Shown: positions 1 through 64,000 of the stretch, piece by piece
How the letters are laid out: every line of letters begins with the position of its first letter
Numbering within the stretch: the first letter of the stretch is position 1
Source of the DNA: Parvivirga hydrogeniphila
GTDB lineage: Bacteria; Actinomycetota; Coriobacteriia; Anaerosomatales; Anaerosomataceae
Length of the DNA stretch: 64,000 bases
Direction: 5' to 3'
Assembly (NCBI RefSeq): GCF_023371205.1
Contig: NZ_JAMCCO010000001.1
Coordinates: 492,662-556,661 of the forward strand
Notes under the pieces: model-generated
Told to the model about the DNA's origin: nothing
Database searches by the model: none
Seen by the model: only the letters and a program-made list of their open reading frames with translations
Translations under genes and position numbers: made by a program

Positions 1-599
1 TGCTCACCTGCGCCCCGGGATTCTCGACCGCTGAGAAGACGACCTCGGTGTCCGGGCGGGGCGTGGGCATGGACGTCGTGAAGGGCAAGATCGAGTACCT
101 CGGCGGCACGATTGCGATCCGATCCGAGCGCGGGAAGGGGCTCGAGATCTCGCTCAGTCTGCCGCTCACCCTGGCGATCGTGCCTGCGCTGCTCGTCGGG
201 ACGTCCGAGCAGGTCTACGCGCTGCCGCTCTCGGCGGTGACAGAAGTGCTGTCGACCGACGAAGTCCGCACGACCACCGTCGACGCTGCGCCGTGCGTGG
301 TGCTGCGGGACGGCGCGGTGGTTCCGGTGTGGCGGCTCGACCAGCTGTTGTCGGAACCCACGGGGCGGAGGCGCAAGCCCCGCGAGAAGGATCACATCGT
401 GCTCGTGGAGTCCGCTGGCTTGCGCAATGCGCTCGCCGTCGAGCGTCTGGTCGCCCGCCAGGAGGTCGTCATCAAGCCGCTTTCGCCGCTCTTCAAGGGC
501 ATCAGAGGGCTGGGCGGCGCGACGGTGCTGGGAGACGGCAGCGTGGCGCTCATACTCGACCCAAGGACGCTCTTCGGACGAGGAGGTGTCCGGGCATGA
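1..599 (+). CDS. cheA: Chemotaxis histidine kinase CheA, C-terminal part
   Basis: Truncated at the left edge of the window; the reading frame is open from base 3 and about 198 residues are visible. The first residues read as the end of the HATPase domain, with the PGFSTA motif (residues 5-10) and the glycine box SGRGVGMDVVK that binds ATP. After a short GKG-containing strand comes a CheW-like (P5) domain that docks CheW and receptors. CheA autophosphorylates on His and passes phosphate to CheY/CheB. The stop codon overlaps the next start as ATGA, so it is translationally coupled to cheC. Kinase identity is certain; the Hpt, P2 and dimerisation domains lie outside the window. Confidence 0.95.
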   Translation, partial: LTCAPGFSTAEKTTSVSGRGVGMDVVKGKIEYLGGTIAIRSERGKGLEISLSLPLTLAIVPALLVGTSEQVYALPLSAVTEVLSTDEVRTTTVDAAPCVVLRDGAVVPVWRLDQLLSEPTGRRRKPREKDHIVLVESAGLRNALAVERLVARQEVVIKPLSPLFKGIRGLGGATVLGDGSVALILDPRTLFGRGGVRA

Positions 600-1207
600 G
601 GCCTGAGGCGCTCTCAGAGCTGCAGATCGACGCGATCCGCGAGATGGGAAGCATCGGTGCGGGCCACGCGGCCACCGCTCTCGCGCAGATCACCGGAAGG
701 CCTGTCGGGATCGAGGTGCCCGAGGTACGGTTGCTGCCCGTGATCGAAGTCCCGAGGGCCCTCGGTGGCCCGGAGACGCTGATCGGCGCCGTGTTCTCAC
801 GCCTTCTGGGCGAAGTCTCGGGGAGCGTGCTGTTCGCCGGGACGCGGGGCGCGCTTCTCGGTCTGGTCGACTTGCTGCACAACCGCCCGATCGGTTCGAC
901 CAAGACGTTGGGATCGGACGAGGAGAGCATCATCACGCAGACGGGATTCGTGCTGATCACCGCGTACTTGACGGCGATAGGGCGGCTCGCGGACCTGACG
1001 ATCCTCCCGTCTCGTCCGGCGTTCGCGTTCGACATGTCCGGGGCGGTGCTCGACGCGATCGCCGCCGATGTCGGGATGAAGGCCGACACGGCCATTCTCG
1101 TTCAGACCGCGTTCTCCACCGAAGAGGAGCGCGTGGACGCCGTCGTGCTGTACATGCCCGACCCAGACAGCCTGGAGGTCGTGCTCGGCAGGCTCGGCGT
1201 CGTGTGA
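596..1207 (+). CDS. cheC: CheC-like chemotaxis protein with degenerate phosphatase sites
   Basis: 203 residues, starting at the ATG that overlaps the cheA stop. CheC family proteins carry two copies of D/S-x3-E-x2-N-x22-P, whose Glu and Asn dephosphorylate CheY-P. Here the spacing of both copies is intact. Site 1 reads D12...E16...S19 with the Pro 23 residues on, so Asn is Ser. Site 2 reads S111...Q115...F118, so both Glu and Asn are lost. The fold and the context (between cheA and cheD) support CheC, but catalysis on CheY-P looks impaired. A role as CheD partner or CheY-P binder is inferred. Confidence 0.88.
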   Translation: MRPEALSELQIDAIREMGSIGAGHAATALAQITGRPVGIEVPEVRLLPVIEVPRALGGPETLIGAVFSRLLGEVSGSVLFAGTRGALLGLVDLLHNRPIGSTKTLGSDEESIITQTGFVLITAYLTAIGRLADLTILPSRPAFAFDMSGAVLDAIAADVGMKADTAILVQTAFSTEEERVDAVVLYMPDPDSLEVVLGRLGVV

Positions 1208-1734
1208 CTGGGGGTCAGGTGCTGGAGAACTCGATACCGGGAGGGACGTCGGGCAGCGATCCGACCGTCGTCGTGGTGAGCACGGGCGAGCTCGCTCTTG
1301 CCGAACATCCATCGGTGCTGCTCACTCCCGCGCTCGGCTCGTGCGTCGGCGTCGCGGTGTGGGACGCGGCGCGGCGGCGCGGCGCTCTGGCGCACGTGAT
1401 GCTGCCGTCGCCAGCGAACGCGCCGCAGGACGGCAATCCGGACCGCTTCGCATCGGTGGCGGTGCCGAAGATGATCGCCTTGCTCGGCGAGGGCCTGTCA
1501 CTGAAGCGGTTCGTGGCGAAGATCGCAGGCGGAGCGGCCATGTTCAAGGGCGACACGCAGATGGCCTCGATCGGCGACCGCAACGTCGAGGAAGTCAAAC
1601 GGCAGCTCGGGCTGTTGAAAGTGCCCGTGATTGCCGAAGATACTGGCGGAAGCCATGCGCGTACCATGGAGTTCCACCTCGACACGGGACTCGTGATCGT
1701 GCGGAGCTACCTGTACGGGATACGGGAGTTGTGA
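1204..1734 (+). CDS. cheD: Chemoreceptor glutamine deamidase CheD
   Basis: 176 residues from a GTG that overlaps the cheC stop (GTGA). CheD deamidates glutamines of methyl-accepting chemotaxis proteins and binds CheC. The catalytic triad spacing of the family is kept: T41, C47 (in LGSCV) and H64 (in AHVMLP), which is the same relative spacing as T21/C27/H44 of Thermotoga CheD. The IAGGAAMF segment is also family-typical. About 20 extra residues precede the core, so a start further downstream is possible. Likely substrate in this window is the receptor at 15591-16736 (inference). Confidence 0.93.
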   Translation: MTGGQVLENSIPGGTSGSDPTVVVVSTGELALAEHPSVLLTPALGSCVGVAVWDAARRRGALAHVMLPSPANAPQDGNPDRFASVAVPKMIALLGEGLSLKRFVAKIAGGAAMFKGDTQMASIGDRNVEEVKRQLGLLKVPVIAEDTGGSHARTMEFHLDTGLVIVRSYLYGIREL

Positions 1735-1747
1735 GGGCAGCGCAGGG

Positions 1748-3244
1748 ATGATGGTCGATGGCATAGACGCGGTCGGCTCCGGGAGCAGGCACCGTTCGGG
1801 CCCTGTGGGAGTCGTCATCGCCGGAGGTGGTCTGAGGGCGACCTCCATACTGCGGCTTCTGTCCGAAGTCGAGGACCTGCGGGTCGTCGGCGTGTACGAC
1901 TCCAGTCCGAGCGCTCCGGCCGTCCGTCTGGCGGAGGACCTCGGGATCTTCGTGACGACACAGGCCGACGACCTCGCCCAGATCGAAGGGCTCGACTTGA
2001 TCTTGGACCTCTCGGAGGACCCGGCGGTCTCGCGCAGCCTCTCGGAGCGCCATCTTCCCGGTGTGGACATCATCACGGGAGCGGGGACCGAACTCGTGTG
2101 GGACCTGCTCGTCGCCAAGAAGCGCAGCGAAGAGCAGGAGAAGATATTCGTCGAACTGCAGGTGGCGTACGACAAGATCCGCAGCCACGAGCGGCAATTG
2201 CAGGCGAGCAAAGAGGCCCTGGAGCGGGCGAACGCGGAGCTGGAGAACCGGCTCGCGGAGATCTTCTTCACACACGAGTTTTTCAAGGCGCTCACGGTCT
2301 TCTCCACGGTGGACGATGTCGCCTCGCTCGTCGTGGATGGCGCGAACGGCATCCTCGGCGCTGAGATATCGTGCGTCTACCTGTTCGACCAGGAGACGTG
2401 GACGCTCCGGCTGCTGGCAAGCCAAGGGCGTCCAGACGAATGGTTCCGTCCTGTGGTGCCTGTCTCCCAGACCATCCTCGGGGCCGCTTTCCGTGACGGC
2501 TTCACGCAGCAGGCAGACGTTCCTCAGGGGAGCGAGCTCGCTCAGTGGGTGAGCGAGCCTGACGAGATCAGGTCGCAGACCGCCGTGCCGCTGCGCTCAG
2601 GCGACTCGATCCTGGGCGTGCTCGTCGTGGCGTGGACGACGCCGCGGGAGCTTGACGTCGCGGAGCGGGATCGGCTCCAGGTCATCGCGAACCAGTCATC
2701 GCTCACGCTGCAGAACGCGTTGCTGCACGAGGAGCTGGAGCGCCTTTCTGTCACCGACCGGCTGACCGACCTGTACAACCACGGCTACCTGCTGCAGCGT
2801 CTCGAGGAAGAGCTCGGCCGTGCCGCCCGTTTCGGGCACCGCTTGTCGGTCATCATGATGGACATCGACGACTTCAAGCAGTTCAACGACACCTACGGCC
2901 ATCCGCGCGGCGACCAGGTCCTGAAGGCCGTGAGCGGTATCATCCGCGAGAATCTACGCGAGATCGACGTCGCCGCCCGCTACGGGGGCGAGGAGTTCGT
3001 TCTGGTGCTTCCCGAGACCGACGCCGAAGGCGCTGCCCGCGTGGCAGAGCGCATCCGCGAGACCATGGAGGCGCACGAGATCGAGGTCGATCACGCCGGG
3101 GCGCGCGACCGCAGGACGGTGTCGCTCGGGGTCGCGACGTACCCGCTCCACGGGCAGACCGTCGCTCGGCTCATCGACGCGGCGGACCGGGCCATGTACG
3201 AGGCGAAGCGCCGAGGCAAGAACACGGTGGTCGTGGCGCGGTGA
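1748..3244 (+). CDS. Diguanylate cyclase with N-terminal Rossmann-like and GAF domains
   Basis: 498 residues. Residues about 20-120 look like a Rossmann nucleotide-binding fold, opening with GVVIAGGG and followed by alternating strands and helices. Then comes a coiled coil (about 125-175), a GAF-type sensor domain (about 180-330) and a GGDEF domain. The active site is GGEEF at 413-417, and an inhibitory I-site RxxD (R-E-I-D) sits five residues before it, so it should make c-di-GMP and be product-inhibited. No membrane segment is seen. It follows cheD by 13 bases and is probably in the chemotaxis operon. What the Rossmann-like part binds is unknown. Confidence 0.9.
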   Translation: MMVDGIDAVGSGSRHRSGPVGVVIAGGGLRATSILRLLSEVEDLRVVGVYDSSPSAPAVRLAEDLGIFVTTQADDLAQIEGLDLILDLSEDPAVSRSLSERHLPGVDIITGAGTELVWDLLVAKKRSEEQEKIFVELQVAYDKIRSHERQLQASKEALERANAELENRLAEIFFTHEFFKALTVFSTVDDVASLVVDGANGILGAEISCVYLFDQETWTLRLLASQGRPDEWFRPVVPVSQTILGAAFRDGFTQQADVPQGSELAQWVSEPDEIRSQTAVPLRSGDSILGVLVVAWTTPRELDVAERDRLQVIANQSSLTLQNALLHEELERLSVTDRLTDLYNHGYLLQRLEEELGRAARFGHRLSVIMMDIDDFKQFNDTYGHPRGDQVLKAVSGIIRENLREIDVAARYGGEEFVLVLPETDAEGAARVAERIRETMEAHEIEVDHAGARDRRTVSLGVATYPLHGQTVARLIDAADRAMYEAKRRGKNTVVVAR

Positions 3245-3275
3245 GGGCGGTCCACACGAGATCCGGAGTCCCGAG

Positions 3276-3611
3276 GTGACGCTCGCGCGGGCGCTTGCGC
3301 GCATCCCGGGCCCAACGGCCCATGAGGACGTCGCCGAGATCATGAAGGTCTTCTCGAGCCGTGCCGCCCAGCCGGTCGGCCTTGACGATGTTGCTCGGCT
3401 TTCCGGTCTTCCGCTCGACAGAGTGCGGGTCGTGGCAGACGCGCTCGCAGACGCGCTCGTGCTAGACTTCGTCGGCGGAGAAACGTACCGGTACGATCGC
3501 GACGTCGCGGTCGAATTGGAGCTGCGCTCGCTTACCGACAGGCTGCACGCGCATCGAGAGCACCTGCAGGACAACGTGGCGCGGTTCCGCTCCCATAAGG
3601 GCACGTACTGA
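3276..3611 (+). CDS. Small helix-turn-helix-like protein, unknown function
   Basis: 111 residues from a GTG preceded by a GAG-type ribosome site. Residues about 30-75 look like a winged-helix unit: a helix, then GLDDVARLSGLP-like turn-helix, ending in a hydrophobic strand (LVLDFVGGETYRY) that would be the wing. The C-terminal third is a charged helix. I do not recognise the family. It sits 31 bases after the diguanylate cyclase and 33 before a peptidoglycan-binding protein, on the same strand, so it may be the operon's own regulator (inference). Confidence 0.65.
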   Translation: MTLARALARIPGPTAHEDVAEIMKVFSSRAAQPVGLDDVARLSGLPLDRVRVVADALADALVLDFVGGETYRYDRDVAVELELRSLTDRLHAHREHLQDNVARFRSHKGTY

Positions 3612-3644
3612 TGAGCCTGCGCATGCGCGGGCCTGGAGCGAGCG

Positions 3645-4532
3645 ATGACCATCAAGATACAGCGGGGAGCGCGCGGTCCCGCAGTCGAAGACGTGCAGAA
3701 GCGCCTCGTGAAGCTCGGGTACGATCTCGGGCCCTCCGGGGTCGACGGCGTGTTCCAAGGCGCGACGCTGCAGGCCGTGCGCGCCTTCCAGCGAGAGCAC
3801 GGCCTGGTCGAAGACGGCGTGGTGGGACCCAAGACGTGGGCCGCCCTCGTCGATGCGACTTTCGCCCTCGGCGACCGCATCCTGTACCTTCGCTATCCCT
3901 ACCTCCACGGAGCCGACGTCGCCACGCTGCAGACCGCCCTGAATGTCCTTGGGTTCCCGTGCGGCGCGGTGGACGGCATCTTCGGTCCGTCCACCGAGCG
4001 GGCGGTGCGGGAGTTCCAGTTCAACGCGGGTCTGCCCGCGGACGGCGTTGCTGGCGACGAGACGCTTCGGGCCATCAACCGGCTCCGTCACGCATGGCAC
4101 GGCCGGGACCCCGCGCTGCCGAGCGAGCTGAAGCGCTCCGAGGCGCGCGTCGGTTCGGGGATCGCCGACCGCGCCGTGCGGTTCGAATGGCGTGAGCAGT
4201 CGCTGCGGCCCGTGTGCGAGCGCGCTGCCAATCTCGTGGAAGCGATTTCGGAAGGGGCGCGGGCGACCGCATCCGGCTCCAGCCGGACGCACGATGGCGA
4301 GGACGTGGTCGTCGTCCTTGCAACGTGCGTCGACCGAGGAGAGCGTTTGCCCGCAGCGCGCCTCGACCTGGGCGATGCGCGCCAGTCGGTCTCGCGCATG
4401 GCCACAGCGCTCGCGTCCGTGCACGCGCGTCCGGCACGCATCGTGGCCCTTGTGGACGCTCCGTGCAGCGAAGAAGAGGCCCAGCGTCTCGCCGTGCTCC
4501 TGGTTGACGCGCTCGCGGCTGCGCTTGGGTGA
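3645..4532 (+). CDS. Protein with two peptidoglycan-binding (PG_binding_1) domains
   Basis: 295 residues. Two PG_binding_1 modules are clear: residues about 8-66 (VEDVQKRLVKLGYDLG ... GVVGPKTWAAL) and about 85-145 (VATLQTALNVLGF ... DGVAGDETLRAI). Each has the LGY/LGF turn, the VDG(V/I)F loop and the FQ helix of the family. The remaining 150 residues match nothing I know; they are alanine-rich and end in alternating strands and helices. No signal peptide or membrane segment is visible, which is odd for a wall-binding protein. In other proteins such modules precede amidases, but no amidase zinc motif is seen here. Confidence 0.75.
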   Translation: MTIKIQRGARGPAVEDVQKRLVKLGYDLGPSGVDGVFQGATLQAVRAFQREHGLVEDGVVGPKTWAALVDATFALGDRILYLRYPYLHGADVATLQTALNVLGFPCGAVDGIFGPSTERAVREFQFNAGLPADGVAGDETLRAINRLRHAWHGRDPALPSELKRSEARVGSGIADRAVRFEWREQSLRPVCERAANLVEAISEGARATASGSSRTHDGEDVVVVLATCVDRGERLPAARLDLGDARQSVSRMATALASVHARPARIVALVDAPCSEEEAQRLAVLLVDALAAALG

Positions 4533-4553
4533 GCGGGCGCTCGATGGTATAAT
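4525..4553 (+). promoter_or_regulatory. Promoter of the NlpC/P60 gene
   Basis: A perfect -10 box TATAAT lies at 4548-4553, 40 bases before the GTG start. The best -35 at normal spacing is TTGGGT at 4525-4530 (17-base spacer), which is weak, so the -35 call is uncertain. Confidence 0.45.
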
Positions 4554-4592
4554 CCGCGCGTTATCGCTCGCTGCCGATCACGGAGTCGTTTC

Positions 4593-5609
4593 GTGACGTT
4601 CCGCTCATACCGTAAACGGGCGCTCATCGCGCTGCTCATCGCCATCGCCACTGCAACCGGGCCCATGTCGGCAATCGCTGCGCCTGCCGACTCGAAGCGC
4701 GCTCAGGCGGAGGCGGTGCGCGCGCAGATCGCCGAACTCGACGACAAGATCGAGATGGCGTCGGAGGACTACAACGACGCGCAGATCGCGTACCAGGCGG
4801 TCACGGTCAAGCTTGCGAAGACCGAACGGCGGCTCGCAGACCTCTCCACCCGGCAGAAGTCGCTCGAGAAGCGTCTGAGCGTGCGTGCCGGCGAGATGTA
4901 CCGCAAAGGTCCGCTCGGCACGCTCGACCTGCTGTTCGGAGCGACGACTTTCGAGGAGTTCGTGACGGCGTGGGACCTTCTGAAGTCGATGAACGAGCAG
5001 GACGCCGGCGCTGTCGCAGCCATCAAGACGACGAAGGCGGAGATGGCCAAGACTCGGGCCGAGCTCAAGCGGCAGCAGGCCGAGGCCAAGAAGCACCGCG
5101 ACGTGATGCTCGCCCGGAAGCGCAGCATCGAGCAGCAGCTCGCTGAGCGCAAGCGGCGGCTCGCGGGACTCGAGGACGAGATCGAGCGCCTCGAAGCGGA
5201 GGAGCGAGAGCGGGAGCGCCGTGCGTGGACGCCGCCGCCCGACCTGGGCGATCCGGTCCGTGCGCCGCGCGGCTCTGTCGTGCAGATCGCGATGAGCAAG
5301 CTGGGGGCTCCGTATCGCTGGGGGGCAGGCGGTCCGGACGCGTTCGACTGCAGCGGGTTCACGATGTGGGTGTACGCGCAGGTCGGCGTGAGCCTTCCGC
5401 ACAGCTCTCGGGCGCAGTACGGCTGCGGGGAACGCGTGTCTCGCGCGAACCTTCGGCCAGGTGACCTGGTCTTCTTCGGCCGCAGCAGGATCCACCACGT
5501 CGGCATCTACGTCGGCGGGAACCGGTACATCCATGCGCCGCATACAGGGGACGTCGTCCGCATCTCGAGTCTCGACCGCGCGGACTACGTGGGCGCGTGC
5601 AGGCCGTGA
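4593..5609 (+). CDS. Secreted NlpC/P60 peptidoglycan hydrolase with coiled-coil
   Basis: 338 residues from GTG. A signal peptide occupies residues 1 to about 29 (basic start, hydrophobic core, AIAAP cleavage region). Residues 30-215 form a long PcsB/RipA-like coiled coil. The C-terminal NlpC/P60 domain (about 228-338) has all catalytic residues: C253 in FDCSGF, H302 before VGIY, and H314 in IHAP. Such enzymes cut D-Glu to diamino-acid peptide bonds in the wall during growth or daughter-cell separation, with the coiled coil holding the enzyme inactive until an FtsEX-type partner acts (family knowledge). Confidence 0.93.
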   Translation: MTFRSYRKRALIALLIAIATATGPMSAIAAPADSKRAQAEAVRAQIAELDDKIEMASEDYNDAQIAYQAVTVKLAKTERRLADLSTRQKSLEKRLSVRAGEMYRKGPLGTLDLLFGATTFEEFVTAWDLLKSMNEQDAGAVAAIKTTKAEMAKTRAELKRQQAEAKKHRDVMLARKRSIEQQLAERKRRLAGLEDEIERLEAEERERERRAWTPPPDLGDPVRAPRGSVVQIAMSKLGAPYRWGAGGPDAFDCSGFTMWVYAQVGVSLPHSSRAQYGCGERVSRANLRPGDLVFFGRSRIHHVGIYVGGNRYIHAPHTGDVVRISSLDRADYVGACRP

Positions 5610-5687
5610 CGTAGACCCTGCCCCGCGCTCGCCAAACGCGGTATCCTGTCGAGTGTGCTCCTGATGCCGTTCGCGTGGTGAGGAACG

Positions 5688-6791
5688 ATGGCAGAGATCG
5701 ACGCGCTGCTCAAGCTGATGGCCGACCGTGGCAGCTCCGACCTGCACCTGAAAGTCGGGAGTCCGCCGGCGATCCGCCTGAACGGGAAGCTGGTCGTGTT
5801 GCGCGAGCTGCCCGTGCTCACGCCGGAAGCGACCAAAGCGCTTGCGCTCGGCATGATGGACGATCGGCAGCGGCAGTCCTTCGAGATCCGTCGCGAGGCC
5901 GATTTCGCGTACTCGGTCCCTGGCGTGGGGCGGTTCCGCGTCAACGTGTTCTACCAGCGCGGCAGCGTCGGGATGACGCTTCGTCGCGTGACGACGGAGC
6001 GGGCCTCGATCGAGGAGCTCGGACTGCCGCCCGTGGTGCGCCGTCTCGCCGACGAGCCGCGCGGCCTCGTGCTCGTGACGGGGACCGCGGGCTCGGGCAA
6101 GACCACGACGCTTGCCGCGATGATCGACCACATCAACCACACCCGCGAGGGCCACATCATCACCATCGAAGACCCGATCGAGGTCTTGCACGAGGACGAC
6201 AAGTGCATCATCAACCAGCGGGAGATCGGCATCGACACCGAAAGCTACGCGGATGCGCTCAGGCACGTCGTCAGGCAAGACCCTGATGTCATCCTGATCG
6301 GAGAGATGCGCGACCACGAGACCGTCTCGGCGGCGCTCACGGCGGCCGAGATCGGCAACCTGGTGCTCTCCACGCTGCACACCATCGATGCGACGGAGAC
6401 CATCAACCGCATCATCGACTTCTTCCCGCCCTACCAGCAGAAGCAAATCCGCCTCATGCTCGCCTCGACGCTCAAGGGCATCATCTCGTTGCGTTTGATC
6501 CCGTCCATCAACGGCGGTCTCGTGCCTGCGGTGGAGGTGCTCGTGATGACGGGCACGATCCGCGAGTACATCATCGATCCGGACAAGACCTACCTCATCC
6601 GGGACGCGATGGAAGACGGCGAGTACTACGGTATGCAGACGTTCGACAAGAGCCTGCTTGCCCTATACCAGCAAGGGAAGATCACGCTCGACGACGCGAC
6701 GGCGATGGCGGCCAACGCGCACGACTTCAAGATCAAGGTGCGCCAGCTCGGCATCACGCCGCAGCAGGCGGCCGAGACGGGGATCTACTGA
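5688..6791 (+). CDS. pilT: Type IV pilus retraction ATPase PilT
   Basis: 367 residues, the usual PilT length. An N-terminal PAS-like region (SDLHLKVG) is followed by the RecA-like core: Walker A GTAGSGKT at 132-139, an Asp box (IITIEDPIE), Walker B (DVILIGEMRD) and a His box (LVLSTLHT). PilT hexamers depolymerise type IV pili and drive twitching and DNA uptake. The typical PilT AIRNLIRE motif near the C terminus is replaced by TGTIREYI, so a PilU-like paralogue cannot be excluded. No other pilus genes are in the window. It converges on the radical SAM gene with only 21 bases between. Confidence 0.9.
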   Translation: MAEIDALLKLMADRGSSDLHLKVGSPPAIRLNGKLVVLRELPVLTPEATKALALGMMDDRQRQSFEIRREADFAYSVPGVGRFRVNVFYQRGSVGMTLRRVTTERASIEELGLPPVVRRLADEPRGLVLVTGTAGSGKTTTLAAMIDHINHTREGHIITIEDPIEVLHEDDKCIINQREIGIDTESYADALRHVVRQDPDVILIGEMRDHETVSAALTAAEIGNLVLSTLHTIDATETINRIIDFFPPYQQKQIRLMLASTLKGIISLRLIPSINGGLVPAVEVLVMTGTIREYIIDPDKTYLIRDAMEDGEYYGMQTFDKSLLALYQQGKITLDDATAMAANAHDFKIKVRQLGITPQQAAETGIY

Positions 6792-6812
6792 CGAGCTGGC
6801 GGCTGCTGAAGG

Positions 6813-8297
6813 CTACGACCTGCTCGATGCGGACGTCTTGAGGCCGGAGACGAGCGCAGCGACCTCTGCAGGCATCTTCCCGAGGCCGCCCATGTACTGC
6901 TTCAGGTACGAGTTCTCCATCAGCAGCTTCATGGTGACGAGGAAGTAGTCGCGCTTGAAAGGCGACATGCTCGGGATGCGCTTGAGCTTGCCCATGTAGA
7001 ACCGCCGGTAGCAGTCGATGATCTCCTTCATGAGCTCGTCGGTGGTCATCGCCTTCGGCTTGACGACCGGCGCCACGAGGTTGTAGTCCTCGTAGTCGTA
7101 GCTCACGATGTACGGCTTCAGGTCCTCGTACATGTCCGCGTACGGCCACGGCGAGATCGTCAAGAAGAACCCGAGATCCGGGTCGTAGTGCTGCGCGAGG
7201 TCGAACGTCGCCCGGATCGTCTCTTTTGTGTCGTCCGGGAGCCCTAACACGAACGAGGTCTCCGAGATCATGTCGTGGCTATTGATGAGGTCGATGGCTT
7301 CCTTGCCCATGGACACCTTCGTGTTCTTCTTGAACAGGTCGAGGGAAGCCTGATCGGTGCGCTCCACCCCCACGTAGATGTGGCGGATGCCAGCGGCGCG
7401 GTACAGCGGCATGATCGCGCGGTCCCGCAACACGTCGTCGACGCGCGTCTCCATGAGCAGGTGCGAATCGACCTCCCGTTCGATGAGCAGATCGAGCAGG
7501 CGGCGCCACCTGTGCGGGTCGAGCGTCGGCGTCTCGTCGGAGAACATCACGACGCCGACGCCGAACCGGTCGCGCAGCATCTCGATCTCGGCCACGACGT
7601 TCTCAGCGGACCGAGCGCGCCACGTACGGCACCAGAACGCCTGCTGGCTGCAGAACGTGCAGGCCTGGTCGCAGCCTCGCGAGGTCGAGATGATGGCAAG
7701 CTTCGTGTCCGGCATCGGATAGAACTGGTACAGGCTCCAGTCCACCAAATCCCAGGCGGTCGGCAGGGAATCAAGGTCGGCGACGAACGGCCGGACGGGC
7801 GTCACGACGACGCCGCTTTCATCGCGGAACGCGATGCCCTTGACCTTGGCGAGGTCGTCGCCAGCGTTCAGGCACTCGACCGTCTCTGGCAGAGTGCGCT
7901 CGCCCTCCCCGCGGAAGACGATGTCGACTGCGTCCGCGTCCCGTGTGAGGATCTCCTCGTACATGAAGTGCGCGTGGACGCCGCCGACGCCGGTCACGAC
8001 CTCCGGGAGCGTCTGCTTCGCGAGCCTGAGCAGATCGGCGGCTTTCGGGTACGAGGAGGTGTACGCGGTCGTCACGACCATGTCGGGTCGGATGCGCTCG
8101 AGCTCCGAGGCGATCTCGGCCATGTCATGGTTCGCGGTCATGGCGTCGTAGATGACCGGATCGAAGCCAGCGGCCCTCAGCGCCCCGGCCAGGTACACGA
8201 ATGCCGCGTTCGGCCATGAACCCGCTGTCTCGACCACCCCGCTGTGGTACGGTGGCGTGACCAAGGCGATGCGACGTATCGTTGGACGGAAGCCCAT
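6813..8297 (-). CDS. B12-binding-type radical SAM protein
   Basis: 494 residues. The N-terminal half looks like the cobalamin-binding fold of BchE/MiaB-like enzymes (RRIALVTPPY ... GGVHAHFMYEEIL, and the FRGEGE motif), though no DxHxxG cobalt-ligating motif is seen. The radical SAM core has CxxxCxxC at C209, C213, C216 (RGCDQACTFC) for its 4Fe-4S cluster, then a GVERTD segment. The substrate is unknown. Upstream in-frame codons exist to 8402, but ATG at 8297 puts the start just before the first beta strand. It is divergent from the ECF sigma gene. Confidence 0.85.
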   Translation of the reverse strand: MGFRPTIRRIALVTPPYHSGVVETAGSWPNAAFVYLAGALRAAGFDPVIYDAMTANHDMAEIASELERIRPDMVVTTAYTSSYPKAADLLRLAKQTLPEVVTGVGGVHAHFMYEEILTRDADAVDIVFRGEGERTLPETVECLNAGDDLAKVKGIAFRDESGVVVTPVRPFVADLDSLPTAWDLVDWSLYQFYPMPDTKLAIISTSRGCDQACTFCSQQAFWCRTWRARSAENVVAEIEMLRDRFGVGVVMFSDETPTLDPHRWRRLLDLLIEREVDSHLLMETRVDDVLRDRAIMPLYRAAGIRHIYVGVERTDQASLDLFKKNTKVSMGKEAIDLINSHDMISETSFVLGLPDDTKETIRATFDLAQHYDPDLGFFLTISPWPYADMYEDLKPYIVSYDYEDYNLVAPVVKPKAMTTDELMKEIIDCYRRFYMGKLKRIPSMSPFKRDYFLVTMKLLMENSYLKQYMGGLGKMPAEVAALVSGLKTSASSRS

Positions 8298-8446
8298 GCG
8301 GTGTCCCCATTCGACGACGATGATGCGGCGACGTGCGGCCGTCACCGGAACGGATTCTACCATGCGCGAGCGTATCCTCTGCGCGCTTCGGGGCGTTTCC
8401 ACCGGTGGCGGCAGCGCGGCGGCGCTTCAGAGCCACGGTGCTGCGG

Positions 8447-8998
8447 ATGAACGTTGAGAGGCTCATCCAGAAGGCCCAACAGGGAGATGCTCGAGCGTTC
8501 GCGCGTCTGTACGATGCCTACTTCGAGCGCATCTTCGGATTCGTGCGCACTCGCGTGAGCGACCTCGAGGACGCGAAGGACCTGACCGCGACCGTGTTCA
8601 TGCGGGCGTGGGAGGCGCTCCCGTCGTACGACCTGCGCGGCGTGCCGTTCGCTGCGTGGCTCTTCCGCATCGCGCGCAACGCGATCATCGACGAATACCG
8701 GCGGACGGCCCGTGGGCCGCAGCAGGTATGGGAGGACGACGCTCAGGCAGTCGCGGACCCTGTGAGCGTGGAAGAGACGGTCATCGCGCAGTGCGACGCG
8801 GAGACCGTGAGGCGAGCGCTAGAGGCGCTCACGGACGAGCAGGCGGCGGTGATCGTGCTGCGGTTCCTTTGGGACATGCCGATCGCAGAGGTCGCCGAAG
8901 CGCTCGGCAAGAGCGAGGGCGCGGTCAAAGCGATGCAACACAGGGCCGTTCGGATGTTGGCGAAGCACCTGGCGGAGCAGGTCGATGACGAAGCGTGA
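8447..8998 (+). CDS. ECF-type RNA polymerase sigma factor
   Basis: 183 residues from ATG. Region 2 spans about 8-75 (FARLYDAYFERIFGFVRTRV ... LFRIARNAIIDEYRR), with the conserved aromatic core for -10 melting. Region 4 spans about 120-175 and has the helix-turn-helix that reads the -35 (VIVLRFLWDMPIAEVAEALGKSEGAVK). There is no region 1.1 or 3, as in ECF factors. The stop overlaps the start of the next gene, a membrane DUF5667-like protein that probably controls it. Confidence 0.92.
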   Translation: MNVERLIQKAQQGDARAFARLYDAYFERIFGFVRTRVSDLEDAKDLTATVFMRAWEALPSYDLRGVPFAAWLFRIARNAIIDEYRRTARGPQQVWEDDAQAVADPVSVEETVIAQCDAETVRRALEALTDEQAAVIVLRFLWDMPIAEVAEALGKSEGAVKAMQHRAVRMLAKHLAEQVDDEA

Positions 8999-9815
8999 GG
9001 ACATACCGGTCGTAGACGCCCGGCTCAAAGCGGCGGTTTCGGCGGCGCTCACCGAGCGAGCCGCTGAGGCGCGTCGTTCGGTGAAGCGCACGGTCGTGAC
9101 AGCGGCCCGCTCCGACGGCCGCTGGAGGCCGTATCGGCTGCTGTCGCAGCGGGCGGCAGCGGCGTTCGCTGCGCTGGCGCTCGTGGCAGGCGGCGCGAGC
9201 GTGGCCGTGGCGTCTGCACCGCCAGGGAGTCCGGCGTACGCGCTCAAACGCGCTGCCGAGCGCATGGCTCTGGAGGCCGTGCCCGCCGGCGCGCTCGAAG
9301 ACGCGCTTCGTGCCCGCTTCGCCGAGCGGCGCGCCGCCGAGATCCGCGATCTTCTGCGAAGCGGTCTCGACGAGGAGGCGCTGCGTCGAGCGCTCGAAAG
9401 CATGGGCGTGGCGCCGCCGAGCGTCTCACAGGACGGGGAGCAGAGCGCGTTCGATGTGCTCCGTCGCGAACTGCAGCGCATGGAGGGCGGCTCGACGTAC
9501 GAGCCCGCTCCCGGCCAGGATGCGGGGCAGGGCCCTGGCGGGTCTTCGTCGCCTGCAGGGAGCGGCTCCGGAGCAGGAGCGCCGGCAGGAGGTGGCACAA
9601 GCGGTGGCGGCTCCGTCCAGGACGGTTCCAGTGAAGCGACGGACCAAGGCTCATACCAAGGAGGATCTGGCAGCGGTCGGGATTCGCAGGAGGCGACGCC
9701 GGACGCGGACTCCGGTTCCGGTGAGTCGCCCAGCAGCCCAAGTGGCGGCTCCGGCGGATCCGCCCAGGGCGGCTCCACGGATGCGACGGGCGGCCCACAG
9801 CACGTCCGGCGCTGA
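8985..9815 (+). CDS. Membrane protein with DUF5667-like domain, candidate anti-sigma factor
   Basis: 276 residues from an ATG overlapping the end of the sigma gene by 14 bases. Residues 1-56 are charged and cytoplasmic, one membrane helix lies at about 57-78, and the outside part begins with a DUF5667-like motif (PGSPAYALKRAAERM ... FAERRAAEI). The last 110 residues are Gly/Ser/Pro-rich low-complexity sequence. Translational coupling to the ECF factor is the classic arrangement for an anti-sigma factor, but no zinc-binding HxxxCxxC motif is present, so the role is inferred from position and topology. Confidence 0.8.
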   Translation: MTKREDIPVVDARLKAAVSAALTERAAEARRSVKRTVVTAARSDGRWRPYRLLSQRAAAAFAALALVAGGASVAVASAPPGSPAYALKRAAERMALEAVPAGALEDALRARFAERRAAEIRDLLRSGLDEEALRRALESMGVAPPSVSQDGEQSAFDVLRRELQRMEGGSTYEPAPGQDAGQGPGGSSSPAGSGSGAGAPAGGGTSGGGSVQDGSSEATDQGSYQGGSGSGRDSQEATPDADSGSGESPSSPSGGSGGSAQGGSTDATGGPQHVRR

Positions 9816-9885
9816 TCCCCAGCACCGCAGCGAGTGACTCAATCGCCTCTCAACATGACACCCGTCACCTGTCGTCGGTCACAGC

Positions 9886-9903
9886 CGTTCACTGGGGTGA
9901 ACG
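9886..9903. promoter_or_regulatory. Inverted repeat upstream of the secreted-protein gene
   Basis: CGTTCAC and GTGAACG form perfect 7-base arms around TGGG, 28 bases before the start codon of the secreted protein gene at 9931. It may be an operator or a leader hairpin. A GGAGGTGA ribosome site follows at about 9917. Confidence 0.4.
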
Positions 9904-9930
9904 TCGGTTGGAACGAGGAGGTGAACGGAG

Positions 9931-10455
9931 ATGCGGTGGAAGCGCATCGCGATGCTGCTGCTCACAGCGGCGCTCATCGTGTCGGTCGTCCATCTACCCG
10001 CATGGGCCGGGCAGGGAAGCCAGGCGGGCCAGGGAGCGGGCGGAGCGCAGGCGGAGGCACGCTCCGGTTGGGAGACGCAGCCGCCTGCTGACGGCGCCCA
10101 GCTCGATCGGGACCGCGATTGCGTGCAGGACCGGCTCACCGACGGGTCGTGCGGCGACTGCACGGCCGACTGCGTGAGCGGGAGCGCCGGAACGGAGGCC
10201 CGCACGCGCGCCCAGGTGGGCGTTGCGTCCGAAGGCGCCGCGGCCGGTGAGGACGCTGTCCGGCGGTCCGCCTCGAACGGGACTGCGACGCGGGCCGAGG
10301 TTCGCGAGCAGGAGCGCGTGCGCAGCCTCGTCAGGCTCGAAGCACGACTTCGTCTGCTCGAAGGTTCGCTCGGCGCCAGCGACCGCCCGCTCGGTCTTGC
10401 CGAGGTCGTCGCGAGGCTCATGGAGCGTCTGAGGGCGTGGCTGGGAACCTCGTGA
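9931..10455 (+). CDS. Secreted protein of unknown function
   Basis: 174 residues. A signal peptide is clear at residues 1-26 (basic RWKR, hydrophobic LLLTAALIVSVVHL, cleavage near PAWAG). The mature part starts with a Gly/Ala/Gln-rich stretch, then a small region with four cysteines (DCVQD, SCGDC, ADC) that could bind metal or form disulfides, and ends in a charged helical segment. I do not recognise the family. It lies 115 bases after the anti-sigma candidate on the same strand and is a plausible member of that sigma factor's regulon (inference). Confidence 0.72.
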   Translation: MRWKRIAMLLLTAALIVSVVHLPAWAGQGSQAGQGAGGAQAEARSGWETQPPADGAQLDRDRDCVQDRLTDGSCGDCTADCVSGSAGTEARTRAQVGVASEGAAAGEDAVRRSASNGTATRAEVREQERVRSLVRLEARLRLLEGSLGASDRPLGLAEVVARLMERLRAWLGTS

Positions 10456-10484
10456 GGCGTTCTCGAAACGCGCCCGGTTGCAAC

Positions 10485-10506
10485 AAGGCGCCCTACGGGG
10501 CGCCTT
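10485..10506. terminator. Hairpin between convergent genes
   Basis: AAGGCGCCC and GGGCGCCTT form perfect 9-base arms around TACG. It lies between the secreted-protein gene (+) and the vanZ-like gene (-) and covers the latter's stop. The stem could stop transcription from both sides, though no clear T-run follows. Confidence 0.5.
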
Positions 10507-10849
10507 CTCCGTTGCGGGCGAGCCACCACGCCAGCAACGCCGCGCCTACGAGCGCGCCGAGGGTGTCGATCGCCCAGTCCATCGGGTCGGGCGTCCTGCC
10601 GGGCACGAACGCCTGGTGGAACTCGTCTGTGACGCCGTACAGGGAAGCCAAGGCCGCAGCGGGGATCCACCGCGATGGGTGTGACAGACCGTGCAACAGC
10701 AGCACGCCGAGCACCGCGTACGCGACGAAGTGCGCGTACGGGGCGATGCCGCTAGGGACGTCCGAACCCGGGCGCGACGATAGCCAGAAGATCACGGTCA
10801 TCCACGCTGCGGAGGGGACCCAGCGGGCGACGCCACGGGAGAGGGGCAT
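10493..10849 (-). CDS. VanZ-like membrane protein
   Basis: 118 residues from ATG, with AAGGAG 5 bases upstream. Four hydrophobic segments can be seen: about 10-24, 38-56, 62-74 and 93-111. Between the last two lies TDEFHQAFVPGR, the signature of the VanZ family (D/E-F-x-Q-x-F-x-P-x-R). Stand-alone VanZ-like proteins are common in Gram-positive bacteria, and apart from teicoplanin resistance in VanZ itself their biochemical role is unknown. Much longer open frames overlap this strand but only this one gives a recognisable protein. Confidence 0.85.
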   Translation of the reverse strand: MPLSRGVARWVPSAAWMTVIFWLSSRPGSDVPSGIAPYAHFVAYAVLGVLLLHGLSHPSRWIPAAALASLYGVTDEFHQAFVPGRTPDPMDWAIDTLGALVGAALLAWWLARNGEGAP

Positions 10850-10972
10850 TGCGGCTCCTTGCTCTTCAGAACGCACGGCCCGAGAGTGTACCACGCGACA
10901 CCGTTCCTCTTGACGCTCCGCCGCACTGGTGCCAGGGTGATGCGCATTCGGTCGTCGTCGGTAGGAGGGCGT

Positions 10973-11881
10973 GTGAGCCGGCGCCTTGCGCTTGTCGCAG
11001 TCATCGTCTCGGCTGCGTGCTTCGGGACGTTGGGTGTGCTGGCATCGCTCGCGTATCGGCAGGGCATGCAGCCTCTTCCGCTGTTGGCGTGGCGGTTCGC
11101 GCTCGTGTCGGTGCTGATGGGCGCGTATCAGGCGCTCAAGGACCCAGCAGCGCTGATCGCGGGAGCGAAAGACTGGTGGCGGTACGCTGCACTTTCCATC
11201 ACGGGGTACGGCGCTGCCTCGGTGTGCTACTTCTTCGCGCTCAAGCACGCGAGCGCGTCGATCGTGGCCGTGCTCCTGTACACGTACCCCGCGATCGTCG
11301 CCGCTCTCAGCGCAGCGTTCCTGCACGAGCGTCTGACAGGTGCCCGCGTCGGCGCAATCGCGCTCACCGTCGCGGGATGCGCCTTCGTGGTGCAGGCGTT
11401 CTCGCCTGGCGCACGCGCCGAGGTGGCCGGAATCGTGCTGGGGCTGGGAGCCGGGCTCGGGTACGCGGTGTTCAACGTGCTGTCGTACCGCTGGCTGCCA
11501 GGACGGTCGCGTCTGGTGCTGATGACCTACACGTTCGCCGTGTCCGCCGTGGCCATCGGTGCGCTGTGCGTGCTCACGGGCACCGACCTGTCTCCTGCTG
11601 GCTGGAGCCCCGCTGCGTGGGGGCTTCTTGCGGCCATCGTCGCCGTCCCGACGGTGGCAGCGGTCCTGCTGTACCTCGGGGGCATCCGGCGCCTCGGCGC
11701 ATCTCAGGCGGCCATCGTGTCGACCACAGAGCCCCTGTTCACCATCGCGTTCGCCGCAGCGGTGCTCGGGGAGCGCTTGACGGCGTCGCAGGCCATCGGC
11801 GCAGCGCTCGTCCTGGCCGGCGTAGCGCTTGCCGAGATGCGGGGGAGCGGCGCTCCTCCGGACGAGCTCGCGTCGGTGTGA
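10973..11881 (+). CDS. EamA-family (DMT superfamily) transporter
   Basis: 302 residues from the GTG at 10973, chosen because GGAGGG stands just before it and the first membrane helix follows at once; an ATG at 10940 would add 11 residues. Ten hydrophobic helices are arranged as two EamA repeats, each ending with the typical turn and final helix (first repeat FLHERLTGARVGAIALTVAG, second VLGERLTASQAIGAALVLAG). Such transporters move amino acids, nucleosides or metabolites, usually outward. The substrate here is unknown. Confidence 0.88.
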   Translation: MSRRLALVAVIVSAACFGTLGVLASLAYRQGMQPLPLLAWRFALVSVLMGAYQALKDPAALIAGAKDWWRYAALSITGYGAASVCYFFALKHASASIVAVLLYTYPAIVAALSAAFLHERLTGARVGAIALTVAGCAFVVQAFSPGARAEVAGIVLGLGAGLGYAVFNVLSYRWLPGRSRLVLMTYTFAVSAVAIGALCVLTGTDLSPAGWSPAAWGLLAAIVAVPTVAAVLLYLGGIRRLGASQAAIVSTTEPLFTIAFAAAVLGERLTASQAIGAALVLAGVALAEMRGSGAPPDELASV

Positions 11882-11889
11882 GCGCGGCC

Positions 11890-12501
11890 CTAGGCCGCGA
11901 GGAGGGCGCTCGCCACGGCGGCCGCTCCGGCAGCGAGGGCGTGCCCGCCGTACGCCCACGCCACGAGCCGGGCGGCGCTGCGCTCTGTAGCGCCGATGGC
12001 GACCAGCGCGCGATACGCGACGAAGGCTGACAGCGCGAATGCGACGAGCCCGAACCCGGGGATCGCGCTGAGAACGAACGGCGGCAACGCGGCCGCCCAC
12101 GCCATCGCTGCTCGCTCGCGCGGCGCTCCCGCAGACGGTGCAAGTGCGAGCAGGACGGCGAGCCGCGCGGCCGACCACACGCCGAGCCCTGCCGCGTAGG
12201 CCCACAGCGCGGCACCCTGGCGCAGCCCGAGCGCTCCGCTGGCGGCGGCCGCGGCCGCCAGGAGGATCGCTGACAGCGTCATCGCTGTCGGGAGGTCGCC
12301 CGCACGCAGGTCTGCGACCGCAGCTGGGCGGAACCACGAGCGCACCGCGCCGACGATGGCGTTCCTGATCGGTAGCCGGCGCACGGCCACGGCGGCCCAC
12401 TGCAGCGCTCGCGTCAGGACGTTGCGCCACCACGTGAACACGCCGCGTGCGACACGCTGCAGGCGCGCCTGAACGCTCTGCTCGTTGTGGCGTGCTACCA
12501 T
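11890..12501 (-). CDS. Hypothetical multi-pass membrane protein (Yip1-like appearance)
   Basis: About 203 residues, very Ala-rich. A short amphipathic start (VFTWWRNVLTRALQWAAVAV) is followed by about five hydrophobic segments between residues 72 and 203. The overall shape resembles Yip1/DUF family membrane proteins, but no firm family motif is seen. The ATG at 12501 has its purine-rich AAGGA directly adjacent, so the exact start is uncertain. It is convergent with the EamA gene (8 bases between) and divergent from the PBP gene. Confidence 0.6.
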   Translation of the reverse strand: MVARHNEQSVQARLQRVARGVFTWWRNVLTRALQWAAVAVRRLPIRNAIVGAVRSWFRPAAVADLRAGDLPTAMTLSAILLAAAAAASGALGLRQGAALWAYAAGLGVWSAARLAVLLALAPSAGAPRERAAMAWAAALPPFVLSAIPGFGLVAFALSAFVAYRALVAIGATERSAARLVAWAYGGHALAAGAAAVASALLAA

Positions 12502-12582
12502 TCCTTCGACCGCCTCGGCTCGGTGCCGCAGACAGGATACCCGACTCTGTCGTCGGCAGCGGCCGGGTCGCATGGAGGGGTC

Positions 12583-14568
12583 GTGCGCGTATCGTCGTTG
12601 GAGCGGATCTTGAAGGTCGCTGCGGCGATCTTGGCCGTGCTCGTCGTCACGTTCATAGCGACGGGCGCGTACCTGTACGCCCTCTCGAAGTCGCTGCCCG
12701 ATCTGAGCGCGTCGAGCGCCGCCTTCCGGCCCGCGCAGACCACGGTCGTGTACGCGTCGGACGGAACCGTGCTCGCCGAGTGGCACGCTGAGCAGGACCG
12801 CACCGTCGTGTCTCTCGAGCAGGTCCCGAAGCACCTCCAAGACGCCGTGGTGGCGATCGAGGACGAGCGCTTCTATGAGCACGAAGGCGTCGACTTCAGA
12901 GGGATCGCCAGAGCGCTTCGTGCGAACGCCAGCTCAGGGGAGGTGGAGCAGGGCGGCAGCACCATCACGCAGCAGGTCGTCAAGCTGCTGTTCACGGACG
13001 GCAAGCGCACCCTCAACCGCAAGGTCAAAGAGGCGTTGCTCGCGTACCAGCTCGAAGCGCGGACGAGCAAGCAGAAGGTGCTCGAGACCTACCTGAACCT
13101 CGTGTACTTCGGCGAGGGCGCCTACGGCGTGGAGAGCGCGGCGAAACGGTATTTCGGCAAGCACGTGGGAGACGTCGATCTCGCAGAGGCCGCGCTCCTG
13201 GCCGGCATCATCGCCTCGCCCGGCCGGTACGACCCCGTCGCGCATCCGGACGCCGCGCGCGAGCGGCGCGATCGCGTGCTCGACCGCATGCGTGATCTCG
13301 GGTACATCTCGGAGGAGCAGCGAGCCGAAGCCGCTGCCGCCGACGTTCGGCTCGCGCCCCGCCCCGATGACTCGAAGCAGCTCGCGCCGTACTTCGTCGA
13401 GCACGTCAAGCAGCAGCTCATCGAGCGGCTGGGGTCGCGCACCGTGTTCGAGGGCGGTCTTCGCGTCTACACGACCCTCGATCCCCGTGTGCAGCGGTAT
13501 GCCGAAGATGCTGCGCGGGCCCTGCTTCCCGACCCGCAGGATCCCGAGGTGGCGCTCGTCTGCATCGACCACCGCACCGGGGATGTGCTCGCGATGGTGG
13601 GCGGGCGGGACTTCTCCACGGAGCAGTTCAACCTCGCCGTGCAGGGCAGACGTCAGCCGGGCTCGGCGTTCAAACCATTCGTGCTCGTGACCGCGCTCGA
13701 GCAGGGCGTGAAGCCGAGCGACGTGTTCGATGCGCGGCCGTACGTCACCCGGGTCAAAGATGGCATCTGGCGCGTGCAGAACTACGAGAACGAAAAGACG
13801 GCTCCGTCGATGACGCTTGCCGCAGCGACGACGTGGTCCGTGAATGCGGTGTACGCGCGTCTCGTCATGAGGGTCGGGGCCGAGAACGTCGTCAAGACGG
13901 CCCAGGCCATGGGTATCACCACGAAGCTCGATCCCAATCCGGCCATCGCGCTCGGCGGACTGACCACGGGCGTCTCCCCATACGAGATGGCCGGCGCGTA
14001 CAGCACGCTTGCTTCGGGCGGGATACGACGCGAGCCGGTCAGCATCAGCCGCGTCACTGACAGCACCGGCAATCTCGTGTTCGCGCCGGTGCGCGAGCCC
14101 AAGCGGGTGCTTCCGGCCTCGACGGCCAAGACGGCCGCCGCCATGCTCCACGATGTCGTCGAGAAGGGCACCGGCCAAGCAGCCAAGCTCCCGGTGTGGG
14201 CGGCCGGCAAGACCGGGACCACCCAGGCCTACCGGGACGCCTGGTTCGTCGGCTGGGCAGACGGGCTGAGCACGGCCGTGTGGGTGGGATACCGAGAAGG
14301 TCAGGTGCCGATGACGGACGTCCACGGCATCAAGGTCACCGGCGGGAGCTATCCTGCGCGCATCTGGCAGCAGTTCATGAGCCGAGCGATCGCCGTCCGG
14401 CGACAGCCGCAACCATCGAGCGACAGTACGGGGTCGGCTCCGGGCGCTCTCGTCCGCGTCCGCATCTGCACGCAGTCGATGCTCCTTGCGAACGACAGGT
14501 GCCCGGACGTCGTCGAGATCTACCTCGATCCGGCGATCGCCCCGACCGCCGTGTGCACGGAGCACTAG
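12583..14568 (+). CDS. Class A penicillin-binding protein (PBP1a-like)
   Basis: 661 residues from a GTG with GGAGG 4 bases ahead; the frame is open further upstream, but that part overlaps the divergent gene and looks non-coding. A single membrane anchor lies at about 10-35. The GT51 glycosyltransferase domain has catalytic E93 in EDERFYEHEGVD and the GGSTITQQ motif. The transpeptidase has S361-x-x-K364 (SAFK), S419-V-N421 and K543-T-G-T. It polymerises and cross-links peptidoglycan outside the membrane. The C-terminal 60 residues, with two cysteines, match no known domain. Confidence 0.95.
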   Translation: MRVSSLERILKVAAAILAVLVVTFIATGAYLYALSKSLPDLSASSAAFRPAQTTVVYASDGTVLAEWHAEQDRTVVSLEQVPKHLQDAVVAIEDERFYEHEGVDFRGIARALRANASSGEVEQGGSTITQQVVKLLFTDGKRTLNRKVKEALLAYQLEARTSKQKVLETYLNLVYFGEGAYGVESAAKRYFGKHVGDVDLAEAALLAGIIASPGRYDPVAHPDAARERRDRVLDRMRDLGYISEEQRAEAAAADVRLAPRPDDSKQLAPYFVEHVKQQLIERLGSRTVFEGGLRVYTTLDPRVQRYAEDAARALLPDPQDPEVALVCIDHRTGDVLAMVGGRDFSTEQFNLAVQGRRQPGSAFKPFVLVTALEQGVKPSDVFDARPYVTRVKDGIWRVQNYENEKTAPSMTLAAATTWSVNAVYARLVMRVGAENVVKTAQAMGITTKLDPNPAIALGGLTTGVSPYEMAGAYSTLASGGIRREPVSISRVTDSTGNLVFAPVREPKRVLPASTAKTAAAMLHDVVEKGTGQAAKLPVWAAGKTGTTQAYRDAWFVGWADGLSTAVWVGYREGQVPMTDVHGIKVTGGSYPARIWQQFMSRAIAVRRQPQPSSDSTGSAPGALVRVRICTQSMLLANDRCPDVVEIYLDPAIAPTAVCTEH

Positions 14569-14569
14569 C

Positions 14570-14857
14570 ATGCGAGACTACTACGCGGTGCTGCAGGTCT
14601 CACCCGACGCGGATCCCGAAGTCATCGAGAAAGCGTACCGGGTGCTGGCTCGCAAACGGCATCCAGACGCCCGCGCTGGCGACCGACGAGCGCACGAGAT
14701 GATGGTGGAGCTGAACGAGGCGTACGCGGTCCTGCGCGACCCGGCGAAGCGGGCCGCCTACGATGCACGCCGCGCGCAGGCGCGAGCGATCCCAGAAGCG
14801 CTTCGGGTGTTTTGGGACTCAGGCCTCATCGGACTGTACCGGCGGTACGCGCGGTAG
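14570..14857 (+). CDS. Short J-domain protein
   Basis: 95 residues, starting one base after the PBP stop. Residues 1-65 are a J domain with the HPD tripeptide at 31-33 that stimulates Hsp70 ATPase. Helix II (VIEKAYRVLARKR) and helix III (LNEAYAVLRDPAKRAAYD) are clear. The Gly/Phe, zinc-finger and substrate domains of DnaJ are absent; instead there is a 30-residue basic helical tail. It probably recruits DnaK to one specific client. Coupling to the PBP gene suggests an envelope-related client (inference). Confidence 0.85.
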   Translation: MRDYYAVLQVSPDADPEVIEKAYRVLARKRHPDARAGDRRAHEMMVELNEAYAVLRDPAKRAAYDARRAQARAIPEALRVFWDSGLIGLYRRYAR

Positions 14858-14880
14858 CCGTCGCGCGCCGCCGGCGAGAG

Positions 14881-15216
14881 TCACGAGGCCTGCTCGAGCT
14901 TGGCCTGGATGGCGCGCAAGATGCCCGGATACGACACGGCGCCTTCGTACATAGGCTCGCCGTCGATGACGGTCACGGGATAGATCCAGCCGTTCTCCTT
15001 GATCGCGGCGATCATCTCGCCGTGCTCGGCCTGGACCTCAGGGCGCGTGGTGTCGAGGTAGACGACGCGCGCGCTGTCTCCAAAGCGCGTGCGGACCTCG
15101 GAGCTGACGATCTCGGTGATCTCCGCCGGAGTCCAGGAAGGCCCTCAACCGCCGGAGAAGCACTCGGTCTCGACGGGGAAGTCGAAGACCTCCACGGTCA
15201 CGATCGCGTTCGCCAT
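14881..15216 (-). CDS. Thioredoxin-like protein with in-frame TGA: candidate selenoprotein
   Basis: 111 codons from an ATG (GAGGAGA 5 bases upstream) to a TGA at 14883-14881, with one internal TGA as codon 24 (15147-15145). Reading it as selenocysteine gives C19-F-S-G-G-U24-G-P-S-W, a redox motif, followed by a thioredoxin-like body: a strand with VVYLDTTRPE, then a helix, then WIYPVTVIDGEPMYEG, reminiscent of the YuzD/DUF1462 family. GC-rich codon use continues unbroken on both sides of the TGA and the frame is exact, which argues against a decayed gene. A hairpin fitting a bacterial SECIS lies just after the TGA. It follows a small ferredoxin gene by 11 bases. Sec machinery is not in the window. 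Confidence 0.78.
15117..15135 (-). promoter_or_regulatory. Putative bacterial SECIS hairpin
   Basis: In the mRNA, 17 bases after the in-frame UGA, CUCC and GGAG pair around a GGC loop; beyond an A/A mismatch, UGG pairs with UCA below (one G-U). The apical loop has G in its first two positions and lies at the distance from UGA expected for bSECIS elements read by SelB. Confidence 0.6.
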
Positions 15217-15227
15217 GTCGTCTCTCC

Positions 15228-15431
15228 TCACGCCGGCGCTACGGCGCCTGTCGGACATACGCGGGCACAGATGCCGCAGCCGGAGCAGCGGCTGGCGTCA
15301 ACAGTATAGCCGTTATACCCAGGGTACGGCCCACCAGGGCGCGGGACGATCGCGCCTTTCGGGCAGACCCTCCGTGCTGGGCACGCGGGCGAGCGGTCAC
15401 ATACGGCAGCATCCACAGAGTACGTTCGCAT
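15228..15431 (-). CDS. Small ferredoxin-like 4Fe-4S protein
   Basis: 67 residues from an ATG with GGGAGGAAACG upstream. The C-terminal half has a standard 4Fe-4S motif, C49-x2-C52-x2-C55-x3-C59-P. The N-terminal half has C11, C17 and C23-P, but Ser14 stands where the second cysteine of a CxxCxxC motif would be, so the first cluster is either missing a ligand or of a different type. It is the first gene of a two-gene operon with the candidate selenoprotein and may pass electrons to its Cys/Sec pair (inference). Confidence 0.85.
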   Translation of the reverse strand: MRTYSVDAAVCDRSPACPARRVCPKGAIVPRPGGPYPGYNGYTVDASRCSGCGICARVCPTGAVAPA

Positions 15432-15465
15432 CGTTTCCTCCCGGCCGGTCCATTATGGCAATGAT

Positions 15466-15481
15466 ATACCCCGATGGGTAT
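15466..15481. promoter_or_regulatory. ATACCC-N4-GGGTAT operator, CsoR/CstR-like
   Basis: ATACCC and GGGTAT are perfect 6-base arms around CGAT. G/C tracts flanked by ATA/TAT are typical of CsoR-family operators (copper, persulfide or formaldehyde sensors). It stands 35-50 bases before the ferredoxin start, just upstream of a possible -10 (CATAAT on the minus strand, 15457-15452). No csoR gene is in the window. Confidence 0.5.
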
Positions 15482-15590
15482 CATACGCAACCACATGCGC
15501 ACCAGGCGGCGACTTGGTAGTATGTGAACGAGCGGAACAAGGGGCGCTCCGCGAGCTTCGTGTGTGCGGTTTCGAAGAACGAGGTGCCGT

Positions 15591-16736
15591 ATGAGCAAGA
15601 GCGTGCAAAGACAGGAGCTCGTCACGTTCCTGATCGCAGGAGTCGTCGTCGGGCTCGTCTTCCCTCCGTTCGCGTTGCTGTTCGTCGCCCCGAAGAGCTC
15701 GCTGGCCTTGGTGCTGTTCGTGGTCGCGTGCGTGGCGGCGGGGCTCGCCCTTGGAGTGGCGTGCTGGTACTGGTCCATCCGGCTCTCAGAGCGGCCGTTC
15801 CGCGACGTGCTCGACAAGGCGAGCAAGACGCTGGGCGTATCGATCCACGATGCCAAGGGGCTTGACGGGCTCGCCGCCGAGACCGACCGCGTGTTCTCGA
15901 ACCTCTCCGCGCTCCTCGATCAGATCCGCGGGATGACCACGAACATCCGCGCGCTCACCGCGCAGATCCTTGCCGCGACCGAGGAGCAAGCGAGCGGCGC
16001 TGCCGAACAGGCCGCCGCGGTCACCGAGACCTCGGCGACCGTCGAGGAGCTCGCGCAGACCTCGAGCCAGATCGCCGAGAATTCAGCGGCCGTCGTCCGT
16101 GTCGCCGAGCGGACGCTCGCAAGCGCCGAAGAGGGGCTCCAGGCGGTGCACGATACCGCCGAAGGCATCGAGGAGATCCGCCTCACGACGCAGCAGTCAT
16201 CAGACCGCATCCTGGCGTTGGGAGAGCGCAGCCAGGAGATCGGCCGCGTTCTCAGCATCATCGACGAGATCGCTGAGCAGACCAAGATCCTCGCGCTCAA
16301 CGCCGCGATCGAAGCGGCGCGTGCCGGGGAAGCAGGCAAGGGCTTCTCCGTCGTCGCTGAGGAGATCCGCAAGCTGGCCGAGTCCGTGACCGAGTCCACG
16401 CAAGAGATCGGGCGCGTGGTGCGCGAGATCCAAGCGTCGACCTCAGCGCTCATCATGCAGACGGAGAAGGCGGCCAACAAAGTGAATGAGGGCAAGCGGC
16501 TGGCCGAGAGCACGCAAGACGCCCTGGAGCGCATCGTGTCTCAGGTCGAGGAAACGACCGACGCAGCCAAGCAGATCTCGATCGCCACGCAGCAGCAACG
16601 CAGCGCTTCCGACCAGGTCGTGCTGTCGATGAAGGAAGTGGCGGCCGTGTCGCAGCAGGCTGCCGAAGCGTCTCGGCAGGTGGCCGCCGCGATCAACGAG
16701 CTGAATCGGCTGGTCGACGCGATGGCTGTGAAGTGA
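15591..16736 (+). CDS. Methyl-accepting chemotaxis protein without a periplasmic sensor
   Basis: 381 residues from ATG. Two membrane helices at about 11-30 and 36-58 are joined by only a few residues, so there is no extracellular sensing domain; input must come from the membrane or cytoplasm. The rest is one long coiled coil with the conserved signalling tip ([40 protein letters not shown]) that contacts CheA and CheW. No HAMP domain is evident. Gln/Glu pairs in the helices are candidate methylation or CheD deamidation sites. It probably feeds the kinase whose end lies at the left edge. Confidence 0.92.
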
Positions 16737-16761
16737 GAGCGCTCGCAGGGCTCGCTCGGGG

Positions 16762-16779
16762 CAGGAACGCGCGTTCCTG
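16762..16779. repeat. Perfect 18-base palindrome
   Basis: CAGGAACGC followed directly by its reverse complement GCGTTCCTG, 25 bases after the MCP stop and 25 before the cytochrome promoter. It could be a dimeric repressor site or the stem of an MCP terminator; no T-run follows. Confidence 0.6.
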
Positions 16780-16803
16780 AGGCGAAATCCTCCTGTGCTT
16801 GTA

Positions 16804-16832
16804 TTGTCGCGTCACAAGGCATCGGATACAGT
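16804..16832 (+). promoter_or_regulatory. Promoter of the multiheme cytochrome gene
   Basis: TTGTCG (16804-16809) and TACAGT (16827-16832) are separated by exactly 17 bases, giving a start of transcription near 16840 and a leader of about 70 bases. Confidence 0.55.
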
Positions 16833-16909
16833 AGAGCGCATGCAGCGGCGCGAGGGGCTGCTCGTGCGGCGTGAACGCTGAGATCCGGGACGAGCGAGGA
16901 GAGATGCGT

Positions 16910-18973
16910 ATGGCGAAGATCTCTTTGGCCGGGTTCAAAGATCCGGTCCGACGGCCGCGGTACATCGTCTGGACAGGGGTCGTCGTCCTGGCGCTTGCGG
17001 CGTTCATCATCATCGCGTTCGGCGCGACGTCGACCTATTGGTTCTGCGCCAACGTGTGCCACAAGGTCCAGGACGATGCGATCGAAGCCTACAACCGGTC
17101 GTCACACCGCATGGTCTCGTGCATGTCGTGCCATGAGCCGGTCAATGCGGATCCCATCACGTTCACGCTGAAGAAGGCCAAGGCGCTCGGCGAGCTCGTC
17201 CTGACCGTGACGAACAAGTTCGAGCTCCCGCTGAACGCCGAAAGCCACCTGGCGATGGACACCGAGGAGATGGGCTCGCGCCAGTGCACTCAGTGCCATG
17301 ATCTGAAGACTCGCAAGGTGACGCCAAGCGCCGGCATCAAGATCGACCACGATGCGCACGAGGCGAAGGACATCCACTGCACGGCGTGCCACAACCGCGT
17401 CGCGCACAACGAGAGCGGAGACTGGGAGCCTTCGCTCATCGACCCGCAGACGAAGAAGAAGAGCGTGAAGCACCAGAACTTCATGACGATGACTGCGTGC
17501 TTCCGCTGCCACACGCTCACATCTGAGCCGCCTGCTGGCGGCATCAAGGCGCCGGGCACGTGCTCTGCGTGCCACCCCGCCGACTTCGATCTGAAACCGC
17601 CGTCGCACAAAGAGAAGGGCTTCTATCCCGAGGGCCATGCGAAGCTTGCGATGGCGAAGGTCGATCGTTCGACGGGCAAGCCTGTGGCGAATGAGAGCGG
17701 CTCCGAGGCCGAGGAGGCGACGGAGGGCGCGGCAGCGGAGAAAGAAGGCGAAGCCGCCGAAGGCGAGGGCCTGCATCTCGTCGCCGTGGACCAGGTCGAC
17801 TACTGCGCGACTTGCCACGTGAAGGCGACCTTCTGCATGGGCTGCCACGGCATGGAGATGCCGCACCCCGCGGAGTTCAAGGAGAAGACGCACCCGCAAG
17901 TCGCGAAGACCAAGATGGACAAGTGCGACATGTGCCATCAGGTCAAGAAGACGAACTACCGGTTCTGCAACGAGTGCCACCACGGCACGAAGGTCAACTG
18001 GAAGTACGACCCGAAGGTCGCGTGGCAGACCCAGCACGCCAAGGCGGTCAGCACCAACGGCGTGAGCGCCTGCCTCGGCGCGTGCCACGACCAGAAGTTC
18101 TGCGTCGAGTGCCACACCAAGCTCAAGCCGCTGCCCACCTCGCACAAGGATCCGAAGTGGCTGCACGACAAGCTCACCGTCACCAAGTACGGTTCGGCGG
18201 CCGCGCAGCCGTCGGGCAAGCATGCGCTGGCAGCGCTCAAGGCGATCGACAGCTGCGACGTATGCCACGGCCCAGGCGGCACCAACGCGAAGTTCTGCAA
18301 GGGCTGCCACGGCATGGAGATGCCGCACCCGGACACCTTCAAGAAGAACCACGTGTCCGGTCGCAAGACGCCGCAGCTGTGCGCGAATTGCCACACCTTC
18401 AAGGAGGTGTGCTCGGACTGCCACCACGTGGACGCGGTCAACGGCGTGCCGTGGCAGAAGCAGCATCCGAAGGCAGTGGCCGCCAAAGGCACCGCTCCGT
18501 GCTTCGAGAAGTGCCACGAGAACAAGCAGTTCTGCGTGGACTGCCACACCAAGCTGAAGGCGCTTCCGGCGTCGCACAAGGCGTCTGACTGGACGCGCAA
18601 CCTGGCGCTCGGCAAGTCGGCGAAGCACTCTGCGGCCTACAAGGCGCAGCCTGACAGCTGCGAGTACTGCCATGGAACCGGCGGCACGGAGTCTACCTTC
18701 TGTAGGAACTGCCACAAGCTGCCGATGCCGCACCCGGCCAACTTCAAGGACACCCACAAGGCCGACTTCCAGGCGAAGAAGCTCACGAAGCCGGTGTGCA
18801 CGAACTGCCACAGCCAGTACTTCTGCGACAACTGCCACCACAAGGGCGCTGTTGCGAACCAGGCGTGGCGGACGTACCACCCGAACATCGTCAAGAAGAA
18901 CGGCGCAGAGCCGTGCTTCGAGTGCCACAAGCCGACGTACTGCTCGTACTGCCACGTGAGGTTGATCCACTAG
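16910..18973 (+). CDS. Membrane-anchored 24-heme c-type cytochrome
   Basis: 687 residues; ATG at 16910 preferred because GAGGA lies 9 bases ahead (ATG 16904 has none at proper distance). One membrane helix at about 17-41 anchors it, NapC/NirT fashion, with the rest outside. I count 24 heme-binding motifs: 21 CxxCH and three CxxxCH (CANVCH, CLGACH, CFEKCH). After a six-heme front part and an acidic linker (about 255-285), three related modules of about 110-140 residues follow, each opening with FC-x2-CH...MPHP and containing CxxCHH and HPxxx repeats. Such proteins carry electrons across the cell wall to extracellular acceptors or reductases. Confidence 0.93.
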   Translation: MAKISLAGFKDPVRRPRYIVWTGVVVLALAAFIIIAFGATSTYWFCANVCHKVQDDAIEAYNRSSHRMVSCMSCHEPVNADPITFTLKKAKALGELVLTVTNKFELPLNAESHLAMDTEEMGSRQCTQCHDLKTRKVTPSAGIKIDHDAHEAKDIHCTACHNRVAHNESGDWEPSLIDPQTKKKSVKHQNFMTMTACFRCHTLTSEPPAGGIKAPGTCSACHPADFDLKPPSHKEKGFYPEGHAKLAMAKVDRSTGKPVANESGSEAEEATEGAAAEKEGEAAEGEGLHLVAVDQVDYCATCHVKATFCMGCHGMEMPHPAEFKEKTHPQVAKTKMDKCDMCHQVKKTNYRFCNECHHGTKVNWKYDPKVAWQTQHAKAVSTNGVSACLGACHDQKFCVECHTKLKPLPTSHKDPKWLHDKLTVTKYGSAAAQPSGKHALAALKAIDSCDVCHGPGGTNAKFCKGCHGMEMPHPDTFKKNHVSGRKTPQLCANCHTFKEVCSDCHHVDAVNGVPWQKQHPKAVAAKGTAPCFEKCHENKQFCVDCHTKLKALPASHKASDWTRNLALGKSAKHSAAYKAQPDSCEYCHGTGGTESTFCRNCHKLPMPHPANFKDTHKADFQAKKLTKPVCTNCHSQYFCDNCHHKGAVANQAWRTYHPNIVKKNGAEPCFECHKPTYCSYCHVRLIH

Positions 18974-18991
18974 CCGCGTGAGAGGAACACA

Positions 18992-19029
18992 GGCGCCCGG
19001 GCCCGCACGAGTCCCGGGCGCCTGACTTT
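18992..19029 (+). terminator. Terminator of the cytochrome gene
   Basis: GGCGCCCGGG (18992-19001) and CCCGGGCGCC (19013-19022) pair perfectly over 10 bases around an 11-base loop and are followed by TGACTTT. Confidence 0.85.
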
Positions 19030-19055
19030 ACCGGCAGGACGCCTCACGCTATGAT
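19027..19055 (+). promoter_or_regulatory. Promoter of tRNA-Pro
   Basis: TTTACC (19027-19032), a 17-base spacer and TATGAT (19050-19055); the tRNA starts 11 bases after the -10. Confidence 0.6.
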
Positions 19056-19065
19056 GTCTTCCCGC

Positions 19066-19142
19066 CGGGATGTGGCTCAGCTTGGTAGAGCGCTGCGTTC
19101 GGGACGCAGAGGTCGTGGGTTCAAATCCCGCCATCCCGACCA
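19066..19142 (+). tRNA. tRNA-Pro(CGG)
   Basis: 77 bases with encoded CCA. The acceptor arms CGGGATG and CATCCCG pair, the T arm has GGTTCAAAT, and the 7-base loop between CTGCG and CGCAG has anticodon CGG (19100-19102), reading CCG codons. Confidence 0.96.
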
Positions 19143-19199
19143 TCCGACACGGAGGCGGCAGGCCCATCAGGGTCTGCCGCCTGTTCGTAGGGCGTGACG

Positions 19200-19886
19200 A
19201 TGCTCGAGCAGTTCTTCCATCTTCTCGGATACGGGCTGTGCCATCAGCTGCCAGAACGGTCTCTGTTCGCCGGAGGCTGGCAGCTTCCCGTATGCGCCCG
19301 AGACACGGGGATCTACGTGGGCTTCGCGCTCTCGCTTGCCGCTATCGCTGTCCTGGAGCGCCGGAGACGCGCCACGGACCTGCCGCCCGCGTGGGCGTTG
19401 GTTCTCGGCGCCGTCGGCGTGTCAGCGATGGTCCTCGACGGTGTGACCTCGTACGCTGGCCTTCGCGGTACGACGAACCTGCTCAGGCTCGCCACCGGGC
19501 TTGCTGCAGGATGGGCGCTCCCGCTCGTGGTGGTGCCGATGCTGAACGGGCAGATGTGGTCGTCGGCGTCGCGCGGCCGGCTCTTGGACGGGCCGAGGGC
19601 GCTCATCTGGCTGGCTGCGGGAATCGTCGCGTACCCGTTCCTGCTGTTCGCGATGCCGGCGCTCGGCGTGGTCTACCCGCTCGCAGTCAGCGCAGCGATC
19701 ATCGTGACGCTCGTCGCGGTCAACCTCGTGTTCGTCACGCTGCTGCCACGATTCGAGCGCGCGGCGGCAGGCATCTCGCAGGCCGTGCCGCAGATCGCGC
19801 TCGCTCTGGCGCTCGCTGTCGCAGAGATAGCTCTTGCTGGCGCATTGCGAGCGGTCCTCGAAGGCGGCGTTCTGCGCGTGTTGTGA
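19200..19886 (+). CDS. DUF2085 family membrane protein
   Basis: 228 residues from ATG (AGGG 7 bases ahead; an in-frame GTG lies at 19194). The N terminus has the family signature: GYGLCHQLPERS, a tryptophan, then LPVCARDTGIYVGF, with two cysteines and a histidine that could bind metal or heme. Six or seven hydrophobic helices follow. Function is unknown for the family. It starts 57 bases after tRNA-Pro. Confidence 0.82.
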   Translation: MLEQFFHLLGYGLCHQLPERSLFAGGWQLPVCARDTGIYVGFALSLAAIAVLERRRRATDLPPAWALVLGAVGVSAMVLDGVTSYAGLRGTTNLLRLATGLAAGWALPLVVVPMLNGQMWSSASRGRLLDGPRALIWLAAGIVAYPFLLFAMPALGVVYPLAVSAAIIVTLVAVNLVFVTLLPRFERAAAGISQAVPQIALALALAVAEIALAGALRAVLEGGVLRVL

Positions 19887-19944
19887 CCTCGCTTCCGGGG
19901 GCGTATCATGCATGAGTGTGGGCGGCCCGGATTGGGGAGCGAGG

Positions 19945-20208
19945 ATGGTCTACACCAAGAAAGACACGATCCGCGTGATGATCATCACCAAGGATCACCG
20001 CATCGAGGGCGACATGTACGTGTTGGAGGGAAGCCGGCTCACCGACTCGCTCAATGCGAAGGGCAAGGACTTCTACGCCATCACTGACGCACGCATCTTC
20101 AATCTCGCTGACGGTGCGCTTCTGGCCGCTCCGGAGTTCGTGGCCGTTGCGCGGGACGCAATCACCGCCATCTTCCCGGTGGACGAAGGCGCGCCTCCGT
20201 CTGTCTGA
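19945..20208 (+). CDS. Small conserved protein (DUF6812-like), unknown function
   Basis: 87 residues from ATG with GGGGAG 5 bases ahead. It is all beta in appearance: VMIITKDHRIEGDMYVLEGSRLTDSLN, then FYAITDARIF and a final strand. The shape resembles DUF6812-type or Sm-like single-domain proteins. There is no membrane segment or catalytic motif. It follows the DUF2085 gene by 58 bases. Confidence 0.7.
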   Translation: MVYTKKDTIRVMIITKDHRIEGDMYVLEGSRLTDSLNAKGKDFYAITDARIFNLADGALLAAPEFVAVARDAITAIFPVDEGAPPSV

Positions 20209-20226
20209 TAGCTGGGCGATGCTCCG

Positions 20227-20688
20227 TCAGTCGAGCGTCCCAGACTCGATGACGTCGTACGTCGCGCGGCCGAAGAGCCAGTACCTGCGTGCCGTAAGCT
20301 TCGACGGACCGGCCGTCGACGGCTTGGCTTCCACGACGATCCAGCAATCGCGACCGTCCACGCTCGCGGCCTCCACGTAGGCAGGGACGCCCTGGTAGTC
20401 GGCCGGGAAAGCAGCAGTGAGGGCATCTGCGAGCGCCTGTGCGGCCTTCCCGTGCGACCGGAGCTCCGTGAGCGCCGTCGCCCGATGCTTCACGGCCTCC
20501 GATGAAGCAGCGCCGTACGCGGGTCCGAGGTCCACGGAGCGGGCGAGCTCGATGACCTCGGTGCGGCTCATCGTACGCCCGGAGTCTGTGAAACGGAGCA
20601 CCGCCCGGCCGCACGCGGTCGCGAAAAGCGCGACGGCCAGCACGAGGGCCGCCAGGGGTATCATCTTGTGGAACACTCGGCGCTGCAT
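20227..20688 (-). CDS. Lipoprotein of unknown function
   Basis: 153 residues from an ATG with GAGGAGGTG upstream. The N terminus is a lipoprotein signal: basic RRVFHK, a hydrophobic stretch, then the lipobox FATA-C26. The mature part is a helix-rich region followed by strands (PAYVEAASVDGRDCWIVVEA ... RRYWLFG) and could be a small alpha/beta domain. I do not recognise the family. It is convergent with the 87-residue gene and divergent from the SAM hydrolase gene. Confidence 0.8.
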   Translation of the reverse strand: MQRRVFHKMIPLAALVLAVALFATACGRAVLRFTDSGRTMSRTEVIELARSVDLGPAYGAASSEAVKHRATALTELRSHGKAAQALADALTAAFPADYQGVPAYVEAASVDGRDCWIVVEAKPSTAGPSKLTARRYWLFGRATYDVIESGTLD

Positions 20689-20765
20689 GGCACACCTCCT
20701 CGGCACGGGGCCATGGTACGACATGCGGCACCGCTTTGCGATGCGATGCGGATCCAGGAGGCGTG

Positions 20766-21566
20766 ATGCAGACGATCATCTGCTTCACCTCGGACTTCGG
20801 CATGGGGGACACGTGGGTCGGGATCTGCCACGCCGTGATCTATAAGGCCTGTCCGCAGGCTCGCGTCGTCGACTTGGCCCACGACGTGCCGCCCTACGAC
20901 ATCCGGAAAGCGGCCGCTGTGGCGGCCGCGGGTGTGTGGCAGCTGCCTGACGCGATCCACCTCGTGGTCGTGGATCCGGGCGTTGGCGGCCCGCGGAAGG
21001 ACCTGTGCCTCGTGACGGGTGCGGGCACGATGCTCGTCGGCCCCGACAACGGCGTCCTCTTGCCCGCTTCGTGGCGTGCTGGGGGCGTCGCAGAGGCATA
21101 CGCGATCCAGCCGGAGGTGCTCAAGTTCGAAGGTCCGCTGGCGACGTTCCACGCTCGCGACGTGCTCGCGCCGGCGGCGGCCGCGCTCGCGTGCGGCGTC
21201 GAGCCGTCAGCGCTTGGCATGCGCATCGACCCGGGGGCGCTCGCGCCGCCACCGTTTTTCCCTGCGCGCGCGGACGGCGACGCCCTTACCGCAGAAGCCG
21301 TGGACGTGGACCGATTCGGATCCGTCCGCATATCGGTCTCTTCGACCGACCTGCAGTCCATTCCGGTGCCGGACGAAGTGGAGATGTCGTTCGGGCACAC
21401 GGTGATGACCGTGCCGTTCCGCAGGACGTTCTCAGACGTGGAAGAGGGCGAGCCTGTGGCCCTCGTGGACTCCTCGGGGTGGCTCACGCTCGCGGTGTTC
21501 AAAGGGAGCGCTGCAGAACGGTATGGGATCGAGCCGGGCACCCCGTTCCGCGTGCGATTCCGATAG
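20766..21566 (+). CDS. SAM hydroxide adenosyltransferase (S-adenosyl-L-methionine hydrolase, DUF62)
   Basis: 266 residues from an ATG with AGGAGG in front. The DUF62 family converts SAM and water to adenosine and methionine. The motifs are present: SDFGMGD near the start, VVDPGVGG at about 69-76, GPDNGVL, and the FHARDVLAPAAA segment that carries the Arg-Asp-His water-activating residues. The C-terminal beta domain is complete. It is the first of three same-strand genes that include MTA phosphorylase, so the region may handle SAM by-products (inference). Confidence 0.92.
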   Translation: MQTIICFTSDFGMGDTWVGICHAVIYKACPQARVVDLAHDVPPYDIRKAAAVAAAGVWQLPDAIHLVVVDPGVGGPRKDLCLVTGAGTMLVGPDNGVLLPASWRAGGVAEAYAIQPEVLKFEGPLATFHARDVLAPAAAALACGVEPSALGMRIDPGALAPPPFFPARADGDALTAEAVDVDRFGSVRISVSSTDLQSIPVPDEVEMSFGHTVMTVPFRRTFSDVEEGEPVALVDSSGWLTLAVFKGSAAERYGIEPGTPFRVRFR

Positions 21567-21619
21567 ATGTCAGCCCCCTCTGCGATGATGGCTCCGTTGG
21601 AACTGATGCGGAGGGGACG

Positions 21620-22576
21620 ATGAAGACGCAACTGGCAACCTCGCTCGTGGAGGGGCAGCACGTGGACTCCGTGTTCGCGATGCGAGCGCGAGAGCTGCGG
21701 TCGACACGTCACGGTGAAGCGTACCTGGCGATGGAGTTCGCGGACCGTTCGGGGGCGGTCGCGGGCGTGATGTTCAAGCCCGATACCGCGGCGCTCGCGA
21801 TCCCTGCCGGGACGGTCGTGTGCGTCCAGGGCGTCGTCACGACGTACCGGGGGGTGATGCGCATCTCGGTCGACGACATGCGTCCGGCCGAGCGGTACGA
21901 CGTCGCGGATCTGCTGCCGAGGTCGACGCGCGAGCGCAAAGAAGCGGTGGCGGAGCTTAGGCGGCTCGTCGATGCCGTCCGCGACCCGGGCCTTTCGCGG
22001 CTGGTACGGTCCGTGTTCCGAGACGCCGCGTTCTTCCGGTCGTTCGCCTCGCTGCCTGCGAGCGTCGCCGAGCATCATGCGTACATCGGCGGGCTGCTCG
22101 AGCACACCCTGGCGGTTGCGACGGCATGCGCCGCGTACCAGACGGTCCACCCCGGTCTCGACCGAGACTTGCTGCTCGCGGGCGCCCTGCTCCACGATGC
22201 GGGGATCGTCGACGCGATCCGGCTCGGCGCCGGTTTCGAGCTGACGACCGAGGGACGCATGCTCGGCCACGCCGTCCTCGGAGAGCGCAGAGTGCGTCAA
22301 GCGTGCGCTTCGCTCGGCGACGCGGTGAGCGCTGAGACGGCGACGCACCTGTCGCACCTCATGCTCAGCCACCACGGCAACGACGACGGGGCCGTCGCCC
22401 CGTGCTCGCTCGAGGCGCTTGTGCTCAGCCGCATCGACGCGCTGGATCGCGAGGCCGCTGCGTTCGCGAGCTCGCTCAAAGGCGCGCTTCGGGCAGAAGA
22501 GGAGTGGACAGACGCGTCCAACCCGTTCGGACGGCCGCTGTACGCAGGCGACGCAGCGCGGCTGAGGTCCGCCTGA
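21620..22576 (+). CDS. 3'-5' exoribonuclease YhaM-like protein (OB fold plus HD domain)
   Basis: 318 residues from an ATG with GGAGGGG ahead. Residues 1-100 look like an OB-fold nucleic-acid-binding domain (AYLAMEFADRSGAV ... VVCVQGVVTTYRG). The HD domain follows with metal-binding motifs EHHAYIGGLLEHT, LLHDAGI and LMLSHHG, and a DALDREAAAF stretch typical of YhaM. YhaM degrades RNA from the 3' end, Mn-dependent. An open frame extends further upstream but overlaps the SAM hydrolase gene. Confidence 0.9.
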   Translation: MKTQLATSLVEGQHVDSVFAMRARELRSTRHGEAYLAMEFADRSGAVAGVMFKPDTAALAIPAGTVVCVQGVVTTYRGVMRISVDDMRPAERYDVADLLPRSTRERKEAVAELRRLVDAVRDPGLSRLVRSVFRDAAFFRSFASLPASVAEHHAYIGGLLEHTLAVATACAAYQTVHPGLDRDLLLAGALLHDAGIVDAIRLGAGFELTTEGRMLGHAVLGERRVRQACASLGDAVSAETATHLSHLMLSHHGNDDGAVAPCSLEALVLSRIDALDREAAAFASSLKGALRAEEEWTDASNPFGRPLYAGDAARLRSA

Positions 22577-22641
22577 GCGGGGGTCGCCGATGCTCTACAA
22601 TCAGCGCAGCAGAACGTCTGAGGATGTGGAGGTGCGTCGCG

Positions 22642-23436
22642 ATGCAGTACCCGCAGGCGGAGATCGGCGTGTTCGGAGGAAGCGGCTTCTACTCGCTGCT
22701 CGAGAACGCCGACGAGGTGCGTGTCGACACGCCCTACGGGGCGCCGTCAGCACCGGTGACGGTCGGCGAGATCTCGGGCCGGAGGGTCGCGTTCCTGCCC
22801 CGGCACGGTACCGCCCACCAGTATCCGCCGCACATGATCAACTACCGTGCGAACGTCTATGCGATGAAGCTGCTCGGCGTCTCACGCATCATCGGCCCGA
22901 ACGCCTGCGGCTCGCTGCAGCCGCACGTCAAGCCCGGCGACTTCGTGATCTGCGACCAGTTCGTCGATTGCACCTGGGGGCGCAAAGATACGTTCTACGA
23001 TGGTCCGACCACCACGCACGTGTCGTCAGCGGACCCATACTGTCCGGTGATGCGGCAGGTGGCGATCGACAAGGCCCGCGAGCTCGGCATCACTGTGCAC
23101 GAGCGCGGGACGGTCGTCGTCATCCAAGGACCCCGGTTCTCGACGCGCGCTGAGTCCCGCTGGTTCGCCTCGCAGGGCTGGGAGGTCATCAACATGACCC
23201 AGTATCCGGAGGCGTACCTCGCGCGGGAGCTGGAGATCTGCTACTGCAACATCTCGCTCATCACCGACCACGATGCCGGTACCGAGGGCATCGAGCCGGT
23301 GACGAACGAGGAGGTCATCCGCGTGTTCAACGAGAACAACGAGAAGCTCAAGCGGCTCCTGCACGCGATGATTCCGGCGCTTCCGGCCGAACGGGACTGC
23401 ATCTGCGCACACGCGCTCGACGGCGCGGCGTTCTGA
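22642..23436 (+). CDS. mtnP: S-methyl-5'-thioadenosine phosphorylase
   Basis: 264 residues from ATG. It belongs to the trimeric purine nucleoside phosphorylase superfamily: GVFGGSGFY (phosphate loop), FLPRHGTAHQYPPH, GPNACGSL, and INMTQYPEAYLARELEICY, in which the MTQ variant and the following LARE are typical of MTA phosphorylases. It splits methylthioadenosine to adenine and methylthioribose-1-phosphate. A -10-like TACAAT at 22596 suggests its own promoter. MTA versus inosine specificity is judged from motifs only. Confidence 0.9.
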   Translation: MQYPQAEIGVFGGSGFYSLLENADEVRVDTPYGAPSAPVTVGEISGRRVAFLPRHGTAHQYPPHMINYRANVYAMKLLGVSRIIGPNACGSLQPHVKPGDFVICDQFVDCTWGRKDTFYDGPTTTHVSSADPYCPVMRQVAIDKARELGITVHERGTVVVIQGPRFSTRAESRWFASQGWEVINMTQYPEAYLARELEICYCNISLITDHDAGTEGIEPVTNEEVIRVFNENNEKLKRLLHAMIPALPAERDCICAHALDGAAF

Positions 23437-23479
23437 CCGGGCGGAGGGGCCCGACGGCGGCTTGACGAGGAGGGCGGCC

Positions 23480-24598
23480 ATGTTCGGATCGTCGTCGCGC
23501 ACCATCGGAACCGCCTTCGGCATCCCCATCGAGGTGAACGCGAGCTGGTTCCTCGTGTTCTTTTTGGTGTCGGTCGGTCTTGCGACGAGCTACTTCCCGC
23601 AGGCCATTCCCGGTCTTCCGTCGTCGGCTTACGCGGCGCTCGCCTTCGTGACTGCGCTGGCGTTCTTCGGCTCGATCGTGCTGCACGAGCTCGCGCACTC
23701 GCTCGTGGCGCGGGCCGGCGGGCTGCGCATCAAGCGGGTCACGCTGTTCGTGTTCGGCGGCGTGTCGCAGATGGAGGAGGAGCCGAGAAGCCCGCTTCGC
23801 GAGCTCGCTATGGCGGTGGCCGGCCCTGCGACGAGCTTCACGGTGGGTCTGGTCGGCCTGGGCGTCACTGCTGTGTTCGGCGCGTGGCTGCCGAGCGTGG
23901 TGCGGGTTCCGCTCGAATACCTCACGGTCATCAACTTCTCGGTCGCCGCGTTCAATCTCCTGCCCGGCTTCCCGCTCGACGGCGGACGAGTGCTTAGAGC
24001 ACTGCTCTGGGCGCTTACCAAGGACGTGCTCAAGGCGACCCGGTGGGCGACGAGGGCCGGTCAGGCGATCGGTTACACGCTCGTGGCGGTCGCCGTGTAC
24101 CTGGTGCTGCACGGCCAGCTGGATGCGATCTGGCTGGCGATCATGGGGTGGTTCATCTCGGTGCTCGCTGCCAGTGCGTATGCGCAGCAGGTGGTCCGCG
24201 CCCGCCTGGCGGCCGTGCCGCTCGCGGCCATCATGAGCGCACCGGTGGCGACCGTCCCCGCAGTGACGCCGATATCGGAGGTCGCTGAGGCGTACGTGCT
24301 CGGCGGGCGGCACTCGCGATATCCGGTCGTTGACGCAGGGCGGGTCGTCGGGCTCCTCGATCTTGAGGCCGTGCGGAGCGTTCCGCGCGAGCAGTGGGCC
24401 TCCACGAGCGTCGGGGACATCGCGGTGCACGACCTGTCGCGCGCGGTGGCTCTCCCGTCCGCGAGCGTCGAGAGCGTCCTTCCATCGCTGGAGCCGGACG
24501 GTCCTGGGGCGGTGCTCGTGGTCGAGGACGGTCGTCTTGCGGGAATCGTCACGCGAGCCGACGTGATCCGCCTGCTCAGACAGGGCGATTCTGCATAA
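23480..24598 (+). CDS. Site-2 protease family zinc metalloprotease with CBS domains
   Basis: 372 residues from an ATG with GAGGAGG 7 bases ahead; a GTG at 23462 is less likely. About six membrane helices carry the M50 active site: H69-E-L-A-H73 (zinc ligands and catalytic Glu) and NLLPGFPLDGG near residue 162, whose Asp is the third ligand. Residues about 245-370 form a CBS pair (IMSAPVATVP ... RYPVVDAGRVVGLLDL ... GIVTRADVIRLL) that probably senses adenine nucleotides. It should cut membrane substrates such as anti-sigma factors; its target is unknown. Confidence 0.92.
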   Translation: MFGSSSRTIGTAFGIPIEVNASWFLVFFLVSVGLATSYFPQAIPGLPSSAYAALAFVTALAFFGSIVLHELAHSLVARAGGLRIKRVTLFVFGGVSQMEEEPRSPLRELAMAVAGPATSFTVGLVGLGVTAVFGAWLPSVVRVPLEYLTVINFSVAAFNLLPGFPLDGGRVLRALLWALTKDVLKATRWATRAGQAIGYTLVAVAVYLVLHGQLDAIWLAIMGWFISVLAASAYAQQVVRARLAAVPLAAIMSAPVATVPAVTPISEVAEAYVLGGRHSRYPVVDAGRVVGLLDLEAVRSVPREQWASTSVGDIAVHDLSRAVALPSASVESVLPSLEPDGPGAVLVVEDGRLAGIVTRADVIRLLRQGDSA

Positions 24599-24623
24599 AA
24601 CGGCAGCCAGGATGTTGCCTGAG

Positions 24624-24644
24624 ATTGTTACTGTGGGTAACAAT
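24624..24644. promoter_or_regulatory. Rex operator in the rex promoter
   Basis: ATTGTTAC and GTAACAAT are perfect 8-base arms around TGTGG, 30 bases before the rex start. The TTGTTA/TAACAA half-sites match Rex sites, although here they are 7 rather than 6 bases apart. Autoregulation of rex is implied. Confidence 0.75.
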
Positions 24645-24673
24645 GTATTCGGGCTTGCGACGATTGGACCGCC

Positions 24674-25324
24674 ATGTCTTCCCCGCCAGCAGAGATTCCA
24701 GCAGGCGTGATCGAACGGTTGCCCGTCTACCTTGGAGCTCTCATACAGCTCAGACACGAAGGTCGCACGACGGTGTCCTCGGCGCGGCTCGGCGAGCTCA
24801 CCGGGATCAATCCAACGCAGATCCGTCGGGACTTGACGCGGTTCGGCTCGTTCGGTAAGCGCGGCGTCGGGTACGACATCGCGCTTCTCGTCGACAGCAT
24901 CCAGCGGATACTCGGTGCCGACCATGTGCATCGGCTGGCCCTTATCGGCGCGGGGAATCTCGGCTCTGCGATCGCTGGATACGACGGGTTGAAGCAGCAC
25001 GGCTTCTACGTCACGGCCGTGTTCGACAACGATCCCAAGAAGGTCGGCACGCGCATCGGCGACGTGGTCGTCCGGCACGTCGACGAGCTGCCGCGCGTCG
25101 CGGCGGACCAGAACATCCGGATCGCCGTGCTTGCCGTTCCGCCCGAGGCCGCGCAGCAAGCGGCGGATCTCGTGTGCAATGCCGGGATCAAGATCATCCT
25201 CAACTACACCCCGGCGCTCGTGAGCGTCCCGCCGGGGGTCAGGCTTCACAACACGGATCCCGTGCTCGAACTGCTGCACACGCTGTACTACCTCTCGCGG
25301 GCGGAGGGGACGGACAAGGTCTAG
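24674..25324 (+). CDS. rex: Redox-sensing transcriptional repressor Rex
   Basis: 216 residues from ATG. The N-terminal winged helix (residues about 12-80) has the DNA-reading NPTQIRRDLTRFGSFGKRGVGY. The Rossmann domain has GAGNLGSAI at about 97-105 for NADH/NAD binding, followed by FDNDPKK. The C-terminal helix (DPVLELLHTLYYLSR) swaps between subunits. Rex leaves DNA when the NADH/NAD ratio rises and so derepresses fermentation and respiration genes. Its own operator lies just upstream. Confidence 0.96.
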   Translation: MSSPPAEIPAGVIERLPVYLGALIQLRHEGRTTVSSARLGELTGINPTQIRRDLTRFGSFGKRGVGYDIALLVDSIQRILGADHVHRLALIGAGNLGSAIAGYDGLKQHGFYVTAVFDNDPKKVGTRIGDVVVRHVDELPRVAADQNIRIAVLAVPPEAAQQAADLVCNAGIKIILNYTPALVSVPPGVRLHNTDPVLELLHTLYYLSRAEGTDKV

Positions 25325-25463
25325 CGAGCAGGAGGATGCGGACAGGGTCTCGTATTCGAACCCTGCGACTGCTAGCGCAGACGGTGCAGCGGTGCTACTG
25401 TATGGGAACGCTCAGACGCTTCCGTGCGCGCCTGCGCGAGGACGACAGTCATAAGGAGGACAG

Positions 25464-25679
25464 ATGGCTGCATTCGGTCTACCCATGGGCGGAGAGCTCT
25501 GGGTCATCTTGATCATCGTGCTCGTCCTGTTCGGACCATCGCAGCTCCCGAAGCTTGCGAAGATGTTCGGGGAATCCGCGAAGGCCTTGAAAGAAGGGCT
25601 GCAGGAGGGTCTGGACGAGGACGAGACCAAGTCGGAGCCTGCGAAGTCCGAAGAGAAGAGCTCTGAGAAGACGGAGTAG
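25464..25679 (+). CDS. tatA: Twin-arginine translocase subunit TatA/E
   Basis: 71 residues from ATG with AAGGAGGA ahead. A short membrane helix (ELWVILIIVLVLFGP) is followed by the hinge and the amphipathic helix with the family motif LPKLAKMFGESAKALKEG, then an acidic/lysine tail. TatA multimerises to let folded proteins cross the membrane after TatBC binds them. No tatC is in the window. It is 139 bases from rex; that gap holds a short CAGGGT/ACCCTG hairpin at 25343-25365 and no other visible feature. Confidence 0.93.
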   Translation: MAAFGLPMGGELWVILIIVLVLFGPSQLPKLAKMFGESAKALKEGLQEGLDEDETKSEPAKSEEKSSEKTE

Positions 25680-25698
25680 GTCCATTCCGCTTTCCCGG

Positions 25699-25732
25699 GC
25701 GCTCGCCGGTGCCATCAGGCGCTGGCGAGCGC
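25699..25732 (+). terminator. Possible terminator of tatA
   Basis: GCGCTCGCC (25699-25707) and GGCGAGCGC (25724-25732) pair perfectly over 9 bases around a 16-base loop, followed by TTGTG. Confidence 0.45.
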
Positions 25733-25760
25733 TTGTGCGCTTGGCCCCATGATGTATACT
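25733..25760 (+). promoter_or_regulatory. Promoter of greA
   Basis: TTGTGC (25733-25738) and TATACT (25755-25760) with a 16-base spacer, about 65 bases before the greA start. Confidence 0.5.
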
Positions 25761-25825
25761 CTCACGAGCGTTTTTCAGGCACCGGGCACGCTGCCCGCCA
25801 GCTTCAGGACCGATCAGGAGCAGCC

Positions 25826-26299
25826 ATGCACGAAGAAGTCGTGCTGACCCCCGAAGGCCAGGCACGTTTGGAGGCCGAGCTTCACCACTTGGAGACCGTG
25901 CGCCGGCGCGAGGTCGGCGAGCGGATCAAGGAGGCCAAGGAGTTCGGCGACATCTCGGAGAACTCCGAGTACGACGACGCGAAGAACGAGCAGGCGTGGG
26001 TGGAGAGCCGCATCGCGGAGATCAACGCCATCTTGTCTCACGCGACCGTGCTCGAGGCGCCGAAGAAGAGCAGCAAGGTCGTGCTCGGCTCGCGCGTGGA
26101 GCTCAAGGACCGCGCCACAGGAGAGACGCACGTCTTCACCGTCGTCGGCTCGGCGGAGGCCGATCCTTCCAACGCGAAGATCTCCAACGAGTCTCCCGTC
26201 GGGCAGGCCATCATGGGCAAGAAGAAGGGCGAGGTCGTCACCGTGACGACGCCTCGCGGCAGCGTCATCGAGTACGAGATCCTCTCGATCAAGAACTGA
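25826..26299 (+). CDS. greA: Transcription elongation factor GreA
   Basis: 157 residues, full length. The N-terminal coiled coil ends in the catalytic tip with acidic residues (KEFGDISENSEYDDAKNEQ), which enters the polymerase secondary channel and triggers cleavage of backtracked RNA. The C-terminal FKBP-like domain has VVLGSRVEL, SPVGQAIMGKKKGEVV and the last strand. AGGAG stands 5 bases before the ATG. It is followed after 3 bases by lysS, as one operon. Confidence 0.97.
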   Translation: MHEEVVLTPEGQARLEAELHHLETVRRREVGERIKEAKEFGDISENSEYDDAKNEQAWVESRIAEINAILSHATVLEAPKKSSKVVLGSRVELKDRATGETHVFTVVGSAEADPSNAKISNESPVGQAIMGKKKGEVVTVTTPRGSVIEYEILSIKN

Positions 26300-26302
26300 C
26301 GC

Positions 26303-27805
<1,503 letters not shown>

Positions 27806-27851
27806 GACGCCCCTTTAGGATCGAGCCGCCCTCCCCGGTGTCAGCCCGCGG

Positions 27852-27864
27852 GGGTAGAATACCC
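27852..27864. promoter_or_regulatory. Inverted repeat GGGTA-GAA-TACCC upstream of clpC
   Basis: Perfect 5-base arms around GAA. It contains a possible -10 (TAGAAT, 27855-27860), so a protein bound here would block the clpC promoter. It is not a CtsR-type direct repeat. No clear -35 is seen. Confidence 0.35.
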
Positions 27865-27917
27865 ATAGGACCCTTCCGCCGAGAGTATCGGCGTCACAGA
27901 TGGCGAGGCGATATCCC

Positions 27918-30473
27918 ATGTTCGAACGGTTCACAGAGAAGGCCCGGCGCGTGGTGGTCTACGCGCAAGAAGAGGCCCGCATGCTCAACCAGAACTACAT
28001 CGGCACCGAGCATCTTTTGCTCGGGCTGATGCGCGAGCCCGACGGCGTTGCCGTCAAAGCGCTCGAGTCGCTCAGGATCTCTCCGGACGACGTCCGCCAG
28101 CAGGTCGAGGAGCTCATCGGCAGGGGCACGTACGTCCCGACCGGGCACATCCCGTTCACGCCGCGAGCCAAGAAGGTACTGGAGCTGTCGCTCCGCGAAG
28201 CGCTGCAGCTCGGCCACAACTACATCGGAACCGAACACATCCTGCTCGGCCTCATCCGGGAGGGCGAGGGCGTGGCCGCCCAGGTTCTCGTGAACCTCGG
28301 CGCCGACTTGGAGAAGGTGCGCTCCGCAGTCATCCAGCTGCTGTCCGGCTACTACGGGCGGCAGGCGGAAGGCGCTGAAGAGCGGCGGTCGCGCGGCGGC
28401 GAGGGAGGCTCGCTGCTCGACGAGTTCGGGCGCAACCTCACCCGCGCGGCACTCGAAGGCAAGCTCGACCCGGTGGTCGGGCGCCAGCAGGAGATCGAGC
28501 GGGTCATGCAGATCCTCTCGCGACGTACGAAGAACAACCCGGTGCTGATCGGCGAGCCGGGCGTCGGCAAGACCGCCGTCGTCGAGGGGCTCGCGCAGAA
28601 GATCGCTCGCGACGAGGTCCCGGAGACGCTGCGGGACAAGCAGCTGTACACCCTCGATCTGGCTGCGCTGGTGGCTGGAAGCAAGTACCGGGGCGAGTTC
28701 GAAGAGCGCCTCAAGAAGGTCATGAAGGAGATCCGCGAGCGTGGCGACATCATCCTGTTCGTGGACGAGATGCACACGCTCGTCGGGGCCGGGGCAGCGG
28801 AAGGCGCCATCGACGCCGCGAGCATCATCAAGCCGGCGCTCGCGCGCGGCGAGCTGCAGACCATCGGCGCCACCACGCTCGACGAGTATCGCAAGTACGT
28901 CGAGAAGGACCCGGCGCTCGAGCGGCGGTTCCAGCCCATCATGGTGGGCGAACCGAGCGTCGAAGAGACCAAGGCGATCCTGTACGGACTGCGTGACCGG
29001 TACGAGGCGCACCACCGGGTCTCGATCACCGATGGCGCCATCGACGCAGCCGCCACCCTGGCAGACCGGTACATCTCCGACCGGTTCCTGCCCGACAAGG
29101 CCATCGACCTCATCGACGAGGCCGGCTCGAAGATGCGCATCAAGACGATGACGGCGCCTCCGGGCATCCGCGAGGTCGAAGAGCGGCTCAAGCAGGTGCG
29201 GCAGGAGAAAGAGGCCGCGATCGAAGCGCAGGAGTTCGAGAAGGCCGCTGCGCTCCGCGATAAAGAGAAGCAAATCATCGCCGAGAAGCGGCGTATGGAA
29301 GAGGAGTGGCGTCGGCCGGACAACAACCGTGTCGTCGAGGTCACCGAGAAGGAGATCGCCGAAGTCGTCTCCATGTGGACGGGCATCCCCGTGGCGTCCC
29401 TCACCGAAGAGGAGACGCAGAAGCTCCTGCGGATGGAGGCGTCGCTGCACGAGCGCATCGTCGGCCAGGACGAGGCGGTCACCGCGGTGAGCAAGGCCAT
29501 CCGCCGCACTCGCGCGGGCCTCAAGGACCCGTCACGACCTGCCGGGTCGTTCATCTTCCTGGGTCCGTCCGGAGTCGGGAAGACCGAGCTTGCCAAGGCG
29601 CTCGCGGAGTTCCTGTTCGGCAGCGAAGACGCGCTCATCCAGCTCGACATGTCCGAGTACATGGAGAAGCACACGGTCTCGCGGCTGATCGGCTCCCCGC
29701 CGGGGTACGTCGGTTTCGACGAGGGCGGGCAGCTCACGGAGGCCGTGCGGCGCAAGCCGTATTCGGTCGTGCTGTTCGACGAGATCGAGAAGGCGCATCC
29801 GGACGTGTTCAACGTCCTGCTGCAAATCCTCGAAGAAGGGCGGCTCACTGACGCCCAAGGCAGGCGCGTCGATTTCAAGAACACGATCATCATCATGACG
29901 AGCAACGTCGGGGCGCGCGACATCGCGAAGGGCAAGACCATCGGCTTCACGATGCAGCCTTCCGATGCGATGCCCTACGAGACGCTGAAAGAGCGCGTCA
30001 CCGGCGAGCTCAAGAAGATCTTCCGGCCGGAGTTCTTGAACCGCGTCGACGAAGTCATCGTGTTCCATGACCTCACCTCGGAGGAGATCGAGGCCATCGT
30101 CGATCTGATGGTGGCGAGGCTGCGCGAGCGCTTGGCGGAGCAGGGGATCGGGCTCGTTCTCACGCCGGAAGCGCGCTCGGTGCTCGCGAAGGAAGGCTTC
30201 GATCCCGCGCTCGGCGCGCGTCCGCTGAGGCGCGCGATCCAGCGGCTCGTGGAAGACCCGCTCTCGGAGCGGATCCTCGCAGGCGAGTGGCACCCCGGCG
30301 ACGTGGTCGAATTACGGGTGGAGGACGGCGTCATCACCTTCGCACACGGCGACCTCTCTCCCGAGGCGATCGTGCAGCCGTCGCGCCCGAAGCGCGCCAG
30401 AGCGTCGATGCCGCCGCGCAGCGGATCGCGCGGAGGGCGGACGCCGCAGTCCGACGGCCTCGCGGGCGAGTGA
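27918..30473 (+). CDS. clpC: ATP-dependent Clp protease ATPase subunit ClpC
   Basis: 851 residues from the ATG at 27918, giving the universal start [20 protein letters not shown]; an in-frame ATG at 27900 adds six residues. Two N-terminal Clp_N repeats, AAA module 1 with Walker A GEPGVGKT, a UVR/coiled-coil middle region (about 415-460), AAA module 2 with [12 protein letters not shown], and a basic C-terminal tail are all present. It unfolds substrates for ClpP. The ctsR-mcsA-mcsB genes that precede clpC in Bacillus are missing. Confidence 0.97.
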
Positions 30474-30476
30474 GGC

Positions 30477-31835
30477 ATGGCGCGACCGCGCTCCGAGTGG
30501 CGATGCTCACAGTGCGGCCACGCCGCACCGAAGTGGCTCGGCCGTTGCCCGGTGTGCGGCGAGTACGGCACCTTCATCGAGGAGGCGCCGTCAGAAGCGG
30601 CGGCCTTTGGAGCGAGCGCGCCGCCACGGACGCCGATCGCGCTCGGGGACGTGCGTGTCGACCCAGCGACGAGGATCCGCACGGGCATCGATGAGCTCGA
30701 CCGCGTGCTCGGCGGAGGCATCGTCCGAGGCTCGGTCGTGCTCCTGGCAGGAGAGCCGGGCATCGGCAAGTCCACGCTGCTTCTCCAGGCGGCCAGCCGG
30801 CTTGCCGCACAGTGTCGGCGCGTGCTGTACGTGTGCGGCGAGGAGTCGGCCGAGCAGGTGCGCTTGCGAGCGGACCGACTCGGCGCCGACGGGCGCGTGC
30901 TCCTCCTTCCCGACGCCGAGGTCGAGGGCGTCGTCGCTACGGCGAAGGCGCAGGCCGTCGACGTGCTCGTGGTCGATTCGATACAGACGCTGGCCGACCC
31001 CGCAACACCCGGGCTCGCGGGCAGCGTGAGCCAGGTGCGCGCCTGCGCGCAGTCCCTGGTCGCGCTCGCGAAGGCGAGCGGCGTCGCGGTGATCATGGTG
31101 GGTCACGTGACGAAGGAGGGTACCGTTGCGGGTCCCCGCATCCTCGAGCACGTGGTCGACACCGTCCTGTCCTTCGAAGGCGACCGGGAGCATGCATACC
31201 GGGTCGTGAGGGCGGCGAAGAACCGCTTCGGTTCGGTGAGCGAGGTCGGGGTGTTCGAGATGACGGGCACGGGGCTCGAACCGATCTCGGATCCCTCAGG
31301 GCTCACGCTCGGGCAGCGCGCGCAAGACGCACCGGGCACGTGCGTGTTCCCGACGGTGGAGGGGACCCGGCCCATGCTGGTGGAGGTGCAGGCCCTGGTC
31401 ACACGCACCTGGCTGCCTGCACCGCGCAGGCACGCGGTCGGCGTCGACCTCGGACGCGTGCACCAGATGCTCGCCGTGCTCGAAGGTCGAACGGGCGTGC
31501 GGTTCGGGGAGCACGACGTGTACGTCTCCGTCGTCGGCGGCGTGCGGGTCTCCGATCCGGCGGTCGATCTGCCGCTCGCGCTCGCGCTCGTTTCTGCGAG
31601 AGAGGCCGTGCCGCTCTCGGGGCCGCTGGCAGCGTTCGGCGAGGTCGGCCTCACCGGCGAGCTCAGAGGCGTTCCGCACGGTGCGGCCCGAGCGGCCGAG
31701 TGCGGACGCGTGGGCGTGAAGACGCTTCTGGCGCCGGACGGCGCAGGGACGCTTGCCGCCGACGGGATGTCGGTGGTTCGGGTCGCGTCGCTGCGGTCTG
31801 CCCTGGCGCAGGCCGGGCTCGGCAACGCCGGCTGA
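30477..31835 (+). CDS. radA: DNA repair protein RadA/Sms
   Basis: 452 residues, starting 3 bases after clpC. The N-terminal zinc finger has C-SQ-C and C-PV-C pairs (WRCSQCGHAAPKWLGRCPVC). The RecA-like core has Walker A GEPGIGKST and the RadA-specific KNRFGSVSEVGVFEM. A Lon-like domain fills the C-terminal 150 residues. RadA is a branch-migrating helicase in recombination. Confidence 0.97.
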   Translation: MARPRSEWRCSQCGHAAPKWLGRCPVCGEYGTFIEEAPSEAAAFGASAPPRTPIALGDVRVDPATRIRTGIDELDRVLGGGIVRGSVVLLAGEPGIGKSTLLLQAASRLAAQCRRVLYVCGEESAEQVRLRADRLGADGRVLLLPDAEVEGVVATAKAQAVDVLVVDSIQTLADPATPGLAGSVSQVRACAQSLVALAKASGVAVIMVGHVTKEGTVAGPRILEHVVDTVLSFEGDREHAYRVVRAAKNRFGSVSEVGVFEMTGTGLEPISDPSGLTLGQRAQDAPGTCVFPTVEGTRPMLVEVQALVTRTWLPAPRRHAVGVDLGRVHQMLAVLEGRTGVRFGEHDVYVSVVGGVRVSDPAVDLPLALALVSAREAVPLSGPLAAFGEVGLTGELRGVPHGAARAAECGRVGVKTLLAPDGAGTLAADGMSVVRVASLRSALAQAGLGNAG

Positions 31836-31902
31836 TGCGCGTGCTCTAGCAGCGCACCGCCGCAGCGTGGCACAATCTGGGCAGGCGATGGCGGGAGGCC
31901 CG

Positions 31903-32964
31903 ATGGACACCGCGCAGAACGACGTCATGCTCCAGGCCCTTGCGGCGGTGGCGCCAGGCACGCCGCTGCGTGAAGGCCTCGACCACGTGATCTCCGCGCG
32001 CACGGGGGCGCTCATCGTCATCGGGGACGAGCGCGGGGTCGAGAGCATCAGCAATGGTGGTTTCGTCGTGGGCGTCCCGTACACGCCGCAGCGGCTGTTC
32101 GAGCTGGCGAAGATGGACGGCGCCATCACGCTTGACGCCGAGATGCGCCACATCCTCAAGGCGAACGTCCACCTCGTTCCCGACCCGGCCATTCCGACCT
32201 CTGAGACCGGCATGCGGCATCGCACCGCAGAGCGCGTGAGCCTCCAGACGGACGCGCTCGTCGTCTCGATCTCGCAGCGCAGGGACGTCGTGAGCCTGTA
32301 TCGTCGCGGGCAGAAGGTGGTGCTCGAAGACATCGAGGTCGTCCTCGCGAAGGCGAATCAAGCGCTCCAGACGCTCGAGCGCTACCGGACGCGTCTTGAC
32401 GAAGTCTCCACTCATCTCACCGTCCTCGAGTTCGAGAACGCATCCACCTTCCGTGAGGTCGCGCTCGTGATCCAGCGTGCCGAGATGGTGCTCAGAGTCG
32501 CGAAGGAAGTGACGCGGTACGTCGTCGAGCTCGGCGAGGACGGACGGCTCGTGCGGATGCAGGCCGATGAGCTCACGGCAGGCGTGGACGAGGACTACAC
32601 GATGCTCGTCCGCGACTACGCCGTCGACCCGTCGACGCGCACGGCGGCGCGCGCCCGGCAGAGGATCTCCGCGATGAAGCCGGAGCAGCTTCTCGATCCC
32701 CTTGCCGTCGTCCACGCGCTCGGGCACGCTGGCGGCGCTGATCTCATCGAGCAGCAGGTGCGGCCGCGCGGCTATCGCGTGCTGAGGCACATACCTGCCC
32801 TCCCAAGCTCCGTGGCGAACCGCGTCGTCGACAGGTTCCAGACGCTCGCTGCGCTGCTGGGCGCGTCCGAGCAGCAGCTCGACGACGTCGAGGGGGTCGG
32901 TGCCCGGCGCGCTGCCGCCATCCTCGACGGTCTGCGCCGCATGCGCGAGCATCCCGGCGGGTAG
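31903..32964 (+). CDS. disA: Diadenylate cyclase DisA
   Basis: 353 residues from ATG 31903, with GGGAGG 4 bases ahead; an ATG at 31888 is in frame but has no ribosome site. The DAC domain (1-145) keeps the active motifs D72-G-A and R105-H-R, so c-di-AMP synthesis is expected. A helical spine follows, and a helix-hairpin-helix domain (about 300-350, LDDVEGVGARRAAAIL) binds branched DNA. DisA scans the chromosome and lowers c-di-AMP output at lesions. The 153-base gap after it holds only the short ORF described with the next gene. Confidence 0.96.
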   Translation: MDTAQNDVMLQALAAVAPGTPLREGLDHVISARTGALIVIGDERGVESISNGGFVVGVPYTPQRLFELAKMDGAITLDAEMRHILKANVHLVPDPAIPTSETGMRHRTAERVSLQTDALVVSISQRRDVVSLYRRGQKVVLEDIEVVLAKANQALQTLERYRTRLDEVSTHLTVLEFENASTFREVALVIQRAEMVLRVAKEVTRYVVELGEDGRLVRMQADELTAGVDEDYTMLVRDYAVDPSTRTAARARQRISAMKPEQLLDPLAVVHALGHAGGADLIEQQVRPRGYRVLRHIPALPSSVANRVVDRFQTLAALLGASEQQLDDVEGVGARRAAAILDGLRRMREHPGG

Positions 32965-33117
32965 CAGCAGCCAGCAGCGAGCGTACAGACAGCCGCTCGT
33001 CGCGGTGAGGAATCCGCTCGTCGCCTCCTGTGCTAGACTGAACGCAACGATGCCGTTCCGTTCTGGCGTGAAGGAGGTGAGGGCGCACCGGCAGATGCGT
33101 CTCCGGTCGTCACAGGC

Positions 33118-34152
33118 ATGATCGTGCAGTTGATGCGGTTCGTGCTGCTGACGGCGGGCGCGTTCGGTGGTTATTCGGTCACTCGGCTTGCCGACTGGCC
33201 GTCCCAGACAGGCTTCTCTCAGGAATCCGTCATCATACTGTTCATCATTCTGGGAAGCTCGATGGGGTACCTGCTCGGCGGCATCCTCGGCCGAGAGGTG
33301 ACCACCCAGTTCCGCCGCCTCGAGCAGCAGATTTCCGAGTTCCAGCCCGCAGAGCTGGTGTTCGGCGCGCTGGGGCTCATCGTCGGTCTGGCGATCGCGT
33401 TCTTCGTCTCCGACCCCCTCCGCCTTCTCAAGCCGACGTGGCTTTCGTTCCTCGCCATCGTCGGGGTGTACGGGCTGTTCGGGTACGCCGTCACGAGGCT
33501 GTTCTTGTTGCGCCGTCACGAGGTCGCGCGGCAGGTCTTCTCGCAGGCCGCTCAGCAGTCCCGCGAGCGCCCGAAGTTCCTCGACACCAGCGCCGTCATC
33601 GATGGGCGGTTCGAGGCGATCGTCAAGTCCGGGTTCCTGGAAGGCCCGCTGCGTGTCCCGCGCTTCGTGCTCGTCGAGCTGCAGACGCTTGCGGACTCGG
33701 CAGACGACCTCAAGCGTGCGCGTGGCCGTCGGGGGCTTGATGCGCTGACGGCGCTCTCTGCGCTCGACGACCTAGTGACGGTGGTGGATGCCGACTATCC
33801 TGACGTGCCCACTGTGGACGCCAAGATGATCCGCCTCGCCCAGTCATCGGGCGGTGCGATCGTGACGGCCGACCACAACCTGACGCAAGTGGCGCGCGTC
33901 GAGGGCGTCGACGTCCTCAACCTGAACGAGCTCGCCGAAGCCGTCCGCCCGGTGTACCTGCCTGGTGACCGGTTCGTGCTCGGCGTGGCCAAGCCGGGCA
34001 AGGAGCCCGACCAGGGCGTCGGGTATCTCGGCGACGGCACCATGGTCGTCGTCACGGACGGGCGCGACGCGGTCGGCCGGGAGGTCGAGGTAGAGGTGAC
34101 CTCCGTCCTGCAGACGTCTGCCGGCCGCATGATCTTCGCGAAGGCGGTGTGA
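33118..34152 (+). CDS. yacL: PIN/TRAM-domain membrane protein, YacL-like
   Basis: 344 residues. About four membrane helices occupy residues 5-130. The PIN domain follows with FLDTSAVIDGR (acidic D156 and D162), and a C-terminal TRAM domain (about 275-344) ends the protein. In Bacillus the same gene lies between disA and ispD. Its start is unusual: a 23-codon reading frame (ATG 33050 to TGA 33121), preceded by no strong ribosome site but containing AAGGAGGTGA, overlaps this ATG as ATGA, so translation may be coupled. RNase activity is inferred from the fold. Confidence 0.92.
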   Translation: MIVQLMRFVLLTAGAFGGYSVTRLADWPSQTGFSQESVIILFIILGSSMGYLLGGILGREVTTQFRRLEQQISEFQPAELVFGALGLIVGLAIAFFVSDPLRLLKPTWLSFLAIVGVYGLFGYAVTRLFLLRRHEVARQVFSQAAQQSRERPKFLDTSAVIDGRFEAIVKSGFLEGPLRVPRFVLVELQTLADSADDLKRARGRRGLDALTALSALDDLVTVVDADYPDVPTVDAKMIRLAQSSGGAIVTADHNLTQVARVEGVDVLNLNELAEAVRPVYLPGDRFVLGVAKPGKEPDQGVGYLGDGTMVVVTDGRDAVGREVEVEVTSVLQTSAGRMIFAKAV

Positions 34153-34865
34153 GCGTGCGCGTCGCAGCCATCGTCGCGGCAGCCGGATCCGGCGAGCGCT
34201 TCGGGCGTGCTGGCGGCAAGCAGCTCGCACCGCTCGCGGGCGCGACCGTCCTCGAACACGCGGTTCGGCCGCTTGCCGCGTGCAGGCGGATCGAGGCGGT
34301 GGTGGTCGTGGCGAATCCTGCCGACGTGGACACGGTCGCTGCGTTGTTGGCCAGGGAACCGAAAGTCGTGCGCGTCGTGGCGGGCGGGGCGACGAGGCAG
34401 GAGTCCGTCATGCGCGGCCTGGATGCGCTGCCTGCTGGCGTGGACGTCGTCGTCGTGCACGACGGAGCGCGCCCGCTTCTGGCAGCGGACACCGTCGATG
34501 CGGTCCTCGATGCGCTCGATGAGGGGTCGGACGCAGTGATCGTGGGGCATCCGAGCTACGACACCGTGAAGTCCGTCGGCCCGGACGGCATCGTCGAGCG
34601 CACGGAGGACCGTGAGCGCTTGTGGCTCGTGCAGACGCCGCAGGTCTTCCGGGCACAGACGCTCCGGACTGCGCTGGAAGGCGCTGCTCGCACCGGTGTC
34701 ACCGGCACCGATGACGCCGCTCTCGTGGAGGCCAGCGGCGGTCGCGTTCGCGTCGTGCGAGGATCCCGCGACAACGTGAAAGTGACGGTGCCCGAGGACC
34801 TGGTCCTCGCAGAGGCGGTCCTGCGGGCGCGGGCGGCGCGTGGCCCGAAGAAGGGCAGAGGGTGA
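34149..34865 (+). CDS. ispD: 2-C-methyl-D-erythritol 4-phosphate cytidylyltransferase
   Basis: 238 residues from a GTG overlapping the yacL stop. IspD makes CDP-methylerythritol, the third step of the MEP isoprenoid route. The nucleotide-binding loop AAAGSGERFG and K25, the HDGARPLL motif, and the TPQVFR and VPEDLVLAE segments are all present. It is coupled to ispF (ATGA-type overlap). Confidence 0.96.
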   Translation: MSVRVAAIVAAAGSGERFGRAGGKQLAPLAGATVLEHAVRPLAACRRIEAVVVVANPADVDTVAALLAREPKVVRVVAGGATRQESVMRGLDALPAGVDVVVVHDGARPLLAADTVDAVLDALDEGSDAVIVGHPSYDTVKSVGPDGIVERTEDRERLWLVQTPQVFRAQTLRTALEGAARTGVTGTDDAALVEASGGRVRVVRGSRDNVKVTVPEDLVLAEAVLRARAARGPKKGRG

Positions 34866-35362
34866 TGGTCGTGAGCGGTTCGCAGCGAATCGGGTTGGGC
34901 TTCGACGCCCACGCGTTCGTCGAAGGCCGTCCGCTCGTGCTCGGCGGAGTCGAGCTTCCGAGCGACCGGGGGCTTGCGGGGCACTCCGACGCCGACGTGC
35001 TGGTCCACGCGCTGATGGACGCGATCGTCGGCGCGCTGCGCGAGGGCGACATCGGCCGCCTGTTCCCCGACGACGACCCGGCGTACGAGGGCGCGTCGAG
35101 CATCAGGTTGTTGGAGCAGGTGGCCGCGCTCATGCGCTCCCGAGGATTCGAGCTCGTGGATGCGGACTGCGTCGTGGCGCTCGAGCGGCCAAAGGTGGCG
35201 CCGCACCGCGATGAGATGCGGCGGCGCATCGCCGAAGCGCTCGGGGTCGAGGTCGAGCGGATCGGCGTGAAGGCCACCACCACCGAAGGGCTCGGCTTCG
35301 TCGGTCGAGAAGAAGGTGCTGCCGCCTACGCCGTGGTGCTGCTGGAGCGTGCGCGGCCATGA
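34865..35362 (+). CDS. ispF: 2-C-methyl-D-erythritol 2,4-cyclodiphosphate synthase
   Basis: 165 residues from the ATG at 34865, whose first base is the last base of the ispD stop; a GTG at 34862 is also in frame. Metal and substrate motifs are FDAHAF near the start, GHSDADVLVHALMDA, the GDIGRLFP loop and the KATTTEGLGF C-terminal strand. It forms the cyclodiphosphate ring in the MEP pathway as a homotrimer. The stop overlaps gltX as ATGA. Confidence 0.97.
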   Translation: MVVSGSQRIGLGFDAHAFVEGRPLVLGGVELPSDRGLAGHSDADVLVHALMDAIVGALREGDIGRLFPDDDPAYEGASSIRLLEQVAALMRSRGFELVDADCVVALERPKVAPHRDEMRRRIAEALGVEVERIGVKATTTEGLGFVGREEGAAAYAVVLLERARP

Positions 35363-36816
35363 GCGAGCGCACCCGCTTCGCTCCCGCACCCACGGGCCCG
35401 CTGCACGTCGGAGGCGCGCGGACGGCGCTGTTCAGCTGGCTCGTCGCTCGCGCGAGCGGCGGCCGGTTCGTCCTGCGGCTCGAGGACACCGACCCCGCGC
35501 GCGTCGTCCCCGGAGCCGACGCGGCGCTGATCGCGGACCTGCGCTGGCTCGGGCTGGACTGGGACGAGGGTCCTGACGTCGGAGGGCCGCACGCCCCGTA
35601 CCGGCAGTCGGAGCGAGCGAGCGAGCACGAGGCCGTGTGGAGACGCCTGCGTGAGGCCGGGCTGGTGTATCCGTGCTACTGCACGCCCGAGGAGCTCGAA
35701 GCCGCGCGAGAAGCTGAGCGGGCGCAGGGCCGTGCCCCGCGCTATCCGGGCACGTGCAGGAACCTGACCGCTGCCGACCGAGCGCGCTTCGAGGCCGAAG
35801 GCAGACGCCCTGCGTGGCGATTCGCCGTCAGGCCGGGCGAGCGGGTCGTGTTCGACGACGCGGTGCACGGCTCGATGGAGTTCTCGACGGACGGCATCGC
35901 CGACTTCGTCATCGTGCGCTCTGATGGGCGCCCCACCTACGACTTGGCGTGCGTCGCGGACGACACCGCCATGGGCATCACGTTCGTCGTGCGAGGAGAC
36001 GACCACCTCGCCAACACCGCTCGCCAGATCCTGCTCTTGGACGCGCTCGGTGCCCCGCGGCCGCGGTACGCGCACCTGCCGCTCGTGACGGCTCCAGGCG
36101 GCGAGCCGCTGTCGAAATCGAAGGGCGGCGCCGCTATCGGCGAGCTTCGCACGGCAGGATACGTGCCGTCTGCGGTGGTGGAGTACGTCGCCTCGCTCGG
36201 GTGGAAGGTCCCCGACGGCCTTCAGGTCCGCGGGCCGCACGACCTCTTGCGCGCGTTCCGGATCGAGGCGGTCTCGCCGTCGCCGTCAACGCACGATCCC
36301 GAGCGGCTGCGCGCGCTGAACGCGAAGCACCTGCGGCGTCTCGATGACGCTGCGTTTTTCGCATTCGCCTCGTCGTTCCTGGGACCTGTGCCCGAGGGCG
36401 TCGATCGCGAGGCGCTGCTTGCCGCGGTCCGCGAGGAGGCGGAGACCGGCGCGGACATCACTCGGCTCGCTGATCGCATCGTCGTGCGGCCACAGCGGCT
36501 TGTGGCGCTCAAAGACCCCGTTCTCGAATCGGCGCTCGGCGCGCTCGAGCGCTCGGGCGAGCCGTGGGACCCCGACGATGCGGTCGCTCGCATGAAGGCC
36601 GAGCTCAAACACCGTGGCGTGCCGGTCAAAGATGGGCTGCACGCGCTCCGCGCCGCCCTCATCGGCACGCCCGACGGGCCTCCGGTCGCGTTGCTGCTCA
36701 AGGCGCTCGGCCCGAGCGAGGCGGAAGCCCGCATCCGGCGTGCTGCGTTGACGCGACCTGGCTCGTCCGGCGATAGTGGTGTGCCGCAGGACTCCGCCGG
36801 CCAGATGGAAGCGTGA
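35359..36816 (+). CDS. gltX: Glutamyl-tRNA synthetase
   Basis: 485 residues. Class I signature APAPTGPLHVGGARTALF at the start; CYC and C in the YPCYCTPEEL ... YPGTC region are typical zinc-site cysteines; the second signature is LSKSKGG in place of the usual LSKRHG. It charges tRNA-Glu and, where GatCAB exists, tRNA-Gln. The 120-residue anticodon-binding region is present. It overlaps ispF and is 3 bases from cysE. Confidence 0.95.
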   Translation: MSERTRFAPAPTGPLHVGGARTALFSWLVARASGGRFVLRLEDTDPARVVPGADAALIADLRWLGLDWDEGPDVGGPHAPYRQSERASEHEAVWRRLREAGLVYPCYCTPEELEAAREAERAQGRAPRYPGTCRNLTAADRARFEAEGRRPAWRFAVRPGERVVFDDAVHGSMEFSTDGIADFVIVRSDGRPTYDLACVADDTAMGITFVVRGDDHLANTARQILLLDALGAPRPRYAHLPLVTAPGGEPLSKSKGGAAIGELRTAGYVPSAVVEYVASLGWKVPDGLQVRGPHDLLRAFRIEAVSPSPSTHDPERLRALNAKHLRRLDDAAFFAFASSFLGPVPEGVDREALLAAVREEAETGADITRLADRIVVRPQRLVALKDPVLESALGALERSGEPWDPDDAVARMKAELKHRGVPVKDGLHALRAALIGTPDGPPVALLLKALGPSEAEARIRRAALTRPGSSGDSGVPQDSAGQMEA

Positions 36817-36819
36817 ACG

Positions 36820-37518
36820 ATGTTCAAGCGCATGCGACGAGACATCCGGGCGATCAAGGAGCGCGACCCCGCGTGCACGTCCACGCTGTCGGCCCTCACG
36901 AACTACCCGGGTCTGTGGGCGGTCTGGTGGCATCGCGTCACGCACCGGCTCCACAAGGCAGGCTTCGTGTGGTTTGCGCGGCGCATCAGCCAGGTGGTTC
37001 GCCACTACACCGGCATCGAGATCCATCCGGGCGCGACGATCGGCGACGGCTTCTTCATCGATCACGGCATGGGCGTTGTGATCGGCGAGACGACGGTCAT
37101 CGGCAAGGACGTGACCATGTACCAGGGGGTGACGCTGGGCGGCACGGGCAAGGAGCACGGCAAGCGGCACCCCACCATCGGAGACAACGTGGTCATCGGG
37201 GTGGGAGCGACGGTCCTGGGAAACATCACGGTGGGGGACCACTCCAAGATCGGAGCAGGCGCGGTCGTCATCCAAGACGTCCCGCCGAACTGCACCGTGG
37301 TGGGCGTCCCAGGCAGGATCGTCGTGCGAGAAGGCGAGCGCGTGGACGCCATCGACCTCCACCACGAGGACCTTCCGGACCCGGTGGTGGAGATGTTCCG
37401 AACGCTCCAGCGCCGGATCGAGCGGCTGGAGATGCGCCTGGAGCGCGACGAAGGGGTGGCCTCGGAGGCCGGCAAGCCGCCCTTCGAGAACGGGAACGAC
37501 GAGGAAGGGCGTTCGTGA
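36820..37518 (+). CDS. cysE: Serine O-acetyltransferase
   Basis: 232 residues. A short helical N-terminal domain is followed by hexapeptide repeats forming a left-handed beta helix ([20 protein letters not shown] onward), with the catalytic His-Asp pair and the [18 protein letters not shown] loop of the family. It makes O-acetylserine from serine and acetyl-CoA for cysteine synthesis. The last 35 residues are a charged coiled segment. It sits between gltX and cysS and its stop overlaps cysS by one base, as in Bacillus. Confidence 0.96.
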
Positions 37519-39017
37519 TGGCGATTCGGATCTACAACACGATGTCGCGCACCAAAGAGGAGTTCGTTCCGCGCGAGCCGGGCAAAGTCGCGATGTACGT
37601 GTGCGGACCGACCGTCTACAACCACATCCACGTCGGCAACGCCCGCACGTTCCTGTCGTTCGACGTCATCCGCCGGTACCTCGCCTGGCGCGGTTACGAG
37701 GTGACGTTCGTGCAGAACATCACCGACGTGGACGACAAGATCATCAAGCGTGCACAGGAGGAGGGCCGGTCTCCCGCCGAGATCGCGGAGACGTACACCC
37801 TCGCGTTCCGTTCGGCGATGGACGCGCTCGGCGTCCTCCCGCCCACGCGGCAGCCGCTCGCCACGCAGACCATCCCCGACATGATCGCGATGGTCGAGCG
37901 GCTCATCGAGCGCGGGCACGCGTACGTCGTCGACGGCGACGTGTACTTCTCGGTGCGTTCGTTCCCTGGCTACGGCGAGCTTTCCGGCCGCGACATCGAC
38001 GAGCTCGAGGCCGGCGCGCGGGTGGAGGTCGACGAGCGCAAGCAAGACCCGCTCGACTTCGCGCTGTGGAAAGCCGCGAAGCCCGGCGAGCCCCACTGGC
38101 CCAGCCCCTGGGGCGAGGGCCGTCCGGGCTGGCACCTCGAGTGCTCGGTGATGTCCGAGCGCGAGCTCGGCGTGCCGTTCGACATCCACGGAGGCGGCTC
38201 CGACCTCGTGTTCCCGCACCATGAGAACGAGCGCGCGCAGTCCGAGGCAGCGACGGGCAAGCCCTTCGTTCGCTACTGGATGCACGGCGGGATGCTGCAG
38301 ATCGACTCGGAGAAGATGAGCAAGTCGCTCGGCAACTTCCTGCTCCTCAAAGACGTCCTGGCGCAGTATCCGGCCGCTGTCGTCCGCATGCTGATGCTGC
38401 AGACGCACTACCGCAGCCCGCTGGATTTCTCTGGGGCCCGGCTTGATGAGGCGGCCGCTGCGCTGGAGCGCATCACGAACGTCGTGCGCAACCTACAGTG
38501 GGCGAAGGACGGCGCAGGCAGCGGACCGGGCGCGCCGGCAGACGCACGCTCGGCGTTGAACGACGCCGTCCGCGAGGCGCGCGAGCGGTTCGTCGAGGCC
38601 ATGGACGACGACTTCAACACCGCTGGCGCGCTGGCGGCGGTCTTCGAGCTCGGACGCGCCTGCAATGCGTTCCTCGCCGAGCACCAGGCGAAGCTCGGGA
38701 CCGAGGACCGCGGCGTGCTCGAAGAGGCGGCGTCTGCTGTCCGCGAGCTCCTCTCGGTGCTCGGCATCGAGCTCGGCGAGGCCGAGCGCGAAGCGGAGCC
38801 CTCCGCTGACGTCATCGGCATGGCGCGCGACCTGGCCGGGTACGCGGGCACGGACGCCGACGAGGCCCTTCGCGCGCTCCTCGCGGCTCGCGAGGCGGCG
38901 CGGTCCGAACGCAACTGGGAGGCGGCCGACGCCGTCCGCGATGCGCTCGGATCGCTTGGCTACGCGATCGAGGACACCCCGCAGGGGCCGCGCGTGGTGC
39001 GCCGCGGCGGGAGCTGA
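37518..39017 (+). CDS. cysS: Cysteinyl-tRNA synthetase
   Basis: 499 residues. Zinc-site C29 in [18 protein letters not shown] overlaps the HIGH motif (HIHVGN). The KMSKS loop is intact ([11 protein letters not shown]). Other zinc ligands are in LECSVM and [10 protein letters not shown]. The C-terminal DALR helical domain is full length. It charges tRNA-Cys. Coupled to cysE (supply of cysteine precursor) and 2 bases before rlmB. The mrnC gene found here in Bacillus is absent. Confidence 0.97.
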
Positions 39018-39019
39018 GC

Positions 39020-39769
39020 GTGAGCGAGCGGGTCGAAGGAAGGCGCGCCGTCCTCGAGGTCGTGCGAGGCGGTCTTGACGTCGAGCGCGTGGAGGTCGCA
39101 CGCGGGGCAGCGCGCGAGCCGGTCGTGGCCGACATCGTGCGCGAGGCGCAGGCGCGGGGCATCCCCGTGGTCGAGGTGCCGCGGGACGCCCTGGACGCAC
39201 AGAGCGAACGCGGTCGCCACCAGGGCATCGCTGCCGTGCTCACGGCGTTCCGGTATACGGCGCTCGCGGATCTGCTGCGAGCCACTGAGGGCAAGGCCGA
39301 GAGCGTGGCGGTCCTCCTCGATCACGTGACCGACCCGGGCAACTTCGGTGCCATCATCAGGTCTGCCGAGTGCGCAGGCGCAGACGCGGTGATCGTCGCC
39401 GAGCGGAGGTCGGCGCCGGTCACTCCCGTCGTGCACAAGGCCGCTGCGGGCGCCCTCGCTCACCTTCCGATCGTGCGGGTCACCAACCTCGTCCGTGCCA
39501 TCGAAGAGCTCAAGCGGGCCGGGTACTGGGTGCTCGGCGCGTCGGAGGCCGCCGTCACCGACCTGTGGCATGCGCCGCTCGAGGGACGGGTCGCGCTCGT
39601 GCTCGGGTCCGAAGGGCGGGGGCTGTCTCGCCTCGTGGAGGAGTCCTGCGACCTGCTCGTCTCGATCCCGATGCTCGGACGGATCGCATCGCTCAACGTG
39701 GCCCAGGCGGCGACGGTGCTGCTCTTCGAGCGCGTGCGACGGAGCGTGTCGGGCCGATGCGACACCTGA
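39020..39769 (+). CDS. rlmB: 23S rRNA (guanosine-2'-O-)-methyltransferase, SpoU family
   Basis: 249 residues from GTG. An N-terminal substrate-binding domain (EGRRAVLEVV ...) is followed by the SPOUT knot: DHVTDPGNFGAIIRSAECAGADAV (motif 1), LVLGSEGRGLSRLVEESCD (motif 2) and SIPMLGRIASLNVAQAATVLLFE (motif 3), which bind SAM. It should methylate the ribose of G2251 in 23S rRNA (E. coli numbering); RlmB versus TrmH-type specificity is judged from context and size. Confidence 0.93.
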   Translation: MSERVEGRRAVLEVVRGGLDVERVEVARGAAREPVVADIVREAQARGIPVVEVPRDALDAQSERGRHQGIAAVLTAFRYTALADLLRATEGKAESVAVLLDHVTDPGNFGAIIRSAECAGADAVIVAERRSAPVTPVVHKAAAGALAHLPIVRVTNLVRAIEELKRAGYWVLGASEAAVTDLWHAPLEGRVALVLGSEGRGLSRLVEESCDLLVSIPMLGRIASLNVAQAATVLLFERVRRSVSGRCDT

Positions 39770-40263
39770 TCATCGACGGCTACAACGTCCTGCGGACGGC
39801 CGCGCGCTACAAGCGCCTGGCACAGCACGACCTCGAATCCGCACGGACCCGCCTCATCGCTGACGCATCGATGATGTCGGACGAAGGGACGCGCGTGACC
39901 GTCGTGTTCGACGCGGGGCGCAACGAGATCTCGAACGGTGTCGCTCGCACGGTCGCGGGGGTGGACGTGGTGTTCTCGCGGACGGGCTCGACCGCAGACG
40001 ATACGATCGAGGCGCTTGCGGCGTGCGCACGCTCAGCAGGGCAGCACGTCGTGGTGGTGACGTCGGATGCAGCCACTCAGCACACGGTGATGGGCGGCAC
40101 CGTCGTCAGGATGTCTGCCCGGGAGTTCGCCGAGGAAGTCGAGCGCGAGCAACGCGATCGGAGCGACAGCAGTGGCGCCGCACAGACCAGCGTCCCTGTC
40201 GAGCGACGGATAGACGCTGAGGTGAGGCGCGTCCTCGACCGGTGGATCGGGCGCGAGCGCTAA
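39757..40263 (+). CDS. yacP: NYN-domain RNase YacP/Rae1-like
   Basis: 168 residues, overlapping rlmB by 13 bases. The NYN (PIN-like) nuclease motifs are clear: LIIDGYNVLR at the start, VVFDAGRN, STADDTIEALA and VVTSDAATQ. The order rlmB-yacP-sigH is the same in Bacillus, where Rae1 cuts mRNA at the ribosome. The C-terminal 40 residues are charged and helical. Confidence 0.92.
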   Translation: MRHLIIDGYNVLRTAARYKRLAQHDLESARTRLIADASMMSDEGTRVTVVFDAGRNEISNGVARTVAGVDVVFSRTGSTADDTIEALAACARSAGQHVVVVTSDAATQHTVMGGTVVRMSAREFAEEVEREQRDRSDSSGAAQTSVPVERRIDAEVRRVLDRWIGRER

Positions 40264-40313
40264 GGTGCGCTAAGCCGAAATCAGCGTCCTTCGGTGCTCC
40301 TGCGAGGAGCGAG

Positions 40314-40345
40314 AACAGGTTCGTTCATATTGCCCCGAACCTGTT
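40314..40345. promoter_or_regulatory. 10-base inverted repeat overlapping the sigH -35 box
   Basis: AACAGGTTCG (40314-40323) and CGAACCTGTT (40336-40345) are perfect arms 12 bases apart. The right arm runs into the TTGACG -35 box, so it is better read as an operator than as a yacP terminator. The regulator is unknown. Confidence 0.55.
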
Positions 40346-40371
40346 GACGCGGCGAATCCGAGTGCTAGATT
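40344..40371 (+). promoter_or_regulatory. Promoter of sigH
   Basis: TTGACG (40344-40349), a 16-base spacer and TAGATT (40366-40371) preceded by TGC, an extended -10. Transcription would start near 40378, leaving an 80-base leader. Confidence 0.7.
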
Positions 40372-40376
40372 CCGAA

Positions 40377-40407
40377 GTGCGCCTTGCGTTGTTTTTCACA
40401 AGCGCAC
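40377..40407 (+). promoter_or_regulatory. Hairpin in the sigH mRNA leader
   Basis: GTGCGC-C-TTG (40377-40386) pairs with CAAGCGCAC (40399-40407) over 9 base pairs with one bulged C, around a T-rich loop. It would form at the very 5' end of the transcript and may affect stability. Confidence 0.4.
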
Positions 40408-40457
40408 ACCTGCAACCCTACCCATACTGGGGGAGTCGTGACGGGAGGGACATCGCC

Positions 40458-41108
40458 TTGCAAAGCGTGCAGAAGCACTCGCGAAGAAGGCTCGGACAGG
40501 CAGTCGACGAGATCCAGCTGATCCAAGCGGCACAGGCAGGTGACGATCAGGCGACCACGGAGGTCCTCAGGCGCTATCGCGGGTTCGTGCGGTGCAAAGC
40601 GCGGTCGTACTTCCTTGCCGGCGCCGACCGGGAGGACGTCATCCAAGAAGGCATGATCGGCCTGTACAAGGCCATCAGGGACTTCGACCCCTCGAAGCAG
40701 TCCAGTTTCCGTTCGTTCGCGGAGCTGTGCGTCACCCGCCAGCTCATCACCGCCATCAAGTCTGCGACGCGCCAGAAGCACGCACCGCTGAACTCCTACG
40801 TCTCGCTTTCGCGGACAGCCGGGGCCGAGGAAGAGGGCGAGCGCGTCTTGGCGGACATCCTCGCTGTCCGAGAGGTGTGCGATCCCGCAGAGATCGTGAT
40901 TGCAGCGTGGGAGGCCGCCGACATCCGCGAAGGTTTCTTGAGCGCGCTGTCGCCGTTCGAGTCGGAAGTGCTGCGGCTGTACGTGAACGGCAAGTCCTAC
41001 CAAGAAGTCGCTGACACGTTGGGACGCCACACCAAGGCGGTCGACAACGCTATCCAGCGCATCAAGCGCAAGGTCGAGCTCCAGGTGCAGCGCTGCCGGG
41101 CGTGCTGA
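40458..41108 (+). CDS. sigH: SigH-type RNA polymerase sigma factor (sigma-30 family)
   Basis: 216 residues from a TTG start, chosen because GGGAGGG stands 8 bases ahead; a GTG at 40467 is in frame but far from any ribosome site. Region 2 is strikingly like Bacillus Spo0H (ARSYFLAGADREDVIQEGMI, GLYKAIRDFDPSKQSSFRSF). Region 4 has the helix-turn-helix YVNGKSYQEVADTLGRHTKA. Bacillus SigH runs entry into stationary phase, competence and sporulation. The position after yacP is the same. What it controls here is unknown. Confidence 0.93.
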   Translation: MQSVQKHSRRRLGQAVDEIQLIQAAQAGDDQATTEVLRRYRGFVRCKARSYFLAGADREDVIQEGMIGLYKAIRDFDPSKQSSFRSFAELCVTRQLITAIKSATRQKHAPLNSYVSLSRTAGAEEEGERVLADILAVREVCDPAEIVIAAWEAADIREGFLSALSPFESEVLRLYVNGKSYQEVADTLGRHTKAVDNAIQRIKRKVELQVQRCRAC

Positions 41109-41146
41109 CCCGTCGCGAGCCTCTGGCGTCGGTGCGAGCGGCCGGG

Positions 41147-41152
41147 TACAAT
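41147..41152 (+). promoter_or_regulatory. -10 box for tRNA-Thr(TGT)
   Basis: TACAAT, 12 bases before the tRNA. The -35 region (TGGCGT near 41124) is weak. Confidence 0.45.
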
Positions 41153-41163
41153 TCTCGGCGCTC

Positions 41164-41238
41164 GCCGGCGTGGCTCAATGGCAGAGCAATCGCCTTGTAA
41201 GCGATAGGTTGTGGGTTCGATTCCCTCCGCCGGCTCCA
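41164..41238 (+). tRNA. tRNA-Thr(TGT)
   Basis: 75 bases with encoded CCA. Acceptor arms GCCGGCG and CGCCGGC pair. The loop between ATCGC and GCGAT has anticodon TGT (41196-41198), reading ACA and other ACN codons. The T arm has GGTTCGATT. Confidence 0.95.
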
Positions 41239-41242
41239 GCGC

Positions 41243-42829
41243 TCACGCGTCCGGGCCGCCCGCAGGCCCGGACGTTTCTGCTCTCCCGGCGTCATACGTG
41301 ACGACCTGGGGAGCCATGCCGTCTTTCCAGAGGACTTCGAGGACCTCGACGGGACGGCCGATGTTCTTCAGCTCGCGTTCGCCATGGGAGTGAAGGGGAG
41401 GAGCGCTGGACAGGGCGCGCGCGACCTCGCCTGACACGAAGATGCGGCCCCCGTCGGCGAGCCCCATGACGCGAGCGGCGAGGTTGAGCGCCGCGCCGAG
41501 GAACGGTCGTCCACCCGCGTCCACCACCACTTCGCCCGAAGCGATGCCGATGCGGACGGCCAGGCTTTCCGGTATCGAGACCTCGCTCCCGAGGCGCGCG
41601 ATCGCGTGCTGCATCTCGATGGCTGCCTGGACGGCCGCGTCGGCCGAGTCGAAGGCGGCCACCAGGCCGTCGCCGCCGGTCGGTTTGCCCTTGCCGCCAT
41701 GGCGCTCGATGACGGGCAGCAAGACGTCGCGATGGCGCTGCACGACCTTCGCGCACTCCACGCTGCCCAGCCGTTCGGTCATCTGCGAGAAGGCCTTGAG
41801 GTCGGTGAGCATGACGACCGCGTTGCGCGTGTGCCTGCTCGCGAGCTCCTCTTCGGCTGATGCTATCAATCGCAGCAGCTCGTCGACGTCCGCCTCCTCG
41901 GCCTTGAGGGAAGAGGCGGCGCGGGCAGGGGCGCTCACAGAGACCGTGACGCGCGGAAAGACCCACTCGGACGCTGCTCCGACGAGCGCGACGACCGCAA
42001 GCGACGGCCCGAGGTCGCGGGCGAGCTCTGAGAGCGGAAGGCCCGCGCCGACGGCGCTCCACAGGCCGCCGACGCCGCCTGCCAAAAGCAGCGTCAAGAG
42101 CAGAAGCCCTGCCAGCGCCCGCAGGCGGTCGGGCGCCGGACGATCCGTGCCGCGAAGCCAGCTTGCCGCCGCTGCCGCAGCGATCCACAGAACGATCTCC
42201 GCCACCAGCAGCCACGCGGGTCCGGAGGTGGTGAGCGCGTGCAGGAAGCGGGCCGGGTCCGCGTGTGCGATCGAGTCTGACAGCCATCCGAACGCGAGCG
42301 GATCGTTCGGGGCGCTGCCGAAAGACACGATCGGCTCGGCGGCACGGGACCCAGTCAGCAGGACGCCCGCTCGAGACGCGCCGAGGACGGCTCCGCCCAG
42401 GACCGCGGCGACTGCGCCGAGACCGGCTCCGGATGTCCCGTCCTTCGATCCGAACAGGTATCCGGCAAGGACGGGCCCGGCCAGCCCCGCTCCGAGAGGC
42501 AGGGTCGCCACGGTGAGGAGGAGCGCGACCGACCCTGCGGACTCTCGCGACGCCAGCGCCTGCGCCACGGCGAATCCAGCAACGGCGAGCACCGCTGCCG
42601 AGACGAAGTCGCTCGCGGCCACCGGCACAGCGACGGCGACGACGCCGAGGAGCAGCGCGACGGCAGGCGTCCACAGCGCCAGCACGAACGCGCCGATGGC
42701 GATGAGCGCAAGGAGCCAGTCGGGATAGAACGCGGTGGACGACAACGTCGCACCGAGGACGCCTGCGATGAACGCGGCGCGAAGCCAGCGCAGCGCCACG
42801 GGATTCGTGCGGGTGGTGCGCGTAGCCAT
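41243..42829 (-). CDS. Membrane-bound class III adenylate/guanylate cyclase
   Basis: 528 residues from an ATG with AAGGAAGGAG ahead. About 290 residues form many membrane helices, then a short coiled linker, then the cyclase domain (about 335-500). Metal-binding D343 (LTDLKAFS) and D387 (GGDGLVAAF), K382, and the transition-state pair N449 and R453 (ALNLAARVM) are present, so it should be active, probably on ATP. It shares the strand and probably the operon with a DUF3307 gene. A stand-alone cyclic-nucleotide-binding protein gene starts about 870 bases away on the other strand. Confidence 0.9.
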   Translation of the reverse strand: MATRTTRTNPVALRWLRAAFIAGVLGATLSSTAFYPDWLLALIAIGAFVLALWTPAVALLLGVVAVAVPVAASDFVSAAVLAVAGFAVAQALASRESAGSVALLLTVATLPLGAGLAGPVLAGYLFGSKDGTSGAGLGAVAAVLGGAVLGASRAGVLLTGSRAAEPIVSFGSAPNDPLAFGWLSDSIAHADPARFLHALTTSGPAWLLVAEIVLWIAAAAAASWLRGTDRPAPDRLRALAGLLLLTLLLAGGVGGLWSAVGAGLPLSELARDLGPSLAVVALVGAASEWVFPRVTVSVSAPARAASSLKAEEADVDELLRLIASAEEELASRHTRNAVVMLTDLKAFSQMTERLGSVECAKVVQRHRDVLLPVIERHGGKGKPTGGDGLVAAFDSADAAVQAAIEMQHAIARLGSEVSIPESLAVRIGIASGEVVVDAGGRPFLGAALNLAARVMGLADGGRIFVSGEVARALSSAPPLHSHGERELKNIGRPVEVLEVLWKDGMAPQVVTYDAGRAETSGPAGGPDA

Positions 42830-42854
42830 GCGTGCTCCTTCCTTGCCAGCCTTG

Positions 42855-43568
42855 CTAGCTCGCGATGGCGACTGCCGCGACGAGCAGCCACACGACCGTG
42901 CACAACGCCGCGCCGACCGCCGTTTCGCTCAAATGGCGTGCCTTTGCGGCCGGCGGGAGCGACAGCGCGAACGCGGCCCGCGGCGCGAATGCGGCATAGC
43001 CGACGACAGGGATCGGGCTCACAGCGGCCACGATCAGTGCGGCCGAGCGTTCGAACATCCCGTAGGCCCGTGCGCCATCGAACGGCAAGAGCGTCCCTTC
43101 GGCGCGGTCGCCGCCTTCATGCACGGAGGCGCGCACCTCGAACGCAAGGATGCTCCCCATAAGCGCAACAGCGACGATGCCGTCGACGAATGCGAGCTGC
43201 ACCATCGACAGCTGCAGGCCCGCGACGCCGGGCGGCACGGCTGCCGGAAGCGCGAGGGAGATGAGGACGAGCGAGATGACGTGCAAGGCCTGGTCGAGGA
43301 CGAACACCACGAGCCCCGACCGCGTCCCATCGCTGCGCGCGGGAACGGAGATGTACTCGATCGCGAGGTGTGCCGCTCCTGCCAGCGCCACGGCGGGCCA
43401 GGCGGACGCGAGCACGTCTGCCAGGACGAGCGCGGTGCACGCGGTCACGACGGCTCCGTGGAGCGCCTGCCCCGGGAACCCTGCGCGCTTCGCCTTCACG
43501 AGCCGGCCGGGCTGGAACGCGAAGTCTCCGAGGAGGTGGCCCAGCATCAGCCGCAGGAACAACGCCAT
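42855..43568 (-). CDS. DUF3307 family membrane protein
   Basis: 237 residues from an ATG with GGAGGG ahead. The N terminus has the family signature LMLGHLLGDFAFQPGRLVKAKR, with His and Asp in the first membrane helix, then LHGAVVTACTAL. Six or seven membrane helices follow, of which the C-terminal ones are not part of the usual DUF3307 length. Function unknown. It is 25 bases upstream of the cyclase gene and probably cotranscribed with it. Confidence 0.82.
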   Translation of the reverse strand: MALFLRLMLGHLLGDFAFQPGRLVKAKRAGFPGQALHGAVVTACTALVLADVLASAWPAVALAGAAHLAIEYISVPARSDGTRSGLVVFVLDQALHVISLVLISLALPAAVPPGVAGLQLSMVQLAFVDGIVAVALMGSILAFEVRASVHEGGDRAEGTLLPFDGARAYGMFERSAALIVAAVSPIPVVGYAAFAPRAAFALSLPPAAKARHLSETAVGAALCTVVWLLVAAVAIAS

Positions 43569-43701
43569 GGACGCCCTCCGAGGTCGGTTCGTGACGTATC
43601 GATTGTGCACCAACGGGCCCTGCTGCGCCACGGGCGCTTCACTATGTCAGCCGGTTGCCCTACGATGGAGCCGGTGTGTCCATCGAAGGCGAGGTGGGGC
43701 G

Positions 43702-44115
43702 ATGTCGAACGAGGAATTCCTGGCACGGGTCCCGATATTCGAGAAGTGCACGCCGGAGGAGATCCGCGCGATAGCAGACGTCGCCCAGGAACACTTCTAC
43801 GAGCCAGGACAGATCATCGTCACACAGGGAACGCCGGGGCAGGCGTTCTACCTCATCCTGGCAGGTCGCGTCTCGATCGAGCGGGACGGCAGGGCCCTCG
43901 GAGCATTCGGGTCAGGCGACTTCTTCGGGGAGATGTCGCTCTTGGACAGCGCGCCACGCTCAGCGACGATACGCGCGATCGAGCAGACCCGCTGTCTGAT
44001 GCTCTCGAGCTGGGACTTCAAAGCGCTCGTCGAGCGCAATCCATCGATCGCGATCAAGCTCCTCGAAGTGCTCAGCCGCCGGCTTCGGGTGGCGGACGAG
44101 CGGCTCACGAGCTGA
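43702..44115 (+). CDS. Stand-alone cyclic-nucleotide-binding domain protein
   Basis: 137 residues from ATG with GAGGTGGGG ahead. The whole protein is one CNB domain. The phosphate-binding cassette reads FGEMSLLDSAPRSATIRA, with the Glu and Arg that hold the ribose and the cyclic phosphate, so it should bind cAMP or cGMP. There is no DNA-binding helix-turn-helix, unlike CRP. A C-terminal helix (KLLEVLSRRLRVADERLT) could contact a partner. Together with the divergent cyclase it suggests a local cyclic-nucleotide module. Confidence 0.9.
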   Translation: MSNEEFLARVPIFEKCTPEEIRAIADVAQEHFYEPGQIIVTQGTPGQAFYLILAGRVSIERDGRALGAFGSGDFFGEMSLLDSAPRSATIRAIEQTRCLMLSSWDFKALVERNPSIAIKLLEVLSRRLRVADERLTS

Positions 44116-44153
44116 CGCTTTCGGAACGAGACGAGCAGGAGGGGGAAGGGCCG

Positions 44154-44774
44154 ATGACGACCGCGCGCGGCAGCCGCTTGTTGCACGACGTCGCTCTCCG
44201 GATACTGGTGCGCCACCTCGTCCTGGCAGGCTGCACGGACGTGGTTCCGCGCACGGACGCCATGAGCAGTGCGCAAGGCGTGGATCTGGAGTACGTCCGT
44301 GGCGGACAGCGACGGACTGCCAAGGTCAAGGCGGACGCATACGCGGGCGACGACCAGCAGAAGGTTGCGGACAGGAGCCTGCTCTTCTACCGGGAGCGCA
44401 CGGGCTTCTACGGGCTCGAGACGCTGGCCGACACGTTCTCCCGTCAGCCGGGGTGGGTGCAAAGGTCTCAGGCTGACGAGCTGCTGTACTACCGCGTGGC
44501 GATCGCGCAGACCGAAGACGAGGTGGCCGCACTCATGGACGAGCCCGACGAGGTCTTCTTCAGCGAGCTCGCCGTCGAGCGCGATGACCTGCGCATCGTC
44601 CCGATGCGTGCGCTGCAGCAGTGGTTCGCGACCGCCGGCGAACGCTACGCGCCTCGTCCCGTGCTGACCGATGGCCGATCGTCGTGGTACCGGCTCGTTC
44701 CGGAGACCGACCTGGAGGCGAACGTCCCCGGGATCGAGCGCGTAGGAAGCATCTTCGCGCGCGTGAACGCGTAG
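44154..44774 (+). CDS. Protein of unknown function, possible nuclease-like core
   Basis: 206 residues from ATG with a GGAGGGGGAAGGG ribosome site. I do not recognise the family. A segment near residues 38-65 reads GVDLEYV ... AKVKAD, which has the D ... (D/E)xK look of PD-(D/E)XK nuclease-fold proteins; this is a weak resemblance only. Later parts alternate helices and strands (YYRVAIAQTEDEVAALM ... DDLRIVPM). It follows the CNB-domain gene by 38 bases on the same strand and may be its partner. Confidence 0.65.
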   Translation: MTTARGSRLLHDVALRILVRHLVLAGCTDVVPRTDAMSSAQGVDLEYVRGGQRRTAKVKADAYAGDDQQKVADRSLLFYRERTGFYGLETLADTFSRQPGWVQRSQADELLYYRVAIAQTEDEVAALMDEPDEVFFSELAVERDDLRIVPMRALQQWFATAGERYAPRPVLTDGRSSWYRLVPETDLEANVPGIERVGSIFARVNA

Positions 44775-44852
44775 ACGAGCGATCGCCTGGAGCGTCCGCT
44801 GCTGTCGCGCGGTGCCCTGCGTGGGTAGACACGCCCGGCACCGTTGTCGTCG

Positions 44853-44882
44853 TTGACACGCCAAGAACGCTTGCAGTAGTAT
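44853..44882 (+). promoter_or_regulatory. Promoter of the tRNA-tuf operon
   Basis: Consensus TTGACA (44853-44858), an 18-base spacer and TAGTAT (44877-44882). It should drive tRNA-Tyr, tRNA-Thr, tRNA-Met and tuf. Confidence 0.75.
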
Positions 44883-44914
44883 TCCTTCTGCCTTTCTGGC
44901 GGATGAGCAACTTG

Positions 44915-44939
44915 AAAAGCGATCGAGAACGGCTTTTTT
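44915..44939 (+). terminator. Terminator-like hairpin between promoter and tRNA-Tyr
   Basis: AAAAGC and GCTTTT pair around an 11-base loop and end in a run of six T. It lies about 26 bases after the expected transcription start and before the first tRNA, so it may attenuate the operon. Confidence 0.45.
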
Positions 44940-44945
44940 GTTGTC

Positions 44946-45030
44946 GGGGGTGTGCCCGAGTGGCTAAAGGGGACGGGCTGTAAACCCGTTGGCTCTGCCT
45001 ACCTAGGTTCGAATCCTAGCGCCCCCACCA
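44946..45030 (+). tRNA. tRNA-Tyr(GTA)
   Basis: 85 bases with CCA, class II with a long variable arm. Acceptor GGGGGTG pairs with CGCCCCC (one G-T pair). The loop between ACGGG and CCCGT has anticodon GTA (44980-44982). Confidence 0.96.
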
Positions 45031-45062
45031 GCGACGATCCCGCCATGGCGGGTTGCTTCGGT

Positions 45063-45138
<76 letters not shown>

Positions 45139-45170
45139 TCGACTTGTTCCGGCCGAGTCGGCCGGATCGT

Positions 45171-45247
45171 GGCGGCGTAGCTCAGTTGGTCAGAGCGCAC
45201 GGTTCATACCCGTGTTGTCACTGGTTCGAATCCAGTCGCCGCTACCA
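45171..45247 (+). tRNA. tRNA-Met(CAT), elongator type
   Basis: 77 bases with CCA. Acceptor GGCGGCG pairs with CGCCGCT (first pair G-T). The loop between CACGG and CCGTG has anticodon CAT. The three G-C pairs at the base of an initiator anticodon stem and the C1-A72 mismatch are missing, so it is an elongator Met (or a lysidine-modified Ile) tRNA. Confidence 0.92.
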
Positions 45248-45359
45248 GGCGATTCTCGCGGCTCGTGCCGCGTCTTGTTTGTAGAGGGCTGTTCGTGAAG
45301 GAACCAAGGCGACGTCCCGCTTTTGGGTCGCGTCGTCGAACCCCAAGAGGAGGAGACTC

Positions 45360-46551
<1,192 letters not shown>

Positions 46552-46568
46552 AAGCGCGCGGAACGGAC

Positions 46569-46598
46569 GGGGCCTGGGGCGAGCCCAGGCCCCGTTTT
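46569..46598 (+). terminator. Terminator after tuf copy 1
   Basis: GGGGCCTGGG (46569-46578) and CCCAGGCCCC (46584-46593) pair perfectly over 10 bases around GCGAG, followed by GTTTT. Confidence 0.9.
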
Positions 46599-46624
46599 CG
46601 CCGCTCAGGGCGCGTGTCACGTGT

Positions 46625-46654
46625 TTGACACCGCTGAACGGCGGGTGTTAGATT
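46625..46654 (+). promoter_or_regulatory. Promoter of rpmG-tRNA-Trp-secE-nusG
   Basis: TTGACA (46625-46630), an 18-base spacer and TAGATT (46649-46654), with start of transcription near 46661. Confidence 0.75.
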
Positions 46655-46718
46655 ACGCTACCGTGCGGCCGGGGGCAGAAGGCGCTCCAGCCGTTTGCCG
46701 AGGTCGCGAGGAGGACGC

Positions 46719-46868
46719 ATGAGGACGCTGGTCACGCTCGCGTGCACGGAGTGCAAGCGACGCAACTACACGACGAAGAAGAACAAGCAGAACAACCCTG
46801 AGCGTATCGAGTTCAAGAAGTACTGCCGGTGGTGCGGCACCCACACGCTGCACAAGGAGACTCGGTAA
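46719..46868 (+). CDS. rpmG: 50S ribosomal protein L33, zinc-binding form
   Basis: 49 residues, short enough to be missed by length cut-offs. It begins [19 protein letters not shown] and has two C-x2-C pairs (C9/C12 and C36/C39), so this is the zinc-bearing C+ type. GAGGAGG stands just ahead. The order rpmG-tRNA-Trp-secE-nusG is common in Gram-positive bacteria. Confidence 0.95.
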
Positions 46869-46887
46869 CGTTCAGCGTGACCTGCGT

Positions 46888-46963
46888 AGGGCAGTAGCTC
46901 CAACGGTAGAGCGCCGGTCTCCAAAACCGGATGTTGGGGGTTCGAATCCCTCCTGCCCTGCCA
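46888..46963 (+). tRNA. tRNA-Trp(CCA)
   Basis: 76 bases with CCA. Acceptor AGGGCAG pairs with CTGCCCT. The loop between CCGGT and ACCGG has anticodon CCA (46921-46923). It lies between rpmG and secE. Confidence 0.96.
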
Positions 46964-47038
46964 GAACATCGCCCGTCGGGGATAACCCGCGTGAACGATA
47001 GAGAAGCCGCCACGGCGGCTCTGAGGAACAGGTGGACG

Positions 47039-47269
47039 ATGGCTCAGAACGGTACCAAAGACAAGCCGAACATCTTCGCGCGCATCGGTAAGTACTTCCG
47101 AGATGTGCGACAGGAGATGAAGCGTGTCGTGTGGCCTTCTCGCGAGGAGGTCATCAATTCGAGCATCGTCGTCGTCGTCACCTTGCTGTTCTTCATCGGG
47201 TTCACGCTCGTCATCGACAGCATCTCGTCGTGGCTGTTCATCGACGTTCTCGCGAAGGTCGGCAGGTAG
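47039..47269 (+). CDS. secE: Preprotein translocase subunit SecE
   Basis: 76 residues from ATG. The cytoplasmic amphipathic helix (FRDVRQEMKRVVWPSREEV, with the invariant VVWPSR) precedes one membrane helix (about 45-68). SecE clamps SecY in the translocon. It starts 75 bases after tRNA-Trp and 3 bases before nusG. Confidence 0.96.
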   Translation: MAQNGTKDKPNIFARIGKYFRDVRQEMKRVVWPSREEVINSSIVVVVTLLFFIGFTLVIDSISSWLFIDVLAKVGR

Positions 47270-47272
47270 GCC

Positions 47273-47803
47273 ATGGCGAAGAAGTGGTACGTCATCCACA
47301 CCTACAGCGGGTTCGAGAACAAGGTCAAGGCGAACCTGTTGCACCGCATCGAGACGATGGGGATGCAGGACAAGATCTTCGACGTGCTCATCCCGAAAGA
47401 GACGGTCACGGACGTCAAAGCGGGCGGCCGCCGGGTCACCCAGGACAAGAAGGTCTTCCCTGGCTACGTCCTCGTGCAGATGGAGCTCGACGACGACTCC
47501 TGGTACGTGGTGCGGAACACGCCTGGCGTGACGGGCTTCGTGGGCAGCCAAGGCAAGCCGGTTCCGCTGTCGCGCAAGGAGTTCGAGCGCATCCAGGGCC
47601 GAGTCGCTTCCGCGGCCAAGCCGAAGACGATGACTGAGTTCACCGAGGGCATGGCAGTGAAGGTGACCTCAGGTCCCCTCGCCGACTTCGACGGAACCAT
47701 CGCCGAAGTCAACGCCGATCAGGGCAAGCTCAAGGTCATGGTGTCGATCTTCGGCCGTGAAACGCCCGTGGAACTGGGATTCGATCAGGTAGCCAAGCTC
47801 TAG
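47273..47803 (+). CDS. nusG: Transcription termination/antitermination factor NusG
   Basis: 176 residues. The NGN domain begins [15 protein letters not shown] and includes FPGYVLVQM and [12 protein letters not shown], which touch the polymerase clamp. The C-terminal KOW domain (about 120-176) reads [22 protein letters not shown]. It slows or speeds polymerase and links it to the ribosome or Rho. Confidence 0.97.
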
Positions 47804-47923
47804 CGAGAACGTGGGACCGCGCCGAGCCGCGGGGAGTGATGCACCCCGGCGCTTCTCGGTTCGACGAGGGACCTTGGAATAAGAAAAGGCAGATCGCGCG
47901 CCATTCGAAGGAACGGAAGAGAC

Positions 47924-48352
47924 ATGGCGAAGAAGAAGCAAGTCGGTTTCATCAAGCTCCAGATCCCTGGTGGCCAGGCCAACCCGGCGCCTCCCGTCGG
48001 CCCCGCGCTCGGCCAGCACCAGGTGAACATCATGCAGTTCTGCCAGGCGTTCAACGCTGCGACGCAGGACAAGATGGGCACCATCATCCCGGTCGAGATC
48101 ACGGTGTACGAGGACCGGTCATTCGACTTCGTGCTCAAGACGCCCCCCGCTGCGGTGCTCCTTAAGCAGGCGGCAGGCATCGAGAAGGGGTCGGCCGTGC
48201 CGAACCGCACGAAGGTCGCCCGCGTCACGCGTGACCAGGTGCGTCAGATCGCGGAGACGAAGATGCCGGACCTGAACGCCAACGACGTCGAGGCCGCGAT
48301 GAAGATCATCGAGGGCACCGCCCGCTCGATGGGCATCGTCGTCGAGGACTAG
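47924..48352 (+). CDS. rplK: 50S ribosomal protein L11
   Basis: 142 residues. The N-terminal domain has [21 protein letters not shown], the proline-rich thiostrepton-site loop; the C-terminal RNA-binding domain ends in the [11 protein letters not shown] helix. It binds the GTPase centre of 23S rRNA. The 120 bases before it hold no gene. Confidence 0.98.
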
Positions 48353-48430
48353 CAGAGGTGCTGCACGGCGCGATCGGCGCGCTGGCAGCGTGGGAGGGCC
48401 TGAAGGCCCGTTGACCACGAGGAGGAACAC

Positions 48431-49135
48431 GTGAAGCGAGGCAAGAAGATCGTCGCCGCCCAGGCCAGGATCGAGCCGGGCAAGCTCTACTCGCCGCTCG
48501 AGGCGATCCGACTGGCCAAGGAAGTCGCACCGGCCTCGTTCGACGAGACCGTCGAGGCCCACTTCCGTCTCGGGATCGACACCCGGCAGGCGGATCAGCA
48601 GGTCCGCGGGTCGGTCGTGTTGCCGCATGGCACCGGCAAGAAGGTCCGGGTCGCGGTGTTCGCTCAGGGCGAGAAGGCCAAGGAGGCCGAGGAGGCCGGA
48701 GCAGACGTCGTCGGCGCCGACGACCTGATCGAGCGGATCCAGAACGGATTCCTGGACTTCGACGCCACCGTCGCGACGCCGGACATGATGGCGAAGGTCG
48801 GCCGCCTGGGCAAGATCCTCGGCACCCGCGGCCTGATGCCGAACCCCAAGCTCGGGACCGTGACCATGGACGTGGCGCGCGTCGTGAAGGAACTGAAGGC
48901 CGGCAAGGTCGAGTACCGTGCCGACAAGTACGGCATCGTGCACATCGGCATCGGCAAGAAGTCGTTCACGGACGAGGCGCTCGTCGAGAACTACGCGACG
49001 GTGCTCGATGAGATCATCCGCGCCAAGCCGGCCGCGGCGAAGGGACGCTATCTCAAGTCCATCACCATCACTACCACGATGGGCCCGGGCATCCCCGTCG
49101 ATCCGATGAAGACCCGCGGCCTGCTTGAGGAGTAG
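48431..49135 (+). CDS. rplA: 50S ribosomal protein L1
   Basis: 234 residues from GTG with GAGGAG ahead. Family segments include [50 protein letters not shown]-type sequence and [11 protein letters not shown]. It builds the L1 stalk and in many bacteria represses its own operon. It is 78 bases after rplK. Confidence 0.98.
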
Positions 49136-49148
49136 GAACCGGCCCCGG

Positions 49149-49178
49149 TTGCGCCGGGCCGTTCCAGGGTGCGATAAT
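49149..49178 (+). promoter_or_regulatory. Promoter of rplJL
   Basis: TTGCGC (49149-49154), an 18-base spacer and GATAAT (49173-49178). The start would be near 49185, just before the L10-type leader. Confidence 0.5.
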
Positions 49179-49204
49179 CGCGCCCGCAGTTGACAACACC
49201 GGAC

Positions 49205-49403
49205 ACGACCGCTGCCGAAGACAGCCGGTGCCTGGCAAGACCAGGCGTAAAAGGACGTTGAGCGTCCTGCCTGCCGAGGCGGAGCCGATGATCGTCGTGG
49301 GATCGCCACGCGGCCTCCGCCTGCTGTTTGGGCGGGGGCCGCTTCGCTAACGGGACACCGTGCGAGCGGCCACTCGCGCGCAGGGCTTACAAGCCCTCGC
49401 GCG
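49205..49403 (+). ncRNA. L10 ribosomal protein leader
   Basis: The 297-base gap between rplA and rplJ holds the features of the L10 leader that the L10(L12) complex binds for autoregulation: GCTGCCGAAGACAGCCGGTG near 49211, then AAGACC, then a GCCTGCCGAGG box near 49270. AGGACG/CGTCCT form a small hairpin. A long stem follows (AGGCGGAG 49277-49284 with CTCCGCCT 49315-49322), and a second one (49376-49403, with AGGGCTT/AAGCCCT) ends 16 bases before the rplJ ribosome site. Exact borders are approximate. Confidence 0.75.
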
Positions 49404-49432
49404 GGCGTGTTCGTACGGAAGGAGGGATGAAC

Positions 49433-49954
49433 ATGCCGACAGCCGAGAAGGCCGCGTTGGTCGCCGAGATCAAGGACCGGTTCGTTGCCGCGTCCGGTGT
49501 CATCATGGCCGACTACCGTGGGCTCACGGTGAAGCAGATGCAGGCGCTGCGCGCGAAGCTGCGCGAGGCTGGAGCGGACCTCAAGGTCTACAAGAACACG
49601 CTCACCCAGATCGCGCTTCGCGAGCTCGCGTTGCCGTCGATGGACAGTCTGCTGGAAGGTCCGACCGTCTTCGTGTTCGCGACCGGGGATCCGGTTCCCG
49701 CTGCGAAAGCGCTCGCGGACTTCGCGAAGGAGGCGAAGGTCCTCGAACTCAAGGGCGGCTTCGTGGACGGGGCCGTCATCGGCGCCGAGCAGGTGAAAGC
49801 GCTTGCGTCGCTGCCGAGCCGCGAGGTGCTGGTCGCCCAGGTCATGGGGCTTCTGGTCTCGCCGGTACGAGGCTTCATGTCCATGTGCAACGCGCCTGCG
49901 AGCGCGTTCGCGCGTGTCATCAAGGCCGTGGCCGATCAGAAAGAGGCCGCGTAA
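49433..49954 (+). CDS. rplJ: 50S ribosomal protein L10
   Basis: 173 residues from ATG 49433, with GGAGG 7 bases ahead (ATG 49427 lies too near it). The rRNA-binding N-terminal domain has SGVIMADYRGLTVKQMQALR and VYKNTLTQIAL; the C-terminal helix holds L7/L12 dimers. It forms the base of the L7/L12 stalk and, with L12, binds the leader RNA upstream. Confidence 0.97.
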   Translation: MPTAEKAALVAEIKDRFVAASGVIMADYRGLTVKQMQALRAKLREAGADLKVYKNTLTQIALRELALPSMDSLLEGPTVFVFATGDPVPAAKALADFAKEAKVLELKGGFVDGAVIGAEQVKALASLPSREVLVAQVMGLLVSPVRGFMSMCNAPASAFARVIKAVADQKEAA

Positions 49955-50023
49955 GGATCGTGTGGAAGAACGTGGCCGTGCGGAGGTTCCGCGCGGCGTG
50001 ATGCAGAGAAGGAGCGTTGAACG

Positions 50024-50413
50024 ATGGCGAACATCACGCGTGCAGAGGTTCTTGAGTGGGTGAAGAGCGCGCCCGCGCTCGAGCTCGCAGAGCTCGTCAA
50101 GGAGATGGAAGAGGTCTTCGGCGTGTCGGCCGCTGCGCCGGTCGCGGTCGCGGCTGCGGCTCCGGCCGCTGGCGGCGGCGAAGCGGCCCCGGCAGAGGAG
50201 AAGGACAGCTTCGACGTCGTGCTGACGTCGGCCGGCGACAAGAAGATCCAGGTCATCAAGGTCGTGCGCGAGCTGACCTCGCTTGGTCTCAAGGAGGCCA
50301 AGGACCTGGTCGATGGCGCCCCCAAGCCGGTTCTCGAGGGCGTCAACAAGGAGAAGGCCGAAGAGGCGAAGGCCAAGCTCGAGGAGGCCGGAGCCGTCAT
50401 CGAGCTCAAGTAG
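50024..50413 (+). CDS. rplL: 50S ribosomal protein L7/L12
   Basis: 129 residues. An N-terminal dimerisation helix pair, an Ala/Pro-rich hinge (about 37-56) and the C-terminal domain with [20 protein letters not shown], the factor-binding face. It recruits translational GTPases. It is separated from rplJ by 69 bases. Confidence 0.98.
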
Positions 50414-50435
50414 CTCGGTTTCGGGTCTTGTGCGT

Positions 50436-50466
50436 GATGGCCGGCGGCCGTGGGCCGTCGGCCATC
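50436..50466 (+). terminator. Hairpin attenuator between rplL and rpoB
   Basis: A 14-base-pair stem (50436-50449 with 50453-50466, one G-T pair) around a 3-base loop GTG. No T-run follows, so partial termination is likely, as at the rplL-rpoB junction of other bacteria. Confidence 0.65.
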
Positions 50467-50493
50467 TCACGCGTCGTGTGTTCGAAGAATGTG

Positions 50494-50522
50494 TTGACCT
50501 GACGGGGGAGAGCGACTAGACT
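50494..50522 (+). promoter_or_regulatory. Promoter of rpoBC
   Basis: TTGACC (50494-50499), a 17-base spacer and TAGACT (50517-50522), about 53 bases before the rpoB start. Confidence 0.75.
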
Positions 50523-50574
50523 GATAGTTTGCGACTCTTGTATGCCTCTCCCGTCTCTAAGGAGGAATCGCCTG

Positions 50575-54057
<3,483 letters not shown>

Positions 54058-54059
54058 CG

Positions 54060-58307
<4,248 letters not shown>

Positions 58308-58315
58308 TCGGAGAC

Positions 58316-58346
58316 AGGCTCGCGTCCCGGTGCGGGGCGCGAGCCT
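58316..58346 (+). terminator. Terminator after rpoC
   Basis: AGGCTCGCG (58316-58324) and CGCGAGCCT (58338-58346) pair perfectly, and four more pairs (one G-T) extend the stem inward to a 5-base loop. There is no T-run. Confidence 0.65.
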
Positions 58347-58388
58347 GAGCGCGTTCGGGAAGAGGATGGCCACACCCGGCCGCGTGGT

Positions 58389-58418
58389 TTGACACGCAGG
58401 CAGCGGCTTTGTTACAGT
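58389..58418 (+). promoter_or_regulatory. Promoter of rpsL-rpsG-fusA-tuf
   Basis: TTGACA (58389-58394), an 18-base spacer and TACAGT (58413-58418), about 80 bases before rpsL. Confidence 0.75.
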
Positions 58419-58500
58419 GCCACCTTGTGGCTTCATGCCGGACGCGAGCGTCCGGTTCACGATACGGACGTGCGAGAGCAGAAACGAGCAAGGAGGGTCG

Positions 58501-58872
58501 ATGCCCACTATCAACCAGCTGGTCCGAAAGGGCCGCAAGCGGGCAGCTGACAAGTCCAAGACGCCGGCGCTGAAGGGCAATCCCCAGAAGCGCGGCGTGT
58601 GCACGCGCGTGTACACGACCACGCCGAAGAAGCCGAACTCGGCGCTCCGCAAGGTCGCTCGCGTGCGTCTGACCAACCAGATGGAGGTCACCGCGTACAT
58701 CCCGGGCATCGGCCACAACCTGCAGGAGCACTCGATCGTGCTCGTGCGTGGCGGTCGTGTGAAGGACCTGCCGGGCGTGCGCTACAAGATCATCCGGGCC
58801 GCGCTCGACTGCGCTGCGGTGAACAACCGCAAGCAGGCGCGTTCGCGGTACGGTGCCAAGAAGCCGAAGTAG
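58501..58872 (+). CDS. rpsL: 30S ribosomal protein S12
   Basis: 123 residues from ATG with AAGGAGG ahead. The decoding-centre loops are intact: [13 protein letters not shown] and [12 protein letters not shown] carry the lysines where streptomycin resistance arises, and both are wild type. It guards tRNA selection in the small subunit. Confidence 0.98.
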
Positions 58873-58943
58873 GACGAGCAAGCGTGCGGGGCCGCGTCCG
58901 TTCGAGCGGGCGTGGCGCCGTCGTGTAGCAGAGGAGTGACGGA

Positions 58944-59414
58944 ATGCCAAGACGTGCAGCAGCCCAGCGCCGGGAGGTCATGCCCGATCCGGTGTACAAC
59001 AACCGGCTGGTCACGCAGCTGATCAACAAGGTACTGCTCGACGGCAAGAAGTCCGTGGCCGAGCGGATCGTGTACGGGGCCTTCGACCTCATCGAGGCGA
59101 AGACCGGCAACGACCCGCTTGCGACGTTCAAGAAGGCGCTCGACAACGTGCGGCCGACGCTCGAGGTGCGGCCGAAGCGTGTCGGTGGCGCGACCTACCA
59201 GGTTCCGGTAGAGGTGAACTCCCGCCGTGCGACCACGCTCGCCATCCGCTGGATCGTCGGGTTCGCGCGCAAGCGCCGCGAGAAGACGATGACCGAGCGC
59301 CTGGCAGCCGAGATTCTGGACGCCGCGAACGGCACTGGCGCGTCTGTGAAGAAGCGCGAGGACCTGTTCAAGATGGCCGAGTCCAACCGCGCGTTCAGCC
59401 ATTACCGCTGGTAA
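58944..59414 (+). CDS. rpsG: 30S ribosomal protein S7
   Basis: 156 residues. It begins [20 protein letters not shown] and has [37 protein letters not shown] and the AFSHYRW end. It starts the assembly of the 30S head and contacts tRNA in the E site. 30 bases separate it from fusA. Confidence 0.98.
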
Positions 59415-59444
59415 CACCGGACACGACGAGAGAGAACCGACTCG

Positions 59445-61529
59445 ATGGCTCGAAAGCAGTATCCGCTTGCCAAGACCCGTAACATCGGGATCATGGCCCA
59501 TATCGACGCCGGCAAGACGACCACGACCGAGCGCATCCTCTACTACACCGGCAAGACGCACAAGATCGGCGAGGTCCACGAAGGCGCGGCGACGATGGAC
59601 TGGATGGTCCAGGAGCAGGAGCGCGGTATCACCATCACGTCTGCCGCGACCACCTGTTACTGGAAGGACCATCGCATCCAGATCATAGACACGCCCGGCC
59701 ACGTGGACTTCACCGTCGAGGTCGAGCGCTCGCTCCGCGTCCTCGACGGCGCCGTCGCCGTCTTCTGCGCTGTGGGCGGCGTCGAGCCGCAGTCCGAGAC
59801 CGTGTGGCGGCAGGCCGACCGGTACGGCGTCCCGCGCATCGCGTATATCAACAAGATGGACCGCACGGGCGCGGACTTCCTGAACGTCGTGCAGATGATG
59901 CGCGACCGGCTGGACACGCGTCCGGTCCTGCTGCAGATCCCCATCGGCTCCGAGGACAAGTTCACGGGCATCGTCGACCTCGTCGAGATGAACGCGATCT
60001 TCTTCAACGAGGACGACAAGGGCATCAACCCGACCATCGGCGAGATCCCGGCCGAGCTTCGCGACGAGGCCGAGATGTACCGGCACGAGCTCGTCGAGGC
60101 CGCTGCTGAGCAGGACGACGAGCTGCTGACGAAGTTCCTCGAAGACGAGGAGATCTCGACCGACGAGCTGAAGGCCGCGATCCGCAAGGCGACCATCGCG
60201 TGCTCCGTCACGCCGGTCACCTGCGGGGCGTCGTTCAAGAACAAAGGCGTGCAGCCGCTGCTGGACGCCATCATCGAGTACCTGCCGTCCCCGCTGGACA
60301 TCCCGCCCGTGAAGGGGCACGACCTGAAGACCGGCGAGGAGGTCGTGCGCCACGCAGACGCCGGCGAGCCGTTCGCGGCGCTGGCGTTCAAGGTGATGAC
60401 CGACCCGTACGTCGGCAAGTTGACGTACTTCCGCGTCTACTCGGGGACGATGACGTCCGGCTCCTACGTGCTCAACTCGACGAAGGGCCACAAGGAGCGC
60501 ATCGGCCGTCTTCTCGAGATGCACGCCAACCATCGCGAGGACGTGGACGCGGTCTACGCGGGCGATATCGTCGCGGCCGTCGGCCTGAAGAACACCACCA
60601 CAGGCGACACGTTGTGCGCCGAGGAGGCCCCGCTCCTGCTGGAGTCGATGGTCTTCCCGGATCCCGTCATCGACATCGCGATCGAGCCGAAGACCAAGGC
60701 CGAGCAGGACAAGCTCACGCAGGCACTTGCCAAGCTCGCGGAGGAGGACCCCACCTTCCGTGTGCGCACCGACGAAGAGACCGGCCAGACGATCATCGCC
60801 GGTATGGGCGAGCTGCACCTGGAGATCATCGTCGACCGCCTCATGCGCGAGTTCAAGGTCGAGGCGAACGTCGGCAAGCCGCAGGTCGCCTACCGCGAGA
60901 CGGCAGGCAAGCCGGTGACGAACGTCGAGGGCAAGTTCGTCCGTCAGACCGGTGGCCGCGGCCAGTACGGCCACGTGGTCATCAACGTCACCCCGCAGTC
61001 GCCTGGCGAAGGCTACGTGTTCGAGAACAAGATCGTCGGCGGGGTCATCCCCAAGGAGTACATCCCGGCCGTGGACAAGGGCATCCAGGAGGCCATGACC
61101 TCCGGCGTGCTCGCCGGCTATCCGGTCGTCGACATCAAGGTGGAGCTCGTGGACGGTTCGTACCACGAGGTCGACTCCTCGGAGATGGCGTTCAAGATCG
61201 CGGGCTCCATGGCGATCAAAGAGGCGCTGAAGAAGGCAAGCCCCGTGCTGCTCGAGCCGATCATGGCCGTCGAGGTGAACACTCCCGAGGAGTTCATGGG
61301 CGACGTCATGGGCGACCTCTCCAGCCGACGGGGGCACATCGAAGGCATGGAGCGGCGTGGCAACGCACAGGTCGTGCGGGCCCGCGTGCCGCTGGCCAAC
61401 ATGTTCGGTTACGCGACCGACCTGCGGTCGCGCACCCAGGGCCGCGCGTCTTACACGATGCAGTTCAAGGCGTACGAGCCCGTTCCGAAGTCCATCGCTG
61501 ACGAGATCGTCAGCAAGATGCAAGCGTAA
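59445..61529 (+). CDS. fusA: Elongation factor G
   Basis: 694 residues. The GTPase domain has [38 protein letters not shown] and [10 protein letters not shown]; domains II to V follow, with the domain IV loop [11 protein letters not shown] near residue 500. It translocates the ribosome after peptide transfer. It is 11 bases before the second tuf. Confidence 0.98.
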
Positions 61530-61540
61530 GGGAGCCCAAG

Positions 61541-62732
<1,192 letters not shown>

Positions 62733-62752
62733 CGTCGACGGAGGGTTGAGAG

Positions 62753-63061
62753 TTGGCCAACCAGAAGATACGCATCCGGCTGAAGGCGTACGACCACGAG
62801 ATCGTGGACCAGTCCACGAAGCTCATCGTCGAGACCGCGCAGAAGACCGGCGCCAAGGTCGCGGGTCCCATCCCGCTGCCGACCGAGCGGAGCCTGTACT
62901 GCGTGATCCGTTCGCCGCACGTGAACAAGGACAGCCGCGAGCAGTTCGAGATGAAGACGCACAAGCGCCTCATCGACATCCTCGAGCCGACACCGAAGAC
63001 CGTCGACTCGTTGATGCGGCTGGACTTGCCGGCCGGTGTTCACATCGAGATCAAGCTGTAG
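62753..63061 (+). CDS. rpsJ: 30S ribosomal protein S10
   Basis: 102 residues from a TTG start, with GGAGGG 7 bases ahead. It reads [20 protein letters not shown] ... [26 protein letters not shown]-type sequence and ends VHIEIKL. It belongs to the 30S head and is NusE in antitermination. It opens the S10 ribosomal operon, here joined to the str operon. Confidence 0.97.
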
Positions 63062-63166
63062 CAAGGCGTGTCTCCGCGCGTGCGGGGACGCGTGTGGCCG
63101 GTCCGCTGGGAAGGCACTGAGCGCCGCAGGGTCCCATGACCGAAGAGACGAGAAGGTGAGTCGAAG

Positions 63167-63793
63167 ATGGCACGAGCGATACTAGGCAGGAAGCTGGGGA
63201 TGACCCAGGTCTGGGGCGAGGGCGACCGCTTGATCCCGGTCACCGTCATCGAGGCCGGTCCGTGCGTGGTCACCCAGGTGCGCACGAAGGACCGTGACGG
63301 GTACGCCGCGATCCAGATCGGCTTCGGCGACGTGAAGGAATCGCGCGTCAACAAGCCGATGGCCGGTCACTTCAAGAAGGCCGGCGTCGCTCCGAAGCGG
63401 CACCTGGCCGAGGTTCGGCTGGACGAGGCCGAGGCCGCGCAGACCAAGGTGGGCGACACGATCACGGTCGAGGCCTTCGAGCCCGGTTCGCGCGTGCACA
63501 TCACGGGTACCAGCAAGGGCAAGGGCTTCCAGGGGGTCATGAAGCGCCACAACTTCCGCGGCGGCCCAGGCGGCCACGGCTCGCACTTCCATCGCGAGCC
63601 GGGTTCGATCGGCCAGTGCGCGAGCCCCTCTCGCGTCCTGAAGGGCCTGGGGCTTCCGGGCCACATGGGCTCTGAGACCGTGACCGTCCGGAACCTCGAA
63701 GTGGTCAAGGTCGACACCGAGCAGAACCTGCTGCTCGTGAAGGGCGCTGTGCCCGGTGGCAAGAACGGCCTGCTGATGATCCGGCTCGCCTAG
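63167..63793 (+). CDS. rplC: 50S ribosomal protein L3
   Basis: 208 residues. It begins ILGRKLGMTQVWGEGDRLIPV and has the loop KGFQGVMKRHNFRGGPGGHG that reaches toward the peptidyl-transferase centre, and GHMGSETVTVRNL. It is one of the first proteins in 50S assembly. The gap before it (105 bases) holds only its ribosome site. Confidence 0.98.
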   Translation: MARAILGRKLGMTQVWGEGDRLIPVTVIEAGPCVVTQVRTKDRDGYAAIQIGFGDVKESRVNKPMAGHFKKAGVAPKRHLAEVRLDEAEAAQTKVGDTITVEAFEPGSRVHITGTSKGKGFQGVMKRHNFRGGPGGHGSHFHREPGSIGQCASPSRVLKGLGLPGHMGSETVTVRNLEVVKVDTEQNLLLVKGAVPGGKNGLLMIRLA

Positions 63794-63825
63794 CGCGACG
63801 CGCTGGCTTGTGCGAGGAGTTGATG

Positions 63826-64000
63826 ATGGCAACGATCGAAGTCAAAGACGCGAACGGCAAGAAGGTCGGGACGGCAGACGTCTCCGACGCCGTGTTCGCT
63901 ATCGAGCCGAACACGTTCGCGATGCACCAGGTGGTGCGGAGCCAGCTCGCCGCTCGCCGGCAGGGCACGCACGACACCAAGGGCCGCAGCGAGGTGAGCG
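63826..64000 (+). CDS. rplD: 50S ribosomal protein L4, N-terminal part
   Basis: Cut by the right edge; 58 codons are visible. ATG 63826 is preferred, as GAGGAG is 6 bases ahead, though ATG 63823 is in frame. The start ATIEVKDANGKKVGTADVSD and the segment MHQVVRSQLAARRQGTHDTK, followed by GRSEVS, are typical of L4, whose next part would be the exit-tunnel loop. Confidence 0.95.
   Translation, partial: MATIEVKDANGKKVGTADVSDAVFAIEPNTFAMHQVVRSQLAARRQGTHDTKGRSEVS

Follow-up and report, generated by a model that had tools for sequence, protein, structure and literature searches.

A predicted selenocysteine codon in a DUF1462/ArsD-related thioredoxin-fold gene of Parvivirga hydrogeniphila and its putative ferredoxin operon

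A short minus-strand frame of Parvivirga hydrogeniphila is interrupted by a TGA and continues as coding sequence on the other side. We asked whether this TGA is a stop, an error or a selenocysteine (Sec) codon, and what kind of protein the full frame would make. The frame lies in a 64-kb stretch of DNA (64,000 nucleotides, called the window here).

The in-frame TGA and its conservation

The sequence-only reading had described a 336-base minus-strand frame with a single TGA at codon 24 and a good ribosome site, and we recovered exactly this arrangement. The frame 15216-14881 (minus strand) reads MANAIVTVEVFDFPVETECFSGG-TGA-GPSWTPAEI...KLEQAS-TGA. It starts with ATG, and the ribosome site GGAGAG stands 5 nt upstream. 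Gene finders would cut the product at residue 23. The features of the predicted gene are as follows.

14881..15216, minus strand: predicted selenoprotein gene, 111 aa plus TGA stop; thioredoxin-fold, DUF1462/ArsD-like, with C19-X4-U24 (from the frame, relatives and profile matches)
15145..15147, minus strand: codon 24, TGA predicted to be read as selenocysteine (TGA in 82/82 homologous loci)
15222..15227, minus strand: ribosome-binding site GGAGAG of the selenoprotein gene (from the sequence)
15117..15135, minus strand: candidate bSECIS hairpin with loop GGC and, in the window copy, an A-A mismatch (from synonymous constraint and covariation; its own fold is weak)

We searched for homologues in a first sample of 61 related genomes, in 199 genomes of the class and in a phylum sample of 396 genomes. 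The gene was present in 54 of the 61 related genomes, and reading these frame by frame, we found TGA at the same codon in 54/54. The class search gave 63 carriers among the 199 genomes, 61 of them within the 69 genomes of the window's order, a group of anaerobic actinobacteria that is very probably Anaerosomatales (OPB41). The phylum sample added 19 carriers outside the class. Their motifs have diverged (SGGUGPSW, SCGFGUGSYGLS, CRGGGUAPPLS, CSGGGUGTVSW and GAGGUGPVCEP occur in this sample), while TGA stands at the aligned codon in all of them. The homologues thus cover 82 species genomes: 61/69 in the order, 2 elsewhere in the class and 19 elsewhere in the phylum. In these, the equivalent codon is TGA in 82/82, Cys in none, and never TAA or TAG. 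Counting by motif gave the same picture, with TGA in 75/75 distinct matches, Cys in 0, and no sense codon at the Sec position. All 82 homologous loci, that of P. hydrogeniphila included, carry TGA there, which far exceeds what a chance origin of an internal TGA would give. A scan of viral contigs for the family returned a single match with a stop ahead of it, which we rejected as a chance match.

The sequence on either side of the TGA behaves as protein-coding sequence. Comparing the members, we found lower divergence at codon positions 1 and 2 than at position 3 both before and after the TGA. Six residues do not vary across the 54 aligned members: C19, Sec24, G25, P26, W28 and P80. Judged from these loci, the family looks obligately Sec in the present sample.

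The candidate bSECIS hairpin and the Sec machinery

A hairpin with a GGC loop at bSECIS distance had been claimed at 15135-15117, and it is found there, with the loop at 15127-15125, separated from the TGA by 17 nt. Across the family the loop is GGC or GGA and the spacing 17 nt, but 20 nt in one subfamily. The loop begins with G in all rows but one, and usually with GG. The stem has 8 bp in most members; the window copy has a 4-bp upper stem. The loop, stem and spacing follow the rules of the bSECIS model (PMC13188914). An Rfam search around the gene returned nothing relevant.

Two kinds of constraint point to a functional RNA element within the coding sequence. The synonymous sites of TGGTCTCCGGAGGAGATCA are nearly fixed across the order; the fixed codons are Ser TCT (50/50, at +5), Pro CCG (54/54, at +6), Glu GAG (50/50 and 54/54) and Ile ATC (53/53). 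Synonymous sites near the hairpin, such as +1 Gly, +2 Pro and +10 Thr, are variable. Comparing the hairpin helix between subfamilies, we found 98.1% paired cells versus 90.1% in shuffles, and 24 cells with a double change versus 3.8. The covariation was 0.247, compared with 0.091 for shuffled alignments and at most 0.085 for slid controls. The closing pair alternates among C-G, A-U, U-A and G-C between subfamilies, and another pair is either G-C or U-A.

The window copy itself is weakened. It carries an A-A mismatch (15132/15120), which also occurs in the close relative EMTCatB1 and in one other genus, and the minimum-energy fold of the sequence is a different one (z +1.76). By contrast, the stem is a perfect 8 bp in a third species of this genus. 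The energy of the isolated hairpin is -9.3 kcal/mol for the consensus, -9.3 kcal/mol for the same-genus copy and -4.6 kcal/mol for the window copy; the bSECIS model sets its threshold at a minimum free energy of at most -7.5 kcal/mol (PMC13188914).

We also checked for the machinery of Sec insertion. The sequence-only reading had named selA, selB, selD and tRNA-Sec as the genes to look for, and all four are present in the organism's own genome (1.84 Mb, 99.99% complete). The tRNA-Sec scores 74.9 bits against a cut-off of 47 bits, and ARAGORN assigns it the anticodon TCA. The four genes form a selD-selA-selB-tRNA-Sec cluster at 434-441 kb of contig 1 (G000, locus L120). The selD gene also has an in-frame TGA (LSTKSGUAAKWGPGD) with its own bSECIS-like hairpin. 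In the SelB search, two stretches of the window (about 45396-46280 and 61577-62467) gave near-equal EF-Tu-like GTPase matches, which are probably duplicated tuf genes.

In the phylum sample, selA was present in 20/22 carriers versus 208/374 non-carriers (Fisher p 6e-4, uncorrected for relatedness). In G040, an order member whose assembly is 99% complete, the selenoprotein gene is absent, and so are selA, selB and tRNA-Sec. In six gene-bearing assemblies of the order (G012, G015, G025, G026, G045 and G053), selA, selB and tRNA-Sec were not detected, and selA and tRNA-Sec are likewise missing from G154 and G418, outside the order. For the six order assemblies the lack is probably due to assembly gaps; a single gap could account for each case, the sel genes and tRNA-Sec being clustered in the genome of P. 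hydrogeniphila.

These results bear on two other explanations of the TGA. As a true stop, it would end a 23-residue leader peptide or mark a pseudogene, with no read-through. The weakened hairpin of the window copy and the assemblies with undetected Sec machinery would fit such a stop, yet it would leave unexplained the protein-type constraint on both sides of the codon, the use of TGA and never TAA or TAG in 82 genomes, the synonymous constraint and covariation of the hairpin, and the complete Sec machinery of the organism itself; we regard it as very improbable. We give even less credit to a TGA read as Trp or another amino acid, or arising as a sequencing error for TGC/TGT, for which we found no supporting point. 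The same codon recurs in independent assemblies of 82 species, which excludes a sequencing error; the adjacent upstream gene, a ferredoxin, stops at a normal TGA; and remote relatives carry Cys at the same column. We are therefore highly confident, from comparison of the sequences, that the TGA of codon 24 would specify selenocysteine and that 14881-15216 (minus strand) is a genuine selenoprotein gene.

Relationship to DUF1462 and ArsD

To which fold family would this product belong? The window protein matches DUF1462 (PF07315) with 31.5 bits against a gathering threshold of 25, and all aligned members match the family (54/54). Profile searching reaches a solved DUF1462 protein, SA0798 (1XG8), at E 7e-5, and its Cys22 lies opposite Sec24. 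DUF1462 has a thioredoxin-like fold (PMC3091736). ArsD (PF06953) was found by a plasmid search; hhalign gives it a probability of 95%, and a weak Pfam match occurs in 44/54 members. In the alignment, ArsD C13-X4-C18-G-P stands opposite C19-X4-U24-G-P. A single-sequence structure model was poor (pLDDT 61), and a PDB fold search with it gave insignificant matches only. The profile matches place the product, a small protein, among the thioredoxin-fold relatives of DUF1462 and ArsD.

This outcome bears on what had been supposed about the protein. 'Thioredoxin-like' stands by way of DUF1462 and ArsD and fails in the sense of a classical CxxC thioredoxin. The TGA had been placed where a redox Cys would be; that column is indeed redox-active in remote relatives (SA0798 Cys22, ArsD Cys18). 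Homologues with Cys at position 24, which had been anticipated, were found only as these remote relatives; every close relative in the sample has TGA.

The selenoprotein shares with DUF1462/YuzD the thioredoxin-like fold, and its Sec falls on the Cys column of that family. It differs from DUF1462/YuzD in having Sec for Cys, a CX4U motif, a ferredoxin partner and an operator. ArsD, an arsenic metallochaperone, is also a short thioredoxin-like protein, and its CX4C-GP parallels the CX4U-GP found here. In contrast to ArsD, the selenoprotein has Sec for Cys and matches ArsD more weakly than DUF1462. It has no counterpart of ArsD C12, which is invariant in six aligned ArsD sequences, and no arsR, arsA or arsB stands beside the gene, the adjacent genes encoding a ferredoxin and a DnaJ-domain protein. 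Because C12 and an arsenic-operon context are missing, we rejected filing the protein as ArsD.

Genomes of one subfamily (f36) carry a second DUF1462-like protein (L090/L091, in G108 and G228), whose in-frame TGA is located earlier. Its TGA contexts are VPSG-U-RSC and LPSG-U-SSSG, the former being UxxC (compare the CxxC of the YuzD type). This second protein is possibly another selenoprotein subfamily.

The predicted ferredoxin operon, its putative regulon and a proposed function

We then looked at the surroundings of the gene, where two features that the sequence-only reading had not seen lie upstream.

15228..15431, minus strand: 67-aa seven-Cys 4Fe-4S ferredoxin-like gene (CDRSPACPARRVCP...CSGCGICARVCP), first gene of the predicted operon (from Pfam Fer4 and the sequence)
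15466..15481, no strand assigned: palindromic putative operator of CsoR/CstR type, ATACCC-ATCG-GGGTAT (the only such site in the 64-kb window)

The ferredoxin gene lies directly upstream of the selenoprotein gene; most order members share this adjacency, and the gene is also found near distant subfamilies. Three of the ferredoxin Cys stand in CX5CX5CP, followed by CxxCxxCxxxCP (CxxCxxCxxxCA in many relatives). Seven Cys are unusual, one below two full 4Fe-4S sites. The right half of the palindrome overlaps a -10-like TATATC (15468-15463, minus strand), which takes the form TATAMT across loci. Of the order loci, 58/61 have the palindrome upstream, as do most of those in subfamilies f36 and f44; in f88 it has one extra spacer base, and in f38 and f91 it was not found. 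Its flanking A and T, which lay outside the search pattern, are kept in 67/67, and a downstream control gave 0 operator sites in 74 kb. In loci where no ferredoxin was found, the operator often stands about 140-210 nt ahead of the Sec codon. We found no downstream operon members, the DnaJ-domain ORF being convergent. From this arrangement, the ferredoxin and selenoprotein genes appear usually to form an operon behind a conserved ATACCC-N4-GGGTAT operator.

The convergent ORF (14570-14857) encodes a short protein with a DnaJ domain and little else in it. Positions 16871-18973 encode a 700-aa protein that resembles multihaem cytochromes c and contains many CxxCH motifs.

Scanning the 1.84-Mb genome, we found six operator-type sites versus 1 for the reversed pattern. 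The other sites (TACCC-N4/5-GGGTA) are at G000 C1:922663, 924028, 930965, 223612 and 966320 (loci L145-L147). A CGPC thioredoxin gene and a zinc-ribbon gene follow one of the sites. At one site a cation-efflux gene diverges from the only CsoR-family repressor gene of the genome; the start of the repressor gene is about 55 nt away from one site. Further genes behind sites encode a DsbD_TM/CcdA-like protein, a membrane-anchored rhodanese and an FAD/CCG oxidoreductase.

In the alignment the repressor keeps both Cys and has Ser at the Cu-ligand His position of CsoR; two sensing Cys with loss of the Cu-ligand His are what we take to be the mark of CstR. Copper sensors of the CsoR family use similar operators, and the cation-efflux gene adjoins the regulator, which makes a metal a possible inducer. 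The CsoR of S. coelicolor, a sulfane-sulfur sensor, binds ATACC-n6-GGTAT (PMC7533328), and the window operator fits this pattern of a CstR-type regulon. A two-Cys CsoR-family repressor and rhodanese-type targets are common to this set and to known CstR/sulfane-sulfur CsoR regulons (S. coelicolor CsoR, PMC7533328; B. licheniformis YrkD, PMC9918477); unlike those, the targets here include the ferredoxin-selenoprotein operon, a thioredoxin and a CcdA-like protein. We assume that the six sites mark a small, putative reactive-sulfur regulon.

On these grounds we propose the following scheme. SelB and tRNA-Sec would decode UGA codon 24 as selenocysteine, guided by the bSECIS hairpin within the coding sequence. 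The resulting C19-X4-U24 active site would be a selenium form of the ArsD CX4C pair and of the DUF1462 redox Cys. A CsoR-family repressor at ATACCC-N4-GGGTAT would control the operon; its thiols would react, most likely with reactive sulfur species (or a metal would be sensed), and the operon would be derepressed. The ferredoxin may then hand low-potential electrons to the C19/U24 pair, which would cycle between selenol/thiol and selenenylsulfide and reduce persulfides, polysulfides or protein disulfides. Three other products of the putative regulon may act alongside: the thioredoxin, the rhodanese and the CcdA-like protein. The sequences themselves show the conserved Sec codon, the constrained and covarying hairpin, the Sec machinery, the fold family, the operon, the operator and the regulon, whereas we infer that Sec is inserted in vivo and that the repressor binds its sites, and likewise the inducer, the electron transfer and the substrate. 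A. tenue, a cultured member of the same order, respires elemental sulfur and thiosulfate, whereas P. hydrogeniphila is an Fe(III) reducer (PMC9686372); the system therefore need not belong to sulfur respiration as such.

The main competitor of this scheme is an ArsD-like metal or metalloid chaperone, in which C19/U24 would bind As(III), Hg(II) or Cu(I) and pass it on with no redox cycle. The alignment of CX4U with the ArsD pair, the hhalign probability and the weak Pfam matches argue for it, as does the setting, metal resistance being often under CsoR-type operators and a cation-efflux gene adjoining the regulator. Still, the loss of C12, the stronger DUF1462 match, neighbours other than arsA/arsB, and thiol/sulfur redox proteins behind the like operators weigh against it, and we think a mainly chaperone role unlikely. 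The sulfur-redox role suggested by the gene context is that of a selenol reductase linked to the ferredoxin and serving a response to reactive sulfur, and we hold it in even balance.

How new is the family? A 2026 catalogue of 119 prokaryotic selenoprotein families (PMC13188914) has no DUF1462, ArsD or CX4U thioredoxin-like family, and no NCBIfam model matches the window protein at E up to 10. Among the openly available journal papers searched, the one that names DUF1462 does not treat selenium in it. The family is thus undescribed in the catalogues searched, although priority is not certain. Known thioredoxin-like selenoproteins, mostly of unknown function, are SaoT, the HUIPC and VPGUxxT types and Sec.1/Sec.2 (PMC13188914). 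Like the window protein, these are small thioredoxin-fold selenoproteins, but their motifs are UxxC, VPGU, CxU or UxC, and not CX4U. The complete reading, which we advance tentatively as slightly short of an even chance, is of an undescribed selenoprotein family, obligately Sec in the order and scattered elsewhere in the phylum, with a selenium ArsD/DUF1462 fold, a dedicated ferredoxin and a CsoR/CstR-type regulon, acting as a ferredoxin-driven selenol reductase of sulfane sulfur.

What would be new here is a CX4U selenoprotein family together with its ferredoxin partner, operator and regulon. The core UCUC-N-GGN-N'-GAGA is almost fixed across distant subfamilies and would offer an unusually clean natural bSECIS series for studying SelB requirements, in which the weakened window hairpin would serve as a natural mutant. 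For DUF1462, a family of unknown function, a redox-active selenol beside a ferredoxin in a regulon of sulfur/thiol type would give a functional lead.
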